This document shows, piece after piece, positions 1 through 64,000 of a stretch of 64,000 nt of DNA. The DNA is taken from positions 1 to 64,000 of the forward strand of contig WGLW01000044.1 in the NCBI GenBank assembly GCA_016125405.1, given 5' to 3'. Origin of the DNA: Alphaproteobacteria bacterium. Its GTDB lineage: Bacteria > Pseudomonadota > Alphaproteobacteria > Caulobacterales > Hyphomonadaceae. The notes beneath the pieces are model-generated. The model was not told where the DNA came from. It made no database searches and saw only the letters and a program-made list of their open reading frames with translations. How positions within the stretch are numbered: position 1 is the stretch's first letter; each line of letters begins with the position of its first letter. A program made the position numbers and the translations under genes.

Positions 1-184
1 AGCTCGGCCCACACAGCCATCACTCCGCCAAGCCAGTGCTTGTTCGAAGAGGGGAGCCGACCCCGATATGACTGTGAAGGCGCTTGCGTCATGCCCGCGA
101 TGATCGGGCCACTCACAAGGGTGTCGGATAACTTTATTCCCAAGCGCGGTGACTGCTGGGGATTCTGGCTCTTGGCTGGGGGAT
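1..184. repeat. Dispersed ~184 bp repeat, copy 1 (truncated by window start)
   Basis: This stretch matches 53490-53674 in the same orientation, with scattered substitutions and one small indel; I estimate 85-90 percent identity by eye. The match ends at the shared GGCTGGGGGATA. On the minus strand both copies can be read from an ATG (position 92 here) as a peptide beginning MTQAPSQSYRG, but several differences between copies change residues, so coding is not supported. The left edge of this copy lies outside the window. The copy sits about 100 bp upstream of the SRPBCC gene; nothing else is recognisable between 185 and 285. Confidence 0.85.
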
Positions 185-285
185 AAGACAAAAAATTCGC
201 GAACCTTGTCGGATCGGCGCTCCCTGGACCGTCCTAGGAGCATCAAAAGCCTGCTACACAGCCAAACCACATCGGGAGCCGAACC

Positions 286-693
286 ATGAAAATCACCGTC
301 GAAAAACACGTCAACGCTCCGATCGCGAAGGTGTGGAGCGCCTATACGACCCCCGCCGACATCAAGCAGTGGAACACGGCGTCAGACGACTGGCACACCA
401 CCAGCTCTTCGGTGGACCTGCGGGTCGGCGGCCAGTTCTCTTCGCGCATGGAGGCGAAGGATGGCAGCTTCGGATTTGACTTCGCGGGGACATACACGCG
501 CATCGAGCCGCAAAAGCTGATCGCGTATTCCTTCGGCGACCGGACCGGCCTCGTCGAGTTCCTGCCTGAAGGCGATGGCGTCAACGTTCGCGTCACATTC
601 GATGCGGAGACGCAAAATCCCGTCGAACAGCAGCGCGGCGGATGGCAGGCCATCCTCGACAATTTTGCGAAACATGTTGAGGCCAGCCGCTAG
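286..693 (+). CDS. SRPBCC (AHSA1-like) domain protein
   Basis: A 135-residue single-domain protein of the SRPBCC/START-like fold, in the branch related to the activator of Hsp90 ATPase (AHSA1/YndB). The N-terminal strand (KITVEKHVNAPIAKVWSAYT) and the following DIKQWN are typical of this group, as are the paired VGGQF and GTYTRIEPQKLIAYSF strands and the C-terminal helix containing GWQAILDNFAKHVE. These proteins bind small hydrophobic ligands; the ligand here is unknown. The gene stands alone after a repeat, and its TAG stop is the first triplet of the next repeat (691). Cytoplasmic, with no signal peptide. The family call is secure; the function is not known. Confidence 0.85.
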   Translation: MKITVEKHVNAPIAKVWSAYTTPADIKQWNTASDDWHTTSSSVDLRVGGQFSSRMEAKDGSFGFDFAGTYTRIEPQKLIAYSFGDRTGLVEFLPEGDGVNVRVTFDAETQNPVEQQRGGWQAILDNFAKHVEASR

Positions 694-756
694 AGCACGA
701 TTCACGACTTGATCGGGATCGCCATGCGAGTCCGATCAAGTCGATCCGTCCTAGGC
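691..756. repeat. TAGAGC...CCTAG intergenic repeat, short copy
   Basis: The segment starts TAGAGCACGATTCACGA, continues with TGATCGGGATCGC and ends in GATCCGTCCTAG. The same pieces occur at 7783-7906, where an extra hairpin segment is inserted after TAGAGCAC. The repeat supplies the stop codon of the SRPBCC gene on the plus strand and of the cation exporter on the minus strand (751-753). Short palindromic repeats beginning TAGAGC are common between convergent genes of alphaproteobacteria, and the position here between two gene ends fits. Confidence 0.8.
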
Positions 757-1698
757 GGCGGTCGGACGCCCGCGGAAGAAATCCGCGCCGTGATGTTCGG
801 CAAAGCCTTGCGGGTCCGGGTGGATGAGAATGTCGGCGCCGGGAAACTCCGCCAGGATCCGGTCCTCGCACGCCACCATTTTCTCATGCGCCTCGACGAG
901 GGACAGGTCCGCCGGCATGTCGAGGTGAAACTGGATATGGATGATCGGACCGGCGGCGCGTGTCCGCAGGCGGTGAATCGAGACGCCGTCGCCTTCCGCC
1001 AGCGCCCGGATGCGGTCGCGGTCGGCGTCGGGCAGTTCGCGGTCCATCAGCTGGTCGAAGGCGTGGCGGCCGACCGAGATGGCGCTCCATGCCAGCCAGA
1101 GGGCGACGGCGAGGCCCATCACAGGGTCGGCGAGCGGCAGGCCGAACCATGCGGCGGCGGCGACGCCAAGCAGCACGGCGACGTTGGCGCCGAAGTCCGC
1201 CGCATAGTGCGACCGATCTCCGGCGATGGCGACGGAGCCTGTTTTTTTCAGCGAGCGCGTCTGGATCACCACGAGCGTGGCGGTGAGCGCGATCGAGAGC
1301 AGCATCACGCCTATTGCGATCCCGCCGTGCTCGACCGCCTTTGGCGCGCTGAAGCGGCCCAGCGCCTCGTGCGCGATGAGGGTCGCCGAGGCGCCGACAA
1401 GAACCGCCTGCACCAGGGCGGCGAACCCTTCCGCCTTGCCATGGCCGTAGCGGTGATGCGCATCCGGCGGCGTCGCCGCTTCGGTGACGGCCCAGAGCGT
1501 GAAAAGCGAGGCGGCGAGGTCCAGTGCGGAATCGGCCAGCGAGGCGAGCATGGCGATCGAGCCCGAAATCCACCAGGCCCAGGCCTTGGCGGCGAGGAGC
1601 ACGCCGGCGGTCGACACCGACGCCAGCGCCGTCGAGCGCGTGATGCGCGCGGCGTTTCGGGGGTCGAGACGACCGGCAGGAGACAGGGCGGAACTCAT
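751..1698 (-). CDS. Cation diffusion facilitator (CDF) family metal exporter, FieF-like
   Basis: A 315-residue CDF transporter that would export divalent metal (Zn, Fe, Mn or Cd) from the cytoplasm by proton antiport. The TM2 motif LADSALD carries the first Asp pair; TM5 carries HYAAD, completing the canonical D..D/H..D metal site of the FieF/YiiP group. HHRYGHGKAEGF between TM2 and TM3 is the typical conserved loop. A cytoplasmic C-terminal domain follows from about residue 215 (GDGVSIHRLRTRAAG, then HIQFHLD and a histidine-containing end). Length is normal for the family. It is transcribed alone, and its stop lies in the adjacent repeat. Metal specificity cannot be read from the sequence. 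Confidence 0.93.
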   Translation of the reverse strand: MSSALSPAGRLDPRNAARITRSTALASVSTAGVLLAAKAWAWWISGSIAMLASLADSALDLAASLFTLWAVTEAATPPDAHHRYGHGKAEGFAALVQAVLVGASATLIAHEALGRFSAPKAVEHGGIAIGVMLLSIALTATLVVIQTRSLKKTGSVAIAGDRSHYAADFGANVAVLLGVAAAAWFGLPLADPVMGLAVALWLAWSAISVGRHAFDQLMDRELPDADRDRIRALAEGDGVSIHRLRTRAAGPIIHIQFHLDMPADLSLVEAHEKMVACEDRILAEFPGADILIHPDPQGFAEHHGADFFRGRPTAA

Positions 1699-1960
1699 TT
1701 ATGCGGGACCTCTGATCTGCACATAGTCGAGCCGGGTCCCGCCGGCAAACCGGAAATAAAACAAAACCTTAGTTGCGACTGCGTTTCAGATTTAGCCGCA
1801 GGAAACCGCCCCTCCGGCGGGTCCGTCCATCGCCGATCATGACGCGGGCGTAAGCAATGCCGCAGGGGCGCCCAATAATTGTGCAGAGGGCGCCTGCTCG
1901 CGTGAAAGCGTTCCGGCGGGACCTTCACACCGGCCCAATCGCGGCTACGACTAGGATCGC

Positions 1961-3367
1961 ATGTACAACGAAATGACTGGAGACGACGGAGCGGTCCGGC
2001 TGCCTTATGACAAGGTGGAGGAGTGGATCCGCACCTCGGGCGTCGACCTGCTCAAGCTGCGCCAGACCGAGGCCGAAGCGATCTTCCGCAAGATCGGCAT
2101 CACCTTCGCGGTCTATGGCGAGGGGGGCGACCCGGAACGCCTGATCCCGTTCGATCTGATCCCGCGCGTCTTCGGCGCATCGGAATGGCGGCGGCTGTCG
2201 CGCGGCATCAAGCAGCGCTCCCGCGCGCTCAACGCATTTCTCTACGACGTCTATCACCGTGGCGAGATCATGCGCGCCGGGATCATTCCCGAGGAGCTGG
2301 TCTATCGCAACGAGGCTTTCCTGCCGGAGATGATCGGCGTCGACCCTCCGGGGCGGATCTACAGCCATATCGTCGGCGTCGACATCGTGCGCACCAACGG
2401 CAAGGACTTCCATGTGCTGGAGGACAACTGCCGCACGCCTTCAGGCGTCAGCTACATGCTCGAGAACCGCGAGATCATGATGCGGATGTTTCCGCAGCTG
2501 TTCGCGGCCGGGATCGTCGAGGCGGTGGATAGCTATCCGGAGATGCTGAAGAAGACGCTGCAGGAGGTCGCGCCGATCAAGTGCGAGGACGACCCCACGG
2601 TCGTTCTGCTGACGCCGGGCTCGCTGAATTCGGCTTACTACGAACATTCCTTCCTCGCCGACCTGATGGGCATCGAACTGGTCGAGCCGCAGGACCTGTT
2701 CATCGAGAACGGGCTCTGCTGGATGCGCACGACGCGCGGGCCGCAGCGGGTGGACGTGATCTACCGGCGCATCGACGACAGCTATATCGATCCGCTGGCG
2801 TTCCGGCCGGACAGCCTTCTGGGCGTGCCAGGCATTTTCGACGTCTACCGCTCCGGCGGGGTGACGCTGTGCTCGGCGCCCGGCGCGGGCGTGGCGGACG
2901 ACAAGGCGATCTACGTGTTCGCGCCGGACATGATCAAATTCTATCTCGGCGAAAAGCCCATCCTGGAGAACATCCAGACGTGGCGTTGCGCGGTGAAGGA
3001 CGACCTCGCCTATGTGCTCGCCAACCTCAAGGACCTTGTGGTGAAGCGCGTGCACGGGTCGGGCGGCTACGGCATGCTGATCGGGCCGCACGCGACCAAG
3101 AAGGAAATCGAGGCCTTCCGCGCCAAGATCAAGGAAAAGCCCTCAGAGTTCATCGCCCAGCCGACGCTCGACCTCTCGACGGCGCCGATCCTTGGCGAGG
3201 CGGGCGTGGAGCAGCGCCATGTCGATTTCCGCCCGTTCTGTCTCGTCGGGCGCGAGATCAGGCTGGCGCCGGGCGGATTGACGCGCGTGGCGCTGAAGAA
3301 GGGATCGCTGGTGGTAAACTCCTCGCAGGGCGGGGGCGTTAAAGACACCTGGATTTTGGCGGACTAG
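1961..3367 (+). CDS. Circularly permuted ATP-grasp protein, Anbu operon gene 1
   Basis: A 468-residue protein of the circularly permuted ATP-grasp type 2 family (old DUF404/DUF407, COG2308). Recognisable parts are YGEGGDPERLIPFDLIPR, FLYDVYHRGEI, HVLEDNCRTPSGVSYMLENR, VDVIYRRIDD, VVKRVHGSGGYGMLIGP (nucleotide-binding strand and glycine loop) and the C-terminal SLVVNSSQGGGVKDTW. Family members are predicted to make ATP-dependent amide or peptide bonds. It starts a tight four-gene run with alpha-E, transglutaminase and Anbu genes (18 bp and 22 bp gaps, then a 4 bp overlap), the standard Anbu genomic context. The substrate is unknown. The plain 5' context (ATG after GACTAGGATCGC) offers no strong ribosome-binding site. 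Confidence 0.93.
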   Translation: MYNEMTGDDGAVRLPYDKVEEWIRTSGVDLLKLRQTEAEAIFRKIGITFAVYGEGGDPERLIPFDLIPRVFGASEWRRLSRGIKQRSRALNAFLYDVYHRGEIMRAGIIPEELVYRNEAFLPEMIGVDPPGRIYSHIVGVDIVRTNGKDFHVLEDNCRTPSGVSYMLENREIMMRMFPQLFAAGIVEAVDSYPEMLKKTLQEVAPIKCEDDPTVVLLTPGSLNSAYYEHSFLADLMGIELVEPQDLFIENGLCWMRTTRGPQRVDVIYRRIDDSYIDPLAFRPDSLLGVPGIFDVYRSGGVTLCSAPGAGVADDKAIYVFAPDMIKFYLGEKPILENIQTWRCAVKDDLAYVLANLKDLVVKRVHGSGGYGMLIGPHATKKEIEAFRAKIKEKPSEFIAQPTLDLSTAPILGEAGVEQRHVDFRPFCLVGREIRLAPGGLTRVALKKGSLVVNSSQGGGVKDTWILAD

Positions 3368-3385
3368 GGATATTGGCGGATTGAG

Positions 3386-4315
3386 ATGCTGAGCCGCACC
3401 GCGCAGAACCTGTTCTGGATGGGCCGCTATATCGAGCGGGCGGACGCCACCGCGCGCATCATCGAGATGGGCCACCGCATGGCGATGCTGCCCGGCTCCA
3501 ACGAGATGGAGGAGTGGCGCTCGGTGGCGCTGGCCTCCGGTTCGGCGCCGGATCTCGCCGGCGAGGAGGACATCACACCGGCGCAGGTGATCCACCGGCT
3601 GCTGATCGACGCCGACAATTTTTCCTCGATCCGGTCCTGTCTCGCATCGGCGCGGGCCAACGGGCGGGCGATCCGCACGGCGCTGACGCAGGACATGTGG
3701 GAGGCGCTGAACGACGGCTGGCGGCAGCTCGGCGAGATGGACCCCGAGACGGCGCGGCGGAGCCTGCTGGCGCTGCTGGAGTGGACCAAGAACCGCACGG
3801 CGGCGTTCCGCGGCGCGGCGGAAGGCTCGCTGCTGCGAAATGACGGCTATTTCTTCCTGCGGCTGGGCGGCCTGATCGAGCGCGCCGACATGACGCTGCG
3901 CCTGCTCGACGTGAAATATTACGTGCTGCTGCCGGAGACCGACGTGGTGGGCGGCGGCCGCGATTATCACCAGTGGACCAGCGTGCTGCGCGCCACATCG
4001 GCGCTGAGGGCCTATCACCATGTCTACAAGGGGGACTATTCGCCTTGGGGGATCGCCGACTTCCTCATCCTCAATTCGATTTTCCCGCGGTCGGTGAGTT
4101 ACTGCTATCGCGCCATCCTGCGCTTCCTCGAAGACCTCGCTGAACTTTACGGCGAGCGGTCAGCCTGTCATGACACGTGCGCCGCCATGGTCGCCCAGCT
4201 CGACGAGCTGGAGATCGAGCGGTTGTTCCAGTCGGGCCTGCACGAGTTCATCGACGGCGCGATTGTGACAACGCAGCGCCTGTCCGGAGAGATCAGCCGC
4301 GCCTATCACTTCTGA
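3386..4315 (+). CDS. Alpha-E domain protein (DUF403), Anbu operon gene 2
   Basis: A 309-residue all-helical alpha-E family protein (COG2307). The diagnostic start LSRTAQNLFWMGRYIERADATAR is intact, with the repeat-like second hallmark FFLRLGGLIERADMTLRLLDVKYY at about residues 155-180 and a tail of conserved tyrosine- and arginine-rich helices (NSIFPRSVSYCYRAI). Alpha-E proteins nearly always sit next to circularly permuted ATP-grasp and transglutaminase genes; they are thought to partner the ATP-grasp enzyme, but no activity is established. It lies 18 bp after the ATP-grasp gene, certainly co-transcribed. Cytoplasmic; no signal or membrane segment. Confidence 0.93.
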   Translation: MLSRTAQNLFWMGRYIERADATARIIEMGHRMAMLPGSNEMEEWRSVALASGSAPDLAGEEDITPAQVIHRLLIDADNFSSIRSCLASARANGRAIRTALTQDMWEALNDGWRQLGEMDPETARRSLLALLEWTKNRTAAFRGAAEGSLLRNDGYFFLRLGGLIERADMTLRLLDVKYYVLLPETDVVGGGRDYHQWTSVLRATSALRAYHHVYKGDYSPWGIADFLILNSIFPRSVSYCYRAILRFLEDLAELYGERSACHDTCAAMVAQLDELEIERLFQSGLHEFIDGAIVTTQRLSGEISRAYHF

Positions 4316-4337
4316 GGTCGAAGCGTTTTTTGGTCCC

Positions 4338-5180
4338 ATGCGTCTGTCCGTCCGCCACGTCACCACCTACGCCTATGATCCGGCGCCCGAACGCTGCGCG
4401 TTGCGGCTGAAGCTCTACCCCTCGGTGTTCGAGGCGCAGCAGGTGGATAACTGGAAGGTCAGCGTGAATGGCGCGGCGGTTCCGGCGCTGCTGACCACCG
4501 GCATGGGCGACCGGGAATCGATCTGGACCGCGCGGGAGCCGCAGGAAAAGGTGGAAATCATCGCCGAGGGCGAGGTGACGACCACCGACGCTGCGGGTCT
4601 GGTGCGCGGCCTGCGGGAGATGGCCCGGCCAGCCGTGTTCCTTCGTGAGTCGCCGCTGGCCACCGCCGACACGGCGATCGCGGCGCTGGCCCAGGGTGCG
4701 GCGGGCGGTTCGACCGTCGACCGGCTGCACGCGCTCTGCGCGGCGATCAGCGACACCATCGAATATGTGCCCGGATCGACCGACACCCGCACCCCGGCGG
4801 CGCTGGCGCTGAAGCGCGGTTCGGGCGTCTGCCAGGACCACGCCCATGTGATGATTGCGGGCGCGCGGTCGATGGGCGTGCCGGCGCGCTATGTCGTGGG
4901 ATACCTGTTGGCCGAGGAAGACAGCGTGACGCAGACCCATGCCTGGGCTGAGGCCTTTGTTCCCGAGCTGGGCTGGATCGGGTTCGATCCGGCGAACCGG
5001 CTGTGCCCGACGGAGCGCTATGTCCGTCTGGCGTGCGGGCTCGACTCGGACGACGCTGCGCCGATCCGGGGCTCTCTGTCCGGGCATGGCGGGGAGATGC
5101 TGGTGGCCAATGTGGACATCAGCCAGACCCGGCAGGCGCAGGACCAGGGTCGGCAAGGTCAGAATCAGGGGCAGCAATGA
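4338..5180 (+). CDS. Transglutaminase-like cysteine protease, Anbu operon gene 3
   Basis: A 280-residue protein with an N-terminal bacterial transglutaminase-like beta domain (MRLSVRHVTTYAYDPAPE onward) and a core transglutaminase domain. The papain-like triad is visible as Cys165 in GSGVCQDHAH, His201 in THAWAEAFVP and Asp217 in GWIGFDPAN. Members of this subgroup (COG1305) are predicted peptidases or amidotransferases, not necessarily protein crosslinkers. The C-terminus is rich in Gln and Gly (about residues 265-280), unlike the domain itself. Its stop overlaps the Anbu start as ATGA, so translation of the two is coupled. Substrate unknown. Confidence 0.92.
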   Translation: MRLSVRHVTTYAYDPAPERCALRLKLYPSVFEAQQVDNWKVSVNGAAVPALLTTGMGDRESIWTAREPQEKVEIIAEGEVTTTDAAGLVRGLREMARPAVFLRESPLATADTAIAALAQGAAGGSTVDRLHALCAAISDTIEYVPGSTDTRTPAALALKRGSGVCQDHAHVMIAGARSMGVPARYVVGYLLAEEDSVTQTHAWAEAFVPELGWIGFDPANRLCPTERYVRLACGLDSDDAAPIRGSLSGHGGEMLVANVDISQTRQAQDQGRQGQNQGQQ

Positions 5181-5911
5181 CCTATTGCGTCGGGCTCAAG
5201 ATCAGGGCGGGCCTCGTCCTGCTGTCGGATACCCGCACAAATGCGGGCATCGACAACATTGCGCGCTATCGCAAGATGTTCATCTTCGAGGAGCCCGGCG
5301 AGCGCGTCTTCGTGATGATGACGGCGGGCAATCTCGGCATCACGCAGGACGTCGTCACGCGGATCGAGACGGGGGTGAAGCGCGCCCGCGTCGATCCGGA
5401 CGTCGAAAGCGTGCTGAACTGTGAATCGCTCTATCGCGCGGCGCAGATCGTCGGCGAGGCGATGCTGGAGGTGCAGAAACGGGACCGCGCCCACATCGAG
5501 GCGCAGGGTTCGGCCGCGGATGCAACCGTCATCGTCGCCGGCCAGCGCCGGGGCGGCGAGTTGCGCCTGTTCGAGATTTATTCGGCCGGCAACTTCATCG
5601 AGGCGAGCGAGGACACGCCCTTCCTCCAGATCGGCGAGCACAAATATGGCAAGCCGATCCTCGACCGCGTGATCAAGCCCGACACCACGATGGAGGAGGC
5701 GATCAAGGCGGCGCTGGTGTCGATGGATTCGACGCTGCGCTCCAATCTCTCCGTGGGCATGCCGCTCGACATGGCCGTGATCGACGTCGACACCTATCAC
5801 GCGCGCACGCAGCGCATCGAATACGACCACCCGCAATTCCGCCAGATCAGCGACAGCTGGGCGAATGCGCTGCGCGAAGCCTTCAACGGCCTGCCGAGCG
5901 TGAATATCTAG
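5177..5911 (+). CDS. Anbu, proteasome beta-subunit-like peptidase
   Basis: A 244-residue protein of the Anbu (ancestral beta subunit) family, an N-terminal-nucleophile hydrolase related to HslV and the 20S beta subunit. Met removal would expose Thr as the nucleophile (MTYCVGLKIRAGLVLLSDTR). The conserved Asp18 and Lys33 (in ARYRKMF) fit the family active site, and DATVIVAGQ, IYSAGNFIEA and FLQIGEHKYGKPILDR are core strands. The start at 5177 is chosen because it overlaps the transglutaminase stop (ATGA) and gives the exact N-terminus needed for autoprocessing. Anbu assembles into helical or ring-like oligomers in studied species; its substrate is not known. The gene ends convergently with the next one (4 bp overlap). 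Confidence 0.95.
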   Translation: MTYCVGLKIRAGLVLLSDTRTNAGIDNIARYRKMFIFEEPGERVFVMMTAGNLGITQDVVTRIETGVKRARVDPDVESVLNCESLYRAAQIVGEAMLEVQKRDRAHIEAQGSAADATVIVAGQRRGGELRLFEIYSAGNFIEASEDTPFLQIGEHKYGKPILDRVIKPDTTMEEAIKAALVSMDSTLRSNLSVGMPLDMAVIDVDTYHARTQRIEYDHPQFRQISDSWANALREAFNGLPSVNI

Positions 5912-6444
5912 GCGATCTGGCGCGCATCCTCCGGCGCGGGCCCGTCGATCAGGTAGGGGAGGCCAATATATCTCGCATGATCGAGGAATTTCTCTCGGAG
6001 TGAGGGCGGCAAAAAGCTTCTGGCTGCACCGGGAAGATATTCGTCGAGAATGTGCAGTTCCGCGGTGAGCTGGTTGGCGCGGATTCTGAGGAGGTCCTCG
6101 ATCAGCGCCTGCATCAGGGTGAGTTCGCGGGTGCTGAGTTGTGCGCGATGGAGGTCGAGCGACCACTGAAGCCGCTCCAGCGACGGCCAGCCGCGAAGCG
6201 ATCGGCCCTGCAGCTCCTCCAACGCCAGCGCCTTGCTCTTGCGGGGGCGGTAGAGCCTGAGGCTGAAGACCCGGCAGAGCTGTTCGGCGACCTGGGCGCG
6301 CGCCGCCCGCCGGTCGCGTCCCCGGCCGAGCGAGAGCAGCCAGGCGACAACCGCGCCCACCAGAAGGGAATCCACCACACGCCCGGCGAATCCGTCGAGC
6401 AATCCCGTCGGTATCGCGTGCAGGAATGACTGAAGGTCCGGCAT
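5908..6444 (-). CDS. Small membrane-anchored protein of unknown function
   Basis: A 178-residue protein that I do not recognise. The start at 6444 is preferred because GGGGGA lies just upstream; longer in-frame extensions to 6549 lack this. One hydrophobic segment (about residues 15-37, with VVDSLLVGAVVAWLLSL) precedes a charged helical region rich in Arg and Leu (LEELQGRSLRGWPSLERLQW, LMQALIEDLLRIRANQLTAE) that looks coiled. The protein is probably an inner-membrane protein with a cytoplasmic C-terminal domain. It faces the Anbu gene tail to tail, sharing 4 bp, so no functional link is implied. Codon use resembles that of its neighbours. Confidence 0.7.
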   Translation of the reverse strand: MPDLQSFLHAIPTGLLDGFAGRVVDSLLVGAVVAWLLSLGRGRDRRAARAQVAEQLCRVFSLRLYRPRKSKALALEELQGRSLRGWPSLERLQWSLDLHRAQLSTRELTLMQALIEDLLRIRANQLTAELHILDEYLPGAARSFLPPSLREKFLDHARYIGLPYLIDGPAPEDARQIA

Positions 6445-6588
6445 TATCCGGCTCCCCCTAGGCTTGTCCCCGGGCCCAGCCTGCCACAGGGCGGGGCGGG
6501 CAGAAAGCGAGCAACCTGCACGGATTGCTTTCGTTCGGGCCGCGGACATGGCCTATTCGCCAGCTGACGACGCGGCGGAGGGTAGGGC

Positions 6589-7413
6589 ATGGCTGCAAGG
6601 ATGAAGCTCGAAGGCCGCACGGCGCTGGTGACGGGCGCCGCCAGCGGTATCGGGCGGGCGACGGCGATCTCGCTGGCGCGGCGCGGGTGCAATCTCGCGC
6701 TCGCCGACGTCAACGCCGAGGGCCTCGCAGACACGGCGGCGCTGGCCGGGGGCGGCATCCGTATCAGCCAGCACCTTCTGGACGTCAGTTCGGAAGACGC
6801 CATCGCTTCTGCGCCGGCCGAGGTGATGGCGCAGCATCCCTCGCTCGACATCCTGATCAACAATGCTGGCGTGGCGATTGGCGGTACGTTCGAGCAGGTC
6901 GATCCCGTGGATTTCGACTGGCTGTTCTCGATCAATTTCTGGGGCGTGGTGCGGATGACGCGCGCCTTCCTGCCGCTGCTGCGGGCCAGCGACGATGCGC
7001 GGATCGTCAACCTGTCGAGCATCTTCGGCCTGATCGCGCCGCCGGGGCAGACGGCCTACTGCGCCAGCAAGTTCGCCGTGCGCGGCTTTTCGGAATCGCT
7101 GCGGCACGAGCTGGAAGGCAGCTCCGTCGGCGTCACCGTCGTGCACCCCGGCGGGGTCAACACCTCGATCGCGAAGAACGCGCGGGCGCCAAAGACAAAT
7201 GCTTCGGCGGAGGAAATGGAGGCGCGGCGCAAGGCGGCGGCGAACCTGCTGCGTCTGCCGCCGGAAATCGCCGGCGAAGTGATCGTGAAGGGCATCGAGC
7301 AGCGGCGCCCGCGCGTGCTGGTCGGTCGTGACGCCTATGCGGTGATGGCGCTGGAGCGGCTGGTCCCCGTGTCCAACTGGACGGTCATCCGGCGGATGCT
7401 GGGATCTTCCTAG
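6589..7413 (+). CDS. Short-chain dehydrogenase/reductase (SDR)
   Basis: A 274-residue classical SDR that would oxidise or reduce a small alcohol or carbonyl with NAD(P). The cofactor loop TGAASGIG is at residues 15-22, DILINNAGVA follows at about 88-97, and the catalytic Ser-Tyr-Lys set is in LSSIFG and AYCASKFAVRGF. The ribosome site GGAGGGT lies 6 bp before the ATG. A C-terminal extension (about residues 195-274, ending VPVSNWTVIRRMLGSS) is seen in SDRs annotated next to acyl or lipid metabolism, but no substrate can be assigned. The gene stands alone on the plus strand between two minus-strand genes. Confidence 0.9.
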   Translation: MAARMKLEGRTALVTGAASGIGRATAISLARRGCNLALADVNAEGLADTAALAGGGIRISQHLLDVSSEDAIASAPAEVMAQHPSLDILINNAGVAIGGTFEQVDPVDFDWLFSINFWGVVRMTRAFLPLLRASDDARIVNLSSIFGLIAPPGQTAYCASKFAVRGFSESLRHELEGSSVGVTVVHPGGVNTSIAKNARAPKTNASAEEMEARRKAAANLLRLPPEIAGEVIVKGIEQRRPRVLVGRDAYAVMALERLVPVSNWTVIRRMLGSS

Positions 7414-7414
7414 C

Positions 7415-7759
7415 TCAGGCCGTTCCGGGCAGTTCGCCCGCGTCCAGCTGTTCGCGCCACTGCGCGGCGCGCTCGGTCAGCAGGTCGCCGATCGCGTGCG
7501 GATTATCCAGCGGGATTTCCTCGAGCGGTTCGTAGCTGAAAGCCGCTTCGCCATGGGCATCCCAGGCGGCCTGCAGGGCCTTGTCCGGAGCGCCGCCGGC
7601 CTTGAACGTGAACCAGAGACCGTTCTGGCGGTTCTCGAGATTGCGCGTGGCGCCGACCCAGGCCTGGCCGGTCGCGGCGCAGCGCACGGCGAAGACGCCC
7701 ATGGAGCGCTTGCGCTCGACATAGTCGCGCTGGATCTGCTTGCGGGTCGCCTTGTCCAT
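7415..7759 (-). CDS. GIY-YIG nuclease family protein
   Basis: A 114-residue protein with a single GIY-YIG-like fold. The signature is degenerate: GVF replaces GIY (residues 21-23) and WVG replaces YIG (about 34-36), followed by the conserved Arg and Asn of ATRNLENRQNG. This variant set is a widespread chromosomal subfamily of small proteins, not homing endonucleases. Catalysis is uncertain, because the second aromatic residue of the motif is Trp. The gene is transcribed away from the GFA gene, and a long palindromic repeat lies directly upstream of it. Convergent with the SDR gene (1 bp gap). Confidence 0.85.
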   Translation of the reverse strand: MDKATRKQIQRDYVERKRSMGVFAVRCAATGQAWVGATRNLENRQNGLWFTFKAGGAPDKALQAAWDAHGEAAFSYEPLEEIPLDNPHAIGDLLTERAAQWREQLDAGELPGTA

Positions 7760-7782
7760 GATGGGTCCTCCGAGGCGGACCC

Positions 7783-7906
7783 TAGAGCACGTTCACTTTG
7801 CGCGGAAGCGCGCAAAGTGATCGTGCTCTGCACTTTTGGATGAGAGACGGATTCACGATCTGATCGGGATCGCGATGCGATCTCGACCAGATCAATCCGG
7901 CTCTAG
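7783..7906. repeat. TAGAGC...CTCTAG intergenic repeat, long copy with hairpin
   Basis: The unit begins TAGAGCACGTTCACTTTGCG. A near-perfect hairpin joins AGAGCACGTTCACTTTGCGC to GCGCAAAGTGATCGTGCTCT (7784-7829). The second half, GATTCACGATCTGATCGGGA onward (7850-7906), matches 698-756. The unit ends CTCTAG, and the last CTA is the stop codon of the GFA-family gene on the minus strand. It behaves as a mobile-looking repeat in intergenic DNA; no protein is encoded. Confidence 0.85.
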
Positions 7907-8301
7907 CCCGTCTCGCGCGGTCCCGGCCAGTCCTTGCGAGCGGAGGGATCGACAATGGGCATGTCCTTGCCGTCGGCCGCGCGAAAAGGGACAGAGCTGG
8001 CGTCGAAATCCTCGAGGCAGGCGACATTGACGCCGTAATGGTCGGGCATCGAGCGTTTCTTGTGGAAGGGATAGATGCCGCAGACGGAGCAGAAGTAGTG
8101 TTTCGCAATGCGGGCGTTCCACTGATAGAGGTTCAGCTTGTCTTCGCCTTCGGTGATGATCAGCCGGCTTTCATGAACGGTCGTCATCCGCGCGCTTTTC
8201 CTGCGGCAAAGCGAACAGTCGCACGTGTAGATTTCGGATATCTCCGCATCGATCGTGAAGCGGACCGCTCCGCAATGGCAGGAGCCGTGATAGGTCGGCA
8301 T
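7903..8301 (-). CDS. GFA / CENP-V family zinc protein
   Basis: A 132-residue member of the glutathione-dependent formaldehyde-activating (GFA)/CENP-V family, a small beta fold that binds zinc. The cysteines are in place: GSCHCGAVRF at the N-terminus, CDCSLCRRKS at about residues 27-36 and CSVCGIYPFHKKR at about 71-83. The founding enzyme adds formaldehyde to glutathione, but most paralogues have no shown activity, so only the family is claimed. Translation stops inside the palindromic repeat. Standard length; no signal peptide. Confidence 0.9.
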   Translation of the reverse strand: MPTYHGSCHCGAVRFTIDAEISEIYTCDCSLCRRKSARMTTVHESRLIITEGEDKLNLYQWNARIAKHYFCSVCGIYPFHKKRSMPDHYGVNVACLEDFDASSVPFRAADGKDMPIVDPSARKDWPGPRETG

Positions 8302-8363
8302 GGGATATCCTCAATCCATCTCGCCGGACGGGTTGGCGGCAGGGTGATCGGCGGGGTGGGCGG

Positions 8364-8714
8364 CTAGCTGCGCAGGATTTTCTCCATCGCCTTGCCCTTC
8401 GCAAGCTCGTCGACCAGTTTGTCGAGGTAGCGGATTTCCCGCATCACCGGCTCCTCGATATTTTCCACCCGGACGCCGCAGACCACGCCAGTGATCAGCG
8501 ACCGCGAAGGATTGGGCTTGGGCGCCTTGGCGAAGAATGTCTCGAAATCCGTCTTTTTCTCCAGCGCGGCGTCGAGCTGCTTCTGGCTGTATCCTGTCAG
8601 CCACCGCATGATCTCGTCGACCTCAGCCTTCTTGCGCCCCTTCTTCTCTACCTTGGCGACATAGAGAGGATAAACGCTCGCGACGCTCATGCCGTAGATG
8701 CGGTGCTTCGTCAT
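8364..8714 (-). CDS. DUF2200 family protein
   Basis: A 116-residue protein that matches the conserved DUF2200 family from end to end: [22 protein letters not shown] at the start, MRWLTGYSQ, and [34 protein letters not shown] near the end. These proteins are small, soluble, widespread in bacteria and of unknown function. Transcribed just upstream of the GFA gene (62 bp gap) in the same direction, so they may share a transcript. Nothing odd in length or composition. Confidence 0.88.
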
Positions 8715-8860
8715 GATCCCCCCATCGGTTCACGCTGCGGGATGCCCGCACTCATTTGCCTGCCGCCGCCAGTTAACGCCGCCGCCACGATCGACTAGGC
8801 TTCCTGTCTATCAGTATGGGCGAGCCCTGTGGAGGGCCGCGCATTTCGGGAGGTGAGGCG

Positions 8861-9202
8861 ATGTTCGGTGGTGGAATCGATCTTGCGGCGGTGGCGTCGG
8901 CGGCGGGGCTCGGCGGCGGGGCGATCAGCGCGATTGCGGCGCTGGTGTTCTTCAAGGGCTTTTTCGTCCGCATCCTGACGCAGATGGTGATGACGGCGGT
9001 GCTGACCGGCATCGGCTTCCTGACGCTGCTCAACGCGCTGGGGTTCGAGATCGTGCCGAAGGACAATCCGCAGGCGGCGGCGGTCGCGCCGCTGTCCGGC
9101 GCGAATGACCTGGTGACCGCGCAATCCTTCGACGCTTCGAAGGTGGCGCCGGCCGAAAGCGGCAAGCACACCTACTACGTCAAGTCGCCGTTCCGCAGCT
9201 GA
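8861..9202 (+). CDS. Small two-helix membrane protein, unknown
   Basis: A 113-residue protein that I do not recognise. The start at 8861 is set by the strong ribosome site GGGAGGTGAG six bases upstream; an in-frame ATG at 8816 lacks one. It has a glycine- and alanine-rich segment, then two hydrophobic stretches (about residues 17-35, AISAIAALVFFKGFF, and 36-58, ILTQMVMTAVLTGIGFLTLL), then a soluble tail that would face the periplasm or cytoplasm. It ends three bases before the gltB stop on the other strand. No neighbours suggest a role. Confidence 0.75.
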   Translation: MFGGGIDLAAVASAAGLGGGAISAIAALVFFKGFFVRILTQMVMTAVLTGIGFLTLLNALGFEIVPKDNPQAAAVAPLSGANDLVTAQSFDASKVAPAESGKHTYYVKSPFRS

Positions 9203-9205
9203 GGC

Positions 9206-13750
<4,545 letters not shown>

Positions 13751-13754
13751 GACC

Positions 13755-15206
13755 TTACTCCGCCGCGACTTTGGCGGCCGCAGCCTGGGCCTTGAGATAA
13801 AGGTCGATGCTTTCGGCGGCGTCGCGGCCTTCCTTGATCGCCCAGACGACCAGCGAGGCGCCGCGAACGATGTCGCCGGCCGCGAAGACACCGTCCATCG
13901 TGGTCATCATGGTTCGGTAGTCGACCTTGACGCCGCCCCAGCGATTGACCGTGAGGGCGGTTTCCTCGAACCGCGCCGGCAGGTCTTCCGGATCGAAGCC
14001 GAGCGCCTTGATCACCATGTCGGCCTTTACGTCATAATCCGATCCGGCGATCTCTTCCGGCGTCTGCCGGCCGGACGCGTCTGCAAGGCCGAGGCGCATG
14101 CGAACGGATTTCACCGCCTTTGCAGCGCCGCCCTTTTTTGTGAGCACGGCGCGGGGTGCGGCGAGCCAGTCAAAGCGGACGCCTTCCTCCTCGGCATTGG
14201 CGACCTCTCGCTGCGAGCCGGGCATGTTCGCGCGGTCGCGGCGGTAGAGGCAGGTAACGGATTTGGCGCCCTGCCGGATCGCAGTCCGCACGCAATCCAT
14301 CGCCGTATCGCCGCCGCCGATGACGACAACCGTCTTGCCCGCAGCATTGAGCTGACCGCTTTCGTAGTCCGGAGCGGACAGACCAAGGCCGACCCGGTTC
14401 GAGGCGATGAGATAGTCCAGAGCCTTGTGCACGCCGGCGGCGTTGGCGCCGGGCGCCCCGAGTTCGCGCGACTTGTAGACGCCGGTGGCGATGAGCACGG
14501 CGTCATGCTTCTGGCGCAGCTGGGCGAAGGTGATGTCCTTGCCGACTTCGACGCCAAGTTTGAATTTCACGCCGCCCTCGACAAGCCGCTGCACACGGCG
14601 ATCGACGATTTCCTTCTCAAGCTTGAAGTTCGGGATGCCGTAGATCAGGAGGCCGCCGGCGCGATCGTGGCGGTCGTACACCGTGACCTTGTAGCCCGCC
14701 GAGCGGAGCTGGTCGGCGGCGGAGAGACCGGCGGGGCCGGCGCCGATGACGCCGACGGACTGTTTGAGATCGCGAACCGGCTTGAGCGGGCGCACCCACC
14801 CTTTTTCCCAGGCCGTGTCGGTGATGTAGCGCTCGACTGCGCCGATGGTGACTGTGCCGTGGCCGGACTGTTCGATAACGCAGCCGCCTTCGCAGAGCCG
14901 GTCCTGCGGGCAGATGCGTCCGCAGACTTCGGGCATGTTCGAGGTCGCCGAGGAAATCTCGTAGGCTTCTTCCAACCGGCCGTGCGCGGTCAGCATCAGC
15001 CAGTCGGGAATGTTGTTCTGGAGCGGGCAGTGTTGCTGGCAGAAGGGCACGCCGCACTGCGAGCAGCGCGAGGATTGTTCGCCCGCCTTGGCCTCGATGT
15101 AGTCGGCGTAGATTTCATGGAAGTCGCCCTTGCGCGCGGCAGCCGCGCGCTTTTCAGGCGTTTCCTGCTCCACCGATACGAAGCTCAGCATCCGCTGTCG
15201 CGCCAT
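13755..15206 (-). CDS. gltD: Glutamate synthase small subunit
   Basis: A 483-residue beta subunit that passes electrons from NADPH via FAD and iron-sulfur clusters to GltB. The N-terminal cysteine set CSQCGVPFCQQHCPL (about residues 48-62) and CGRICPQDRLCEGGC bind two 4Fe-4S clusters. The FAD dinucleotide fold begins GVIGAGPAGLSAA, and the NADPH fold has VVVIGGGDTAMDC. The start MARQRMLSFV at 15206 matches the usual N-terminus; in-frame ATGs farther upstream (to 15542) give an unlikely leader. First gene of the gltDB operon. The upstream 249 bp to uppP holds the divergent promoters, but no motif is clear. Confidence 0.96.
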   Translation of the reverse strand: MARQRMLSFVSVEQETPEKRAAAARKGDFHEIYADYIEAKAGEQSSRCSQCGVPFCQQHCPLQNNIPDWLMLTAHGRLEEAYEISSATSNMPEVCGRICPQDRLCEGGCVIEQSGHGTVTIGAVERYITDTAWEKGWVRPLKPVRDLKQSVGVIGAGPAGLSAADQLRSAGYKVTVYDRHDRAGGLLIYGIPNFKLEKEIVDRRVQRLVEGGVKFKLGVEVGKDITFAQLRQKHDAVLIATGVYKSRELGAPGANAAGVHKALDYLIASNRVGLGLSAPDYESGQLNAAGKTVVVIGGGDTAMDCVRTAIRQGAKSVTCLYRRDRANMPGSQREVANAEEEGVRFDWLAAPRAVLTKKGGAAKAVKSVRMRLGLADASGRQTPEEIAGSDYDVKADMVIKALGFDPEDLPARFEETALTVNRWGGVKVDYRTMMTTMDGVFAAGDIVRGASLVVWAIKEGRDAAESIDLYLKAQAAAAKVAAE

Positions 15207-15455
15207 CGTGCCGCCCGCCAGACCCTTCGAGTTTGCGAAAATCGACTGCTCCATAAACGGAAGGGCTGTCGGGCGCAACGCGAAAACGGCCCACATTGTA
15301 CCAAATGGGACATATATGGACTTCTCTGCACAGTTGTTGCGCGAGCTGAGCGCAACCGCGCCACATTTGAGTTCCATATGGTCCTTTAATTTCCGATTCA
15401 TCGAATATGCTGAAGCGTGCTGACTTTCCTCGCTGGTTCGGGCACGCCGACGCTC

Positions 15456-16274
15456 ATGGACACCCAGACAATCCTGCAATCGCTTCTGCTTGGCCTCATC
15501 GAAGGGTTGACGGAGTTCATTCCGGTGTCCTCGACCGGGCACCTTCTTCTGGCTCAGGTCGCGCTTGGCCTCTCAGGACCGGAATGGGAGACGTTCACCG
15601 TCCTGATCCAGCTTGGCGCGATCCTCGCCGTGGTCGTCGTCTATTTCATGCGGCTCTGGAATGTGGTGCTGGCGCTGCCGACGGATCCGAAGGCGCGGCG
15701 GTTTGCGCTGACCGTTATCCTTGGGTGCCTGCCCGCCTTCGTTCTTGGCTTCCTGCTGCACGACTACATCAAGAAATACCTGTTCGAGAGCCCGGAGCTG
15801 ATCTGCTGGTCGCTGCTTATCGGCGGCGTCGTGCTGCTGGTCATCGACCGCGCGGCGCCGAAGCCGGTGGATCACGATTCAATGCAGTTGCCGGTCTGGA
15901 AATCGCTGGTGATCGGCCTTTGCCAGTGCCTTTCGCTTGTGCCTGGCGTTTCGCGATCGGGCTCGACGATCGTGGGCTCGATGCTGATCGGCATCGACAA
16001 GCGGGCGGCGGCGGAATTCTCGTTCTTTCTCGCCATACCGATCATGGTCGGCGCCTTCACGCTCGACATTATCAAGAGCCGCGACCAGCTTTCGGGCGAC
16101 AACATCGGTATTATCGCGATCGGGTTTGTGGCCTCGTTCGTCTTCGGCCTGATCGTGGTCAAGACGATGCTGGATTTCGTGCAGAAGCGTGGCTTCGCAG
16201 CGTTCGGCGTCTGGCGGATTCTGGTGGGCGGGATCGGGCTGGCGCTGATCTACAAGCTGATCCCGCTGGGCTAG
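15456..16274 (+). CDS. uppP: Undecaprenyl-diphosphate phosphatase
   Basis: A 272-residue integral membrane enzyme that recycles undecaprenyl pyrophosphate to the monophosphate carrier used in peptidoglycan and other envelope polymers. Both active-site signatures are present: LTEFIPVSSTGHLLL at about residues 18-32 and VPGVSRSGSTIV at about 163-174. About eight hydrophobic helices are visible. The ATG at 15456 is preferred over an in-frame GTG at 15417, which adds 13 atypical residues. Divergent from gltD; its stop is 8 bp from the next, oppositely transcribed gene. Length is normal. Confidence 0.95.
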   Translation: MDTQTILQSLLLGLIEGLTEFIPVSSTGHLLLAQVALGLSGPEWETFTVLIQLGAILAVVVVYFMRLWNVVLALPTDPKARRFALTVILGCLPAFVLGFLLHDYIKKYLFESPELICWSLLIGGVVLLVIDRAAPKPVDHDSMQLPVWKSLVIGLCQCLSLVPGVSRSGSTIVGSMLIGIDKRAAAEFSFFLAIPIMVGAFTLDIIKSRDQLSGDNIGIIAIGFVASFVFGLIVVKTMLDFVQKRGFAAFGVWRILVGGIGLALIYKLIPLG

Positions 16275-16281
16275 TGCCGGG

Positions 16282-16614
16282 TCACTTGCCGCCGGTCAAT
16301 GGCCGCAGGATCAGTCGCAGCAGCAGCGCGCCCAGCAGGGCCGAGACGGTCACATCGATCCAGATCGCGAAATCGAATTGCCAATCCGGCTCGATCGACT
16401 TCAGCCAGACCGACAGATCGAGGTGAAACGCGCGGAACAGCGTGCCGACAAGGAATATGCCGATCAGGCCGATCGCCATGTCGCCCCAGAGCCCCATCAG
16501 CTTGCGGCCACGCACGATGCTGCGGGCGATAAGTCCGGCGGCGGTTGCGATCAGAATCCACGCGATGATGGCGCCGGCGTTCATGCCGGCATAGTCGATA
16601 CGAATGGCGTCCAT
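16282..16614 (-). CDS. GlsB/YeaQ-type small membrane protein
   Basis: A 110-residue protein with about three transmembrane helices (AIIAWILIATAAGLIARSIV, LWGDMAIGLIGIFLVGTLF and a C-terminal hydrophobic end). The first two match the transglycosylase-associated/GlsB/YeaQ/YmgE stress membrane protein family, whose members are usually 80-100 residues. An amphipathic insert between helices two and three (DLSVWLKSIEPDWQFD) is longer than usual. The start at 16614 follows an AGGGG; M11 at 16584 is an alternative. Function unknown beyond stress association in some species. Confidence 0.8.
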   Translation of the reverse strand: MDAIRIDYAGMNAGAIIAWILIATAAGLIARSIVRGRKLMGLWGDMAIGLIGIFLVGTLFRAFHLDLSVWLKSIEPDWQFDFAIWIDVTVSALLGALLLRLILRPLTGGK

Positions 16615-16706
16615 TGTCCGGCCCCTGGCGATTCCTGCCGAAGCGTAACCGCCTCGCGGCCGGCTTCCAACCCGTCCGGGGCGGGACCCGTCCGGACCGG
16701 ATTGAG

Positions 16707-17042
16707 CTAGTCTACCGATACCTTCAGGGACACCGAAGCTGCGACGTTGTGGGGGAGGCTGGCCGAGGCGAATGTCTGGCCGCGCCTGAGCTTGAGGTTC
16801 GTTTCGCCGATCACATCGCCCCGCGCGTCGAGCCCCTGGATCACCACCACGCGCCGCGACGTGGACTCGCCCGACGATGTGCGGATCGAGACGTGGTCGC
16901 GGTGCTGGGTGAAGCTGACGATACCCGGAGAGAGATCGACGGACCGATTCACCATAAGCGGGGCCCGCGGCGCGACGAGACTGGCCACAGCCGGGGTGAT
17001 GGCGACGCCGATGGCGCCGATGAGGACAAATTTGGCGATCAT
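16707..17042 (-). CDS. Small exported protein, unknown
   Basis: A 111-residue protein with a plausible signal peptide: MIAKFVLIGAIGVAITPAVAS, cut near ASLVAP. The mature part is a small beta-rich domain (SVDLSPGIVSFTQHRDHVSI, VVVIQGLDARGDVIGETNL). I do not recognise a family. A longer frame reaches 17162, but that part is proline-rich and lacks a clear ribosome site, so 17042 is preferred. It would be periplasmic. It sits between a stress-type membrane protein gene and a glycosyltransferase gene on the same strand. Confidence 0.65.
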   Translation of the reverse strand: MIAKFVLIGAIGVAITPAVASLVAPRAPLMVNRSVDLSPGIVSFTQHRDHVSIRTSSGESTSRRVVVIQGLDARGDVIGETNLKLRRGQTFASASLPHNVAASVSLKVSVD

Positions 17043-17228
17043 CTTGTTTCGCACCCTGAGGGTCCGGTTGGTCGGACTCGGCAGGCGCGGTGCAAGTTGC
17101 ATTCCCTCTCCCGGGTGAAGGGCGGGCGGCGGAGGGGCGATCTGACCCGTCAACATCGACATGGTAAATGCAACGCCCGACCCCGCCGGTGGTTGCGTGG
17201 CCCATCGCCGGCCGTGTCCGGTTTCCGC

Positions 17229-18395
17229 TCAGATCTTGGGATTTGCGGGTTCGGCAGGAGTTGTGTCGTCGGGGGCGACCGATTCCGGCGCCGGCAGGGC
17301 TGGCGGCTTGCGCCGACGGATGCGGATGGCGTTGCGAAGCCGGGCGAGGCGGCGCCAGAACCTGCGCCGTTCCGGAACGGGCAGGGGCTCCAGATTGTTG
17401 ACGAACTGCTCGGCGCAGGCCCGCCACGAATAGGTTTCGGCGTAGGCGCGCGCGGTTTCGCGCGACATGGTGAGCGCCTCGAGGCAGGCGGTGCGCAAGT
17501 CTTCGCTGACGGCGCCAGCTCCAGTGCCGGGAATCAGGTCGCGCGGTCCAGGGGCCGGGAAGGCGGCGACTGGCGTGCCCGCCGCCATTGCTTCGAGGAT
17601 CACCAGGCCGAAGGTGTCGGTCAAACTGGGGAAGACGAACACGTCCGCGTTGGCGAAACACGCGGCGAGCTCCTCGCCGAATTTCGAGCCGAGGAAGATG
17701 GCGTCGGTGTGCTTCTCGCGGAGGGCCTCAAGCTGCGGACCTTCGCCAACCACTACCTTGGTTCCGGGCAGGTCGGTCTCAAGGAAGGTCGAGATGTTCT
17801 TCTCGACGGCCACGCGACCAACATAGAGGAAGATCGGCCCCTGAAGGTCCTTGAACGGCCCCTTGTCAGCCGCGCGGAGCGAGGGATGAAACAGCTCGGT
17901 GTCGACGCCGCGCGACCAGGCGGCGATGTTCTTGAAGCCGCGGGCTTCCAGCTCCTCCCGCATCGATTGCGTCGCGACCATCACGCGGCCGGAGTATTTG
18001 TGGAATTCCCGCACATACATGTAGCCAAGCCAGGTCGGCAGGAACCAGAAGCGCGCCGCGACATATTCCGGAAAGCGGGTGTGATAGCTCGTGGTGTAGG
18101 GAAACTTGTGCTTGAGGCAGACGCCGCGCGCGGCCCAGCCGAGCGGACCTTCGGTCGCGATGTGGACGGCGTCAGGCTCAAATTCGAGGAATCGCTCCTC
18201 GATGATCGAATCAGCGCCGAATGCGAGCTGGATTTCTGAATAGGTTGGCAGGGGGATGGTCTTGAAGCCCTCGTTGGGCTGGACGATTTCCCAGCTGTGG
18301 CCGAGGGCCTGACATTCGGTAACCACGCGTTTCATCGTGCGGACGACGCCGTTGACCTGAGGCTCCCAGGCGTCGGTTACCAGCATGATGCGCAT
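17229..18395 (-). CDS. GT4-family glycosyltransferase
   Basis: A 388-residue retaining glycosyltransferase of the GT4 type (GT-B fold). The N-terminal acceptor domain begins MRIMLVTDAWEPQVNGVVRT, a start typical of MgtA- and SqdX-like lipid glycosyltransferases. The donor domain carries FLYVGRVAVEKNI, VVVGEGPQ and the nucleotide-sugar motif VFPSLTDTFGLVILEAMAAGTPV (E-x7-E type). A basic, proline-rich tail (about residues 345-388) could touch the membrane. Probable role: adding sugar to a lipid acceptor at the inner membrane; the sugar cannot be told. Transcribed divergently from the Pho-regulated porin, 214 bp away. Confidence 0.88.
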   Translation of the reverse strand: MRIMLVTDAWEPQVNGVVRTMKRVVTECQALGHSWEIVQPNEGFKTIPLPTYSEIQLAFGADSIIEERFLEFEPDAVHIATEGPLGWAARGVCLKHKFPYTTSYHTRFPEYVAARFWFLPTWLGYMYVREFHKYSGRVMVATQSMREELEARGFKNIAAWSRGVDTELFHPSLRAADKGPFKDLQGPIFLYVGRVAVEKNISTFLETDLPGTKVVVGEGPQLEALREKHTDAIFLGSKFGEELAACFANADVFVFPSLTDTFGLVILEAMAAGTPVAAFPAPGPRDLIPGTGAGAVSEDLRTACLEALTMSRETARAYAETYSWRACAEQFVNNLEPLPVPERRRFWRRLARLRNAIRIRRRKPPALPAPESVAPDDTTPAEPANPKI

Positions 18396-18526
18396 ATCGG
18401 GGTCTATCCTTGTCGGCCGCCCAAGACCTCCTTAGCGGGCGTCGGCCCGGCAGGCCATGGCAAGCTTACCGCGAAGTTAGGTCACATTTTGACGCGCCCG
18501 CGCGGCGCAAAAGCAAGTTTATCAAA

Positions 18527-18559
18527 CTGTCACGAAACAGTTATCGAACTGTCTTTGAA
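18527..18559 (+). promoter_or_regulatory. Pho box upstream of the porin gene
   Basis: Three direct 11-bp repeats are spaced exactly one helical turn apart: CTGTCACGAAA (18527), CAGTTATCGAA (18538) and CTGTCTTTGAA (18549). CTGTCAT-N4 in tandem is the PhoB recognition pattern. The array lies 51-83 bp upstream of the porin ATG. This predicts induction by the PhoR/PhoB system under phosphate limitation; the match is seen, the regulation is inferred. Confidence 0.82.
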
Positions 18560-18609
18560 CTTAACTACCCCACCGCGCATCGGGCGAAGCGCTTCGCTTT
18601 CGCTGACGG

Positions 18610-19761
18610 ATGATGAAACGGGGTATTTCAATGCACGCTCGAATGATCCTTGTGGGGGGAGTTACCCTCGCTTGCCTGGCTGGGGTCGCAAACGCGCAGA
18701 CGACGGACCAGTCGGCTGACATCGAACAGCTCAAATCCAAAGTTGCTGCGCTGGAAGCCGCGCAGAAAAAGGACAGCGGCAGCTGGGCTGACTCGACCAA
18801 GATTTCCGGTCGCATGTATTTCGACATCTCGAACATCGACCACAAGAGCGATGGCGTCTCGCAGTCCGACAACGGCACATCGTTCGACATCAAGCGCCTC
18901 TACATCGGCATCGACCACAAGTTCGACGACGTCTGGTCGGCCAACGTGACGACCGATTTCCTCTATGACGGCACGGCGGGCGCCACGCAGATCTACATCA
19001 AGAAGGCCTACCTCGAGGCCAAGATTTCGCCGGCACTCGCGATCCGCGCGGGTTCGACCGACATGCCCTGGATCCCCTTCGTTGAAGGCATCTATGGCTA
19101 CCGTCAGTACGAACAGACCCTGATCGACCGCACCAAGTTCGGCACGTCCGCCGACTGGGGCGTTCACGCCGCCGGCAAACTCGGCCCGGTCGACTATGCG
19201 GTCGCCGTCGTTGACGGCGCCGGATACAAGCACCCGTTCCGCTCCAAGGGCGTGGATGTGGAAGCTCGCGTCAGCACGCAAGTGTCGGGCTTCACCTTCG
19301 CCCTGGGCGGTTACACCGGCAAGCTGGGCAAGGACGTTGAAGGCGGCGCGCCGGACTACCATACGGCAACGCGTTACGACGCCCTCGCGGCCTACACCAA
19401 CAAGGTCGTGCGCGTTGGCGTTGAATACTTCCACGCCGACGACTGGGCCAACGTGAACACCGTCGCTTCCGACAGCTCGGACGGCTACAGCGTGTTCGGT
19501 TCGTACACCTTCGCGCCGAAATGGTCGGTCCTTGCGAAGTACGAAGACGTCAATCCGAAGAAGGACACGGTCTCCAACTTCGAAGAGAAGTACTACAACT
19601 TCGGCATTTCCTATGCCCCGACCAAAATTGTCGACCTGGCGCTCATGTACAAACATGACAACGCCAAGAACGGCAGCCTCAGCACCGGCAACGGCACGAT
19701 CGGCGGGCTGATCAAGGGCGACTACGACGAAATCGGCATCTTCGGACAGCTTCGTTACTGA
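18610..19761 (+). CDS. Phosphate-starvation porin (OprO/OprP type)
   Basis: A 383-residue outer-membrane porin. A signal peptide ends near GVANAQ, followed by a short coiled coil (IEQLKSKVAALEAAQKK) that probably trimerises in the periplasm, then a beta barrel with alternating strands and a C-terminal aromatic (FGQLRY) as the BAM signal. It resembles the phosphate-selective porin O/P family. A Pho box upstream and pstS immediately downstream support a role in taking up phosphate across the outer membrane. The start at 18610 is used; ATGs at 18613 and 18631 are in frame and also plausible. Phosphate selectivity is inferred from context. Confidence 0.88.
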   Translation: MMKRGISMHARMILVGGVTLACLAGVANAQTTDQSADIEQLKSKVAALEAAQKKDSGSWADSTKISGRMYFDISNIDHKSDGVSQSDNGTSFDIKRLYIGIDHKFDDVWSANVTTDFLYDGTAGATQIYIKKAYLEAKISPALAIRAGSTDMPWIPFVEGIYGYRQYEQTLIDRTKFGTSADWGVHAAGKLGPVDYAVAVVDGAGYKHPFRSKGVDVEARVSTQVSGFTFALGGYTGKLGKDVEGGAPDYHTATRYDALAAYTNKVVRVGVEYFHADDWANVNTVASDSSDGYSVFGSYTFAPKWSVLAKYEDVNPKKDTVSNFEEKYYNFGISYAPTKIVDLALMYKHDNAKNGSLSTGNGTIGGLIKGDYDEIGIFGQLRY

Positions 19762-19820
19762 CCGCGGGGCCCCGCGCCGCTCCGGCCTCCCGGGGCGGCG
19801 CGCTGCAGTTGAGTCGGCGA

Positions 19821-19842
19821 CTGTCACACGACTGTCGCACAT
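19821..19842 (+). promoter_or_regulatory. Pho box upstream of pstS
   Basis: Two CTGTC repeats lie 11 bp apart: CTGTCACACGA (19821) and CTGTCGCACAT (19832). This is the minimal PhoB site, 35-56 bp before the pstS ATG. The pattern is the same as in front of the porin gene, so both are probably members of the Pho regulon. Confidence 0.75.
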
Positions 19843-19876
19843 CCCGTCGAAAAGAGTTCAGACAAGGAGACCCTCC

Positions 19877-20947
19877 ATGTTTCACGTAAACACCCGAATG
19901 CTTCTCAAGGGCGCTCGCGTCCTTGCTATCTCGGCCGTTGCGGCCACCACGGTGGCCGGTATTGCCGCTGCCGACGACATCACCGGCGCCGGCTCGTCCT
20001 TCGCCGCTCCGATCTACACCAAGTGGGCGGAACAGTCGGGCGCCCAGGGCGGCGCCAAGCTGAACTACCAGTCGGTGGGTTCGGGCGCCGGTCAGACGCA
20101 GATCATCAACCGCACGGTTGATTTCGGCGCCTCGGACGCCGCCGTCTCGGCGGATCGTCTCGAAGCCAACCACCTCCTTCAATTCCCGACCTGCGTTGGC
20201 GCCGTGGTCATCGCGGTCAACCTGCCGGGCGTCGACGGCTCGAAGCTCAAACTGACCGGCGACATCGTCGCTGACATGTACATGGGCAAGATCCGGATGT
20301 GGAACGACAAGCGGATCAAGGCGATCAACCCGGGCCTCAAACTGCCGGCCCTGGCCGTGGCGCCTGCCTATCGCGCCGACTCCTCCGGCACGACCAGCAT
20401 CTTCACCGACTATCTCGGCAAGGTCAGCCCGTCCTTCAAGGACACGGTTGGCGTCGGCACTTCGGTGTCCTGGAAAGCCGGCGTGGGCGCGCCGGGCAAC
20501 GCCGGCGTCGCTGGCGCGGTGACCAACACCAAGGGCGCGCTCGGCTACGTCGAATACGCCTACGCCACCGAAAACCACATGCAGGTGGCGATGCTCTCCA
20601 ACCACAACGGCAAGTTCGTCGCGCCGTCGTCGGCTTCGTTCGCCGCAGCCGCGGCAGGCGCCGACTACACGGCTGACCCCAACATGGCGGTCAACATGAA
20701 CGACACTGCCGGCGACGGTAACTGGCCGATCGTGGGAGCCACCTACGTGCTCCTGCCGACCAACCCGACGGACACCGCCCGCTCCGCGAGCGTGATGAAG
20801 TTCTTCGACTGGTCGTTCAAGAACGGCAAGCCGGCGGCCGACCAGCTGCACTACATCATGCTGCCGGAAAAAGTGTACGACATGATCCGCAGCCGCTGGT
20901 CCAAGGTGGAATCCAACGGCAAGCCGGTCTATACGGCGGCCAAGTAG
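19877..20947 (+). CDS. pstS: Periplasmic phosphate-binding protein
   Basis: A 356-residue solute-binding protein of the PstS family that delivers phosphate to the PstCA channel. A signal peptide ends near GIAAADDITGAG. GAGSSFAAPIY at the mature N-terminus, GSGAGQTQI, DFGASDA and RADSSGTTSIFTDYL are the conserved phosphate-binding loops. A strong ribosome site (AAGGAGA) precedes the ATG. No lipobox: it is a free periplasmic protein. Followed by a strong terminator before pstC, the usual way of making binding protein in excess over the transporter. Confidence 0.97.
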   Translation: MFHVNTRMLLKGARVLAISAVAATTVAGIAAADDITGAGSSFAAPIYTKWAEQSGAQGGAKLNYQSVGSGAGQTQIINRTVDFGASDAAVSADRLEANHLLQFPTCVGAVVIAVNLPGVDGSKLKLTGDIVADMYMGKIRMWNDKRIKAINPGLKLPALAVAPAYRADSSGTTSIFTDYLGKVSPSFKDTVGVGTSVSWKAGVGAPGNAGVAGAVTNTKGALGYVEYAYATENHMQVAMLSNHNGKFVAPSSASFAAAAAGADYTADPNMAVNMNDTAGDGNWPIVGATYVLLPTNPTDTARSASVMKFFDWSFKNGKPAADQLHYIMLPEKVYDMIRSRWSKVESNGKPVYTAAK

Positions 20948-20966
20948 ATAGACCAACGAAACAGAA

Positions 20967-20998
20967 GAAGGCGGGCTTTTGGGCCCGCCTTCGATGTT
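20967..20998 (+). terminator. Terminator/attenuator after pstS
   Basis: A ten-base-pair stem (GAAGGCGGGC at 20967-20976 with GCCCGCCTTC at 20983-20992) and a six-base loop are followed by a moderately U-rich stretch (GATGTTTT). It lies 20 bp after the pstS stop and 74 bp before the pstC start. Confidence 0.85.
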
Positions 20999-21071
20999 TT
21001 CAGATTTTGTACTGAGACTTTCCACGACGGGCGTGCGCGCAGAGTTCTGACGATCGAGGCGGGGCAGGGTG

Positions 21072-22049
21072 ATGACGGCGACCACAGGGTCCATCGGACT
21101 GACCGCGCGTCCGCATCCCAGAGAGGCGGCGTTCAGCATTGCCCTTCTGGCCGCGGCCCTTGTGGTGCTGGTCACGCTTGGGGCCATTCTCCTCATTCTC
21201 TTCCAGGCCGGTTATCAGGCATTCGCGCGATACGGCATCCAGTTCATCTGGAGCGGGGCCTGGGATCCGCCGCGTGAGCTCTATGGCGCGCTGCCCGCGA
21301 TCATCGGCACGCTGTCGTCGTCGTTTCTCGCCATTCTGATCGCCTGGCCGGTCGGCTTCGGCATCGCCTATTTTCTCACCGAGTATTGTCCGCGCCCGCT
21401 GCGCGGTCCGCTCGGCGTCGCCATCGAGTTGCTCGCAGCGATTCCCTCCATCGTCTACGGCATGTGGGGCTTCTTCGTTCTGGCGCCGTTCATGGCTTCG
21501 ACGGTGCAGCCATGGCTGACCGAGACCTTCGCTTTCCTGCCACCCATCACCAACGCAGACGAGTCGGCCGGCTTCTACTGGTTTTCGGCGCCCGCCGTCG
21601 GCGTCGGGCTGCTGACCGCCTCCATCGTTCTGGCTATCATGATCCTGCCGTTCATCGCGGCGGCGACGCGGGATGTCCTTCTGTCGACGCCGACACTGCT
21701 CAAGGACGGTGGTTACGCCATGGGCGCCACGCGGTGGGAAACAATGACCGGCATCGTCATTCCAGCGGTGCGCGGCAGCCTGTTCGGCGCCGTCTTACTC
21801 GGACTGGGCCGCGCGCTGGGGGAAACGATGGCGGTCACCTTCGTCATCGGCAACGCCAATCGGGTGCCAGACAGTTTCTTCGCTCCAGCCGCTTCGATCG
21901 CCAGCGTCGTGGCCAACGAGTTTCCGGATGCTGAACAGGGCTCGATCAAGCTCGCTGTGCTGTTCGCGCTGGGCTTCCTGTTGTTTGTGGTGTCGTTCGT
22001 GGTGCTGGCGTTCGCCCGGCTTCTCCTTCGGCAAGGGCGGATGGCATGA
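21072..22049 (+). CDS. pstC: Phosphate ABC transporter permease PstC
   Basis: A 325-residue inner-membrane permease with about six helices. The BPD permease EAA loop appears as GATRWETMTGIVIPAVRGSLFGAVLLGLGRALGETMAV (about residues 218-256), and LGETMAV is the PstC hallmark. With PstA it forms the phosphate channel. The ATG at 21072 follows GAGGCGGGGCAGG. It overlaps pstA by 4 bp (ATGA). Confidence 0.96.
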   Translation: MTATTGSIGLTARPHPREAAFSIALLAAALVVLVTLGAILLILFQAGYQAFARYGIQFIWSGAWDPPRELYGALPAIIGTLSSSFLAILIAWPVGFGIAYFLTEYCPRPLRGPLGVAIELLAAIPSIVYGMWGFFVLAPFMASTVQPWLTETFAFLPPITNADESAGFYWFSAPAVGVGLLTASIVLAIMILPFIAAATRDVLLSTPTLLKDGGYAMGATRWETMTGIVIPAVRGSLFGAVLLGLGRALGETMAVTFVIGNANRVPDSFFAPAASIASVVANEFPDAEQGSIKLAVLFALGFLLFVVSFVVLAFARLLLRQGRMA

Positions 22050-22996
22050 CGACCGGCGGATCGACCTCGGCCACATCATCGGGGCCTTCAGGAGCCGAGC
22101 CGGGCGTGCGTCCGGCCCTGCAACCCGGCAGAACCGCGCGCATCAACCGCAGCAAGTATCTGCGGCGCAAATCGACCGATGCAATCATGGGCGGGCTGTG
22201 CACGTTCGCAGCCGTGCTCGGCCTTGTCTTCCTTGCCCTCATTCTCTTCACGCTTCTCAGCAAGGGGCTGAGGGGGATGTCGCTGGACCTGTTCATTCAC
22301 AAGACCATGACGCCGGGCAACCACGGCGGTCTCGCCAACGCCATCGTCGGCACGCTGATGCAGGTGGCGATCGGAGCCGTGATCGGAACGCCGCTGGGCA
22401 TCGCCATTGGCGTGTGGCTGGCCGAGATCGGCCGCAACGGGCGGCTGGCCTCGATCGTTCGCTTCGTCAACGACATCCTGCTCAGCGCGCCTTCGGTCCT
22501 GATCGGACTTTTCGTCTACCAGGTCATCGTGAAGCCCACCGGGAACTTTTCGGCGCTGGCGGGCGGCATCGCGCTGGCGCTGATCGCCATGCCGGTGATC
22601 GCGCGCACGACCGAGGATATCATTCGCCTTGTGCCGGACGCCTATCGCGAAGGCTCGGTGGCGCTGGGCGCCCGGCCGAGCACCACGATCCTGCAGGTTG
22701 TCCTTCCCGCGGCGTCGGGAGGCATTCTCACCGGCGTGCTGCTTGCAGTGGCGCGGATCGCGGGCGAAACGGCGCCCCTGATTGTCACCTCGCTGGGCAA
22801 TCTGAACTGGAATTTCGATCTGATGCGGGCGACCGCCAGCCTTCCGATGACGATCTACCGGTATGCGTCCAGTCCCTACAAGGAGTGGGTCGATCTCGGC
22901 TGGGCCGGCGCATTGCTGATCACTTTCGGCGTGCTCGCCCTCAATATCGCAAGCCGGGTGACGATGTACTACCGCGCCAGGGGCCGGCGGGCCTAG
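22046..22996 (+). CDS. pstA: Phosphate ABC transporter permease PstA
   Basis: A 316-residue permease partner of PstC. The N-terminal 40 residues are a Ser- and Pro-rich soluble stretch; helices follow from about residue 47. The permease loop is ALGARPSTTILQVVLPAASGGILTGVLLAVARIAGETAPL, where AGETAPL is typical of PstA. Translation is coupled to pstC. In most bacteria pstB (ATPase), phoU and phoB follow; here putA comes next, after a 69 bp gap, so the ATPase must be encoded elsewhere. Confidence 0.96.
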   Translation: MTTGGSTSATSSGPSGAEPGVRPALQPGRTARINRSKYLRRKSTDAIMGGLCTFAAVLGLVFLALILFTLLSKGLRGMSLDLFIHKTMTPGNHGGLANAIVGTLMQVAIGAVIGTPLGIAIGVWLAEIGRNGRLASIVRFVNDILLSAPSVLIGLFVYQVIVKPTGNFSALAGGIALALIAMPVIARTTEDIIRLVPDAYREGSVALGARPSTTILQVVLPAASGGILTGVLLAVARIAGETAPLIVTSLGNLNWNFDLMRATASLPMTIYRYASSPYKEWVDLGWAGALLITFGVLALNIASRVTMYYRARGRRA

Positions 22997-23014
22997 CCGT
23001 AACAGGCGCTTGCT

Positions 23015-23026
23015 TCCTGCGCAGGA
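23015..23026. promoter_or_regulatory. Perfect 12-bp palindrome upstream of putA
   Basis: TCCTGCGCAGGA is a perfect palindrome centred 45 bp before the putA ATG, in the 69 bp pstA-putA gap. It could be an operator for a dimeric regulator of putA, since the encoded PutA lacks its own DNA-binding domain, or a hairpin ending the pst transcript. There is no U-tract. Weak call. Confidence 0.35.
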
Positions 23027-23065
23027 GCCGTATCTCCTTCCCATAGATTGGGGAAAGGATACGGG

Positions 23066-26000
23066 ATGTCAGCCCGACCCGACCAGCCAGACGAACTCGA
23101 TGCGGTGAAGACCGAGGACGAGGCTTTGCGGATCGCGTCGTTGCTGGCGCATCCCGCGCTCGACGAGGCGCAGCGCCACATGGCGGCGCAACGTGCGCGA
23201 GACCTGATCCTGAAGGCGCGCGCCGAGACCCACAGATCGGGTGTCATCGAGACCTTTCTTGAAGAGTTCGGGCTCTCCAATCCCGAGGGTCTGGCGCTGA
23301 TGTGTCTTGCCGAGGCGCTCCTGCGGGTGCCGGACGCCGATACGGCCGATGCGTTAATCGCGGAAAAAATCGCGTCGGGCGACTGGGACGATCATCGCGG
23401 CCAGTCCGACTCGGCGCTGGTCAACGCCTCGACCTGGGGGTTGATGTTGACCGGCCGGATCGTGCGTCCGCCGGAGGACGCTGCGCGCGACCCTGGCGGT
23501 TTCGTTCAGCGCATGGTGCGCGAGGCGGGCGAACCCGTGATCCGTGCCGCGATGATGCAGGCGATGCGGATCATGGGCGAGCAGTTCGTGCTGGGCCGCA
23601 CCATCAAGGAAGCGCTGAAACGTAGCGCCCGCCAGGTGAAGCGCGGCGAGGCTGGCGCGCATTCCTTCGATATGCTGGGCGAGGGTGCGCGCACCACTGC
23701 GGACGCCAAACGCTATTTTGACAGCTACGCCAGGGCGATCGGCGCGCTTGCCGAAGCAAAGACCGGCCCGACGCCGGAATCGGCGTCCGGGATTTCCGTC
23801 AAGTTATCGGCGCTGCACCCGGCCTATCGCGCAACGCAAACGGAGCGCGTGCATCGCGAACTTTATCCGATGGTCCTCGCGCTGGCGAAGCAGGCTGCGG
23901 CGGCGAACATCAACCTGACGCTGGACGCGGAAGAAGCCGACCGCCTTGTGTTGTCGCTTGGGCTATTGGAGCGGCTTGCAAGGGAGCCAGACCTCGCATC
24001 ATGGACGGGGTTGGGCCTTGCGATACAGGCCTATCAGAAGCGGTGCGAGCGCGTGATCGGCTGGCTTGCCGGCCTGGCGAGCGACGGCGGCAGGCGTCTC
24101 ATGGTGCGGCTGGTGAAGGGCGCTTACTGGGACACGGAAATCAAGCGCGCCCAGACCGACGGGCAACCGGACTATCCGGTGTTCACGACCAAGCCGGCGA
24201 CCGACGTGTCCTATCTCGCCTGCGCCAAGGCGCTTATTGCGGCCGGACCATCCATCTATCCCCAGTTCGCCACGCACAATGCGCACTCGCTCGCCTCGGT
24301 GGAGTTGATGCTTGCGGATGCGGGGCGCGAGGATTTCGAATTCCAGCGGCTGCATGGCATGGGCGCGCCGCTCTATGCCGCCGCCGGACGTGAGCGCCGC
24401 GTAAGGGTCTATGCTCCGGTAGGCGAGCATCAGGATCTGTTGCCCTATCTCGTGCGGCGACTTTTGGAAAATGGCGCGAATACCTCCTTCGTGCACTCCT
24501 TCCTCGATGAGGATGTGCCGGCCGAGCGAATTGCGGCGGATCCCTATGTGGCGCTATCGGCCTTGCCGACACGGCATCCGCGTATTCCCGCGCCGCCGGA
24601 CCTCTATGGTCCGCGGCGGCGCAATGCTGCAGGAAGCGATCTCAGCCAACGTGCGGCGCGACAGCGGATCGAACGGGCGGTCGCTGCTCTGGACGCGGCC
24701 GGTCCGGTTTTGGCTTCGCCGATTATCGCGGGAAAGACGGGAAAAGGTGCGGCCCAGGATGTGCGCGCGCCGGCAGATCATGCGCGACTGGTCGGACGCG
24801 TCGTCGAAGCGGGTGACCGCGATGTTGAAGCAGCGTTTGCCTCGGCAGCCGCGTTCCAGCCGGAATGGGACGCGCTTGGCGGTCCCGCGCGCGCTGTCCA
24901 TCTGCGCGCCATGGCGGACGTGCTCGAGGCCAACACCGACCGTCTGATCGCCTTGCTGGCGCGGGAAGGCGGCAAGACGCTGGACGATGGCGTCTCCGAA
25001 GTGCGCGAAGCGGTGGACATGTGCCGCTATTATGCCGCCGAGGCGGAGGAAAAATTCGCGAGGCTCGAAACGTTGCCGGGGCCGGCCGGCGAGACCAACG
25101 GACTGGAGCTTCTGGGCCGTGGCGTATTTGTCTGCATCAGCCCGTGGAATTTTCCGCTCGCGATTTTCACGGGACAGATCGCGGGAGCGCTGGCGGCCGG
25201 CAACACGGTGCTGGCCAAGCCAGCCGAGCAGACACCGCTCGTCGCGTCGGAGGCAGTGAAGCTTTACCACACAGCGGGGCTGCCAGTGGAAGCGCTGCAT
25301 CTGCTGCCCGGGGCCGGAGAAGTCGGCGCCAAGCTGACGGCGAATTCGCGCTGCGCGGGGGTGGCGTTCACCGGGTCAACCGAAGTCGGACGGATCATCA
25401 ATCGGACGCTGGCGGCGAAGGACGGGCCTATCGCCGCGCTGATCGCGGAGACGGGCGGCCTTAACGCCATGTTCTGCGACACCACGGCGCTGAAGGAGCA
25501 GGTGGTCGACGATGTAGTGATGTCGGCTTTCCGTTCGGCGGGGCAAAGGTGCTCGGCGCTGCGTCTACTGTTCCTGCCACACGAGACAGCCGATGAGGTT
25601 CTCGAGATGCTGGAGGGTGCGATGGCCGCGCTGACAATCGGCGATCCCGCTTCGGCCGCGACAGATGTGGGACCGGTGATCGACGCAGAAGCGCAAGCGA
25701 TGTTGCGCGACCATCTGGCGAAGATGCGCGCTGAGGCGGCCGTGCGCTACCAGCACGACGCGGCGACATCGCAGGACTCGGGGACATTTTTCGCACCCGC
25801 GCTGGTGGAACTCGCCTCACTGTCGCAGATCGACCGCGAGGTGTTCGGGCCGATCCTGCATGTGTTGCGATATGATCCCGATGATATCGAAACCGTCGGC
25901 GCCGAACTTTCGGCCAAGGGCTACGGACTGACGCTGGGCGTGCATTCCCGCCTCGAAGGCTTCGCTGACCGCGTCATGCGCGTGGTCAAGGCCGGCAATG

Positions 26001-26182
26001 TCTACGTCAACCGCTCAATCATCGGTGCAGTTGTCGGCGTGCAGCCGTTTGGCGGCATGGGCCTGTCCGGCACAGGGCCCAAGGCCGGCGGTCCGCACTA
26101 TCTGGCGCGCTTTGCGACAGAGCGGGCGGTGACGGTCAACATCGCCGCGCAGGGCGGTGATCCGGCGCTGCTCAATCTCTAG
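23066..26182 (+). CDS. putA: Bifunctional proline dehydrogenase / glutamate-semialdehyde dehydrogenase
   Basis: A 1038-residue PutA that oxidises proline to glutamate in two steps. The N-terminal PRODH barrel spans about residues 130-480 (GISVKLSALHPAY, RLMVRLVKGAYWDTE, FATHNAHSLASVELM, RVYAPVGEHQDLLPYLVRRL), and the aldehyde dehydrogenase half about 540-1030 (ISPWNFPLAIFTGQ, AETGGLN with the catalytic Glu, and GQRCSALR with the nucleophile Cys near residue 829). It lacks the N-terminal ribbon-helix-helix repressor domain of the 1320-residue E. coli type, so it is a non-autoregulating short PutA. Start at 23066 after GGGAAAGGA. The GVQPFGGMGLSGTGPKAGG end is typical. Confidence 0.96.
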   Translation: MSARPDQPDELDAVKTEDEALRIASLLAHPALDEAQRHMAAQRARDLILKARAETHRSGVIETFLEEFGLSNPEGLALMCLAEALLRVPDADTADALIAEKIASGDWDDHRGQSDSALVNASTWGLMLTGRIVRPPEDAARDPGGFVQRMVREAGEPVIRAAMMQAMRIMGEQFVLGRTIKEALKRSARQVKRGEAGAHSFDMLGEGARTTADAKRYFDSYARAIGALAEAKTGPTPESASGISVKLSALHPAYRATQTERVHRELYPMVLALAKQAAAANINLTLDAEEADRLVLSLGLLERLAREPDLASWTGLGLAIQAYQKRCERVIGWLAGLASDGGRRLMVRLVKGAYWDTEIKRAQTDGQPDYPVFTTKPATDVSYLACAKALIAAGPSIYPQFATHNAHSLASVELMLADAGREDFEFQRLHGMGAPLYAAAGRERRVRVYAPVGEHQDLLPYLVRRLLENGANTSFVHSFLDEDVPAERIAADPYVALSALPTRHPRIPAPPDLYGPRRRNAAGSDLSQRAARQRIERAVAALDAAGPVLASPIIAGKTGKGAAQDVRAPADHARLVGRVVEAGDRDVEAAFASAAAFQPEWDALGGPARAVHLRAMADVLEANTDRLIALLAREGGKTLDDGVSEVREAVDMCRYYAAEAEEKFARLETLPGPAGETNGLELLGRGVFVCISPWNFPLAIFTGQIAGALAAGNTVLAKPAEQTPLVASEAVKLYHTAGLPVEALHLLPGAGEVGAKLTANSRCAGVAFTGSTEVGRIINRTLAAKDGPIAALIAETGGLNAMFCDTTALKEQVVDDVVMSAFRSAGQRCSALRLLFLPHETADEVLEMLEGAMAALTIGDPASAATDVGPVIDAEAQAMLRDHLAKMRAEAAVRYQHDAATSQDSGTFFAPALVELASLSQIDREVFGPILHVLRYDPDDIETVGAELSAKGYGLTLGVHSRLEGFADRVMRVVKAGNVYVNRSIIGAVVGVQPFGGMGLSGTGPKAGGPHYLARFATERAVTVNIAAQGGDPALLNL

Positions 26183-26189
26183 CGCTGGT

Positions 26190-27005
26190 CTAAGAGGCGG
26201 GTGAGGTGACGCCCAGCCACGCGACCGCGATCAGAACACAGGTGAAGACCGCCAGTTCGCCCGCAATCCCCCGGCGCAGAAGCGGCCACAGGGAACGCCG
26301 TGTTGCATAGAACTGGTTGAAGAGCGCAATCGCGACAAGCCCCGCCACCAGCGCGATTTTGATCAGCAGGATGCGGCCATACACGCTGCCGGGCGAGGGC
26401 AGGAAAGAGCCAGTCACCAGCCAGGTGTTAATGAGGCCGGTCAGGACAACCAGCGCAACGGCGGCGTAGCCGGTCGAGGTGAAGCGGCGGACGATCTGTT
26501 CCCGCCCCTCATCCTTTGATGCGATCGCGCGCCAGAGCGGGACAAGGCCGCCAAGCCAGAGCCCCGCCGACAAAAGATGCACGCCCTGGGAGACAAGCCG
26601 GACGAGGTGCTCTGCTCCTTCGCCTGCCGCCGCGTGGCCGATACCGGCGAGAGCCGCCAGGGAGAGCGCGGCCGTCGCAGCGGTCAGCGCGCGCGGGCCC
26701 GCCGTCGCCGAAACGAACAACGCCAAGCTGAGAGACAGGTGGACCAGCCACGTCCGCCCAAACCCTGTCTTGAGGAGGACGAGGCGAATTTCGTCCGGCC
26801 GGAATGCGGTTGCGGCATCTCCCGAGATGTTGAGCAGGATGCTGGCGAACCAGGCGAACCCCGAAAGCAACGCGAGCCCGGTCACGATGCGCATCGGAAA
26901 ACGCGGCGCCGCACGGGCGTAGTAGGGGAAAACAGCGGCGCCGAAGGCGATCATTGCTGTCGCCAGATGCAAGAATCGGAAGAAAATCAGCCCAGCTTCC
27001 AGCAT
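26190..27005 (-). CDS. copD: Copper resistance membrane protein CopD
   Basis: A 271-residue inner-membrane protein of the CopD family with about eight helices. Conserved membrane histidines appear in FRFLHLATAM, VHLSLSLALF, GIGHAAAGEG and GVHLLSAGLWLGGLVPLW. CopD is thought to move copper across the inner membrane with periplasmic CopC as donor. Its ATG overlaps the copC stop (ATGA), so the pair is translationally coupled. It is the last gene of a four-gene minus-strand copper operon. Confidence 0.92.
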   Translation of the reverse strand: MLEAGLIFFRFLHLATAMIAFGAAVFPYYARAAPRFPMRIVTGLALLSGFAWFASILLNISGDAATAFRPDEIRLVLLKTGFGRTWLVHLSLSLALFVSATAGPRALTAATAALSLAALAGIGHAAAGEGAEHLVRLVSQGVHLLSAGLWLGGLVPLWRAIASKDEGREQIVRRFTSTGYAAVALVVLTGLINTWLVTGSFLPSPGSVYGRILLIKIALVAGLVAIALFNQFYATRRSLWPLLRRGIAGELAVFTCVLIAVAWLGVTSPAS

Positions 27006-27373
27006 CAGGGCCGGACGGTGAACTTGAAGTCGCCCTGCGTGACGTGACTGTCCACGGAAACGACCCGCCAGGTCACGGTGTAGGTTCCGGCGGTCAACGC
27101 GGGCTTCACGGGAACCGAAAGAATCCGCTTGTCGGACGTCGCGGAGGAGGCGCGGCCGAGCTGGACTGCAGCGCCGTGAGAGTCGGATAGGGTCACATGC
27201 GCAAGCGCTGCTTCAACGCCTTCGGAGAATTCCAGGGTGATTGACGTGGGCGGCGCATGAACGACCGCGCCAACCCGGGGGGTGGCGCGGTCCAGCATGG
27301 CGTGCGCGTCAGCGCGCGGCGTCAGCAGAAAGCTGACGGCGACTGCGAATACTCCCGCTGCAAGGCGATTCAC
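27005..27373 (-). CDS. copC: Periplasmic copper-binding protein CopC
   Basis: A 122-residue CopC with a signal peptide ending PRADA, leaving His24 as the mature N-terminus (HAMLDRATP). This His, with Asp108 and His110 in SVDSHVTQG, forms the Cu(II) site of the family. The Met-rich Cu(I) loop of long CopC proteins is missing, so this is a Cu(II)-only type. The start codon is GTG, overlapping the upstream gene stop as GTGA. Coupled to copD downstream. Confidence 0.93.
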   Translation of the reverse strand: MNRLAAGVFAVAVSFLLTPRADAHAMLDRATPRVGAVVHAPPTSITLEFSEGVEAALAHVTLSDSHGAAVQLGRASSATSDKRILSVPVKPALTAGTYTVTWRVVSVDSHVTQGDFKFTVRP

Positions 27374-28293
27374 GATCTGCCTCCAAAGATTGGCCGGCCA
27401 ATCGAGTGGGAAAACAGATCATCGAGGAAGAAGTGGGCCTGGATCGCCCAGCCGATCGACCCACCGCTGTCGCCATTCATCGGAATGATCGCCTCGGCCC
27501 CGATCTGCATGTGCCGTCCCGTCCAGAGGACGCCAGGATTGACTGTGCCGGTCGTGCGTTCGCCGCCAGAATGGCGAATTGGATCTTCGAATGCGATTTC
27601 GACCAGAGGCGTCATCTGGTTGATCCATCTCGGCCAACCCTCATCATGAATCTGCGAGGTGAGGTAGGGCAAGCTGTATTGCAGCGTCAGTCCGCCGACG
27701 AGCGCGTTGGGATTGGGGTCGCCGTCCTTGCTATGCGCGCGCACGGGCATCGAATAGCCGAGAAGACCCGTGACTGCGAATGGCCTTGCCCAGCTGACGC
27801 TTTCAGGCAGATCACCGAAGCCCTTGCCGAAGTAGAAGGTCGGTGTAAAGGCGGTCGTGTCTTCCGCGCCGACCCGCTCAGCGCCGCTGCCGCCGAATTC
27901 CGTGCTGACGCCGGCGGCGAGGATGGTTTCGTGCGCGGCGTTGGTCAGGAACTGCCACTTTACCGTGGCTTCGACGTTCTGGAAGCCGTCGGTGCTTACG
28001 CCTCCGTCGCGATCATGAGTCCAGGCGCCTTCCACAGAGAAGCCGAATGTCCTGGTGATCCGCTTGGAGTATTCGCCGGAGACTTCGGTTTCGCTGTCGA
28101 GATGCGAAAGGGTCGGAAGAGACAGTTCGTCCGCGACAGCGGGATCATCGGTGGCGATTGTCGCCGGGAAGAAGCGCGTGCCGGCAAACCCGTGCGCCAT
28201 TGCGGGGCCGGCGACGGCGACTGCCGTCAGGGTGGAGACGAGAACCGTCGCATAACGACAAACGGCGCGCTTGTCGGCGTACTTGATTGACAT
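27370..28293 (-). CDS. Outer-membrane-barrel-like protein of the copper operon
   Basis: A 307-residue exported protein. A signal peptide ends GPAMAHG; the mature part alternates short beta strands (EYSKRITRTFGFSVEGAW, VEATVKWQFLTNAAHETILA, PFAVTGLLGYSMPV) like a 12-14-stranded barrel. It ends HSIGRPIFGGRS, not with a clear aromatic, which is odd for a BAM substrate. It resembles the loosely defined transporter/MetA-pathway outer-membrane proteins often found beside copC-copD. Start at 28293 with AAGGA upstream. It overlaps copC by 4 bp. A role in metal handling is inferred from the operon. Confidence 0.75.
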   Translation of the reverse strand: MSIKYADKRAVCRYATVLVSTLTAVAVAGPAMAHGFAGTRFFPATIATDDPAVADELSLPTLSHLDSETEVSGEYSKRITRTFGFSVEGAWTHDRDGGVSTDGFQNVEATVKWQFLTNAAHETILAAGVSTEFGGSGAERVGAEDTTAFTPTFYFGKGFGDLPESVSWARPFAVTGLLGYSMPVRAHSKDGDPNPNALVGGLTLQYSLPYLTSQIHDEGWPRWINQMTPLVEIAFEDPIRHSGGERTTGTVNPGVLWTGRHMQIGAEAIIPMNGDSGGSIGWAIQAHFFLDDLFSHSIGRPIFGGRS

Positions 28294-28367
28294 GGGAATA
28301 TTCCTTGTGTTCTGCCGCATCGGCAGGAACCTGAATTGTGAATCAGCCAGGCTTCGCCCGGCGGCTT

Positions 28368-28793
28368 TCAGGACAATTCAGTCGGCGCCGGCGGACCGGT
28401 GGAAGGCGGCGGCTGGGCCGGATTGCTTTCGCCGGGCTCAACATCGAAGGGCGCGATCGTTGCGGCGACTCGAGAGACGAGCGGCGGTTCGGCCGTTACG
28501 TCGGCGGCCGGCGACGCCATGTGCGCCGCCACGGCGAAGACGCATTGACCATGATCGTTCTGGTCGTGTCCGCCGTCATGGTGATGGAGAGGGACAGTTG
28601 ACGGATCGACATATTCGCCGGTCGTCATGTCCATCATGCGCATGCCCGGGTTCTGGGCTTCGCAGATGGTGACGGTCAGGTAGCGGCCATCCGGCGTATC
28701 CGCCGTCGCAAGCATGTAGCCGGCGGGCACGATGGCGCGCACGAGCATCGCCAGAAGCGTGATCGCTCCAAGCCTCCTGCCCACGCTGTGCAT
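28368..28793 (-). CDS. DUF2946-like His-rich exported protein
   Basis: A 141-residue protein starting with a hydrophobic helix (LGAITLLAMLVRAIVPAGYML), followed by a short metal-binding-looking cluster, PLHHHDGGHDQNDHGQC, at about residues 68-84, and a proline-rich tail. The layout matches the DUF2946 family, small proteins common in copper operons. It is first in the copper run (75 bp before the outer-membrane gene). The histidine cluster suggests periplasmic Cu or Zn binding; this is inference. Confidence 0.75.
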   Translation of the reverse strand: MHSVGRRLGAITLLAMLVRAIVPAGYMLATADTPDGRYLTVTICEAQNPGMRMMDMTTGEYVDPSTVPLHHHDGGHDQNDHGQCVFAVAAHMASPAADVTAEPPLVSRVAATIAPFDVEPGESNPAQPPPSTGPPAPTELS

Positions 28794-28932
28794 CCACCTG
28801 AGTATGCGTGTCCTCCCGGTTCAGGGCGAAACATTAGGCGCGGGCCATGATGTGTCACAAGTGCGGCTTCGAGCCGCGAAGGTCACAAGGCGGCGATGTG
28901 CCCGTGCGGCATCGACTGTCGACGAGCCGCGC

Positions 28933-29517
28933 TCAAGCTTCGGATGTGCGGAGCGGCTGGGGAGCGGGAATGGGTTGAGCTGCCTCGCTGGAACCCCGGG
29001 CCGGGCCAATTCCAAGTTCGGCCCAGTCGGTGGTTTGTCCGCTGGTTTCACCCAGGCGGCCGCGCGCCGTGCGCTTCCGGCCACGGGCCTGGGTGAGCCG
29101 GCCAGCCTTGCCGAGTCCGAACTCGGGCATGTTCACATAGAGGGACTCATAGTTTCCGGCCGGGATCATGTAGGTCTCGTGCCAGGTGCCGACGTCGCCA
29201 TTGAGACCAACCGCCTTGTTCATCCAGCGCCATGCCGGCAGATGCGCGCGGGTCTTGTCGGTTGCGTAGGCGAGCAGGTCTTCCTTTGAGCGCCAGTACT
29301 GCACCACCATCATCGTGCGAATGCCGGCCTGGTAGCGATAGTGCAGCATGCCCAGCTCCGGATGCCGCAGCAGCTCACGGTTCATCTTCGGCATGGCGGC
29401 GAATAGCGGAATCCACTTCCACAACTTCCACCACCTGTTGAGTCGCATGCCGGTCAGGAAGACGACGAATTCGCCGTCCATTTCGGCGGTCATGTAGTTG
29501 TTGATGGTCTTCGGCAT
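28933..29517 (-). CDS. DUF4188 family protein (predicted monooxygenase-like)
   Basis: A 194-residue protein whose first 140 residues match the DUF4188 family: GEFVVFLTGMRLNRWWKLWKW, MPKMNRELLRHPELGMLHY, MMVVQYWRSKEDLLAYA and GTWHETYMIPAGNYESLYVNMP. This is a dimeric alpha-beta barrel-like fold related to antibiotic-biosynthesis monooxygenases; no reaction is proven. The last 55 residues are a low-complexity Ala/Arg/Pro extension not typical of the family. Start at 29517 (ATG after GGGGCTTGGGA). Single gene. Confidence 0.82.
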   Translation of the reverse strand: MPKTINNYMTAEMDGEFVVFLTGMRLNRWWKLWKWIPLFAAMPKMNRELLRHPELGMLHYRYQAGIRTMMVVQYWRSKEDLLAYATDKTRAHLPAWRWMNKAVGLNGDVGTWHETYMIPAGNYESLYVNMPEFGLGKAGRLTQARGRKRTARGRLGETSGQTTDWAELGIGPARGSSEAAQPIPAPQPLRTSEA

Positions 29518-29895
29518 TCCCAAGCCCCGAAAGTCCCCATGGCCGTTCGATAATTCGGACGACCGCCGCTGTACAGAGGACGAGATGGCTCACGGATCGC
29601 GCGGGAAGCCGGCGCCCGAAGGCAGGGCGGGCTCGGCCTGGACCGGGCAGCCGACGGGGATTCGGGGGTCCATTTCCGCGGCCGGCGGGCGTATGCGACG
29701 CCAATGGTTAACGACCCCTGAATCGGGATATTGGTTCTCCTGTGGAGGGTAAAAATAATGTCGGCTTCCGCCCGTTGACGGTCCAGTAATCATATGGCGA
29801 CACTATATCTAGCGTCGGGCTGAGCGATCGTACCAAGGGCTTGGGGGTCGAGCTGGCCGCGAAACGTTCTGTCATTACAGCAGAAGAGTGGGTCA
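29518..29895. other. Intergenic region between the DUF4188 gene and nrdA
   Basis: A 378 bp stretch without a credible gene. The first half has no clear features. From 29775 there is TTGACG, then an NrdR-like box at 29800 and 80 bp of leader before nrdA. No tRNA-like or terminator structures were seen. Confidence 0.6.
29800..29815. promoter_or_regulatory. NrdR-like box upstream of nrdA
   Basis: ACACTATATCTAGCGT closely matches the palindromic NrdR consensus ACACWATATATAGTGT. It lies 81 bp before the nrdA start and just downstream of a TTGACG -35-like hexamer (29775-29780), so bound repressor would block the promoter. A second box at the usual spacing was not found here. Confidence 0.65.
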
Positions 29896-31767
29896 ATGTC
29901 CGCTGAAGCCGCCTCCGCCACTGAAATCAAGGCCGAGAATACCGCGAAACGCAGGGGCAAGCCCAAGGCGCATAGCGCCCTGCGCGTCGTGGACGGGATC
30001 CGGATCGATCCCTCGCGGGACGCCCTCCTGACCGATTTCGGCAAGAAGACGCTTGAGGACCGCTACCTCCTGCCCGACGAGTCGTTCCAGGGCATGTTCG
30101 CCCGAGTCGCGACCGCCTATGCCGACGATAGCGCCCACGCGCAACGGATTTACGACTACATCTCGAAACTCTGGTTCATGCCGGCGACGCCCGTGTTGTC
30201 CAATGGCGGGGCCGATCGCGGCCTGCCGATTTCCTGCTTCCTCAACACCGTTTCCGATTCGCTCGACGGGATTGTCGAAACCTGGAACGAGAACGTCTGG
30301 CTGGCCTCGAACGGCGGCGGCATCGGGACGTATTGGGGCTCGGTGCGCTCGATCGGGGAGAAAGTCGGCCAGAACGGACAGACGTCGGGAATCATCCCGT
30401 TCATCCGGGTGATGGACTCGCTGACGCTGGCGATTTCCCAGGGCTCGCTACGGCGCGGCTCGGCCGCCTGCTATCTCGACATCCACCATCCGGAAATCGA
30501 GGAGTTCCTTGAAATCCGCAAGGCGGCCGGCGACTTCAACCGGAAATCGCTGAACCTGCACCACGGCATCAACATCACCGACGAATTCATGGAGGCTGTC
30601 CGTCAGGATCTGCCCTTCGGGCTGCGCTCGCCGAAAACGCAGGAGATCATCAAGGAAATCCCCGCCCGCAAGCTGTGGCAGAAGATCCTCGAGCTGCGCA
30701 TGGCGACAGGCGAGCCCTATCTGATTTTCTCCGACACCGTGAACAACGCCATGCCGGCGCACCAGCGGCAGCTGGGCTTCAAGGTGCGTCAGTCCAACCT
30801 GTGCTCGGAGATCATGCTCCACACGGGGCTCGACCACCTTGGCAACGACCGCACGGCGGTGTGCTGCCTGTCATCGGTCAACGCCGAGAAGTTCCTGGAA
30901 TGGAAGGGCGAAGAAGGCTTCCTGGAAGACGTCTTCCGCTTCCTCGACAACGTGCTTGAGGACTTCATCAAGCGGGCGCCGCCGGAGATGGCCCGGGCGG
31001 TCTATTCCGCCCAGCGTGAACGGTCGGTCGGCCTGGGGCTCATGGGGTTCCACTCCTTCCTGCAATCGCAGGGCGTGCCGATGGAATCGGCGACGGCCAA
31101 GGCATGGAACAACGCCATGTTCAAACACATCCGCCGTGGCGCGGATGCGGCTTCCGTGAAGCTGGCGAAAGAGCGGGGCGCTTGTCCGGACGCGGCCGAT
31201 TGCGGCGTCATGGCTCGCTTCAGCCACAAGCTGGCGATCGCGCCGACAGCCTCGATTTCGATCATCTGCGGCGGCACGTCGGCAGGCATCGAGCCGATCC
31301 CCGCCAACATCTACACGCACAAGACGTTGTCCGGTTCGTTCTCGGTCAAGAACCCCTACCTGGAAGCGGTGCTGGAAACGACCGGCAACAACACGCCAGG
31401 GGTCTGGAGTTCGATCCTCGAGCGCGAAGGCTCGGTCCAGCATCTCGATTTCCTGTCGGAACACGAGAAGCTGGTGTTCCGCACCGCCTTCGAGATTGAT
31501 CAGCGCTGGATCATCGAGCTGGCGGCTGACCGGACGCCTTATATCTGCCAGTCCCAGTCGCTGAACCTGTTCCTCGCGGGCGACATCGAGAAGTGGGACC
31601 TGCACATGCTGCACTGGACCGCCTGGGAGAAGGGCCTGAAATCCCTTTATTACTGCCGGTCCAAATCGGTGCAGCGGGCCGCTTTTGCGGGATCGGACCG
31701 GGAAAGCGCCAGCTCTGCAGCCAAGGCCGAGCGGACTGACTATGAGGAATGTCTGGCCTGCCAGTAG
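29896..31767 (+). CDS. nrdA: Class Ia ribonucleoside-diphosphate reductase, alpha subunit
   Basis: A 623-residue R1 subunit that reduces ribonucleotides to deoxyribonucleotides. Catalytic residues are present: Cys114 in PISCFLNT and Cys323/324 in AVCCLSSV (one of which is the redox partner), Asn301-Cys303-Glu305 in NLCSEI as the thiyl-radical site, a Tyr pair in LYYCRSK for radical transfer, and the C-terminal shuttle CLAC. It starts directly at the catalytic barrel: the roughly 90-residue N-terminal ATP-cone of E. coli NrdA is absent. An NrdR-like box precedes it, and a terminator follows. Confidence 0.95.
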   Translation: MSAEAASATEIKAENTAKRRGKPKAHSALRVVDGIRIDPSRDALLTDFGKKTLEDRYLLPDESFQGMFARVATAYADDSAHAQRIYDYISKLWFMPATPVLSNGGADRGLPISCFLNTVSDSLDGIVETWNENVWLASNGGGIGTYWGSVRSIGEKVGQNGQTSGIIPFIRVMDSLTLAISQGSLRRGSAACYLDIHHPEIEEFLEIRKAAGDFNRKSLNLHHGINITDEFMEAVRQDLPFGLRSPKTQEIIKEIPARKLWQKILELRMATGEPYLIFSDTVNNAMPAHQRQLGFKVRQSNLCSEIMLHTGLDHLGNDRTAVCCLSSVNAEKFLEWKGEEGFLEDVFRFLDNVLEDFIKRAPPEMARAVYSAQRERSVGLGLMGFHSFLQSQGVPMESATAKAWNNAMFKHIRRGADAASVKLAKERGACPDAADCGVMARFSHKLAIAPTASISIICGGTSAGIEPIPANIYTHKTLSGSFSVKNPYLEAVLETTGNNTPGVWSSILEREGSVQHLDFLSEHEKLVFRTAFEIDQRWIIELAADRTPYICQSQSLNLFLAGDIEKWDLHMLHWTAWEKGLKSLYYCRSKSVQRAAFAGSDRESASSAAKAERTDYEECLACQ

Positions 31768-31804
31768 CTGATTAGCTCGTACGAATTGTTGCGTTGCACA
31801 ACGA

Positions 31805-31832
31805 AAGCGGTCCCTCCGGGGCCGCTTTTTTG
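31805..31832 (+). terminator. Rho-independent terminator after nrdA
   Basis: The stem AAGCGGTCCC / GGGGCCGCTT with a three-base loop (TCC) is followed by a run of T residues, 38 bp after the nrdA stop. It separates nrdA transcription from the following genes. Confidence 0.85.
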
Positions 31833-32018
31833 CAATGAGCTACTCACAGGGCCGGATTGTCGCACTTGACCCTGCGCGTTAAGGTTCCGGACGCCAAGCG
31901 AGGCGAAATAGTGACCAGAAGGTGACCGGAAGGAACGAAAAACCGTTATTCCCGTTATGGGATTGTAAATCGGGCAGATGGAGCCTGATCCCACCCAGTA
32001 AAACGGCGAGCATGTAAG

Positions 32019-32768
32019 ATGGTCGTGAGTCTTGCAGGTAGCATGGTGGTTATGTCCTGCCTCGGGTGCACCGGGTTGGGGGCAAATGCGTCCGATGTGA
32101 TCAACGTCGACGTGGGCCCCGTGACGGGCGAACAGAGCTTCCAGACGCAGAACCAGTATCAACCGGTCGACCCCGTCGCTGGCGCCGAATTCCGGCTGCC
32201 GCTCAAGGTCGGCAACGACTTCAGCCCCTCCAACTGGGCCCAGCCGGAGCAGGCGGCCCGATTCAAGGAACTGGACCTTTCAACCCCGCTGTCGATGCGG
32301 ATGCAGCCGGGTGACAACATTTCGGCGGAGGTCGCCTTTGGCGCGTCCGGCGAGCGCACCGGGCTCGGCCTCGACTTTCAGGTTGCGCCGCGGGCCCAGA
32401 TCCAGAGCAATCGGGCCGGCAATAACATCGCCAATGTCGGCGGTGAGGTTCGCCTGGGCCAGGGTCTCGCGGACCGCGACCTGCGGAACACCGATTTCAG
32501 GCCGCCGGCTTGGTATTTCTTCGTCGGCGCCGACAATCAGGCTCTGATGTGGAACTTCGCGGACAAGCAGAGCGTCACGGGTGTCGCCCTGCGCGATCAG
32601 GTGACCGTCGGCGACATGCAGGCGGGTATGGCCTGGTCCACCTCCCGCGGCGGACAGATGTCGCTTGGCCTGGTTGAACGCAAGCTGTCGTTCACGGACA
32701 TCGCCGGGGACCATGACGTGTCGACCCGGGAACGGTTCGCCGCGTTTAGCTTCACAATCAAGCGATAG
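32019..32768 (+). CDS. Exported protein of unknown function between nrdA and nrdB
   Basis: A 249-residue protein that I cannot assign. A hydrophobic leader ends near LGANAS, so it is exported. The mature part has Ser/Asn-rich strands, PLSMRMQPGDNISAEVAFG, and ends in strand-like segments GMAWSTSRGGQMSLGLVERKLSF and FAAFSFTIKR. The pattern suggests a small beta barrel or outer-membrane protein. ATGs at 32043 and 32052 are alternative starts; 32043 has CAGGT upstream. It has its own terminator and is flanked by the nrdA terminator, so it is a separate unit. Confidence 0.72.
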   Translation: MVVSLAGSMVVMSCLGCTGLGANASDVINVDVGPVTGEQSFQTQNQYQPVDPVAGAEFRLPLKVGNDFSPSNWAQPEQAARFKELDLSTPLSMRMQPGDNISAEVAFGASGERTGLGLDFQVAPRAQIQSNRAGNNIANVGGEVRLGQGLADRDLRNTDFRPPAWYFFVGADNQALMWNFADKQSVTGVALRDQVTVGDMQAGMAWSTSRGGQMSLGLVERKLSFTDIAGDHDVSTRERFAAFSFTIKR

Positions 32769-32793
32769 CTGGCCCGGTCCCCCGCAGCTTCGC

Positions 32794-32820
32794 AAGGCGC
32801 CCTTTGGCGCCTTTTCTTTT
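32794..32820 (+). terminator. Terminator after the unknown exported gene
   Basis: A perfect eight-base stem AAGGCGCC / GGCGCCTT with loop CTTT is followed by TTCTTTT, 25 bp past the stop codon at 32768. Confidence 0.88.
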
Positions 32821-32980
32821 GTGCGCCAGAACGAGGGAAAATCGCTGCGGATACCGCCGCGTTCCCCTGCAAATCGCTCAAACTGTTGTGGATCGCCAAG
32901 GCGCCAGGTCTGGCGCGCTGGCGGCAAGGCGTCAGACTCCCCTTCCACCGTTTGCCGTTTCGAGTGTTGATGGGTCGTGC

Positions 32981-33026
32981 GTCAAGATATGGTCTTGCGA
33001 CGATCCGTTAACACTACATATGGTAA
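32981..33026. promoter_or_regulatory. Paired NrdR-like boxes upstream of nrdB
   Basis: Two AT-centred palindromes lie about 30 bp apart: CAAGATATGGTCTTG (32983-32997) and ACACTACATATGGTAA (33011-33026). The second fits the NrdR consensus well and the first only loosely. Paired boxes about three helical turns apart are typical for NrdR. The second ends 37 bp before the nrdB ATG. Confidence 0.6.
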
Positions 33027-33063
33027 TCGTTCCGTCAGTTGAATGCCGCGGAGGGAAGATCAG

Positions 33064-34134
33064 ATGTCCGAATCGAACACCGCCAAGACAGGACCGGCCG
33101 GGGCTGAGGCCAAGGGTGATGGCGGCCGATCGGGCCTGCTCACGTCATCCTTTTCCTACAAGCCATTCCGCTATCCGTGGGCCTACGATTTCTGGAAACG
33201 CCAGCAGCAGATTCACTGGATGCCGGAGGAAGTTCCACTCGGCGAGGATTGCAAGGACTGGGCGTCTCGTCTGTCGGATCAGGAGCGGAATCTCCTGACG
33301 CAAATCTTCCGCTTCTTTACCCAGTCCGATGTCGAGGTGAACGACAACTACATGGAGCGTTACGCTCGCGTCTTCAAACCGACCGAAGTGAAGATGATGC
33401 TGTCGGCGTTCTCCAACATGGAGACGATACACATCGCGGCGTACGCGCTTTTGCTCGAGACGATCGGCATGCCGGACAGCGAGTTTTCGGCGTTCATGGA
33501 ATACAAGGCCATGGCCGACAAACACGACTACATGCAGAAATTTGACGTCGAGTCGGACGAAGACATCCTCAGAACCCTGGCGATGTTCGGCGCCTTTACG
33601 GAAGGCCTGCAGCTCTTTGCGTCTTTCGCGATGCTGATGAACTTCCCCCGCTTCAACAAGATGAAGGGCATGGGTCAGATCGTGACGTGGTCGATCCGCG
33701 ATGAAAGCCTGCACTGCGAAGGCATGATCCGGATGTTCCACGCCTTCGCCGCCGAGACGGGCGCGCTGACCCAGGCGGTGAAGGACGACATCGTCGAGTG
33801 CTGCCGGACTGTGGTTTCGATGGAAGACCGCTTTATCGATCTCGCCTTCGAGATGGGGCCCGTGCAGGGCATGACGGCGGACGATATCAAGGCCTACATC
33901 CGCTACATCGCCGACTGGCGCCTCGGCCAGCTCAAGCTGCCGCCGCTCTATGGCGCCAAGCAGCACCCCTTGCCGTGGCTGTCGGAAATCCTGAACGGGG
34001 TCGAGCACGCCAACTTCTTCGAACAGCGGGCGACCGAGTACTCCAAGGGGGCCACAGGCGGCGAATGGCACGGCGAGGATGGCGTCTGGCCCATGTTCGA
34101 CCGGGCCCAGAAGAAGCCGGCGGCCGCAGAGTAG
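33064..34134 (+). CDS. nrdB: Class Ia ribonucleoside-diphosphate reductase, beta subunit
   Basis: A 356-residue R2 subunit that holds the diiron-tyrosyl radical. The carboxylates and radical site are visible as Asp89 (FFTQSDVEV), Glu120 and His123 with Tyr127 in METIHIAAYALL, and WSIRDESLHCEGM for the second Glu/His pair. The start at 33064 follows CGGAGGGAAG. The N-terminal 25 residues are a flexible Gly/Ala-rich leader, with no ATP-cone. The radical Tyr identifies class Ia. Partner NrdA is encoded 1.3 kb upstream with an unrelated gene between. Confidence 0.95.
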   Translation: MSESNTAKTGPAGAEAKGDGGRSGLLTSSFSYKPFRYPWAYDFWKRQQQIHWMPEEVPLGEDCKDWASRLSDQERNLLTQIFRFFTQSDVEVNDNYMERYARVFKPTEVKMMLSAFSNMETIHIAAYALLLETIGMPDSEFSAFMEYKAMADKHDYMQKFDVESDEDILRTLAMFGAFTEGLQLFASFAMLMNFPRFNKMKGMGQIVTWSIRDESLHCEGMIRMFHAFAAETGALTQAVKDDIVECCRTVVSMEDRFIDLAFEMGPVQGMTADDIKAYIRYIADWRLGQLKLPPLYGAKQHPLPWLSEILNGVEHANFFEQRATEYSKGATGGEWHGEDGVWPMFDRAQKKPAAAE

Positions 34135-34307
34135 GCGCCCTGCAGGCAGGCGAACCGGCCCCGGGGCTCGTTCGTCGCGGGGTAAATTCCGTTACCGATG
34201 GGTGAATCCGCAAGTTTCACGCGGTTGGCCATATTTTTGCACGGCTCGAAACCATATGTTGCGGAAGGACGTTTATACAGACGTTCTTCTCTTCAGGAGA
34301 TTTCGAG

Positions 34308-34622
34308 ATGGCCTCTTCAACCACGACCACCGGCAATGGCGCCACGGCAGGGGCCGCCAAGACGGAATATGAAGCGCTGAAAAACGACGTGAAGGCGCTG
34401 CGGGAAGATATCGCCGCCCTGGCTCAGGACGCCGGCAAGGCTGCGCGCAGCGAAGCCCGGCGTCAGACGGCAAAAGCCGAAAAATACGTGGATGGCGCCC
34501 GCAAGGAAGCCACCGAGTACCGTGACCTCGTCGAGGACAAGGTACGCGATCATCCCTTCGCGGCGATTGGCATCGCGCTCGCCGCCGGGTTCATCGTCGC
34601 GTCCATGGGCCGCCGCCGCTAG
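34308..34622 (+). CDS. DUF883 / ElaB-YqjD family membrane protein
   Basis: A 104-residue protein with an N-terminal Thr/Ala-rich leader, a helical amphipathic region (LKNDVKALREDIAALAQDAGKAA) and a single C-terminal helix (PFAAIGIALAAGFIVASMGRRR). This is the DUF883 arrangement of ElaB and YqjD, tail-anchored inner-membrane proteins that bind ribosomes in E. coli in stationary phase. Ribosome site CAGGAG. It is followed at 46 bp by a related-context membrane gene, as in the yqjD-yqjE pair. Confidence 0.88.
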   Translation: MASSTTTTGNGATAGAAKTEYEALKNDVKALREDIAALAQDAGKAARSEARRQTAKAEKYVDGARKEATEYRDLVEDKVRDHPFAAIGIALAAGFIVASMGRRR

Positions 34623-34668
34623 GTCGTTCGGTCGGGCGTATGACAAGCTGAAGACTGGAACGGGGCCA

Positions 34669-35118
34669 GTGGGCGGGAACATCAGCCACAAGGCAGGGCA
34701 GATCGTTGACCGGGCAAAGGTCATCGCTATCGCCGGCGTTGTAGCGACCTTCTTCGGCTTCGTGGGCGTATTTGCGCTCGCCGCATCGTTTGCCGCGCTG
34801 CTTGCGATTTGGATGCCTTGGCCGGGCGCCCTGGCCGTCACCGCGGTCGCATTCCTGGCCATAACGGCGATCGCCCTTTGGGTCGGAACCAGGCCGGTTC
34901 GATCACAGAGCGACAACGAAGGCGAAGACGAAAACGAGTCCTCGATCGAATCGGCATTCAGCTCCCTGACCGATCTCCCGATGGAGGCGGCGCGGAAGAT
35001 CATTTCCGAACGCCCCATAGCGGCCCTGGCCGTCTTTTCCGGCTTCGGCGTGCTGATCGCTCGGCGGCCGGAAGTCGCAATCCGTCTGGTCGAGCGACTG
35101 ATCGAGCGGTTCACGTGA
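34669..35118 (+). CDS. YqjE-like / holin-superfamily membrane protein
   Basis: A 149-residue membrane protein with a proposed GTG start at 34669, the only reasonable start after the DUF883 stop. Two long hydrophobic helices (about residues 22-50, VVATFFGFVGVFALAASFAALL, and 50-73, WPGALAVTAVAFLAITAIALWV) are followed by an acidic linker with a cluster of Glu, Asp and Ser, then a hydrophobic end. The position after a DUF883 gene matches the YqjE/DUF1469 phage-holin-like partner. The start codon is uncertain because no ATG exists in frame. Confidence 0.7.
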   Translation: MGGNISHKAGQIVDRAKVIAIAGVVATFFGFVGVFALAASFAALLAIWMPWPGALAVTAVAFLAITAIALWVGTRPVRSQSDNEGEDENESSIESAFSSLTDLPMEAARKIISERPIAALAVFSGFGVLIARRPEVAIRLVERLIERFT

Positions 35119-35185
35119 GCAGGCCACCTGCCTGGCCGCCACGACGTTGATTGACCTCGTTCGCCAACCTCTCCATCTTCAGTCG

Positions 35186-36640
35186 ATGACGGGGAAGGGC
35201 ATGTCGCCGGAACAGGCGGTCGATCGCGCAACGGAGCTTTACGAGGCCTCGACCGGCCGATTGCGTGCGGCGCTTGAAGCCTTCATCGCAAAGGGTCGCA
35301 CACCAACGCCGGAGGAACGCCTCCGGGGCGATTTCGCTTATCCGGAACTGCGGCTGACCTACGATCCGGATGGACCGCCGCCGACGATGTCCCGCTCGTT
35401 CGCCAAGCTGGCGGATCCCGGCGTCTATTCCGCATCGATCACCCAGCCGGCTTTTTTTCGCGACTATCTGCTTGGGCAGTTGGAGCATCTCGCGTCGGAT
35501 TATCCGATCCAGCTGGATGTCTGCGCCTCCCGTGCCGAAATTCCCTATCCCTACGTTCTCGATAACGCCGGACACATCGACGCCGAAGCGCTGCCTCCGG
35601 AGGAATTCGCGCGATGGTTTCCCACGCCCCGCCTCGCCTATATCGGCGACGAGGTCGTGGACGGCGAAATGTGGGACGACGAAGGCGTCAAGCCGCTAGC
35701 GCTGTTTGACGGTCCGCGCGTCGACTTTTCGCTTCAGCGGCTGAAGCACTATACGGGGACGCCGTTCGAGCATTTCCAGCGCTACATCCTGTTCACCAAC
35801 TACCACCGTTACGTTGATCATTTCGTGGAGTGGGCGGCCGAGCGCTTGAAACAGCCAGGCCCTTACCGGCGACTGTCCGCGCCCGGCGGCGTGGTGATCG
35901 AGGCCGGAACAAAAAAGGGCGCGCAACTGATCACGGACGGTTCGTGGCGGCGGTTCCAGATGCCGGCCTACCACCTCATGGCCGATGACCAGTCAGGCAT
36001 TACCCTGGTCAACATTGGCGTGGGCCCATCCAACGCCAAGACAATTACCGACCATCTCGCAGTGCTGCGGCCCGAATGCTGGATCATGGTTGGTCATTGC
36101 GGCGGTCTTCGCCATTCCCAACGCATTGGCGATTACGTGCTCGGTCACGCCTATCTGCGTGATGATCACGTGCTGGACAGCGTTCTGGATCCCAGCATCC
36201 CGGTGCCGCCGATTGCGGAAATCCAGGTCGCACTCCAGGAAGCGGCGCGCAAGGTCACGGGAGAAAGCGGCGAGGCGCTGAAGCGCCGGCTGCGTACGGG
36301 AACGGTCATCACCACGGACGACCGTAACTGGGAACTTCGATTCAGCGCCAACTCCACCCGTTTCAACCAGTCGCGCGCTGTGGCGATCGACATGGAAAGC
36401 GCGACGATTGCCGCGAATGGCTATCGCATGCGCGTGCCTTATGGCGTGCTTCTGTGTGTTTCGGACAAGCCGCTTCATGGCGAGATCAAGCTCGCCGGCG
36501 CGGCAAACCGCTTCTACGAGCGGGCGATCGGCGAACATATCCGGATCGGAATCGAGACGATGGAAAGCCTGGCGCGCGAAGGTGGCGCAGCGCTGCACAG
36601 TCGCAAGTTGCGGGCGCTCGACGAGCCGCCTTTCCGTTGA
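35186..36640 (+). CDS. amn: AMP nucleosidase
   Basis: A 484-residue AMP nucleosidase, which cleaves AMP to adenine and ribose 5-phosphate and helps control adenylate levels. The length equals E. coli Amn (484). The N-terminal domain contains TPTPEERLRGDFAYPELR; the nucleoside phosphorylase-like C-terminal domain contains NIGVGPSNAKTITDHLAVLRP, WIMVGHCGGLRHSQ, IGDYVLGHAYLR and AIDMESATIAANGYRMRVPYG (the Asp-Met-Glu-Ser sugar-binding loop). ATG 35201 behind GGGGAAGGG is an alternative start. Stands alone. Confidence 0.93.
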   Translation: MTGKGMSPEQAVDRATELYEASTGRLRAALEAFIAKGRTPTPEERLRGDFAYPELRLTYDPDGPPPTMSRSFAKLADPGVYSASITQPAFFRDYLLGQLEHLASDYPIQLDVCASRAEIPYPYVLDNAGHIDAEALPPEEFARWFPTPRLAYIGDEVVDGEMWDDEGVKPLALFDGPRVDFSLQRLKHYTGTPFEHFQRYILFTNYHRYVDHFVEWAAERLKQPGPYRRLSAPGGVVIEAGTKKGAQLITDGSWRRFQMPAYHLMADDQSGITLVNIGVGPSNAKTITDHLAVLRPECWIMVGHCGGLRHSQRIGDYVLGHAYLRDDHVLDSVLDPSIPVPPIAEIQVALQEAARKVTGESGEALKRRLRTGTVITTDDRNWELRFSANSTRFNQSRAVAIDMESATIAANGYRMRVPYGVLLCVSDKPLHGEIKLAGAANRFYERAIGEHIRIGIETMESLAREGGAALHSRKLRALDEPPFR

Positions 36641-36763
36641 TTCCGCGCCGCGGCTACGGGGCTTAAGCCCCCTGAGTATTTTTTGGGCGCCCATCGACAC
36701 ACCGTCCCAAGCACCGCATGATCTTCGCCAGCGAGACCCGACACGGGCAGCGGGGGAGACAGG

Positions 36764-38212
36764 ATGACTGACGCGACCTTGGAGGCGGCGGCAGGCCAAT
36801 CGCCGGGCGGGGACATGACAAAGGAGGCCCGGGCCCGGACCGGAGGCGTATGGTCGCCACCCGGCTTTTCCTGGGCTCTCTTCGAATTCGGTCGCAACCC
36901 CTACTACTTGCTGATCGTGATCTACGTGTTCCCGCCCTATTTCGCGCGTGTCGTGGTGGGCGATCCGGTGCGGGGGCAGGAGGCGGTGGCGTCAGCGCTG
37001 TTCTGGGCGGGGCTGATCTGTGCTCTGACCGCGCCAGTGCTGGGCGCCATGATGGACCGAAGCGGCAGGCGCAAACCCTTGCTGGCAGTCTTTCTCGCTG
37101 CGATGTGCGCCTGTGCGGTGTCTCTCTGGTGGTCGACGCCGACGGGTCTGGGCGTGGTCGGTACGGTCGCCATACTGACCGGCGCGTTCTGCGCCTACAC
37201 CTACTCGGAAGTCATGCACAACGCGATGTTGCCCCAGGCGGGCCGGCCCGACGCCCTCTCGCGTATTTCGGGCGCAGGGCTCGGCCTCGGCAACGCGGCG
37301 GCGGTGTTGAGCCTTCTGGTTTTCGTGGTCGTGGTTTCGCTTCCGTCGGCCTTTGGGCACACCTCGGCGGAACTGCAGACGCTGGCGCCGCGGGCGCTTG
37401 GCCCGGCCATGGCGGCATGGCTGGCGATCTTTGTCATTCCCTTCTTCATTTTTGTACCCGATGGCGCGCCCGCCGGAGGATCCTGGAGCCGTGCGGCAGG
37501 CGAGATTCTCAGCCTGCGGGCGGTCGGTTCGCTCTTTACCTATATCAGGGGGCTGTTCCGGGAGTTTCCCCAGGCGATGCGGTTTCTGTTCGGCCGCATG
37601 ATCTACGCCGACGGCCTGACCTCGGTGATGGCGATCGGCGGCGTCTACACGTCTGGCGTTCTGGGCTGGAGCCCGGCGGAAGTCGCGCTCTATGCGATCT
37701 ACGGTTCGGTGTTCGCCGCCGTTGGCGGTTTCCTTGGAGGTCAGCTCGACCGGATCATGGGCGCCCGCGCTGCTCTGATCAGCGAACTCTCGGTGTTCGT
37801 GGTGGCTGCAGTGGCGATCCTTTCGATCACCAAGGAATCCATCTTCTTCGGGCTGGTGGCGTCCAATCCTCACGTTCTCAGCGGATCGTTGTTTCCCTCC
37901 ACGTCCGACCTGACCTATCTCGGCTTCGTTGCGGTGCTCTCGTGCTCGCTTACGGCCTGTCTCTCCTCAAGCCGCTACATGCTGGTGACCGTGGCGCCGC
38001 GTCACCGGATATCCGAATTCTTCGGCTTCTTTGCACTGGCCGCAAGCGCAACGGTGTGGATCGGCCCGCTGCTCAATGGGCTGGTGACCCATTTCACGCA
38101 AAACCAGCGGTTGGGCATGTCCACCGCGCTGATCCTGGTGATCACCGGACTTCTGCTCATGATCTTCACGGTGAAGCACAACGGCCGTCCCGGTGACGGG
38201 AAGGGCGCCTGA
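36764..38212 (+). CDS. MFS transporter, UMF1/Atg22-like
   Basis: A 482-residue major-facilitator protein with about twelve helices. The N-terminal FSWALFEFGRNPYYLLIVIYVFPPYF and the motif GAMMDRSGRRKPLL (Asp-Arg-x-Gly-Arg-Arg between TM2 and TM3) mark the UMF1 group, related to vacuolar efflux proteins of fungi. Substrate unknown. The first 25 residues are soluble. The gene lies 123 bp after amn and could be expressed separately. It ends 8 bp before the convergent tadG gene. Confidence 0.88.
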   Translation: MTDATLEAAAGQSPGGDMTKEARARTGGVWSPPGFSWALFEFGRNPYYLLIVIYVFPPYFARVVVGDPVRGQEAVASALFWAGLICALTAPVLGAMMDRSGRRKPLLAVFLAAMCACAVSLWWSTPTGLGVVGTVAILTGAFCAYTYSEVMHNAMLPQAGRPDALSRISGAGLGLGNAAAVLSLLVFVVVVSLPSAFGHTSAELQTLAPRALGPAMAAWLAIFVIPFFIFVPDGAPAGGSWSRAAGEILSLRAVGSLFTYIRGLFREFPQAMRFLFGRMIYADGLTSVMAIGGVYTSGVLGWSPAEVALYAIYGSVFAAVGGFLGGQLDRIMGARAALISELSVFVVAAVAILSITKESIFFGLVASNPHVLSGSLFPSTSDLTYLGFVAVLSCSLTACLSSSRYMLVTVAPRHRISEFFGFFALAASATVWIGPLLNGLVTHFTQNQRLGMSTALILVITGLLLMIFTVKHNGRPGDGKGA

Positions 38213-38220
38213 GCAGAGGC

Positions 38221-38763
38221 CTAGGCGCCAGACCAGGTCACCTGATCGCTCATGCGGGGGCGCAGGTAAAACGTCTGGTGAAGGACGATGCCGTCCTTGA
38301 GAAAGAAACCAAGCGAGCTTTTGTAGTTGTAGCTGATCTCGGCCATGATGACGCTGCCGCCGGTCGGCATGATGCCTGGCTCAAGCTTGACCTTGTCGCC
38401 CATTCTAAGGGGGTCGAGATTCTTGGCCTTGCTCCAGTCGACCCGGGAGACGCCGCTGTCGTCGATGATGCTTGTGACCCGCATCTCAACGCCATCCACA
38501 GCGTAAGGTTCGAACATCGCGCGCGCCGCGTCAAACACGTCGGCAATCTCGTCTGCATCGATTGTGTCGGTTCTGGCGACGAGATCGGCGAGCGAACTGG
38601 CGGTTTCAGTCACCTTGCGATCAGCGCTGATCACCAGCGAAGTCTCTATCGCTCCGAAATAGAGGATCGCCATGAACGGAAGGATAAGCGCGAATTCGAT
38701 GGCCGCGAGACCGCGCGTGTCCGCACCGAATTTCCTGAGCAGCGAAAAAGACGGCCGGCGCAT
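38221..38763 (-). CDS. TadG/TadE-type pilus assembly pseudopilin-like protein
   Basis: A 180-residue protein with a prepilin-like start: a basic leader then RGLAAIEFALILPFMAILYFGAIE (Glu at +5-like position within the hydrophobic helix), as in TadE/TadF/TadG. A globular periplasmic region follows. Minor Tad proteins of this type are processed by the dedicated peptidase and help pilus assembly. It overlaps the upstream tadE-type gene (ATG/TGA). Together with that gene it lies next to, but divergent from, the pilus operon. Confidence 0.85.
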   Translation of the reverse strand: MRRPSFSLLRKFGADTRGLAAIEFALILPFMAILYFGAIETSLVISADRKVTETASSLADLVARTDTIDADEIADVFDAARAMFEPYAVDGVEMRVTSIIDDSGVSRVDWSKAKNLDPLRMGDKVKLEPGIMPTGGSVIMAEISYNYKSSLGFFLKDGIVLHQTFYLRPRMSDQVTWSGA

Positions 38764-39314
38764 CAGAACGGCTCGTTGCGGAAGGTGGCGGTGGAGACCA
38801 GCAGGCGGCGGCCGCCGCTCATGTTCGCCAGCGGCGCTGAAATCACCGGGGTCATAAGCGACCAGGTGTAAAACGCGCGAACGACGACGATCTGATCGGC
38901 GCCGCCCGGTTCGAATTCGAACTGGTCCTGTTTGAGATTGCCATCCTTGTCGACGGCCGGCTTGTCAAAGTCTGTCGATGCGAAATTGTTGAACGTGCGG
39001 ACATCGATGAGAAGGTTGTCGCCGCAATCGAGCAGGTTGTAGAGCTGCCCGCACACCGCCGCCTTGAACTCCGTGAGCCCCTTGCCGGACGTTTGCAACT
39101 CGCCGGTGCGCAACCGGCGAGCCGCTTCCATCACGCCATAGTCCAGCGTGGAGGTGAGGATGAAGATCATCACCACTTCGAGCAGGCCGAAGATCAGGAC
39201 GAAGAAGGGAAAAGCGATCAACGCGAATTCGACCGCCGCAACGCCGCGTCGGTCGCCGGTCAACTCGTGCAGGCGCCTGCGCCATAGCGCTTGCGCAGGT
39301 GCGGCTTTGGTCAT
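38763..39314 (-). CDS. TadE-like pilus assembly protein
   Basis: A 183-residue TadE-family protein with start RRGVAAVEFALIAFPFFVLIFGLLEVVM: a charged leader followed by a hydrophobic helix carrying the conserved Glu. The following region has a Cys pair (AAVCGQLYNLLDCGD), possibly a disulfide. The start at 39314 follows GGCGAGGGG. It overlaps the next gene by 3 bp; both would be needed by the Tad machine encoded from 40.9 kb on. Confidence 0.87.
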   Translation of the reverse strand: MTKAAPAQALWRRRLHELTGDRRGVAAVEFALIAFPFFVLIFGLLEVVMIFILTSTLDYGVMEAARRLRTGELQTSGKGLTEFKAAVCGQLYNLLDCGDNLLIDVRTFNNFASTDFDKPAVDKDGNLKQDQFEFEPGGADQIVVVRAFYTWSLMTPVISAPLANMSGGRRLLVSTATFRNEPF

Positions 39315-39395
39315 CGGCCCCTCGCCGTGCCCCATTTCCCTGGAGCTGCCTCGCCCCGCCGCCGTGGGCGGAAATCCAGGACTACCTGGTAGCGG

Positions 39396-39842
39396 CTATT
39401 GCCCCTTCGCCGCCGCGGTCTTGCCCGAGACTGTCGCCATCAGTTCAGAGAAATGACCGGCTTCATCGCCAACTTTCGGCGTTGCGCGGCATTTGTCGAA
39501 ACAGGAATACGTGTTGATGGCGCCGGTCGAGCCGCGAATGATCGTGAGCTCGTTGGGATCGCTGTCGGAAACGGCAAGCATGTTGGAATAGATCGTGCGC
39601 CCCGAGCGGTCGAGCACGAGAAGGTTGGTCGAGCCGAACGTCTTGCCAGTGACCAGCAGGGTCATGGGATCATGCACGGCCACGTCGGCGACTGTGGCGT
39701 TGCCTATGACCACGCTGTTGGCCGGCGCGGGCAGGCGAAGCGTGACGGTCTGGTCGACACTGACCTTGAACGGCTCGGCCAGGGCGGCAGGCGCCAGGGC
39801 GATGCCGAGCGCCAGCACGGCGCAGACATGTCTTGCTCTCAT
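39396..39842 (-). CDS. Pilus-formation N-terminal domain protein (CpaC-N-like)
   Basis: A 148-residue exported protein with signal peptide ending ALAEP. The mature part is the pilus/secretin N-terminal domain (VDQTVTLRLPAPANSVVIGNATVADVAVHDPMTLLVTGKTFGSTNLLVLD), the same domain as residues 47-125 of CpaC, but without the secretin channel. Its C-terminus has a Cys pair (YSCFDKCRA). It may sit in the periplasm beside the CpaC ring. It is first of the minus-strand trio with tadE and tadG and faces away from the pilin genes (264 bp apart). Confidence 0.85.
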   Translation of the reverse strand: MRARHVCAVLALGIALAPAALAEPFKVSVDQTVTLRLPAPANSVVIGNATVADVAVHDPMTLLVTGKTFGSTNLLVLDRSGRTIYSNMLAVSDSDPNELTIIRGSTGAINTYSCFDKCRATPKVGDEAGHFSELMATVSGKTAAAKGQ

Positions 39843-40106
39843 AGTCTTCTCCTCGGCCCCGAAAAGAGGCGGTCGCCCGCAGACGATAGAAAGGAAGACT
39901 GAACGAATGGCTAAAGCGGAGACGCAACGTCACGGAAGGCGCGAGTTCATCCGTCGTTAGAATGGTTTGCCGGCTGTTAATATCTGGGCGAAGGAAATTT
40001 CGATTCGCTTAGGCCGTCTTTTATCTCTTTCCCGTAGACCGGTGGAAATCGGCTGTCGGTGATGGTGCTGCACAGCGGGCTATTGCCAATTGATGGGGAA
40101 GACGAA

Positions 40107-40271
40107 GTGAAAAACGTTGTTCGCTTTCTGAAGAACAAATCCGGCGCGACGGCGATCGAGTACGGTCTGATCGCTGCGCTTATCGCCGTTGCCGTCATCG
40201 GCGGCGTCTCGACGCTGGGCCAAAACGCCAACTCGACTTTCGTGAAGGTCGCCGGCGAAATGGCGAACTAA
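40107..40271 (+). CDS. Flp/PilA major pilin, copy 1 (GTG start)
   Basis: A 54-residue Flp pilin. The leader ends in Gly of KSGATAIEYGLIAALIAVAV, and the conserved cut lies between the Gly and Ala, with Glu and Tyr following as in all Flp pilins. The start is GTG after GGGGAAG. The sequence is nearly identical to copy 2; the visible changes are Asn/Asp in the leader and Ser/Ala near the end (NANS versus NANA). An internal ATG-led longer frame (40059) is not a good start because the second copy begins exactly at this residue. Confidence 0.93.
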   Translation: MKNVVRFLKNKSGATAIEYGLIAALIAVAVIGGVSTLGQNANSTFVKVAGEMAN

Positions 40272-40301
40272 TCTGATCTGATCAGATTGTGTTGGTCTGG
40301 A

Positions 40302-40345
40302 TCGAAGCCGCGGGACATTCTCCCGCGGCTTCTTTTCTTTTTCGG
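40302..40345 (+). terminator. Terminator after pilin copy 1
   Basis: A stem of ten pairs, GAAGCCGCGGGA with TCCCGCGGCTTC, is followed by TTTTCTTTTT. The palindrome AATCTGATC-T-GATCAGATT lies just after the stop codon, giving two hairpins in a row. Such 3' structures usually mean very stable, abundant mRNA. Confidence 0.9.
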
Positions 40346-40412
40346 CGCCCGTGGCGGGCGAGGGCGTTTCCCTAAATACAAACGTGAGCGTAATCTGACG
40401 CCGAAATCGTAG

Positions 40413-40427
40413 TTAAGCGTATATGAA
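40413..40427 (+). promoter_or_regulatory. CtrA-like half sites upstream of pilin copy 2
   Basis: TTAA-GCGTATA-TGAA reads as the CtrA consensus TTAA-N7-TTAA with one mismatch in the second half. It is 125 bp upstream of the ATG. The pilA promoter in Caulobacter is CtrA controlled, so cell-cycle control is possible, but the match is weak. Confidence 0.35.
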
Positions 40428-40551
40428 TAACATATGCTGCAAATTTCTTTTCCATTTCACTTTGTTTTCATTCCGCTCGTGTAGAACGATCATACCTACT
40501 GCGGGTGATGGTACTACGTAGTGGGACAACCATGCGTAGCGGAGAAGCACT

Positions 40552-40716
40552 ATGAAAAACGTTGTTCGCTTTCTGAAGGACAAGTCTGGCGCGACCGCGA
40601 TCGAGTACGGCCTGATCGCCGCGCTTATCGCCGTTGCCGTTATCGGCGGCGTCTCGACGCTCGGCCAGAACGCCAACGCGACGTTCGTGAAAGTCGCCGG
40701 CGAAATGGCGAACTAA
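40552..40716 (+). CDS. Flp/PilA major pilin, copy 2 (ATG start)
   Basis: A 54-residue Flp pilin encoded directly before cpaA. The leader MKNVVRFLKDKSG ends at the processing Gly, and the mature pilin starts ATAIEYGLIAALIAVAVIGG. Mature length 41 residues. This is the position of pilA in the Caulobacter operon (pilA-cpaA). Ribosome site GCGGAGAAG. It is the second member of the tandem pair and has an ATG instead of GTG, so it is likely to be translated more strongly. Confidence 0.95.
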   Translation: MKNVVRFLKDKSGATAIEYGLIAALIAVAVIGGVSTLGQNANATFVKVAGEMAN

Positions 40717-40746
40717 TCTGACCTGATCAGATTGTGTTGGTCTAGA

Positions 40747-40790
40747 TTGAAGCCGCGGGACACGCTCCCGCGGCTTCTTTTCTTTTTCGG
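40747..40790 (+). terminator. Terminator after pilin copy 2
   Basis: The stem GAAGCCGCGGGA with TCCCGCGGCTTC around loop CACGC is followed by TTTTCTTTTTCGG. It nearly repeats the copy 1 terminator. cpaA begins 82 bp downstream, so the pilin mRNA is separated from the assembly genes, as expected when the pilin is needed in excess. Confidence 0.9.
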
Positions 40791-40871
40791 ATTGTCCGTA
40801 AAAATATCCAACGCGAAACGGTTCTTTCAGGCAATCAGCGTATACATGTCGCCTCCAAGCAAGAGCTGCAG

Positions 40872-41378
40872 ATGATCGCCACTCTCTTCTGTCTGATTTT
40901 TCCCGGCCTGCTGATTTACGCGGCGTGGCACGATCTCAGGACGATGACGATTCCCAACTGGGTTTCGATTGCGCTTGCAGTCGCTTTTGTGCCGGCCGCA
41001 GTGGCCACCAGCCAGACAGTTCCCCAGATCGGAATGCACCTCGCAGTCGGCGCCGCGACCTTGCTGATCTGCGCAGCGCTTTTCTATCTCAACATCTTTG
41101 GCGGCGGCGATGCGAAGGTCATTTCGGCTGCCTCGCTCTGGATGGGTCTTGCGGGAGCCAACCGGTTTGTCTTCTGCATGGCGATCGCCGGCGGCTTGCT
41201 GGCGCTGGTGCTGATCGTTCTTCGCCGGATGAAAGTTTCCAGCGACAAGGCCTGGGCCAAGCGCCTGCTGTCTCCGGAAGAGGGCGCGCCCTATGCGGTG
41301 GCCATTGCGATCGGGGCCTTGCTGGCTGCGCCTGCTTCCCCGGTACTGGCGCACGGATTGTCCAGTTTCGGTGTGTGA
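40872..41378 (+). CDS. cpaA: Prepilin peptidase CpaA (TadV)
   Basis: A 168-residue A24-family aspartic peptidase of the inner membrane that cuts the leader from Flp pilin. The two catalytic aspartates are Asp21 in WHDLRTMTIPN and Asp80 in FGGGDAKV (GxGD motif). Four to six hydrophobic helices surround them. It lacks the N-methylating domain of larger PilD enzymes, as usual for Tad. First gene of the assembly operon. Confidence 0.95.
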   Translation: MIATLFCLIFPGLLIYAAWHDLRTMTIPNWVSIALAVAFVPAAVATSQTVPQIGMHLAVGAATLLICAALFYLNIFGGGDAKVISAASLWMGLAGANRFVFCMAIAGGLLALVLIVLRRMKVSSDKAWAKRLLSPEEGAPYAVAIAIGALLAAPASPVLAHGLSSFGV

Positions 41379-41403
41379 ACTCTGCTAATACACACGTCGC
41401 ATG

Positions 41404-41418
41404 TTAACTAACCTTTAG
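41404..41418 (+). promoter_or_regulatory. CtrA-like site upstream of cpaB
   Basis: TTAA-CTAACCT-TTAG matches the CtrA consensus TTAA-N7-TTAA at seven of eight positions. It is 73 bp before the cpaB start and downstream of cpaA. It could mark a second, CtrA-controlled promoter for cpaB-tadC. Confidence 0.45.
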
Positions 41419-41490
41419 AGGCCTTCTGAAAGTCTGCTCAGTTGAAGGAGCCCCGTTCCGCGGGCTCGGGGACGGACCTGGAGGGCTTCG

Positions 41491-42342
41491 ATGTCGCCGT
41501 TGCGACTGATCATTCTTCTGGTTGCGGCAGGGGCGGCGATTGCCGCCGTTTTCCTGGTGCGCTCCGTAAAGGCGCCTGCACCCGCCGTCGCTTCATCGGT
41601 TCCCGTGGAAAGCCGTCAGGCGGAAATCCCGGCCAAGCAGATCCTCGTCGCCAAGAAGGACATCGTCGTTGGCCACTTTCTGGTCGCGGACGATCTTTCC
41701 TGGCAGCCGTGGCCTGAGAACGCTCCGACGAAATCCTTCCTCGACCAGAAGTCCGAGCCTGATGCGCTCGAGAAATCGGTCGGCGCTGTCGCCAAGGTGG
41801 CGATGGTTGAAGGCGAGCCGGTCACCGCCGCCAAGATCGCTCACCCGGGCGATGGCGGGTGGATGTCCGCCATGCTGGAGCCTGGCATGCGGGCGGTGTC
41901 GATCGAGATTTCCGCCGACACGGCGGCCGCCGGCTTTATCCAGCCCAACGACCATGTCGATGTCATGATGGTCCGCGATGTCGACTCGTCCGAGAACAAT
42001 GCTGCAGGGCCCGTGCTCGCGAAAGCGCGGGCGCACACAATCCTGCAGAACGTCAAGGTGCTGGCGATCGACTCCACGTATGCGCCGCCAGCCAAGGAAG
42101 GCGAGGGCGGCGTATTGATCGGCTCGCGCGCCACGCTGGAGTTGTCTCCGGAAGACGCAACGCTGGTCGCTGCGGCGCAGAAGGGCGGAAAGCTTTCTGT
42201 CACGCTCCGCTCCATCGCCGACCTGCAGGGCTCTGATGGCGCCACCGCCATCGGCCGCGCCCTGCGCGACGGAGCGCGCGCGGAACAGGTGCGCATCTAT
42301 CGTTACGGCGCCGAAGGCGTCGCTCCGGTTCCGGCAAGCTGA
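41491..42342 (+). CDS. cpaB: Flp pilus assembly protein CpaB (RcpC)
   Basis: A 283-residue periplasmic protein with one N-terminal membrane anchor (LRLIILLVAAGAAIAAVFLV). It carries an SAF-like domain (AEIPAKQILVAKKDIVVGHFLVADDL) and the long C-terminal RcpC domain (VSIEISADTAAAGFIQPNDHVDVMMV). CpaB proteins join the secretin to the inner-membrane assembly platform. The ribosome site GGAGGG lies eight bases before the ATG. Followed 10 bp later by cpaC. Confidence 0.93.
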   Translation: MSPLRLIILLVAAGAAIAAVFLVRSVKAPAPAVASSVPVESRQAEIPAKQILVAKKDIVVGHFLVADDLSWQPWPENAPTKSFLDQKSEPDALEKSVGAVAKVAMVEGEPVTAAKIAHPGDGGWMSAMLEPGMRAVSIEISADTAAAGFIQPNDHVDVMMVRDVDSSENNAAGPVLAKARAHTILQNVKVLAIDSTYAPPAKEGEGGVLIGSRATLELSPEDATLVAAAQKGGKLSVTLRSIADLQGSDGATAIGRALRDGARAEQVRIYRYGAEGVAPVPAS

Positions 42343-42352
42343 GGTAGTCCTT

Positions 42353-43867
42353 ATGTCGGCCTTTAAAATCCTTGCGACGCTCGGCCTTGGCGCCGCGCTG
42401 CTGTCGTTTTCGGCCGCTGCGCAAACGCCTGCTGCTGCGCCTCTGGCGGGCTCACCGGCTCAGCGTATCGCCATGCCGGATGCAGCGACGGTAACGCCCA
42501 ACGAGAGCCTGACGCTCACCGTCAACAAGACCTACATGATCGAGTTCGATACGGATATCGACGACATCATTGTCGGCAATCCAGCCATCGCCAATGTCAC
42601 CGCCCGCGACCGGCGCCGTGTCGCCGTGATGGGTGTTGCGGCAGGCGAGAGCAACATCGTCTTTCTCGACAAGGCAGGGCACAAGCTCAAAGTGCTCGAC
42701 GTGTCGGTCACGGACGGGGTCGCGGGCATGGACCAGCTGCGTGGCCTGATCAAGAAGTACGTCCCGAACAACCATGTGCAGGTTGAGGCGGTCAACGGCC
42801 GCGTGATTCTCGCTGGCTCTGTGCCTAGCCTGTCGGATTCCGATCGTGTCATGACGCTGGCGCGCCAGTACGCGAAGGACGACAACAGCGTCCTCAACAT
42901 GATGACCATCGAGGGCAAGGACCAGGTCACGCTCAAGGTGCATATCGTCGAGATGCAACGCTCGCTGGTGAAGCAGCTGGGCGTCAATCTCTCTGGCCAG
43001 GTGGGTTTCGGCGAGCTCACCGGCTCGTCGTTCCAGAACCTGCTGAAGGCTTCGACGACAAACACGTTTGGCGTCGCCGGTTCGGCGCTTGGTGGCCTCG
43101 CGGCCACGATTGACGATGTGAACCTCGTGGGTTCGGCGGTGCAAAGCAGCGTCGCCGTGGGTCTGGCGGCGCTGGAACGGGTTGGCGTATTGCGTACACT
43201 CGCCGAGCCCAACCTGACCGCGATCTCTGGCGAAAGCGCCAAGTTCCTGGCGGGCGGCGAGTTCCCGGTGCCGGTCGCACAGGATCAGGGCAAGATCAGC
43301 ATCGATTTCAAACCCTTCGGTGTGGGCCTGGGCTTTACGCCCGTGGTTCTGTCCGAGGGACGCATCTCGCTGCAGGTTTCGACAGAGGTTTCGGAACTTT
43401 CGGCGCAGGGCGCGTTCACTTCGCGTTCGTCGTCTTACACCGATCCGACCACGGGCGTCGTGACGCCGGGCGTTTCGCTGAACATTCCGGCGCTGAAGGT
43501 CCGGCGCGCGGAAACGACGGTCGAGTTGCCGTCGGGCGGCAGTCTCGTTATCGCCGGCCTGATCCAGCAGCAGACCAAGCAGTCGCTGGATGCGGTGCCC
43601 GGCATCAAGGATGCGCCGGTCCTTGGCGCGCTGTTCCGCAGTCGTGACTTCCAGAACGACGAAACCGAACTGGTTGTCATCGTGACGCCGTATCTGGTCG
43701 ATCCGACGGACCCGCAACGGCTGCGCGATCCAGATCGCGGCTACGTTACGGCGCGCGACGCGCGCACGATTTTCTTCGGCAAACTCAACCAGGTCTATGC
43801 GGTGCCCGGCTCGGGCGTCGACAAGACGACCGCACCCAAAGGTGCGGCTGGCTTCATTATCGACTGA
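42353..43867 (+). CDS. cpaC: Tad secretin CpaC (RcpA)
   Basis: A 504-residue outer-membrane secretin. A signal peptide ends in FSAAAQT. The pilus N-terminal domain spans about residues 45-125, a BON-like segment (VQVEAVNGRVILAGSVPSLSDSD) follows, and the secretin channel starts near residue 200 with VTLKVHIVEMQRSLVKQLGVN. The C-terminal VPVPVAQ-like lip and PSGGSLVIAGLIQQQTKQSLDAVPGIKDAPVLGALFRS are classic. Start at 42353, after GAGGTAGTCC. It forms the outer-membrane pore for the pilus. Confidence 0.96.
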   Translation: MSAFKILATLGLGAALLSFSAAAQTPAAAPLAGSPAQRIAMPDAATVTPNESLTLTVNKTYMIEFDTDIDDIIVGNPAIANVTARDRRRVAVMGVAAGESNIVFLDKAGHKLKVLDVSVTDGVAGMDQLRGLIKKYVPNNHVQVEAVNGRVILAGSVPSLSDSDRVMTLARQYAKDDNSVLNMMTIEGKDQVTLKVHIVEMQRSLVKQLGVNLSGQVGFGELTGSSFQNLLKASTTNTFGVAGSALGGLAATIDDVNLVGSAVQSSVAVGLAALERVGVLRTLAEPNLTAISGESAKFLAGGEFPVPVAQDQGKISIDFKPFGVGLGFTPVVLSEGRISLQVSTEVSELSAQGAFTSRSSSYTDPTTGVVTPGVSLNIPALKVRRAETTVELPSGGSLVIAGLIQQQTKQSLDAVPGIKDAPVLGALFRSRDFQNDETELVVIVTPYLVDPTDPQRLRDPDRGYVTARDARTIFFGKLNQVYAVPGSGVDKTTAPKGAAGFIID

Positions 43868-43881
43868 CCGGAGCGCAAGGC

Positions 43882-44565
43882 ATGACCAGACGTTTCCTGA
43901 TGTTGCTCGCCAGCGCCTCGCTCGCCGCCCTCGGTGGTTGTGCGCTCTCCAAGAGCCAGATCCGGGATGAAAGCCTCGGACACCTTCAGATGAAGGCTTC
44001 CGAAGTGACCGCGGAATTGAAGATCGATACGCTGGTCTCCGGCGAAAAGCTCGACGACGACGCCCGCAATGCGGTGCGGTACTTCGGCGAGTCCTATCAA
44101 CACGAAGGCCACGGCAAGGTCGTTATTTCGCGGCCGAGCATGGGCCCTGACGATGTTGGCGCGTTGCGTGCGTCGTCGGACGCCCGCGCGGTGCTGCTCG
44201 CCGAGGGCCTGGACCCGTCCAGCATTACCGAGGGCCCGTACGATGCCTCCGGCGCGGGCTCGGCGCCGCTGGTCATCACCTACAAAACCTGGGAAGCGAG
44301 CGTTCCCGGGTGCCCGGACATTTCCTCCTATCAGATTGCCTGGACCGGAACGAACGGGCCCCTGCCGTCCTTTGGGTGTGCTGTCAGCTCGAACCTTGCC
44401 GCGCAGCTCGCCCATCCGGGCGATCTGGTCAGCGACCACAAGATGGATCCGGCGGATCTGAAGCGTCGGACCATTGTCATCACCAAGTATCGCAACGGCG
44501 AAGCTACCGGAGCCGCCAGGCCGTCTGAGGCCAGCGGCGCGATCAGCAAGGCTGTCGGAAGCTAG
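43882..44565 (+). CDS. cpaD: Tad lipoprotein CpaD (RcpB)
   Basis: A 227-residue lipoprotein of the CpaD/RcpB family. The lipobox is LGGC with the acylated Cys at residue 20. YITKTWEASVPGCPDIS-like and GCAVSSNLAAQLAHPGDL segments are diagnostic of CpaD (conserved Cys pair and NLAAQ). It probably sits on the inner leaflet of the outer membrane and aids secretin assembly. It lies 14 bp after cpaC. Confidence 0.92.
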   Translation: MTRRFLMLLASASLAALGGCALSKSQIRDESLGHLQMKASEVTAELKIDTLVSGEKLDDDARNAVRYFGESYQHEGHGKVVISRPSMGPDDVGALRASSDARAVLLAEGLDPSSITEGPYDASGAGSAPLVITYKTWEASVPGCPDISSYQIAWTGTNGPLPSFGCAVSSNLAAQLAHPGDLVSDHKMDPADLKRRTIVITKYRNGEATGAARPSEASGAISKAVGS

Positions 44566-44586
44566 AGCGGATCGAGGAAGAAAGAC

Positions 44587-46278
44587 ATGAGCGCCAAGGA
44601 CAAGTTCCACGACGACTCCGATCTCGATCAGCTCGCGCATGATCTGGATCTCGATATGGATGCGCCGATCGGCGCTACCTTTGCGGCCGCTTTGCGCGAA
44701 CAGGGCTCGGAGGTCGAACTCGCCCACGAGGAAGACATTGATCTCGCGATTGATGACGACGGGTTTCTCCTGCCGCACGACCTGAGCGAGAACGATGGCG
44801 ATACCGCGACGTTTGAATCTTCCGAAGCCGAGCACGCGCATGCTTCGATGGAGCCGGCAGACGATGACGAGATGCACGATTTTGCGCATCTCGAGGAGGC
44901 GGAGCGCGTGACCAAATCCGCTAAACTCCCCGTGTCTCCGCCGCACGAGGCTCAATTCGCCGACCACGCGGACGAAGCCGAGCAAGAGTCGCCGCCTTAC
45001 CAGCATGAGGATATGGCGGCGGCCGACAGCGAAGCCGCGGGGCAGGGTCTCGGGTTCGACTATTCCTTCGGATCATCGGATTCAGGGGGCGATCGCCCGA
45101 TCCCGAGGATTTCGATCCACGCCTTCTGCACGCGAACCCCGCTGCTCGGCCTCATGCGGACGATCACCAAGGATCGTCGCATGAAAAGCGTCATGATGGA
45201 CGTCTTCGAAGGCGGCATCCAGGCAGCGATCAACCACTACGTCAACGAGACGACGCCCAACCTGCTTATCCTGGAAGGATCAGGCGAGCCGCGCCAATTG
45301 CTGTCCGAACTGGATGCGCTTGCCGGGCATTGCGACGAAAACGTTCGCGTCGTCGTCATCGGCCAAACCAATGACATTCGCTTCTATCGCGAGCTGATGC
45401 GTCGCGGAGTGAGCGAATACCTGGTGATGCCCGTCGATCCGGTGCATCTCATCCGCTCGATCTCGCAGCTTTTCACCGACCCGGATGCGCCTTTCATGGG
45501 CAAGACGCTGGCGGTCACGGGCGTGAAGGGCGGGGTGGGCGCTTCCTCGATCGCTCACAACCTCGCGTGGGCTCTTTCCGAACGGGTGAAGACCAACGCG
45601 ACGCTTGTCGACCTTGATCTCAACTTCGGAACAACGGGCCTCGACTTCAACCACGATGCGACGGCGACCATTGCCGACGCGCTGATGTCGCCGGACCGGT
45701 TCGACGAAGCGGTCATGGGACGGCTTGTTTCGAAAGTCACTGACAGGCTGTCGCTTTTCACGGCGCCGGCCACGCTGGACCGGACCTACAATCTTGATCC
45801 TGACACCTACGTCCGCGTGCTGGACCAGATCCGTTCGTCGGTGCCGTTTGTCGTGCTCGACATGCCGCAGATCTGGTCGGACTGGTTCAAGTCGACGTTG
45901 ATCGGCGCCGACGAGATCGTCGTGGTCGCTGCGCCCGATCTTGCCTCGCTGCGCAACGGCAAGAACATGATCGACTTCCTCCGGTCGGCTCGTCCCAACG
46001 ACAACCCGCCGAAGCTCGTCCTGAACATGGTTGGCCTTCCGAAGCGGCCGGAGATCCCCGCGAAAGACTTCGGTCAGGCGATTGGAGTTGATCCGACGAT
46101 GGTCATGCCGTTCGACGCCCAGTTGTTCGGTACGGCGGCCAATAACGGCCAGATGATTTTTGACGTGGCCCCGGACTCCAAGTGTTCGCAGGCGCTGGAT
46201 CAGCTCGCTGTGGCGCTGTCCGGCCGCGATATCCAGAAATCCAGGCCGTCGATTCTCAAGAAACTGATGGGCCGCTAG
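44587..46278 (+). CDS. cpaE: Pilus localisation ATPase CpaE (TadZ)
   Basis: A 563-residue MinD/ParA-like ATPase that places the Tad machine at the pole. The receiver-like domain (about residues 172-300, SEYLVMPVDPVHLIR) precedes the deviant Walker A TGVKGGVGASSIAHN at residues 311-325. The first 170 residues are an unusually acidic, low-complexity extension (FDYSF near its end), rich in Asp, Glu, Ala and His, which is much longer than in usual CpaE. The extension could be a regulatory linker. It lies 21 bp after cpaD. Confidence 0.93.
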   Translation: MSAKDKFHDDSDLDQLAHDLDLDMDAPIGATFAAALREQGSEVELAHEEDIDLAIDDDGFLLPHDLSENDGDTATFESSEAEHAHASMEPADDDEMHDFAHLEEAERVTKSAKLPVSPPHEAQFADHADEAEQESPPYQHEDMAAADSEAAGQGLGFDYSFGSSDSGGDRPIPRISIHAFCTRTPLLGLMRTITKDRRMKSVMMDVFEGGIQAAINHYVNETTPNLLILEGSGEPRQLLSELDALAGHCDENVRVVVIGQTNDIRFYRELMRRGVSEYLVMPVDPVHLIRSISQLFTDPDAPFMGKTLAVTGVKGGVGASSIAHNLAWALSERVKTNATLVDLDLNFGTTGLDFNHDATATIADALMSPDRFDEAVMGRLVSKVTDRLSLFTAPATLDRTYNLDPDTYVRVLDQIRSSVPFVVLDMPQIWSDWFKSTLIGADEIVVVAAPDLASLRNGKNMIDFLRSARPNDNPPKLVLNMVGLPKRPEIPAKDFGQAIGVDPTMVMPFDAQLFGTAANNGQMIFDVAPDSKCSQALDQLAVALSGRDIQKSRPSILKKLMGR

Positions 46279-46286
46279 GAGAGGTT

Positions 46287-47894
46287 ATGTTCGGCAAGCG
46301 TACGACGCCTGGCGCCGGCCCGGATTCGCCTGAGGTCGCGGTCGCCCCCGCGGCGTCGCGGCCGGCAGCTCCGAAGCCTGTGGCGACGCCTGCACCCGCT
46401 CCGGAGGTCGCTGCGCCGCCGAAGGCTGCAAGCCCGGCCCCTCCGCCGCCCAAGCCCGCGGCGCCCAAGCCGGCGCCGCCGAAACCGGCCGCTGCAAAAT
46501 TGTCTTCACCCTCGGCCACCGGCCCGCGGGGCGGCGGCGCCGCGCCCCGGCCGTCCAAGATTTCGCCTCCGCCTCCGCCGAAGGAGCGGGCGATCCAGGT
46601 AGACAACCGTTCGGACGAATACTACCGGACCAAGACCGAAGTGTTCAACGCGCTGATCGACACGATCGACCTGTCGCAGCTGGCGCAGCTCGACCAGGAA
46701 AGCGCGCGCGAGGAAATTCGCGACATCGTCATCGAGATCATCTCGATCAAGAATGTGGTGATGTCGGTCGCCGAGCAGGAGACGCTGCTCGACGATATCT
46801 GCAACGACGTTCTGGGCTATGGCCCACTTGAGCCGCTGCTGGCGCGCGACGACATCGCCGACATCATGGTCAACGGCGCAGGAACCACGTACATCGAGGT
46901 GCAGGGCAAGATTCAGCGTACCAACATCCGCTTCCGCGACAACGCGCAGCTGATGAACATCTGTCAGCGGATCGTCAGCCAGGTCGGCCGCCGCGTCGAC
47001 GAGAGCTCGCCGATATGCGACGCGCGTCTGGCCGACGGTTCACGCGTCAACGTTATCGCACCGCCGCTGGCTATCGACGGTCCGACGCTTACCATCCGGA
47101 AATTCCGCAAGGACAAGCTGAAGATCGACGATCTCGTCAAGTTCGGGTCGATCTCCGCACCGGGCGCAGAGATCCTGAGGATCATCGGCGCGTGTCGTTG
47201 TAACGTCCTGATCTCTGGCGGTACGGGCTCGGGCAAAACGACACTGCTGAACACCCTGACTGCGTTCATCGCTCCCGGAGAGCGCGTAATCACCTGCGAG
47301 GACGCGGCGGAACTTCAGCTGCAGCAGCCGCACGTCGTGCGCCTTGAAACGCGGCCGCCAAACCTCGAAGGCACGGGCAAGGTCTCGATGACCGACCTGG
47401 TCAAGAACTGCCTGCGTATGCGGCCCGACCGCATCATCGTGGGCGAGGTTCGCGGGCCGGAAGCGTTCGACCTTCTGCAGGCGATGAACACGGGTCACGA
47501 CGGCTCCATGGGTACGCTGCACGCCAACTCCCCGCGCGAAGGGCTCAGCCGTGTCGAGTCGATGATCACCATGGGTGGTTTCACGCTGCCGCAGCGCACG
47601 ATCCGCGAAATGATCGTCGGCTCGATCGACGTCGTCATTCAGGCGTCGCGCATGCGCGATGGCTCGCGGAAGATCGTTTCGATCACCGAAGTCATGGGCC
47701 TCGAGGGCGACGTCATCGTCACGCAGGACATCATGCACTACGAAATCGAGGGCGAGGACAAGGACGGCAAGCTGATCGGTTCGCACCGTGGAACCGGTGT
47801 TGGTCGGCCTCGCTTCTGGGACCGCGCCCGGTATTTCAACATGGATGCCGACCTGGGCCGTGCGCTCGATGCGCTGGAGGAGGGTAGCCGGTGA
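46287..47894 (+). CDS. cpaF: Tad pilus ATPase CpaF (TadA)
   Basis: A 535-residue secretion ATPase that drives pilin polymerisation. Residues about 10-100 are a low-complexity Pro/Ala/Lys linker. The catalytic core has [35 protein letters not shown] (Walker A at about 311-319), the Asp box near [29 protein letters not shown] (Walker B) and the His box in [20 protein letters not shown]. The start at 46287 is set by GAGAGG. It overlaps tadB by 4 bp (GTGA). Confidence 0.96.
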
Positions 47895-48874
47895 CCGACC
47901 AGATGATGACCTATATCGTCGCCGGGCTGGCCGCTCTCGCGGTTGCTGCGGTTGGCTTTCTCCTGCCCAATCAGAGCGGCAAGCATTCCAAGCGCGTCAA
48001 AGCGATTGGTGAAGGCGCAACCACCAAGCGCGGCGGCGCCGATGTCAACGCGATCCGCAAGAAGCAGATGGACGCCTCGATGAAGGGGCTGCGCAACCGC
48101 GAGGAAGCGCTGCGCCAGAAGCGGGCGGTCGGGAAGTCGATCGAGGATCGCATCAAGCAGGCGGGTTTCACCTTTCCGGTCATGCATTTCTGGATCGCAT
48201 CTGGCGTGATCGGCGCAGTCGCCGGCGTCGGCGTGTTTATCGCGGGATTCCAGTACTACGTCGCGGGGGGCGTGGCCTTCGCTGCCGGTCTCGGACTGCC
48301 GCGCTGGGCCCTCGGCATGGCCATCAAGGGACGCCAGAAGAAATTCGTCAGCCAGTTCGCTGACGCCATCGACGTTATCGTTCGCGGCGTGAAATCCGGT
48401 TTGCCGCTTGGCGAATGCCTTCGCGTGATCGCGCGGGAAAGCCCGCAACCAATCGCCGGAGAATTCACGCTCGTTTGCGACGCTATCGCGATGGGTATCC
48501 CGATCGACCAGGCGCTCCACCGCATGTACCAGCGGACGCCGATCCAGGAAGTGAACTTCTTCAATATCGTTCTGGCCATCCAGCAAAAGGCGGGAGGCAA
48601 CCTGTCGGAAGCGCTAGGCAACCTTTCGAACGTGCTGCGTTCGCGCAAGCTGCTACGCGAGAAGATCAAGGCCCTGTCCTCCGAGGCGAAAGCGTCGGCC
48701 TGGATCATCGGGTCGCTGCCAGTGATCGTGATGCTGCTCGTCTATCTGACGACGCCGGCCTACATCATGTCGCTGTTCACCGACAATCTGGGTCACCTGA
48801 TCCTGCTGATCGCCGTCGTGCTGATGGGCATGGGCATCTACATCATGCGCAGCATGATCAACTTCCAGATCTAG
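47891..48874 (+). CDS. tadB: Tad assembly platform protein TadB (CpaG)
   Basis: A 327-residue type II secretion F-domain protein with N- and C-terminal membrane helices; the F-domain core is GVKSGLPLGECLRVIARESPQPIAGEF and LAIQQKAGGNLSEALGNLSNVLRSR. It is an inner-membrane partner of CpaF. The start is GTG, coupled to the cpaF stop (GTGA). It pairs with TadC downstream. Confidence 0.95.
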   Translation: MTDQMMTYIVAGLAALAVAAVGFLLPNQSGKHSKRVKAIGEGATTKRGGADVNAIRKKQMDASMKGLRNREEALRQKRAVGKSIEDRIKQAGFTFPVMHFWIASGVIGAVAGVGVFIAGFQYYVAGGVAFAAGLGLPRWALGMAIKGRQKKFVSQFADAIDVIVRGVKSGLPLGECLRVIARESPQPIAGEFTLVCDAIAMGIPIDQALHRMYQRTPIQEVNFFNIVLAIQQKAGGNLSEALGNLSNVLRSRKLLREKIKALSSEAKASAWIIGSLPVIVMLLVYLTTPAYIMSLFTDNLGHLILLIAVVLMGMGIYIMRSMINFQI

Positions 48875-48886
48875 GGGCGCCTGGCG

Positions 48887-49873
48887 ATGAGCAAGCTGGA
48901 TTCAATTGTCGCCATGATCGTGGACCCCGCCTTTCTGGCGACGGTCTTCGCCGCGATCGCGACGTTCGCCACGGTGCTCACGCTGGCTGCGCCTGCCTTC
49001 TCTAACGACAAGCTGACCAGCCGCCTCAAGGCCGTTTCCAACCGTCGCGAGGAATTGCGCCGGAAGAGCCGCGCCGCGCTGGACGGCGAAACCAAATCGA
49101 TCCGCCGCCAAGACACCAGCATGATGAAGAAATTCGTCGACAAGCTGGATCTCGCCAAGGCGCTGGAAGACCCGAACGTCCTCAAGAAACTGAACCAGGC
49201 CGGCCTGCGCGGACCCAAGCCGGTGTCGATGTTCTACTTCTTCCGTTTCGCGCTGCCGCTGGTGTTCGGCGTCGGCGCGTTTCTGTACCTGTGGTTCTTC
49301 AACGATCACGGCCTCAAGGTGCAGATGAAGATCGGCGCGGTGGTGTTCGCCTTCGCCGCCGGCTTCTATGGCCCCAACCTGTACCTTGAAAACCTCATTA
49401 CAAAGCGCCGCACATCGATCATGCGCGCCTTTCCGGACGCGCTCGACATGATGCTGATCTGCGTCGAGAGCGGGATGGCGATCGAGCAGGCTTTCGCCCG
49501 CGTTGGCGAGGAGATCGGCACCGCCTCGCCCGAACTGTCCGAGGAGCTTGCGCTGACGACCGCCGAACTCTCGTATCTGCAGGAGAGGCGGATGGCCTAT
49601 TACAACCTGGCGGACCGAACCAACCATCCAGGCGTGAAGGGCGTTGCCACGGCGCTGGTGCAGGCGGAGAAATACGGCACCCCGATGGGCGGGGCCTTGC
49701 GCGTGATGGCCAAGGAAAACCGCGAGCTGCGCATTACGGAAGCCGAGAAAAAAGCCGCCGCGCTGCCGGCCAAGCTGACCGTTCCGATGATCGTGTTCTT
49801 CCTGCCGGTGCTGTTCCTGGTCATCCTTGGACCGGCCTTCATCAAAATCAAGGGCATGAAGTTCGGCTCCTGA
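48887..49873 (+). CDS. tadC: Tad assembly platform protein TadC (CpaH)
   Basis: A 328-residue F-domain protein similar to TadB but with its own signature: FPDALDMMLICVESGMAIEQAFARVGEEI (about residues 181-209), YYNLADRTNHPGVKGVATALVQAEKYGTPMGGALRVMA and a C-terminal helix PMIVFFLPVLFLVILGPAFI. With TadB it forms the inner-membrane platform. Last gene of the operon; no accessory TadD/TPR gene follows here. Confidence 0.95.
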   Translation: MSKLDSIVAMIVDPAFLATVFAAIATFATVLTLAAPAFSNDKLTSRLKAVSNRREELRRKSRAALDGETKSIRRQDTSMMKKFVDKLDLAKALEDPNVLKKLNQAGLRGPKPVSMFYFFRFALPLVFGVGAFLYLWFFNDHGLKVQMKIGAVVFAFAAGFYGPNLYLENLITKRRTSIMRAFPDALDMMLICVESGMAIEQAFARVGEEIGTASPELSEELALTTAELSYLQERRMAYYNLADRTNHPGVKGVATALVQAEKYGTPMGGALRVMAKENRELRITEAEKKAAALPAKLTVPMIVFFLPVLFLVILGPAFIKIKGMKFGS

Positions 49874-50032
49874 TTACGGTCCGCTCGTCGTTCGGGCCGC
49901 TTGCCCGGCGTGTCATCCGGGCAGAGTTGACCTGATTGAAGCGCCGGGTTTGTTTTGGATGCTCCGGAGAGGGATGGGAGTAACTCGCCCGGGCGGCGCT
50001 TTGCGCTATTTCAATGTCCGAGGAGACCGATC

Positions 50033-50314
50033 GTGGACGCCCGGAACGCAGATATTCCAGTGCCGCCCGCGGCTGCTGACGCCGAGCGGAAGGATGGCGG
50101 CGCGTCCTCGAACTTCAAGGCGATGATTGGCGAACGGCTGGCGCGGCGGCCCGTCACGACCGCCGCGGTCGCTGCGCTGGCTGGCGCATTCGCAGCCGAG
50201 GCGATCGCGCTGTTCTTCACCAGGATGCTGGCGCGAATGGCCCTGCGCCAGTCGGCCAGAGCGAACCTGCGCCTGGCGCGCGATCTTGACCCGGATCCGG
50301 GCCCTCGCGACTGA
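50033..50314 (+). CDS. Small single-helix membrane protein, unknown
   Basis: A 93-residue protein with a proposed GTG start at 50033 behind GAGGAGACC. One hydrophobic segment (about residues 42-64, VTTAAVAALAGAFAAEAIALFF) has a following basic loop (RMLARMALRQSARANLRLAR). The N-terminus is soluble and Asp/Ala-rich. I do not recognise a family. It follows the pilus operon by 159 bp and could be part of it or separate. An in-frame TTG at 49955 gives a longer, less likely protein. Confidence 0.55.
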   Translation: MDARNADIPVPPAAADAERKDGGASSNFKAMIGERLARRPVTTAAVAALAGAFAAEAIALFFTRMLARMALRQSARANLRLARDLDPDPGPRD

Positions 50315-50321
50315 CCCCGCT

Positions 50322-50861
50322 CTACTGCCGGTATTTCTGGTGGCAGCTCGTGCAGGCGTCCTGGATATCGCCGTCAGAGAAGACGAGATCGTCGGCGTCT
50401 TTCTTGGCCAGATTGTCGGCCGTGACCTTGGTTTTCTCGACCACGGCATTGGCGAACTTGATCCAGTCGCCCTGATCCACCGGCCGGGACCCCTGGGTGA
50501 GCAACGTCGCGCCCTTTGTGACCATGTCGGCGCCTTCGCTCGCCGCCGCCCATTCCGCGTCGGTCGTGGGCGCGGTGGATTCCGCGTCGGTCAGGCGCTT
50601 GTAGCCCGGACGGATGAGGGCGTTGTGGACATCGGCGACGGTGGAGGCGTCGGTGAGCGTGGCCGGATCGACGGCCGGGAAATCATTTGCGGCGGCATCA
50701 TCCGTGGCGCCGGCGGCCGGGGTGGCGTCCGCAGCTGGCGCGGCGGCCGGCGCTTCTGCGGGCGCAGCGGCCGTATCCGCCGCCTTCTCGGTGGGTTTGG
50801 AGCAGGCGGCGAGCGCCAGCGCGGCGAGGGCGGCGCCAAGGAGGGCGGAATGTCTGGTCAT
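50322..50861 (-). CDS. Lipoprotein class II c-type cytochrome (c556-like)
   Basis: A 179-residue protein with a lipoprotein signal (LAALALAACSKP, Cys at residue 20), a low-complexity Ala/Pro/Asp linker (about residues 25-60) and a helical domain ending in the heme site CTSCH at residues 170-174. A single CxxCH a few residues from the C-terminus is the mark of class II cytochromes c' and c556. It would be anchored in the membrane facing the periplasm and carry electrons. No partner oxidoreductase lies nearby. Confidence 0.85.
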   Translation of the reverse strand: MTRHSALLGAALAALALAACSKPTEKAADTAAAPAEAPAAAPAADATPAAGATDDAAANDFPAVDPATLTDASTVADVHNALIRPGYKRLTDAESTAPTTDAEWAAASEGADMVTKGATLLTQGSRPVDQGDWIKFANAVVEKTKVTADNLAKKDADDLVFSDGDIQDACTSCHQKYRQ

Positions 50862-51025
50862 GCAAAATTCTCCATCGCCAGGATGGCTGGCTATCCGGCG
50901 ACTCGGCCGGGGAATGCATACAAACTTGCGCCGTTCGCACGCCGGGGCAACCTTGGTGGCCGATCACCTGTGAGTGACGCGCCGGGCAGTGGCCGCCGGG
51001 CGCAAGGCAGTCTAGGACTGTTGCG

Positions 51026-51937
51026 ATGCGGGTGACGGTCCTTTTTCTTGCGCTGGTGTGTCTGGCGGCGCCGACGGCGCACGCCCAGCGCGGAAACCGC
51101 GCCGGCGTCTGCGCGCCGACCAATGCCGAACATGCAACGCTTGCCGAGATCGCCGCCGACCGGGACGGCTGGCTGGGCCGGTGCGTGACGGTGGCTGGCG
51201 TCTATTCGAACGAGCGGGTCTATGCCGACGCGGATGCGATCTACGGCAAATCGGACGCCTCGATCGGCGGCTATGTCGACGGGCAGGGGTCCCTTGATGG
51301 GTATTGGGCGGGAGATTTCACCGGCCGGATCGCTGATTGCGCCAAGGCGGCGGCCGACATCGACGCCGGCCTTCTGCGGTCGCCCGGCATACTGGTCGAC
51401 GGCGGCTCGCGCCAGGCGGGTTGCAAGGAGCCGAAAGGCCAGTTCCTGCTCTTCATGAGCCAGGGCGAGCTCGAGCCCGCGGGTCTGGTGAGGCAGTTCG
51501 CCCCGAAGACGGGCAGCCTCGCGCCTGCGCCGGCCGACTGGTCCGCGCGCGATGAGGTGGAGGCGCTGGCCATCAAGTTTGCTTCGGCCATGCTCGGAAA
51601 GAGCCGTCCTGTTCTCAAGGAAGTCCTGGGCGACGACTACGCCGTCGAGCAGGTGATGACGGACGCCGACAACGGGATCGCCATTCTGTCGACCCGCGCC
51701 GACACGCCGCCGCACGTAACCCTGCTTGAGGCCGGGGGCGATGCCGACGCCTTCAATGCGGCGGTCTGCTGGCGACGCAGGATGACCGGCGCGCCGATGT
51801 GGCCGATCGCCATGGCCGATGCGGACAACCGGCTGGACCGCCCTTATGCCTGCCTGCGGCTGTACAAGGATGCCAGCGGCCCGGTCGTCGCCGACGCGGC
51901 CCGCGCGTTCAACGGGTTGATCGAACCCACGAAATAG
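51026..51937 (+). CDS. Exported protein of unknown function
   Basis: A 303-residue protein with a clear signal peptide (VLFLALVCLAAPTAHAQ). The mature part has about six cysteines (VCAPTN, GRCVTV, DCAKA, GCKEP, VCWRR and ACLRL), likely forming disulfides in the periplasm. An early segment (GWLGRCVTVAGVYSNERVYADADAIYG) looks like an OB-fold strand set. I cannot name a family. It stands between the cytochrome and malyl-CoA-lyase-like genes; the latter converges with it (14 bp gap). Confidence 0.75.
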   Translation: MRVTVLFLALVCLAAPTAHAQRGNRAGVCAPTNAEHATLAEIAADRDGWLGRCVTVAGVYSNERVYADADAIYGKSDASIGGYVDGQGSLDGYWAGDFTGRIADCAKAAADIDAGLLRSPGILVDGGSRQAGCKEPKGQFLLFMSQGELEPAGLVRQFAPKTGSLAPAPADWSARDEVEALAIKFASAMLGKSRPVLKEVLGDDYAVEQVMTDADNGIAILSTRADTPPHVTLLEAGGDADAFNAAVCWRRRMTGAPMWPIAMADADNRLDRPYACLRLYKDASGPVVADAARAFNGLIEPTK

Positions 51938-51951
51938 GCCGGCGTCTTGGT

Positions 51952-53004
51952 CTAGAGCCCGTAGGCTTTCGCCATGTCCGGGTCCTTGGCGGCGACCTGT
52001 TTGGCGAGATCGACGATCACCTTGGCCTGTTTCCAGGTGGCGTCGTCCTGCATCTTGCCGTCGAGCATGGCGACGCCGGTTCCGTCCGGCATCACTTCGA
52101 GGATGCGCAGGGCGAACTTCACTTCGTCCGGATCGGGCGAGAAGACGCGCTTGGCGATGTCGATCTGGTTGGGGTGAAGGCTCCACGCGCCGGCGCAGCC
52201 CATGAGGAAGGCGTTGCGGAACTGCTGTTCGCACGCGGCGAGGTCGGAGATGTCGCCGAACGGTCCGTAGAAGGGCTTGATGCCGGCGGTGACGCAGGCG
52301 TCGACCATTTTCGCGAAGGTGTAGTGCCAGAGGTCCTGCTGGGCGGCGATGCGTTCGCGGCCTTCGACTGGATCCTCAATGACGCGGTACATGGGATGAC
52401 CGCCGCCGACGCGGGTGGTTTTCATCGCGCGGTTGGCGGCGAGGTCGGCCGGTCCGAGCGAGATGCCCTGCATACGCGGCGAGGCTTTTGCGATCTCTTC
52501 GACCAGCGCGACGCCCTGGGCGGTTTCGAGAATGGCGTGGAAGAGGATGGGCCGCTTGACCCCGGCCTTCGCCTCAAGCTGGGCGACGAGCTGGTCGGCG
52601 AAGTGGATGTCCCATGGGCCTTCGACCTTGGGCAGCATGATGACGTCGTAGACGTCGCCTGCCTTGCTCACGATCTCGGTGACATCGTCGAGGAACCAGG
52701 GCGAGTTGAGCGGATTGACGCGGGTCCACAGGCCCGTGCCGAGCTTTTTCCAGTCGACCATTTTCGCCATCTCGACAGCGCCGGCGCGGGCTTCCAGCTT
52801 GGCGTCGGCCGGGATCGCGTCCTCGAGGTTGGCGAGGATGACGTCGGACTTCTTCGCCATGTCGGGCGTTTTCGAACGGACCTTCTCGTTATGGCCCGGC
52901 ACGAAATGGATCATGCGTTCGAGGCGGACGGGCAGGTCGCGGAAGGGCTCGGGCGCGCCAATGGCGAGCGGCTTGAAGAACTGGCGTGGGGTTTTTTCGG
53001 TCAT
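51952..53004 (-). CDS. Malyl-CoA lyase-like CoA ester lyase (HpcH/CitE family)
   Basis: A 350-residue lyase of the HpcH/HpaI-CitE fold that would reversibly cleave a 3-hydroxyacyl-CoA such as L-malyl-CoA or beta-methylmalyl-CoA. [18 protein letters not shown] and ANLEDAIP (metal-binding Glu region) begin the barrel; [33 protein letters not shown] (catalytic Glu) and [19 protein letters not shown] follow. Length and motifs agree with Mcl1 rather than with short CitE. No other ethylmalonyl-CoA pathway genes are present in the window, so the pathway is open. Confidence 0.85.
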
Positions 53005-53854
53005 CTGTCTCGCCTCAGGCTGGTCTCGTGTTGCAATGCATCAACGAGGCCGCAGGGGCAAGGCGTGACGGAAGCGTCCCACGCGCTGCGCACGTGGCGG
53101 CGCCTCCGCCGGAGGGGGATCCGGGGAGCGCGAAAAGGGGATTGGTCCCGCGAGCCTAGCTTGGCGGCGGGGGATGATCCGCAGTTACGACCATTGCCGG
53201 CTGCGTGCGGCGAGAGGCCGGATCGCGTGGCGCAGTGTGCGCGCTGGTCGCTTTCGGGGTCTGTGGCCGGAAGACTGGACCCCGGCCTTCGTCCGGTTGG
53301 CGCGAAGCGCCGACGCGGACGCGAGGGCGTGCGCAGGTACGGTGGGAAGAGTGGCTGTGTGGTTCAGCCGGTGTGATCTCCTGAAAATCGCGTGGCTCGG
53401 GGGAGGGATCGTCGTCGGCCTCCGGCGTGTGCCAATCACGCCTGAGGCAGCCAGAGACCCATCCGCAGACCATCGCGATGAGATGGGCAAGCTCGGCCCA
53501 CACAGCCATCACTCCGCCAAGCCAAAGCTTGTTCGAAGAGGGGAGCCAACCCCGATATGACTGTGAAGGCGCTTGCGTCATGCCCGCGATGATCGGGCCG
53601 TCCCAAAGGGTGTCGGATAACTTTTTTCTTGGGCAAGGTAGCTGCTGGGGATTTCGACGTTTGGCTGGGGGATAGAGCGTTCAGGTTCCGGCCCTCGCCG
53701 GGATGAGCGGCGGGGGAAGCGCTCCGTTGCGGAAGCGACGCCTGGTCGCGGGTAAATAAAGGAAGGGCAAAAATTAATTGTTAAGGCGTTCGGCCGATCA
53801 TGCCCGGGCGGCCAGGCGCTGCCTTACGGCGCGGCCGCCGACAAGGATCGCCCA
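53005..53854. other. Gene-free, repeat-bearing region
   Basis: 850 bp without a convincing gene. Around 53277-53300 it carries GGACCCCGGCCTTCGTCCGG, a version of a short palindromic repeat common in alphaproteobacterial intergenic DNA. The ~184 bp repeat copy 2 follows at 53490-53674. The end (53750-53795) is AT-rich, with GGGCAAAAATTAATTGTTAAG, and could be the promoter of the histidine kinase. The longest frame (minus strand, 53156-53581) reads through the repeats and has no family features. Confidence 0.75.
53490..53674. repeat. Dispersed ~184 bp repeat, copy 2
   Basis: Same orientation as 1-184. Shared core sequences include CACACAGCCATCACTCCGCC, TTGTTCGAAGAGGGGAGC, ATGACTGTGAAGGCGCTTGC and GTGTCGGATAACTTT, ending at GGCTGGGGGATA. 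Differences cluster after TCGGATAACTTT. Both copies lie 100-180 bp upstream of a plus-strand gene. Confidence 0.85.
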
Positions 53855-55510
53855 ATGACGTCCACGCCAGTTTCGCCACGCGAGCGCGCCGATCTGCTGT
53901 TCGAGGTCTTCGAAGCGCTGCCCGACCCCGTCTTCGTGAAGGACAATGACCATCACTGGGTTTACGCCAACAAGGCATTCAAACGCCTGATCGGGCGGGA
54001 CGACATTCTCGGAAAAGGCGATGAACTCTTCTTTCCGCCCGAGCAGGTCGCGGTCTTTCATGAGCATGACCGTCGCGTGCTGGATGGCCAGGCCACAATA
54101 AACGAGGAGATGGTGGGTGAGGACATGGTCGCGCTCACCAAGAAGTCGCCTATCCGCCTGCCGGACGGATCTCCGGGGCTGGTCGCGATCCTGATGGACG
54201 TAACAGCCTACAAGCGAACCGAGGCCAAGGCTGCAGCCGCAGAGGCGGAGAGCGCCGCAAAGAGCCAGTTCCTCGCCAACATGAGCCATGAAATCCGCAC
54301 GCCGCTCAACGGTGTGCTCGGTATGGCCCAGGCGCTGCGCCAGGAGGACCTGACCTCCAGCCAGCGCGAGAAGGTAGAGATGATGGTCGAAAGCGGCCGC
54401 ACGCTGATGGTGGTGCTCAACGACATCCTCGATCTCTCCAAGATCGACGCGGGGAAGGTGACCATCGATCCGGTCGCTACCGAAATCCGCGAGGGGCTCA
54501 AACGCATTATAGCCCTGTTCCGGCCGAAGGCGGCGGAGAAAGGCCTCGACATATCGCTGCAGCTCGATCTCGATCTGCCAACCCATCTCAAATTCGATCC
54601 CATCCGTGCGCGGCAATGCCTGACCAACCTGCTTTCGAACGCGGTGAAGTTCACCGAAGCAGGAGAGATCAGGGTTTTGGCGAGAACGAGACGCGACGCA
54701 GACGGGCTGCTCCTGGAGCTGGTCGTGAGCGATACCGGGATTGGCATGTCCGAGGAACAAATTGCTCGCCTGTTCTCGGATTTCACGCAGGCAGACGAAT
54801 CGACGACCCGGCGGTTCGGCGGCACCGGCCTCGGCCTCTCAATCTCCCGCAAACTCGCCCGCCTCATGGGCGGAGACCTCAGCGTCGAGAGCCGGATTGG
54901 GGTGGGGTCGACATTCCGGCTCACCATTGCGGTGAGCGAGCTCGAGGCGGGGGACGCCGCGCTGACGCCGGTATCCGACTCGGCCGGACCCCAGCCGCGG
55001 GAATGGGTCGGTCGGCGCGTTCTGGTGACGGACGACAATGCGATCAATCGCAAGGTCGTACAGATGTTCCTGAAGCCGCTGGGCGTGAGTGTCGTAGAGG
55101 CGGAAAATGGCGAGCAGGCGCTGGAACGCCTTGCCGCCGAGCCATTCGATATCGTGTTGATGGATGTGCACATGCCGGTGATGGACGGCAGGGAAGCCGT
55201 TGCGCGAATGCGGGCGAGCGACGCGCCGTGGGGGCGCACGCCGGTCATCGCGCTGACGGCTGACGCGATGGACGGCGATCGGGAGAAATATCTCTCCGCC
55301 GGCATGGACGGCTACGTCGCCAAGCCCATCGCGCAAACCGAACTTCTGGCCGCGATGAACCACGCGCTTCATCTGAGGCGCTCCGGCGACCCGAGCGTGC
55401 AGCCGGCCAGGGCGGTGGAGCGACCTGGCGCATCCGGCGGTCGAAAGCTTCTCAACGCGGGCGCCGCGGACTTCGCTTCGGGCGCCGCAAGCCACGCGGG
55501 AAGCGCCTAG
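53855..55510 (+). CDS. Hybrid sensor histidine kinase (PAS-HisKA-HATPase-REC)
   Basis: A 551-residue cytoplasmic hybrid kinase. Residues 10-120 form a PAS domain (ALPDPVFVKDNDHHWVYAN, DVTAYKR), then HisKA with the phospho-accepting His145 in FLANMSHEIRTPLNG. The ATPase domain includes NLLSNAVKFT (N box), SDTGIGMS (G1) and GTGLGLSI (G2). The REC domain starts near residue 388 (VLVTDDNAINRKVV) with the phospho-Asp437 in IVLMDVHMP and conserved Lys in VAKPI. No membrane segments. It could phosphorelay to a separate histidine phosphotransferase. Stands alone; no response regulator gene adjacent. Confidence 0.93.
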   Translation: MTSTPVSPRERADLLFEVFEALPDPVFVKDNDHHWVYANKAFKRLIGRDDILGKGDELFFPPEQVAVFHEHDRRVLDGQATINEEMVGEDMVALTKKSPIRLPDGSPGLVAILMDVTAYKRTEAKAAAAEAESAAKSQFLANMSHEIRTPLNGVLGMAQALRQEDLTSSQREKVEMMVESGRTLMVVLNDILDLSKIDAGKVTIDPVATEIREGLKRIIALFRPKAAEKGLDISLQLDLDLPTHLKFDPIRARQCLTNLLSNAVKFTEAGEIRVLARTRRDADGLLLELVVSDTGIGMSEEQIARLFSDFTQADESTTRRFGGTGLGLSISRKLARLMGGDLSVESRIGVGSTFRLTIAVSELEAGDAALTPVSDSAGPQPREWVGRRVLVTDDNAINRKVVQMFLKPLGVSVVEAENGEQALERLAAEPFDIVLMDVHMPVMDGREAVARMRASDAPWGRTPVIALTADAMDGDREKYLSAGMDGYVAKPIAQTELLAAMNHALHLRRSGDPSVQPARAVERPGASGGRKLLNAGAADFASGAASHAGSA

Positions 55511-56424
55511 CGACGCGCCAGCGGGTGAGCGGCTTCGAGGAGGTCGCGCAGTTCGTCGGTGACGACGTGGGTGTAGATCTGCGTGGTCGAGATGTCGGCG
55601 TGGCCCAGGAGAAGTTGCACGGCGCGAAGGTCGGCGCCGCCGGCCAGCAGGTGCGTGGCGAAGGCGTGGCGCAGGGCGTGGGGCGTCACGCGGTCGATGG
55701 CGATGCCGGCCTTCATCGCGAGGTCTTCCAGCAACTGGCCGAGGCGGCGGCGCGTGATGCGGCCGCCGGCGCCGCGCGAGGGAAAGACAAACCGCTCCGC
55801 TGTCCGCCGCACGGCGGACTTGGGCAGGAAGGTCTCGCGCACCGACATGTATTCCTTCAGCGCGGCGAGCGCCGGGCGGCCCAGCGGCGTGATGCGTTCC
55901 TTGTCGCCCTTGCCGCGGATGATCAGCGTGGTGGAATCGCCATAGGGCAGCGCAGACAGCGGCAGGTCGCAGCACTCCGAAGCCCGCAGGCCTGCGCCAT
56001 AGAGAAGTTCGATCAGGCAGGAGGTGCGGATCTGCGCCGGCTCCGGCCCCTTGGCCGCCTCGATCAGACGGGCGACTTCCTCGCGGCTCAGCACATCCGG
56101 CGGCGCGCGCTTCAGCGTCGGGCCGTCGAGACGGGAGGTGGGATTGTCCTGCCGTTCGTTGTCGCCGAGCTGGAACCGGTAGAAGCGGCGAAGGGCGGAG
56201 AGGCGGCGCGCGGCGGTGGCGTCCGACAGGCCTCGGTCGGTGAGGTCGCGGAGATAGGCCGAGAGGTCGCGCTCGCCGGCGTCGACGAGGGAGGACTGGC
56301 TGGCCTTCAGGAACGACGAGGCGTCCTCGAGGTCGCGGCGATAGGCTTCGATGGTGTTGTCGGCGGCGCCGCGTTCGGCGCGGAGCGTATCCAGGAACGC
56401 TTCGATGCGGCGGCTGTCGATCAA
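55507..56424 (-). CDS. xerD: XerC/XerD-type tyrosine recombinase
   Basis: A 305-residue site-specific recombinase of the Xer type that resolves chromosome dimers at dif. The N-terminal SAM-like core-binding domain (IEAFLDTLRAERGAADNTIEAYRRDLEDA) is followed by the catalytic domain with Arg147 (GAGLRASE), Lys172, His249 and Arg252 (TPHALRHAFATHLL), His275 (LLLGHADIS) and nucleophile Tyr284 (TTQIYTHV). Length matches Xer (about 300). The TTG start overlaps the upstream gene stop (TTGA), so translation is coupled. Whether it is XerC or XerD cannot be told with certainty; XerD is favoured by the N-terminus. Confidence 0.9.
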   Translation of the reverse strand: MIDSRRIEAFLDTLRAERGAADNTIEAYRRDLEDASSFLKASQSSLVDAGERDLSAYLRDLTDRGLSDATAARRLSALRRFYRFQLGDNERQDNPTSRLDGPTLKRAPPDVLSREEVARLIEAAKGPEPAQIRTSCLIELLYGAGLRASECCDLPLSALPYGDSTTLIIRGKGDKERITPLGRPALAALKEYMSVRETFLPKSAVRRTAERFVFPSRGAGGRITRRRLGQLLEDLAMKAGIAIDRVTPHALRHAFATHLLAGGADLRAVQLLLGHADISTTQIYTHVVTDELRDLLEAAHPLARR

Positions 56425-58226
56425 AGCGCCTTCCAGGGTTGCAGCGCTTCCAGGATGATCGCGTTGGCGTCCTTCTCCATGCCGGCGCCGCGCAGGGCGG
56501 CGACGAGATCGGACAGTCCGGCGAAGGACAGCGCTGACGGGTCCTGCGAGAGCTGGCCCACCACGGCGAGCGCGGCTTCGCCATCGGCATGGGCATCGAG
56601 CGCCGACTGGATGCGGGCGAGGGCGCCGTCCGGCACGCCGCGTCCGGCGGTGCGCAGCGTGCTGAGCAGGGCGCGTGCGGCAGGGTTCAGCGGGCGACCC
56701 GCGCCCACATAAAGAAAGAGCGCACGGGTGTTTTCGATGCGGCGCAGTTCGGCCTGGCGCTGCGCGATGCTGGACCCCTTGGCGGCCGGTCCGTCCGGCG
56801 CGGGCGGCACGGCGTCGATCAGGCGGTCGAGGATGTCGGCGGGCTTTTCGCCCGGGGCGCCGGCGAAGCTGAGCATCAGGTCGAGGCGGGCTTCGGTCCA
56901 GGCATCGGGAGCGGGCGAGTCCGGTTTGTCCGCCTTGGGGCCGGACTTGGCGCTGTCGGTTGCATCCGCGGCTGCGGGCGCAGGCGCGCGATCCATCAGC
57001 TTGCGCCACTCGATGGCCAGCGGCAGGTCGCCCGCCACAAGGGCCGCGCGCGCGAAGGCCTCGGCGTTGGGCTGGGTGTCTTCCGACCGTGGCAGCGCTT
57101 TCAGGACGCCGTGCAGGGCGAGTGCGGCGACGTGAAAGTCCGTCGCGTCATCGACATCCTTGAGGGCGACCGCGATGGCGGTCGATTTCGCGTCGTCCTT
57201 GAGATCCGGGCTGGCGGCGGCGTCGAGCGCGAGCGCGAGGAAGTCGTTCTTCGCGCGGGCCGGCTTGGCCTTCGCGCCGGACTTGTCGTCCTTCTTGTCG
57301 TCTTTGTCGGCTTTCTCGTCAGAGGGTTCGGGCGGCGGATTGATAACCGAGAGAATGTCGGCCGACGTCAGCCGTCCGCCATCGGCCGCCGGGCGAAGGG
57401 CGGCGCGTTTCTGCTCCGGCGTCGCGTTGGGATGGCGCACGACTGCAAGCGCGATGTCGGGCGGCGTGTCGTCGAAAGCGTTGTTGGGCACCGAGAGTTT
57501 CGCAGCAATCGAGACGGCGACGTCGAGCGGCGTGTCATACCGGCCTGCCGGTTTCGCCTTGGCCGAGGCGCCCATGGTGGCGATGGCGGCGATCAGCCAT
57601 GTGTTGGCCTGGCCGTCGGCGTTGACGGCGTGCTCGGAAATGCCGCTCGCCGCGTTGAGGTCTCCGGCGATGGCGTAACAGATGGCGCGCACCGGAATCC
57701 ATTGGGGATCGGTCGGCGGTTTGTCGGCTGCGCGGTCACAGGCCGATTGCGAACGGCCGCCGGCGAGTTCGTAGCTGCTGGCGAGCAGGTCTGCGCCTTT
57801 GCCCCAGTCGGTCTGCGGGAACCGCTTCCTGAGATCGATGGAGCGTTCCGTCTCGCCGCCGAGTTCGAGCAGGCGCAGGCGTTCGGGAATGAGGTCGGCG
57901 CCGTCCTTGGGGCCGCGCGCGGATGAAAGAATGACGTGGCGCAGAGCGCCGAGCGAGGCCGGCGACAGCGTCGATGGCTCGAGCGACGACATCAGCTGGC
58001 TGAGCGTCGTGGTGTCGGTGTTCGACCAGAGCGTCAGGGCGAGGGCGCCCTCCGCCTTGCCGAGCCAGCCGACACTCCATGGATCGGTCTGCCCGAGCGG
58101 CGCGGCGGAGACCGTCTCCTTCGGCGCGTTTTTCTGGGCCTGCGCCGGCGTGGCGCACAGGGCGATGGCGACAGCGGCAGCGGAGGCGCAGGCAAGCCGG
58201 GCCGTGCGGCTATTTCGGCCCCACAT
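56421..58226 (-). CDS. Large periplasmic protein of unknown function
   Basis: A 601-residue exported protein. The signal peptide is ARLACASAAAVAIALCATPAQAQ. The mature part is mostly helical and Ala/Asp/Lys-rich, with a lysine- and aspartate-rich low-complexity linker at about residues 300-325, and resembles a string of short helical-repeat (TPR-like) units. I cannot name a family. The start at 58226 is favoured by the signal peptide. It overlaps both its neighbours (xerD start by 4 bp, the upstream small gene by 17 bp), so the three genes form one operon. Confidence 0.8.
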   Translation of the reverse strand: MWGRNSRTARLACASAAAVAIALCATPAQAQKNAPKETVSAAPLGQTDPWSVGWLGKAEGALALTLWSNTDTTTLSQLMSSLEPSTLSPASLGALRHVILSSARGPKDGADLIPERLRLLELGGETERSIDLRKRFPQTDWGKGADLLASSYELAGGRSQSACDRAADKPPTDPQWIPVRAICYAIAGDLNAASGISEHAVNADGQANTWLIAAIATMGASAKAKPAGRYDTPLDVAVSIAAKLSVPNNAFDDTPPDIALAVVRHPNATPEQKRAALRPAADGGRLTSADILSVINPPPEPSDEKADKDDKKDDKSGAKAKPARAKNDFLALALDAAASPDLKDDAKSTAIAVALKDVDDATDFHVAALALHGVLKALPRSEDTQPNAEAFARAALVAGDLPLAIEWRKLMDRAPAPAAADATDSAKSGPKADKPDSPAPDAWTEARLDLMLSFAGAPGEKPADILDRLIDAVPPAPDGPAAKGSSIAQRQAELRRIENTRALFLYVGAGRPLNPAARALLSTLRTAGRGVPDGALARIQSALDAHADGEAALAVVGQLSQDPSALSFAGLSDLVAALRGAGMEKDANAIILEALQPWKAL

Positions 58227-58389
58227 TGGTGGCCTCCACGCGGATCTGTTCCGTCGGCGGCTTCTTGGAATCGGCCTGGCCCGCGAACCAGAACACCGCG
58301 CCGACCAGCACAACGACCAGAACGCCAGCGCCGATCAGCCGGATGGGCGGGCCGCCGCGCTTGTTCGTCCGTGCAAAGCCTCTTGCCAT
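58210..58389 (-). CDS. 59-residue single-pass membrane protein
   Basis: A short protein with a basic N-terminus (ARGFARTNKRGGPPIRL), one hydrophobic helix (IGAGVLVVVLVGAVFWFAGQA) and a 20-residue tail. Orientation rules place the tail in the periplasm. GAGGGAG sits ten bases before the ATG at 58389. It overlaps the next gene by 17 bp, suggesting coupled translation and perhaps interaction with the large periplasmic protein. Family unknown. Confidence 0.68.
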   Translation of the reverse strand: MARGFARTNKRGGPPIRLIGAGVLVVVLVGAVFWFAGQADSKKPPTEQIRVEATNVGPK

Positions 58390-58555
58390 GATCCAGACTC
58401 CCTCATTCGATTGTTCCAGATTGACCAGCGATGATCCAGTCGCGATGGCAGCCGCGATAACCGCGCCGCGCACCGAATCAGTCCAGCCCCGGACCGGAAA
58501 GTTGCTCGATTTCAGCCCTGAGTATAAGGGTCTGCTTCGTCACACAGGGCAAGTC

Positions 58556-59128
58556 ATGGTTGCGTCGCCAGAGCCACAGGGGGGACCGGCTGCAGAGCCG
58601 GACAAGCCCGGCGCGCCGCTGACCCGCACGATCGCGCTGATTGGCCTGATGGGCGTGGGCAAGTCGACCGTGGGTCGGCGGCTGGCCGAAAGCCTGAACG
58701 CGCCCTTTCGTGACAGCGACGAGGAAATCGAGAAGGCCGCAGGTCTCACGGTGCAGGAGATTTTCGACCGGCACGGCGAGGCCGAGTTCCGGCGCGGCGA
58801 GCGCCGGGTGATCGAACGCCTGCTGCAGGAGCCGCCCTTTGTGCTGGCGACCGGAGGCGGCGCCTATCTCGACCCGGCCACGCGCGCCTTGCTGAAGGAA
58901 AAGGCGGTGACGGTGTGGCTGCGGGCCGATCTCGATGTCTTGTGGAAGCGGGTGATCCGCAAGTCGACGCGGCCGCTGTTGAAGCGGCCCGATGCGAGGC
59001 AGGTGCTGGAGGAGCTGGCGGTGGCGCGCGCGCCATTCTATTCCGAGGCCGATTTCGCAGTCGATTCCGGCGACGGCCCGGCGAGCGACGCCGTCAACGC
59101 CATCCGTGAAGCGCTGGGGTATTCATGA
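58556..59128 (+). CDS. aroK: Shikimate kinase
   Basis: A 190-residue shikimate kinase that phosphorylates shikimate in the chorismate pathway. Walker A is GLMGVGKST (residues 30-38), the substrate-binding Asp pair is in RDSDEEIE (Asp53/Asp55), and the shikimate Gly loop is LATGGGAYL. RPLL-type lid residues KSTRPLLKRP are present. The N-terminal 20 residues are a Pro/Gly-rich extension. Start at 58556 (AGGGCA six bases upstream). Overlaps aroB by 4 bp (ATGA). Confidence 0.95.
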   Translation: MVASPEPQGGPAAEPDKPGAPLTRTIALIGLMGVGKSTVGRRLAESLNAPFRDSDEEIEKAAGLTVQEIFDRHGEAEFRRGERRVIERLLQEPPFVLATGGGAYLDPATRALLKEKAVTVWLRADLDVLWKRVIRKSTRPLLKRPDARQVLEELAVARAPFYSEADFAVDSGDGPASDAVNAIREALGYS

Positions 59129-60258
59129 GCGGAACCGAAAAGCGGGTGCGCGTCGATCTCGGCGCGCGCGGCTATGACATCCTGATCGGGCCGGGCCTGC
59201 TGCCGCGTGCCGGAGACCTGATCCGTCCGCTGGCGGACCGCGACCGCGTGTTCATCGTCTATGACGAGGTGCTGGCGCGGATCGAGTTCGGGCACCTGAA
59301 GACGCTGCGCGCGAGCCTCGAAGGCGCGGGCTTTTCCGTGGTCGAAGTGTCGGTCCCATCCGGCGAGACGTCGAAGTCGATGCAGCAGCTCGACCGGATT
59401 CTCGGCGACCTGATCTCGCAGGGCGCAGAGCGCGACGATCTTGTGCTGGCGTTTGGCGGCGGGGTCATCGGCGACCTGACTGGACTGGCGTCCGGCCTGC
59501 TGAAGCGCGGTGCGCGCTTCGTGCAGATTCCAACGACGCTGCTGGCGCAGGTGGATTCCTCGGTCGGCGGCAAGACAGCGGTGAACTCTCCCGCCGGCAA
59601 GAACATGATCGGGCTCTTCCACCAGCCGGTTCTGGTGCTGGCCGACCTCGACGTGCTGGAGACGTTGCCGGCGCGCGAGCGCGCAGCAGGCCTTGCCGAA
59701 GTCGCCAAGTATGCGCTGATCGACAATCCGGAGTTCTTCGATTTCCTTGAGCGCAACGCAGACAGACTGCGGAACGGCGACAAGGCGGCGCTGGCCGAGG
59801 CGGTGCGGGCCTCTTGCGAGGCCAAGGCGCGCATCGTCGCGCTGGACGAAACCGAGCAGGCCGAACGGGCGCTGCTCAATCTTGGCCATACGTTCGGCCA
59901 CGCGCTGGAGCGGGCGAACGGGTACGGGCCGGAGCTGCTGCATGGCGAGGCCGTGGCGGCCGGCATGGCCATGGCGATGCGCTATTCGGTGAAACTGGGG
60001 CTGTGTTCCGGCCAGGATGCGACGCGGGCCGAGCATTTGCTCAACGCGCTGGGCCTGACGACCCGGCTGGATGTGCTCGGCGGCGGGCCCTACGCCGCAG
60101 ACGACCTTTTCGGCCACATGGCCCATGACAAGAAGGCCAAGGCGGGCCGAATGACCCTGATTTTGTCCAGGGGGATCGGCCGGGCCTTCATTCAGAAGGG
60201 CGCCGACGCAGCGTCCGTGCGGGACTTTCTCCATTCCGAGGCCGATTCAGCTTCCTGA
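59125..60258 (+). CDS. aroB: 3-dehydroquinate synthase
   Basis: A 377-residue dehydroquinate synthase that makes 3-dehydroquinate from DAHP with NAD and a divalent metal. Hallmarks: DDLVLAFGGGVIGDLTGLASGLLKRGARFVQIPTTLLAQVDSSVGGKTAVN, GLAEVAKYALIDNPEFF, and the metal His residues in NLGHTFGHALE and LLHGEAVAAGM. Start coupled to aroK. Usual length. Confidence 0.97.
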   Translation: MSGTEKRVRVDLGARGYDILIGPGLLPRAGDLIRPLADRDRVFIVYDEVLARIEFGHLKTLRASLEGAGFSVVEVSVPSGETSKSMQQLDRILGDLISQGAERDDLVLAFGGGVIGDLTGLASGLLKRGARFVQIPTTLLAQVDSSVGGKTAVNSPAGKNMIGLFHQPVLVLADLDVLETLPARERAAGLAEVAKYALIDNPEFFDFLERNADRLRNGDKAALAEAVRASCEAKARIVALDETEQAERALLNLGHTFGHALERANGYGPELLHGEAVAAGMAMAMRYSVKLGLCSGQDATRAEHLLNALGLTTRLDVLGGGPYAADDLFGHMAHDKKAKAGRMTLILSRGIGRAFIQKGADAASVRDFLHSEADSAS

Positions 60259-60274
60259 AAAGCGAAAACCCCTC

Positions 60275-60293
60275 TAGGGTTACCCCTGTAATT
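60275..60293. promoter_or_regulatory. GC-rich inverted repeat upstream of luxR (element A)
   Basis: TAGGGTTACCCCTGTAATT lies 36 bp before the luxR-type ATG. It shares a TAGGG...ACCCCTG core with element B (61125), 850 bp away on the other side of the gene. A second partner, GGGGT at 60294, extends the symmetry to ACCCC-N8-GGGGT (60282-60299). Likely an operator, possibly for the adjacent regulator; the binding protein is not shown. Confidence 0.5.
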
Positions 60294-60328
60294 CGGGGTG
60301 GCCATTCAGAGAATCGGGGGTTCGGGCC

Positions 60329-61066
60329 ATGTCTTTGGCCGAGAACGTGCTGTCATTCGCCAATCAGGCGCCGCTGATGCCGAACAAGAAGGCGCTCGGC
60401 AACGCATTGCTCAGCCTGATCGAGCCGATCGGGGCGGCGCGTTACGCCTGCCTCTACCTGCGCCGGGCGCCGGGCGGCTATCTGATCGAGCGCTCCATCG
60501 CCAACGTCCCGCCAACCTTCCAGGAAGCCTATCTCGAGCGTGGCTATGACTCCGCTGATCCGATCTTCCAGGGCGCCGTGAGGGCGGGGGCTTTCGGATA
60601 CTGGAGCGAGCAGATCCGCAACGTCACGCTCGACCGGGGCGGCCGCGAAGTGATGGGGATCGCCAGCGAGCACAACATGCACGACGGGTTCACCAAGCGG
60701 GTGATGCTCGATAATGGCGGGATCGCCGTGATGATGGTGGCCGGCCGCGAACTTGACCGCAGCGAGCGGACGCGCGCGGCCCTGCGCATGACATTCGACG
60801 TTTTCGCCAATGAGGGAACCCGGTTGCTGCAGATGTCGGGCGAGCCGCACGGCGCGACCCTGCGGGGGGAAACCCTTCTCTCCCGCACCCAGCTGCGCGT
60901 CCTGCTGATGCGGGCGCAGGGCTTGTCGAACAAGGAAATCGCCAACCTGATGGACCGCCGGGAAAAGACGGTTGAGTGCCACATCACCGAAATCCTGCGC
61001 CGGCTTGAGGCCCGCAACATGATCGACGCGATCCGCATCGCGACGCTTCAGAAAGTCATTGTCTGA
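60329..61066 (+). CDS. LuxR-family regulator with autoinducer-binding domain (LuxR solo)
   Basis: A 245-residue quorum-sensing-type regulator. Residues 20-165 form an autoinducer-binding domain with the conserved Tyr68, Asp77-Pro78 (ADPIF), Trp92 and Gly120. The position of TraR Trp57 appears to be Phe64, which would alter the signal pocket. The C-terminal GerE-like HTH is at about residues 183-240 (LSRTQLRVLLMRAQGLSNKEIANLMDRREKTVECHI). No luxI-type synthase is adjacent, so it is a solo. Elements A and B flank it. It follows aroB by 70 bp. Confidence 0.88.
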   Translation: MSLAENVLSFANQAPLMPNKKALGNALLSLIEPIGAARYACLYLRRAPGGYLIERSIANVPPTFQEAYLERGYDSADPIFQGAVRAGAFGYWSEQIRNVTLDRGGREVMGIASEHNMHDGFTKRVMLDNGGIAVMMVAGRELDRSERTRAALRMTFDVFANEGTRLLQMSGEPHGATLRGETLLSRTQLRVLLMRAQGLSNKEIANLMDRREKTVECHITEILRRLEARNMIDAIRIATLQKVIV

Positions 61067-61124
61067 GACGGGGTCTGAGGCGGGGGCCAGTGCTGTGGAA
61101 AAATCCGGCTGGCGAACTGCTCTT

Positions 61125-61143
61125 TAGGGGCAACCCCTGATTT
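61125..61143. promoter_or_regulatory. GC-rich inverted repeat (element B)
   Basis: TAGGGGCAACCCCTGATTT contains the perfect arms AGGGG-CAA-CCCCT. It shares TAGGG...ACCCCTG with element A and stands 40 bp before the ATG of a 19-codon frame, close to the 36 bp spacing of element A to the luxR ATG. Confidence 0.5.
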
Positions 61144-61159
61144 ACCAAACGAGTATGCC

Positions 61160-61280
61160 CTAGGAAATTGTATGCAAGGGGGATGGCCATAACGGCTCAG
61201 CTCTGGGCGACGAGGCGGCTTCAAAAGAGGCCGCCTTGTTGATTCTGGCGCCAGATTCCGGGGCGCTGAGTGCCCCGGGT
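61160..61280 (+). ncRNA. Candidate short structured transcript downstream of luxR
   Basis: The 240 bp between the luxR solo and bolA hold a compact set of structures on the plus strand. They are stem AGGCGGC/GCCGCCT (61213-61236), perfect palindrome TCTGGCGCCAGA (61245-61256) and stem CCGGGGC/GCCCCGG (61258-61278). Element B lies upstream. The last stem also could terminate bolA on the other strand. Whether an sRNA is made is inference; the boundaries are estimates. Confidence 0.35.
61183..61242 (+). CDS. Possible 19-residue micro-ORF
   Basis: An ATG seven bases behind AAGGGGG opens a 19-codon frame (MAITAQLWATRRLQKRPPC). Its last nine codons fall inside the AGGCGGC/GCCGCCT stem, and the stop lies just past it, so translation would open the hairpin. 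It could be a leader peptide or a signalling peptide, or a chance frame. Too short for any family call. Confidence 0.3.
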   Translation: MAITAQLWATRRLQKRPPC

Positions 61281-61309
61281 GTTTGAAGCGGCGGGCGCCC
61301 GGCAAACGA

Positions 61310-61579
61310 TCAATCTGTCCGGATCGACAGGGCGTGAAGGCCGGTCGCGAACTCTTCCGCCAGGGCCTCATTGATCGCGCGATGTTTCGCCACACGCGAG
61401 AGTCCGGCCATGGAAGCAGCTCTTATATGGATCGAGAAATGCGTCTCTCCGCCCGGGGCTGCGCCAGCATGGCCGGCGTGGAGGGCCGACTCATCGACAA
61501 TTTCCAGCGCCTCGGGCGAAAAAGCTGCCGTAAGGGCTGCCTTCATGCGTTCGGCGCGGTTTGTCAATTCTTGTGGCAT
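61310..61579 (-). CDS. BolA family protein
   Basis: An 89-residue BolA-like protein that with monothiol glutaredoxin binds a 2Fe-2S cluster and acts in iron regulation. LTNRAERMKAALTAAFSPEALEIVDES is the N-terminal helix-strand part; GGETHFSIHI and GLSRVAKHRAINEALAEEFATGLHALSI are the conserved core with the His of the cluster site. Start at 61579 behind GCGGGAG; an ATG at 61591 is an alternative. Divergent from the J-domain gene, 23 bp apart. Confidence 0.93.
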   Translation of the reverse strand: MPQELTNRAERMKAALTAAFSPEALEIVDESALHAGHAGAAPGGETHFSIHIRAASMAGLSRVAKHRAINEALAEEFATGLHALSIRTD

Positions 61580-61602
61580 TAACTCCCGCATCCCATGATT
61601 GC

Positions 61603-62271
61603 ATGATGTCGTTCGCTGAAGACTACAGGACCGGTTACCGGGTCAAGTTCGTGGACATCCGGGTGAACCCGCCGGGAGGCCGGCGCCGGGCGCGCGGGCC
61701 TGCGCCTGAAGTCCGCAAGTGCGAGCACAAGGGATGTGACGATGTCGGCGACTGCCGGGCGCCCAAACCGTTCTCGGCACGGGCCCAGCCGGTACCCGGC
61801 CAGCGCACGCCGCCGCAGGACGATTACTGGTTCTGCCGCCGCCACGCCGCCGAGTACAACCAGTCCTACGATTTCTTCGACGGCATGACGGAAGCCGAGA
61901 TCACGGCATTCCAGGCTTCGGCTTTCTACGGCCACAAGCGGACATGGCGCATGGGCGGCGGGCCGATGGGCGGCGCCCGCGCCGGAGCGGCCAACAACCC
62001 CAACCGCTGGCGCGGCCGCAACTGGTTCGACAACGGCGAGGGCGGACCTGCGCCCGAAAAGGCCGCCAGTAACCGCACGCGGCTGCAAACCCGCGCGCTG
62101 GATGAACTCGGCCTGCCGCATCATGCGACGCCCGAGGCGGTCCGCGAGCGCTATGGACTGCTGGTGAAGCGCTTCCACCCCGATTCCAACGGCGGCGACC
62201 GCTCGATGGAAGGCAAGCTGAACCTCGTGATCCGCGCCTTCAAGGCGCTGAAGTCGGCCGGGCTGGCCTGA
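61603..62271 (+). CDS. J-domain (DnaJ-like) protein
   Basis: A 222-residue protein with a C-terminal J domain (residues about 160-222, ALDELGLPHHATPEAVRERY to the end) including the His-Pro-Asp motif in KRFHPDSNGGD, which stimulates Hsp70 ATPase. The N-terminal 150 residues contain KCEHKGCDDVGDCRAP and WFCRRHAAEYNQSYDFF, a Cys/His-rich zinc-like region, then a Gly/Asn-rich linker. This J-protein is often next to bolA and cobS in alphaproteobacteria. ATGs at 61603 and 61606 are equally possible starts. Confidence 0.88.
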   Translation: MMSFAEDYRTGYRVKFVDIRVNPPGGRRRARGPAPEVRKCEHKGCDDVGDCRAPKPFSARAQPVPGQRTPPQDDYWFCRRHAAEYNQSYDFFDGMTEAEITAFQASAFYGHKRTWRMGGGPMGGARAGAANNPNRWRGRNWFDNGEGGPAPEKAASNRTRLQTRALDELGLPHHATPEAVRERYGLLVKRFHPDSNGGDRSMEGKLNLVIRAFKALKSAGLA

Positions 62272-62664
62272 TCAGGCCTCGACCGCGTCTGGCGCCTTAG
62301 GTTGCCACAACTCGATGCGCGTCCCGTCCGGATCCATGATGTGGGCGAAGCGGCCGTTGGACTCGTCGGGCATCACCTTGGCTTCGACCCCGTGCTTGCG
62401 GCACCTGTCGAGCACGCCGTCGAGATCGTCGACCACGAAGTTGATCATGAATTCCTTTTTCGATGGCTCGAAATAGGTCGTGTTGGCGGAAAACGGGCTG
62501 AACACGGCGCCGGCGCCGGGCTGGGCCGCCATCGGGCCGGAGGGCAGGAAGACGCCGCCCCAGCTCGCCATGTCGAGGCCAAGCACGTCACGGTACCAGG
62601 CAACGAGCGCCGAGGTGTCCTTCGCCTTGAAGAAGACGCCTCCGATCCCCAGAATTCTGGCCAT
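62272..62664 (-). CDS. VOC (glyoxalase/bleomycin-resistance) superfamily protein
   Basis: A 130-residue two-module VOC protein. ILGIGGVFFKAKDTSALVAWYRDVLGL starts the first beta-alpha-beta-beta-beta unit; FMINFVVDDLDGVLDRCRKHGVEAKV and FAHIMDPDGTRIELWQP form the second with the metal-binding Glu of IELW. Substrate unknown. Its stop abuts the J-domain stop inside the palindrome GCCTGATCAGGC (62265-62276). Confidence 0.88.
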   Translation of the reverse strand: MARILGIGGVFFKAKDTSALVAWYRDVLGLDMASWGGVFLPSGPMAAQPGAGAVFSPFSANTTYFEPSKKEFMINFVVDDLDGVLDRCRKHGVEAKVMPDESNGRFAHIMDPDGTRIELWQPKAPDAVEA

Positions 62665-62807
62665 TCGGTCCCCCGTTTGCAGTATGCCGCCCTCACTTTA
62701 GACTCGGGGCTTGCGGGGGCAATCCTTTGCGTTGGCCAATGCTGCGTTGCAATGCGCCCCGCTGACCGCCTATCTTGCGGCTCCGCTGTCACGAGAGACT
62801 TTCGCCC

Positions 62808-63791
62808 ATGTCCGTTATCGACGCATCCGACGCCTTGCTGGCTCTCACGCCTTCCAAAGAGGTGAGCATTCGCCAGACCTTCGGTATCGACATGGACGGC
62901 AAGGCCCCGGCCTTCGCCGAACGGACGCCCTATGTGCCGGATCTCGACCCGGCGTATCGCTTCGATCCCCAGACCACACGAGCGATCCTGGCGGGCTTCA
63001 AGCACAACCGTCGTGTGATGATCCAGGGCTATCACGGTACAGGGAAGTCGACGCACATCGAGCAGGTGGCGGCGCGCCTGAACTGGCCGCTGATCCGGAT
63101 CAACCTCGACAGCCACGTGTCGAGGATCGACCTTGTCGGCAAGGACGCCATCGTCCTCAAGGACGGCAAGCAGGTCACCGAATTCCGGGAAGGGATTCTG
63201 CCGTGGGCGTTGCAGCGCCCGATCGCGCTGGTGTTCGACGAATACGACGCCGGCCGTCCGGATGTGATGTTCGTCATCCAGCGGATTCTGGAGGCTTCCG
63301 GCCAGCTGACGCTGCTCGACCAGAACCGGGTGATGAAGCCCAACCCGTTCTTCCGCCTGTTCTCGACCACCAACACGGTGGGTCTCGGCGACACGACCGG
63401 CCTCTATCACGGTACGCAGCAGCTCAACCAGGGCCAGCTCGACCGCTGGTCGATCGTCACCACGCTCAACTATCTCGAGCATGACGCCGAGGTGGAGATC
63501 GTGGCGGCCAAGGTGCCCGATCTCGACAAGGCGACGATCTCCAAAATGGTGCGCGTGGCGGACATGACCCGCAACGCCTTCATCGCCGGCGACATCTCGA
63601 CGGTGATGAGCCCGCGGACGGTGATCACGTGGGGCGAGAACACACTGATCTTTGGCGATATCGGTCTCGCTTTCCGGATGACCTTCGTCAACAAGTGCGA
63701 CGAACTTGAGCGTCCTGCGGTCGCCGAGTTCTATCAGCGGGCGTTCGCCAAGGAACTGCCCGAGAGCGCCGCCATGGTGAAAGTCGCCTGA
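62808..63791 (+). CDS. cobS: Cobaltochelatase subunit CobS
   Basis: A 327-residue AAA+ ATPase subunit of aerobic cobaltochelatase (CobNST), which inserts cobalt into hydrogenobyrinate diamide in vitamin B12 synthesis. Walker A is [21 protein letters not shown]; the sensor and Walker B region is [23 protein letters not shown]; the arginine-finger area is [16 protein letters not shown]. The start at 62808 removes a short in-frame leader. CobT would be expected downstream but is not seen in the remaining 209 bp. Confidence 0.95.
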
Positions 63792-63821
63792 ACGACAAAC
63801 AGTGTATGTGAGTGTGGCTGA

Positions 63822-64000
63822 TGGACATTGTGATCGCGCGCGCGACCGAAGCCGACATACCTGAGATCGCAATCGTCGGGCCGGCGGCCTACGCCGTCTA
63901 TTATCACGAAGACTGGACCAATGATCCGGTCGCCTTTGCGCGGCAGCTGGAGACGTTCGGCGCCGATTCCATGCGCGAGATGCTGAAGCGGCCGGATGTT
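63822..64000 (+). CDS. GNAT family acetyltransferase, 5' part (cut by window end)
   Basis: An open frame from ATG 63822 runs off the end of the window (59 codons visible). IVIARATEADIPEIAIV at the start is the usual first strand and helix of a Gcn5-related N-acetyltransferase; YYHEDWTNDPVAFARQLETF follows. The acetyl-CoA loop would lie beyond the window. 30 bp after cobS, so possibly in the same transcript. Moderate confidence because the diagnostic motif is missing. Confidence 0.6.

Follow-up and report, generated by a model that had tools for sequence, protein, structure and literature searches.

A predicted small RNA gene beside a LuxR-type regulator gene in Hyphomonadaceae, and its possible role as a sponge of C-rich-loop sRNAs

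In Vibrio, the gene for VqmA, a regulator with a LuxR-type HTH that senses DPO through its PAS domain, lies beside the gene for the sRNA VqmR, which VqmA activates; VqmR pairs with mRNAs, and we know of no sponge role for it. Two sponges, CrfA and QrrX, are further points of comparison for the locus described here. In the parts of the source that we draw on, CrfA of Caulobacter crescentus is described as a sponge of the four sibling alphaR8 sRNAs SisA-D, which is induced by carbon starvation and loses its effect on targets in a strain without the SisA-D copies; the SisA-D core, UUUCCUCCCU, is single-stranded, and sisA adjoins an N-formylglutamate amidohydrolase gene (PMC12559287). Likewise, QrrX of Vibrio cholerae, according to the sections of its report covered here, is a quorum-sensing sponge of the Qrr sRNAs and is encoded beside its activator QrrT (PMC9732341). 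No sponge controlled by a LuxR-type regulator was among the best-ranked matches of our literature search, which had most subscription journals and preprints outside its scope, and a term search found neither 'sRNA' nor 'small RNA' in the text of a review of LuxR solos (PMC10134790).

Here, we describe a stretch of DNA between a LuxR-type regulator gene (hereafter luxR) and bolA which, judging from a comparison of related genomes, is most likely an sRNA gene of about 75 nt, designated sRNA1 (Table 1). It lies in the window, by which we mean the whole stretch of 64,000 nucleotides that was analysed, and whose source we take to belong to the same order of bacteria as Caulobacter, the host of CrfA. 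The luxR product matches the Pfam domains Autoind_bind (PF03472, E 2.9e-16) and GerE (PF00196, E 1.5e-13), the pair by which we recognize an AHL-type LuxR protein, and its best solved relatives are RhlR variants and CviR. Orthologs at E<=1e-40 occur in 11/105 family genomes, the window's own genome counted, namely in nine of the 15 genomes within the genus and in one genome in each of two other genera; a sample of 398 genomes from the order gave no ortholog in further genera at E<=1e-35. Comparing the LuxR query with the genome contigs gave only two distant relatives, which were left unused. Upstream of luxR, the window has a GGGN4CCC dyad that is possibly an autoregulatory site; an exact dyad of this kind precedes two of the 11 orthologs, the window's being one of them.

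The comparison rests on 11 orthologous luxR-bolA gaps, those of the window and of ten further genomes, from three genera. In all 11, luxR is followed by a GGGN4CCC dyad, then by a CUGGG block 69-85 nt further on and finally by a terminator hairpin. A dyad and a CUGGG block at that spacing appear in only 0-2% of dinucleotide shuffles per region, as opposed to 11/11 observed; like all counts across related genomes in this study, the latter is not phylogenetically independent. The hairpin is the first of three structured elements in the original prediction, which had proposed to look for covariation in orthologous intergenic regions, and this covariation is indeed found: in the eight relatives counted, the hairpin is conserved, 95.5% of cells are paired and both sides have changed in 5/14 pairs. 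In the window, the segment 61169-61252 folds with -39.2 kcal/mol (z -3.4), and 0/200 shuffles were equally good. The other two elements, a palindrome and a GC stem, are present as claimed, but they fall outside the conserved unit in the alignment of nine sequences from the same genus; neither of the two (61244-61278) is seen in the relatives aligned, and they possibly form an element of the 3' end of bolA.

A covariance model (R1) built from 8/11 loci recovered the three loci that were held out in a search of 111 kb: the window (61123-61243, E 1.6e-5), L007 (6.3e-6) and L022 (8e-5). In L026, the same search returned a match that adjoins luxI and covers the terminator only (E 0.0013); six further matches were weaker, from E 0.065 up. 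Over the 105 family genomes, R1 gave 19 matches, nine of full length, all of them at luxR, and ten to the terminator end only; the window's own genome and G008, which are positive when their gaps are read directly, were not among them, and the filters of such a scan are tightened once more than 40 genomes are searched. Sequence and structure of sRNA1 are conserved in orthologous gaps beyond chance, which is what we ask of an sRNA gene. This comparative evidence, covariation included, backs the small regulatory RNA that the original prediction had considered, and we find it very probable that an sRNA gene is conserved alongside luxR.

Between luxR and sRNA1 lie a lux-box-like dyad and a -10-like sequence, TAGGAAAT. 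From the dyad centre (61132) to the -10-like sequence (61161) it is 29 nt, as would be expected of a class II LuxR-type promoter, and because of this spacing we place the start of sRNA1 near 61172. A similar TAG-containing stretch occupies the -10-like position in some relatives; a consensus scan of the window yielded no sigma-70 promoter and no U-rich terminator. We infer that sRNA1 is transcribed from this start and that LuxR binds to the dyad, and we consider control of sRNA1 by LuxR, neither the upstream dyad nor the linkage to luxR having been mentioned in the original prediction, to be rather probable. As a genome-wide marker of a regulon, the dyad had to be discarded: in its own genome, AGGGNNNNCCCTGNT with one mismatch occurs at background level (159 places vs 166 for the reversed control), and AGGGKYAACCCYGAT with one mismatch occurs at 12 places in nine genomes (control 5), two of them at sRNA1.

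Table 1. Features of the luxR-bolA region, in window coordinates
Feature	Position	Strand	Remarks
GGGN4CCC dyad before luxR	60277..60286	.	About 50 nt upstream; possible autoregulatory site
LuxR-type regulator gene (luxR)	60329..61066	+	Upstream neighbour of sRNA1, presumed activator
Lux-box-like dyad AGGGG-CAA-CCCCT	61126..61138	.	Presumed LuxR site for sRNA1
-10-like TAGGAAAT	61161..61168	+	29 nt past dyad centre; seen in sequence
Predicted small RNA gene sRNA1	61172..61243	+	5' end inferred, +/- about 5 nt; held-out covariance-model match
Block A GGGGGATGG	61178..61186	+	GGGGGACGGGC in G002; complementary to 5' half of sRNA2 loop
Micro-ORF	61183..61242	+	ATG, 19 codons; judged incidental
Block B GCTCTGGG	61200..61207	+	GCCCTGGGTTG in five relatives; complementary to 3' half of sRNA2 loop
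Terminator hairpin of sRNA1	61209..61240	+	First stem of the original prediction; 14-bp arms 61209-61222 / 61227-61240; fold and covariation
Palindrome TCTGGCGCCAGA	61244..61255	.	12 bp, perfect; not conserved
GC stem-loop between sRNA1 and bolA	61258..61278	.	7-bp stem 61258-61264 / 61272-61278; not conserved
bolA	61310..61591	-	Convergent neighbour; PF01722 E 1.5e-24

The complement of block B (CAACCCAGGGC) has 26 matches in five genomes, compared with three for the reversed pattern. Five of these lie at sRNA1 loci, and 13 of the other 21 represent, by reading, a second small RNA, which we call sRNA2 and in which a hairpin with a C-rich loop is followed by a terminator hairpin. The loop is near-invariant, reading GUCCCCCCAACCCA or close to it, and in the loop region, GCCCGUCCCCC-CAACCCAGGGC, the first half is the reverse complement of the G002 block A (GGGGGACGGGC) and the second half that of the G002 block B (GCCCUGGGUUG). 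The search used block B only, and yet the exact complement of block A stands beside the searched block in 8/13 sRNA2 matches and, with one mismatch, in three more. Among 13 members that were selected to be diverse and of equal length, six of the nine pairs of the outer stem covary, with 27 cells changed on both sides (0/500 shuffles).

At E<0.01, the sRNA2 model finds this family in all 15 genus genomes, five of which had supplied the model. Elsewhere among the 40 genomes searched, it is found in G092 and G101, the only two from outside the genus that carry this luxR together with sRNA1, and in two of 23 other family genomes (G047 and G048), with no match at this threshold in the remaining 21. 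sRNA2 also occurs in six genomes of the genus that lack this luxR, and therefore has other roles. A known RNA can be ruled out for either sRNA as far as Rfam 15 extends: the window has no match at the gathering score, and a search at E up to 1 of ten sources in which sRNA1 or sRNA2 is encoded gave only ctRNA_p42d on L165, with 29.9 bits below its cut-off of 50. The literature search, most subscription journals and preprints lying outside its scope, met the loop motif in eight papers, none of which deals with bacterial sRNAs to judge by its title. In both the window's genome (L128) and G047 (L134), an sRNA2 copy adjoins an FtsJ/S4-domain gene, and in G002 (L101 / L157; contig 23, about 98,846-98,915) a copy follows a luxR-paired luxI at a distance of a few hundred bases.

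Because blocks A and B are complementary to both halves of the exposed sRNA2 loop, the most likely reading of sRNA1 is that of a sponge. The LuxR-type regulator would activate sRNA1 from the dyad, about 42 nt before the sRNA1 start, and the transcript, carrying the conserved G-rich blocks A and B and then an intrinsic terminator, would pair through these blocks with the two halves of the loop. With LuxR active, sRNA1 would sequester sRNA2, and mRNAs that sRNA2 blocks at their ribosome sites would be freed. An orphan luxI is one likely target, the derepression of which would close a positive loop. Pairing in cells and the direction of this regulation are what we infer from the complementarity, and we give about an even chance to the proposal that sRNA1 is a LuxR-controlled sponge of sRNA2, relieving targets such as luxI.

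In the relatives, the complementarity is evident from comparison. Runs of at least 7 nt against the 5' half of the loop, followed by at least 8 nt against the 3' half, are present in 5/11 sRNA1 when a fixed window is used for the search and in 6/11 when the same rule is applied with a sliding one (G001, G002, G004, G006, G007 and G009). The loop-complementary runs of these six are 7-11 and 10-11 nt long. With sRNA loci masked, the same rule is satisfied in 0/64,268 control windows; before the sRNA1 loci that were fetched later had been masked, the figure was 12/60,138. Cofolding of sRNA1 with one sRNA2 copy from its own genome ranks at <=0.01 against shuffles in 4/11 genomes (G001, G004, G006 and G013), is marginal in G002, G007 and G092 (0.07-0.12), and is no better than shuffles in the window's genome G000 (0.52) and in G008, G009 and G101 (0.58-0.83). 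The whole-body duplex energy, which is not better than that of shuffles in 10/11 genomes, is uninformative, because the body is G-rich and shuffled versions of it bind the C-rich loop as well. Furthermore, one sRNA2 is unable to pair with both A and B as a simple duplex because the blocks are in crossing order.

The pairing in the window consists of GGGGGAUGG and GCUCUGGG, each with one wobble pair: against the loop, block A forms a run of 9 nt with one G-U, of which 6 nt remain with Watson-Crick pairs only, and block B a run of 8 nt with one G-U, of which 5 nt remain. A compensating sRNA2 loop (CCCAGAG) for the altered block B, which we had predicted for the window's genome, does not exist, as its one strong sRNA2 copy has the standard loop. 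For the genus, the chances of a sponge function appear evenly balanced; in the window's species, the pairing blocks are partly decayed, so that the chances are lower and the role is weaker or may be lost.

The strongest competitor accepts the LuxR-controlled sRNA, a unit that is itself well supported, but lets it act by direct pairing with mRNAs or on a protein, with its likeness to the sRNA2 complement due to shared ancestry or arising as a by-product of G/C-rich hairpins. That pairing with sRNA2 is energetically not significant in several genomes, the window's included, speaks for this view. It does not readily account, however, for an sRNA2 loop that matches both conserved blocks although the search had started from just one of them, nor for an arrangement of A and B that is absent from all of the masked control windows; in addition, G-rich seeds are, as a matter of general knowledge, unusual for mRNA targeting. 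Taken together, we consider an sRNA without a sponge function unlikely.

If sRNA1 is indeed a sponge, luxI is one likely target. Two luxI genes are present in the window's genome, both of them away from this luxR; the second (L025, G000 contig 20) lies, by eye, beside frames that resemble LuxR-type and LysR-type regulators. Within the genus, luxI is found in 8/9 luxR genomes vs 0/6 others (p 0.0014), and within the family in 10/11 vs 26/94 (p 7e-5), neither comparison being phylogenetically independent. The genus genome with luxR and sRNA1 in which no luxI was found (G013) also has, in L003, an sRNA1 whose block A match is the shortest of all, at 4 nt. An orphan luxI is common to eight genus genomes; when the starts are picked by hand, 6/8 of its leaders show complementarity to the sRNA2 loop over 7 nt or more, no further than 20 nt from the ATG. 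A mechanical rule that admits any of the first three starts likewise finds loop matches in 6/8 luxI vs 9/295 leaders, and the strictest rule, with the first start only, in 3/8 vs 5/295, where the 295 control leaders include luxI and luxR copies and three of the five are luxR or luxI. The duplex energy of the luxI leaders does not stand out from that of their own shuffles (p 0.13-0.82). Complementarity to the sRNA2 loop over 7 nt or more is also seen around the ribosome site of luxR in two genomes, in the leaders L032 (G007) and L033 (G009).

Two other connections between this locus and luxI were rejected. If sRNA1 and the luxI leader are paired directly, the duplex is no better than shuffles in 7/8 cases (0.11-0.675), with 0.035 in G002, and a shared box is not apparent, as the sole exact GGGN4CCC within 700 nt before the eight orphan luxI genes (less in L061) is that of G007. 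By eye, a CAAC-N5-GTTG dyad stands upstream of the luxI ATG, at a distance of about 60-110 nt, in most of the eight loci L026 and L059-L065; it differs from the sRNA1 box and may serve another regulator. The complete scheme, in which an AHL circuit would be closed at the RNA level, with a stand-alone LuxR turning on a two-site sponge that takes the multicopy C-loop sRNAs off the ribosome sites of a distant orphan luxI and other mRNAs, we put forward as a tentative possibility only. If true, a rise in density would increase the output of the signal itself, with no need for LuxR at the luxI promoter.

The conserved unit could also be nothing but the 3' end of the luxR transcript, with a conserved terminator, perhaps shared with bolA, and no separate sRNA. 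Its position directly after luxR and before the convergent bolA would fit, as would a covarying hairpin that looks like a terminator. A terminator, however, leaves unexplained why the dyad and the CUGGG block recur at similar spacing in all 11 gaps, and why relatives show complementarity to sRNA2, which makes this account quite improbable in our judgement; a sponge derived from the 3'UTR, on the other hand, is possible.

The original prediction had started from a micro-ORF. An ATG ORF of 19 codons that ends in a stem is present; the first base of its stop codon closes the 3' arm of the 14-bp hairpin. Contrary to what had been claimed, the ribosome site is not well placed, because AAGGGGG (61176-61182) abuts the ATG without a spacer. 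As to chance, the two strands of the 64-kb window together contain 265 ORFs that start with ATG and have 15-30 codons, and for 16 of these there is an SD-like purine run within 15 nt. An ORF with the same start place and an end in the hairpin was found in 0/10 orthologous regions; in L022, the most distant ortholog, a 49-codon ATG ORF in the same frame covers part of the stretch. Given the abutting SD and an ORF that is not kept in relatives, we judge the micro-ORF to be incidental, most likely a coincidence. The doubt already voiced about an attenuator was justified: bolA, on the minus strand, is convergent, and the locus has no conserved short ORF before a regulated gene on the same strand. 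A leader-peptide switch, leader-peptide attenuator or expressed micro-protein, for which the ATG ORF with its purine run in the window and the longer same-frame ORF of L022 might be cited, is thus extremely improbable and can be set aside, given that the nine closer orthologs have no counterpart, that the SD abuts the ATG, that 16 short ORFs of the window carry such runs and that the strand has no downstream gene ahead of bolA.

Like the VqmA-VqmR pair, luxR and sRNA1 combine the gene for a regulator with a LuxR-type HTH with an adjoining sRNA gene. A further parallel, as far as the covered sections of its report go, is QrrX-QrrT, where the sponge gene adjoins the activator gene and a promoter element is conserved, although QrrT is of the LysR type and the Qrr sRNAs are Vibrio RNAs, whereas the regulator considered here is of the LuxR/AHL type, its activation of sRNA1 is proposed, and luxI is the proposed target (PMC9732341). 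CrfA and SisA-D resemble sRNA1 and sRNA2, as predicted here, in that a small RNA antagonizes multicopy sibling sRNAs with an anti-Shine-Dalgarno core, and the principle that we propose for sRNA1 and sRNA2 is that of CrfA, in which a G/A-rich stem loop is complementary to a C-rich core (PMC12559287, parts covered). There are also differences: the text covered contains no tie of CrfA to a luxR gene, and sRNA2 presents GUCCCCCCAACCCA in a hairpin loop instead of the single-stranded UUUCCUCCCU core of SisA-D, and so does not have the alphaR8 core as described in those parts (PMC12559287). Likewise, none of ten ORFs neighbouring nine sRNA2 loci encodes an N-formylglutamate amidohydrolase according to Pfam (0/10; two of the ORFs without a Pfam match). 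With its near-invariant loop, sRNA2 constitutes a Hyphomonadaceae family absent from Rfam 15 and offers base pairs that are directly testable, and its pairing with sRNA1 may tie cell-to-cell signalling to RNA-level control, suggesting a wiring between luxR and luxI genes that are located far apart. According to the sections covered, the sponges CrfA and QrrX were both found by RNA-interactome mapping (PMC12559287, PMC9732341); the sRNA1 candidate was found by comparison alone and would link a sponge of an sRNA family to an AHL-type regulator.
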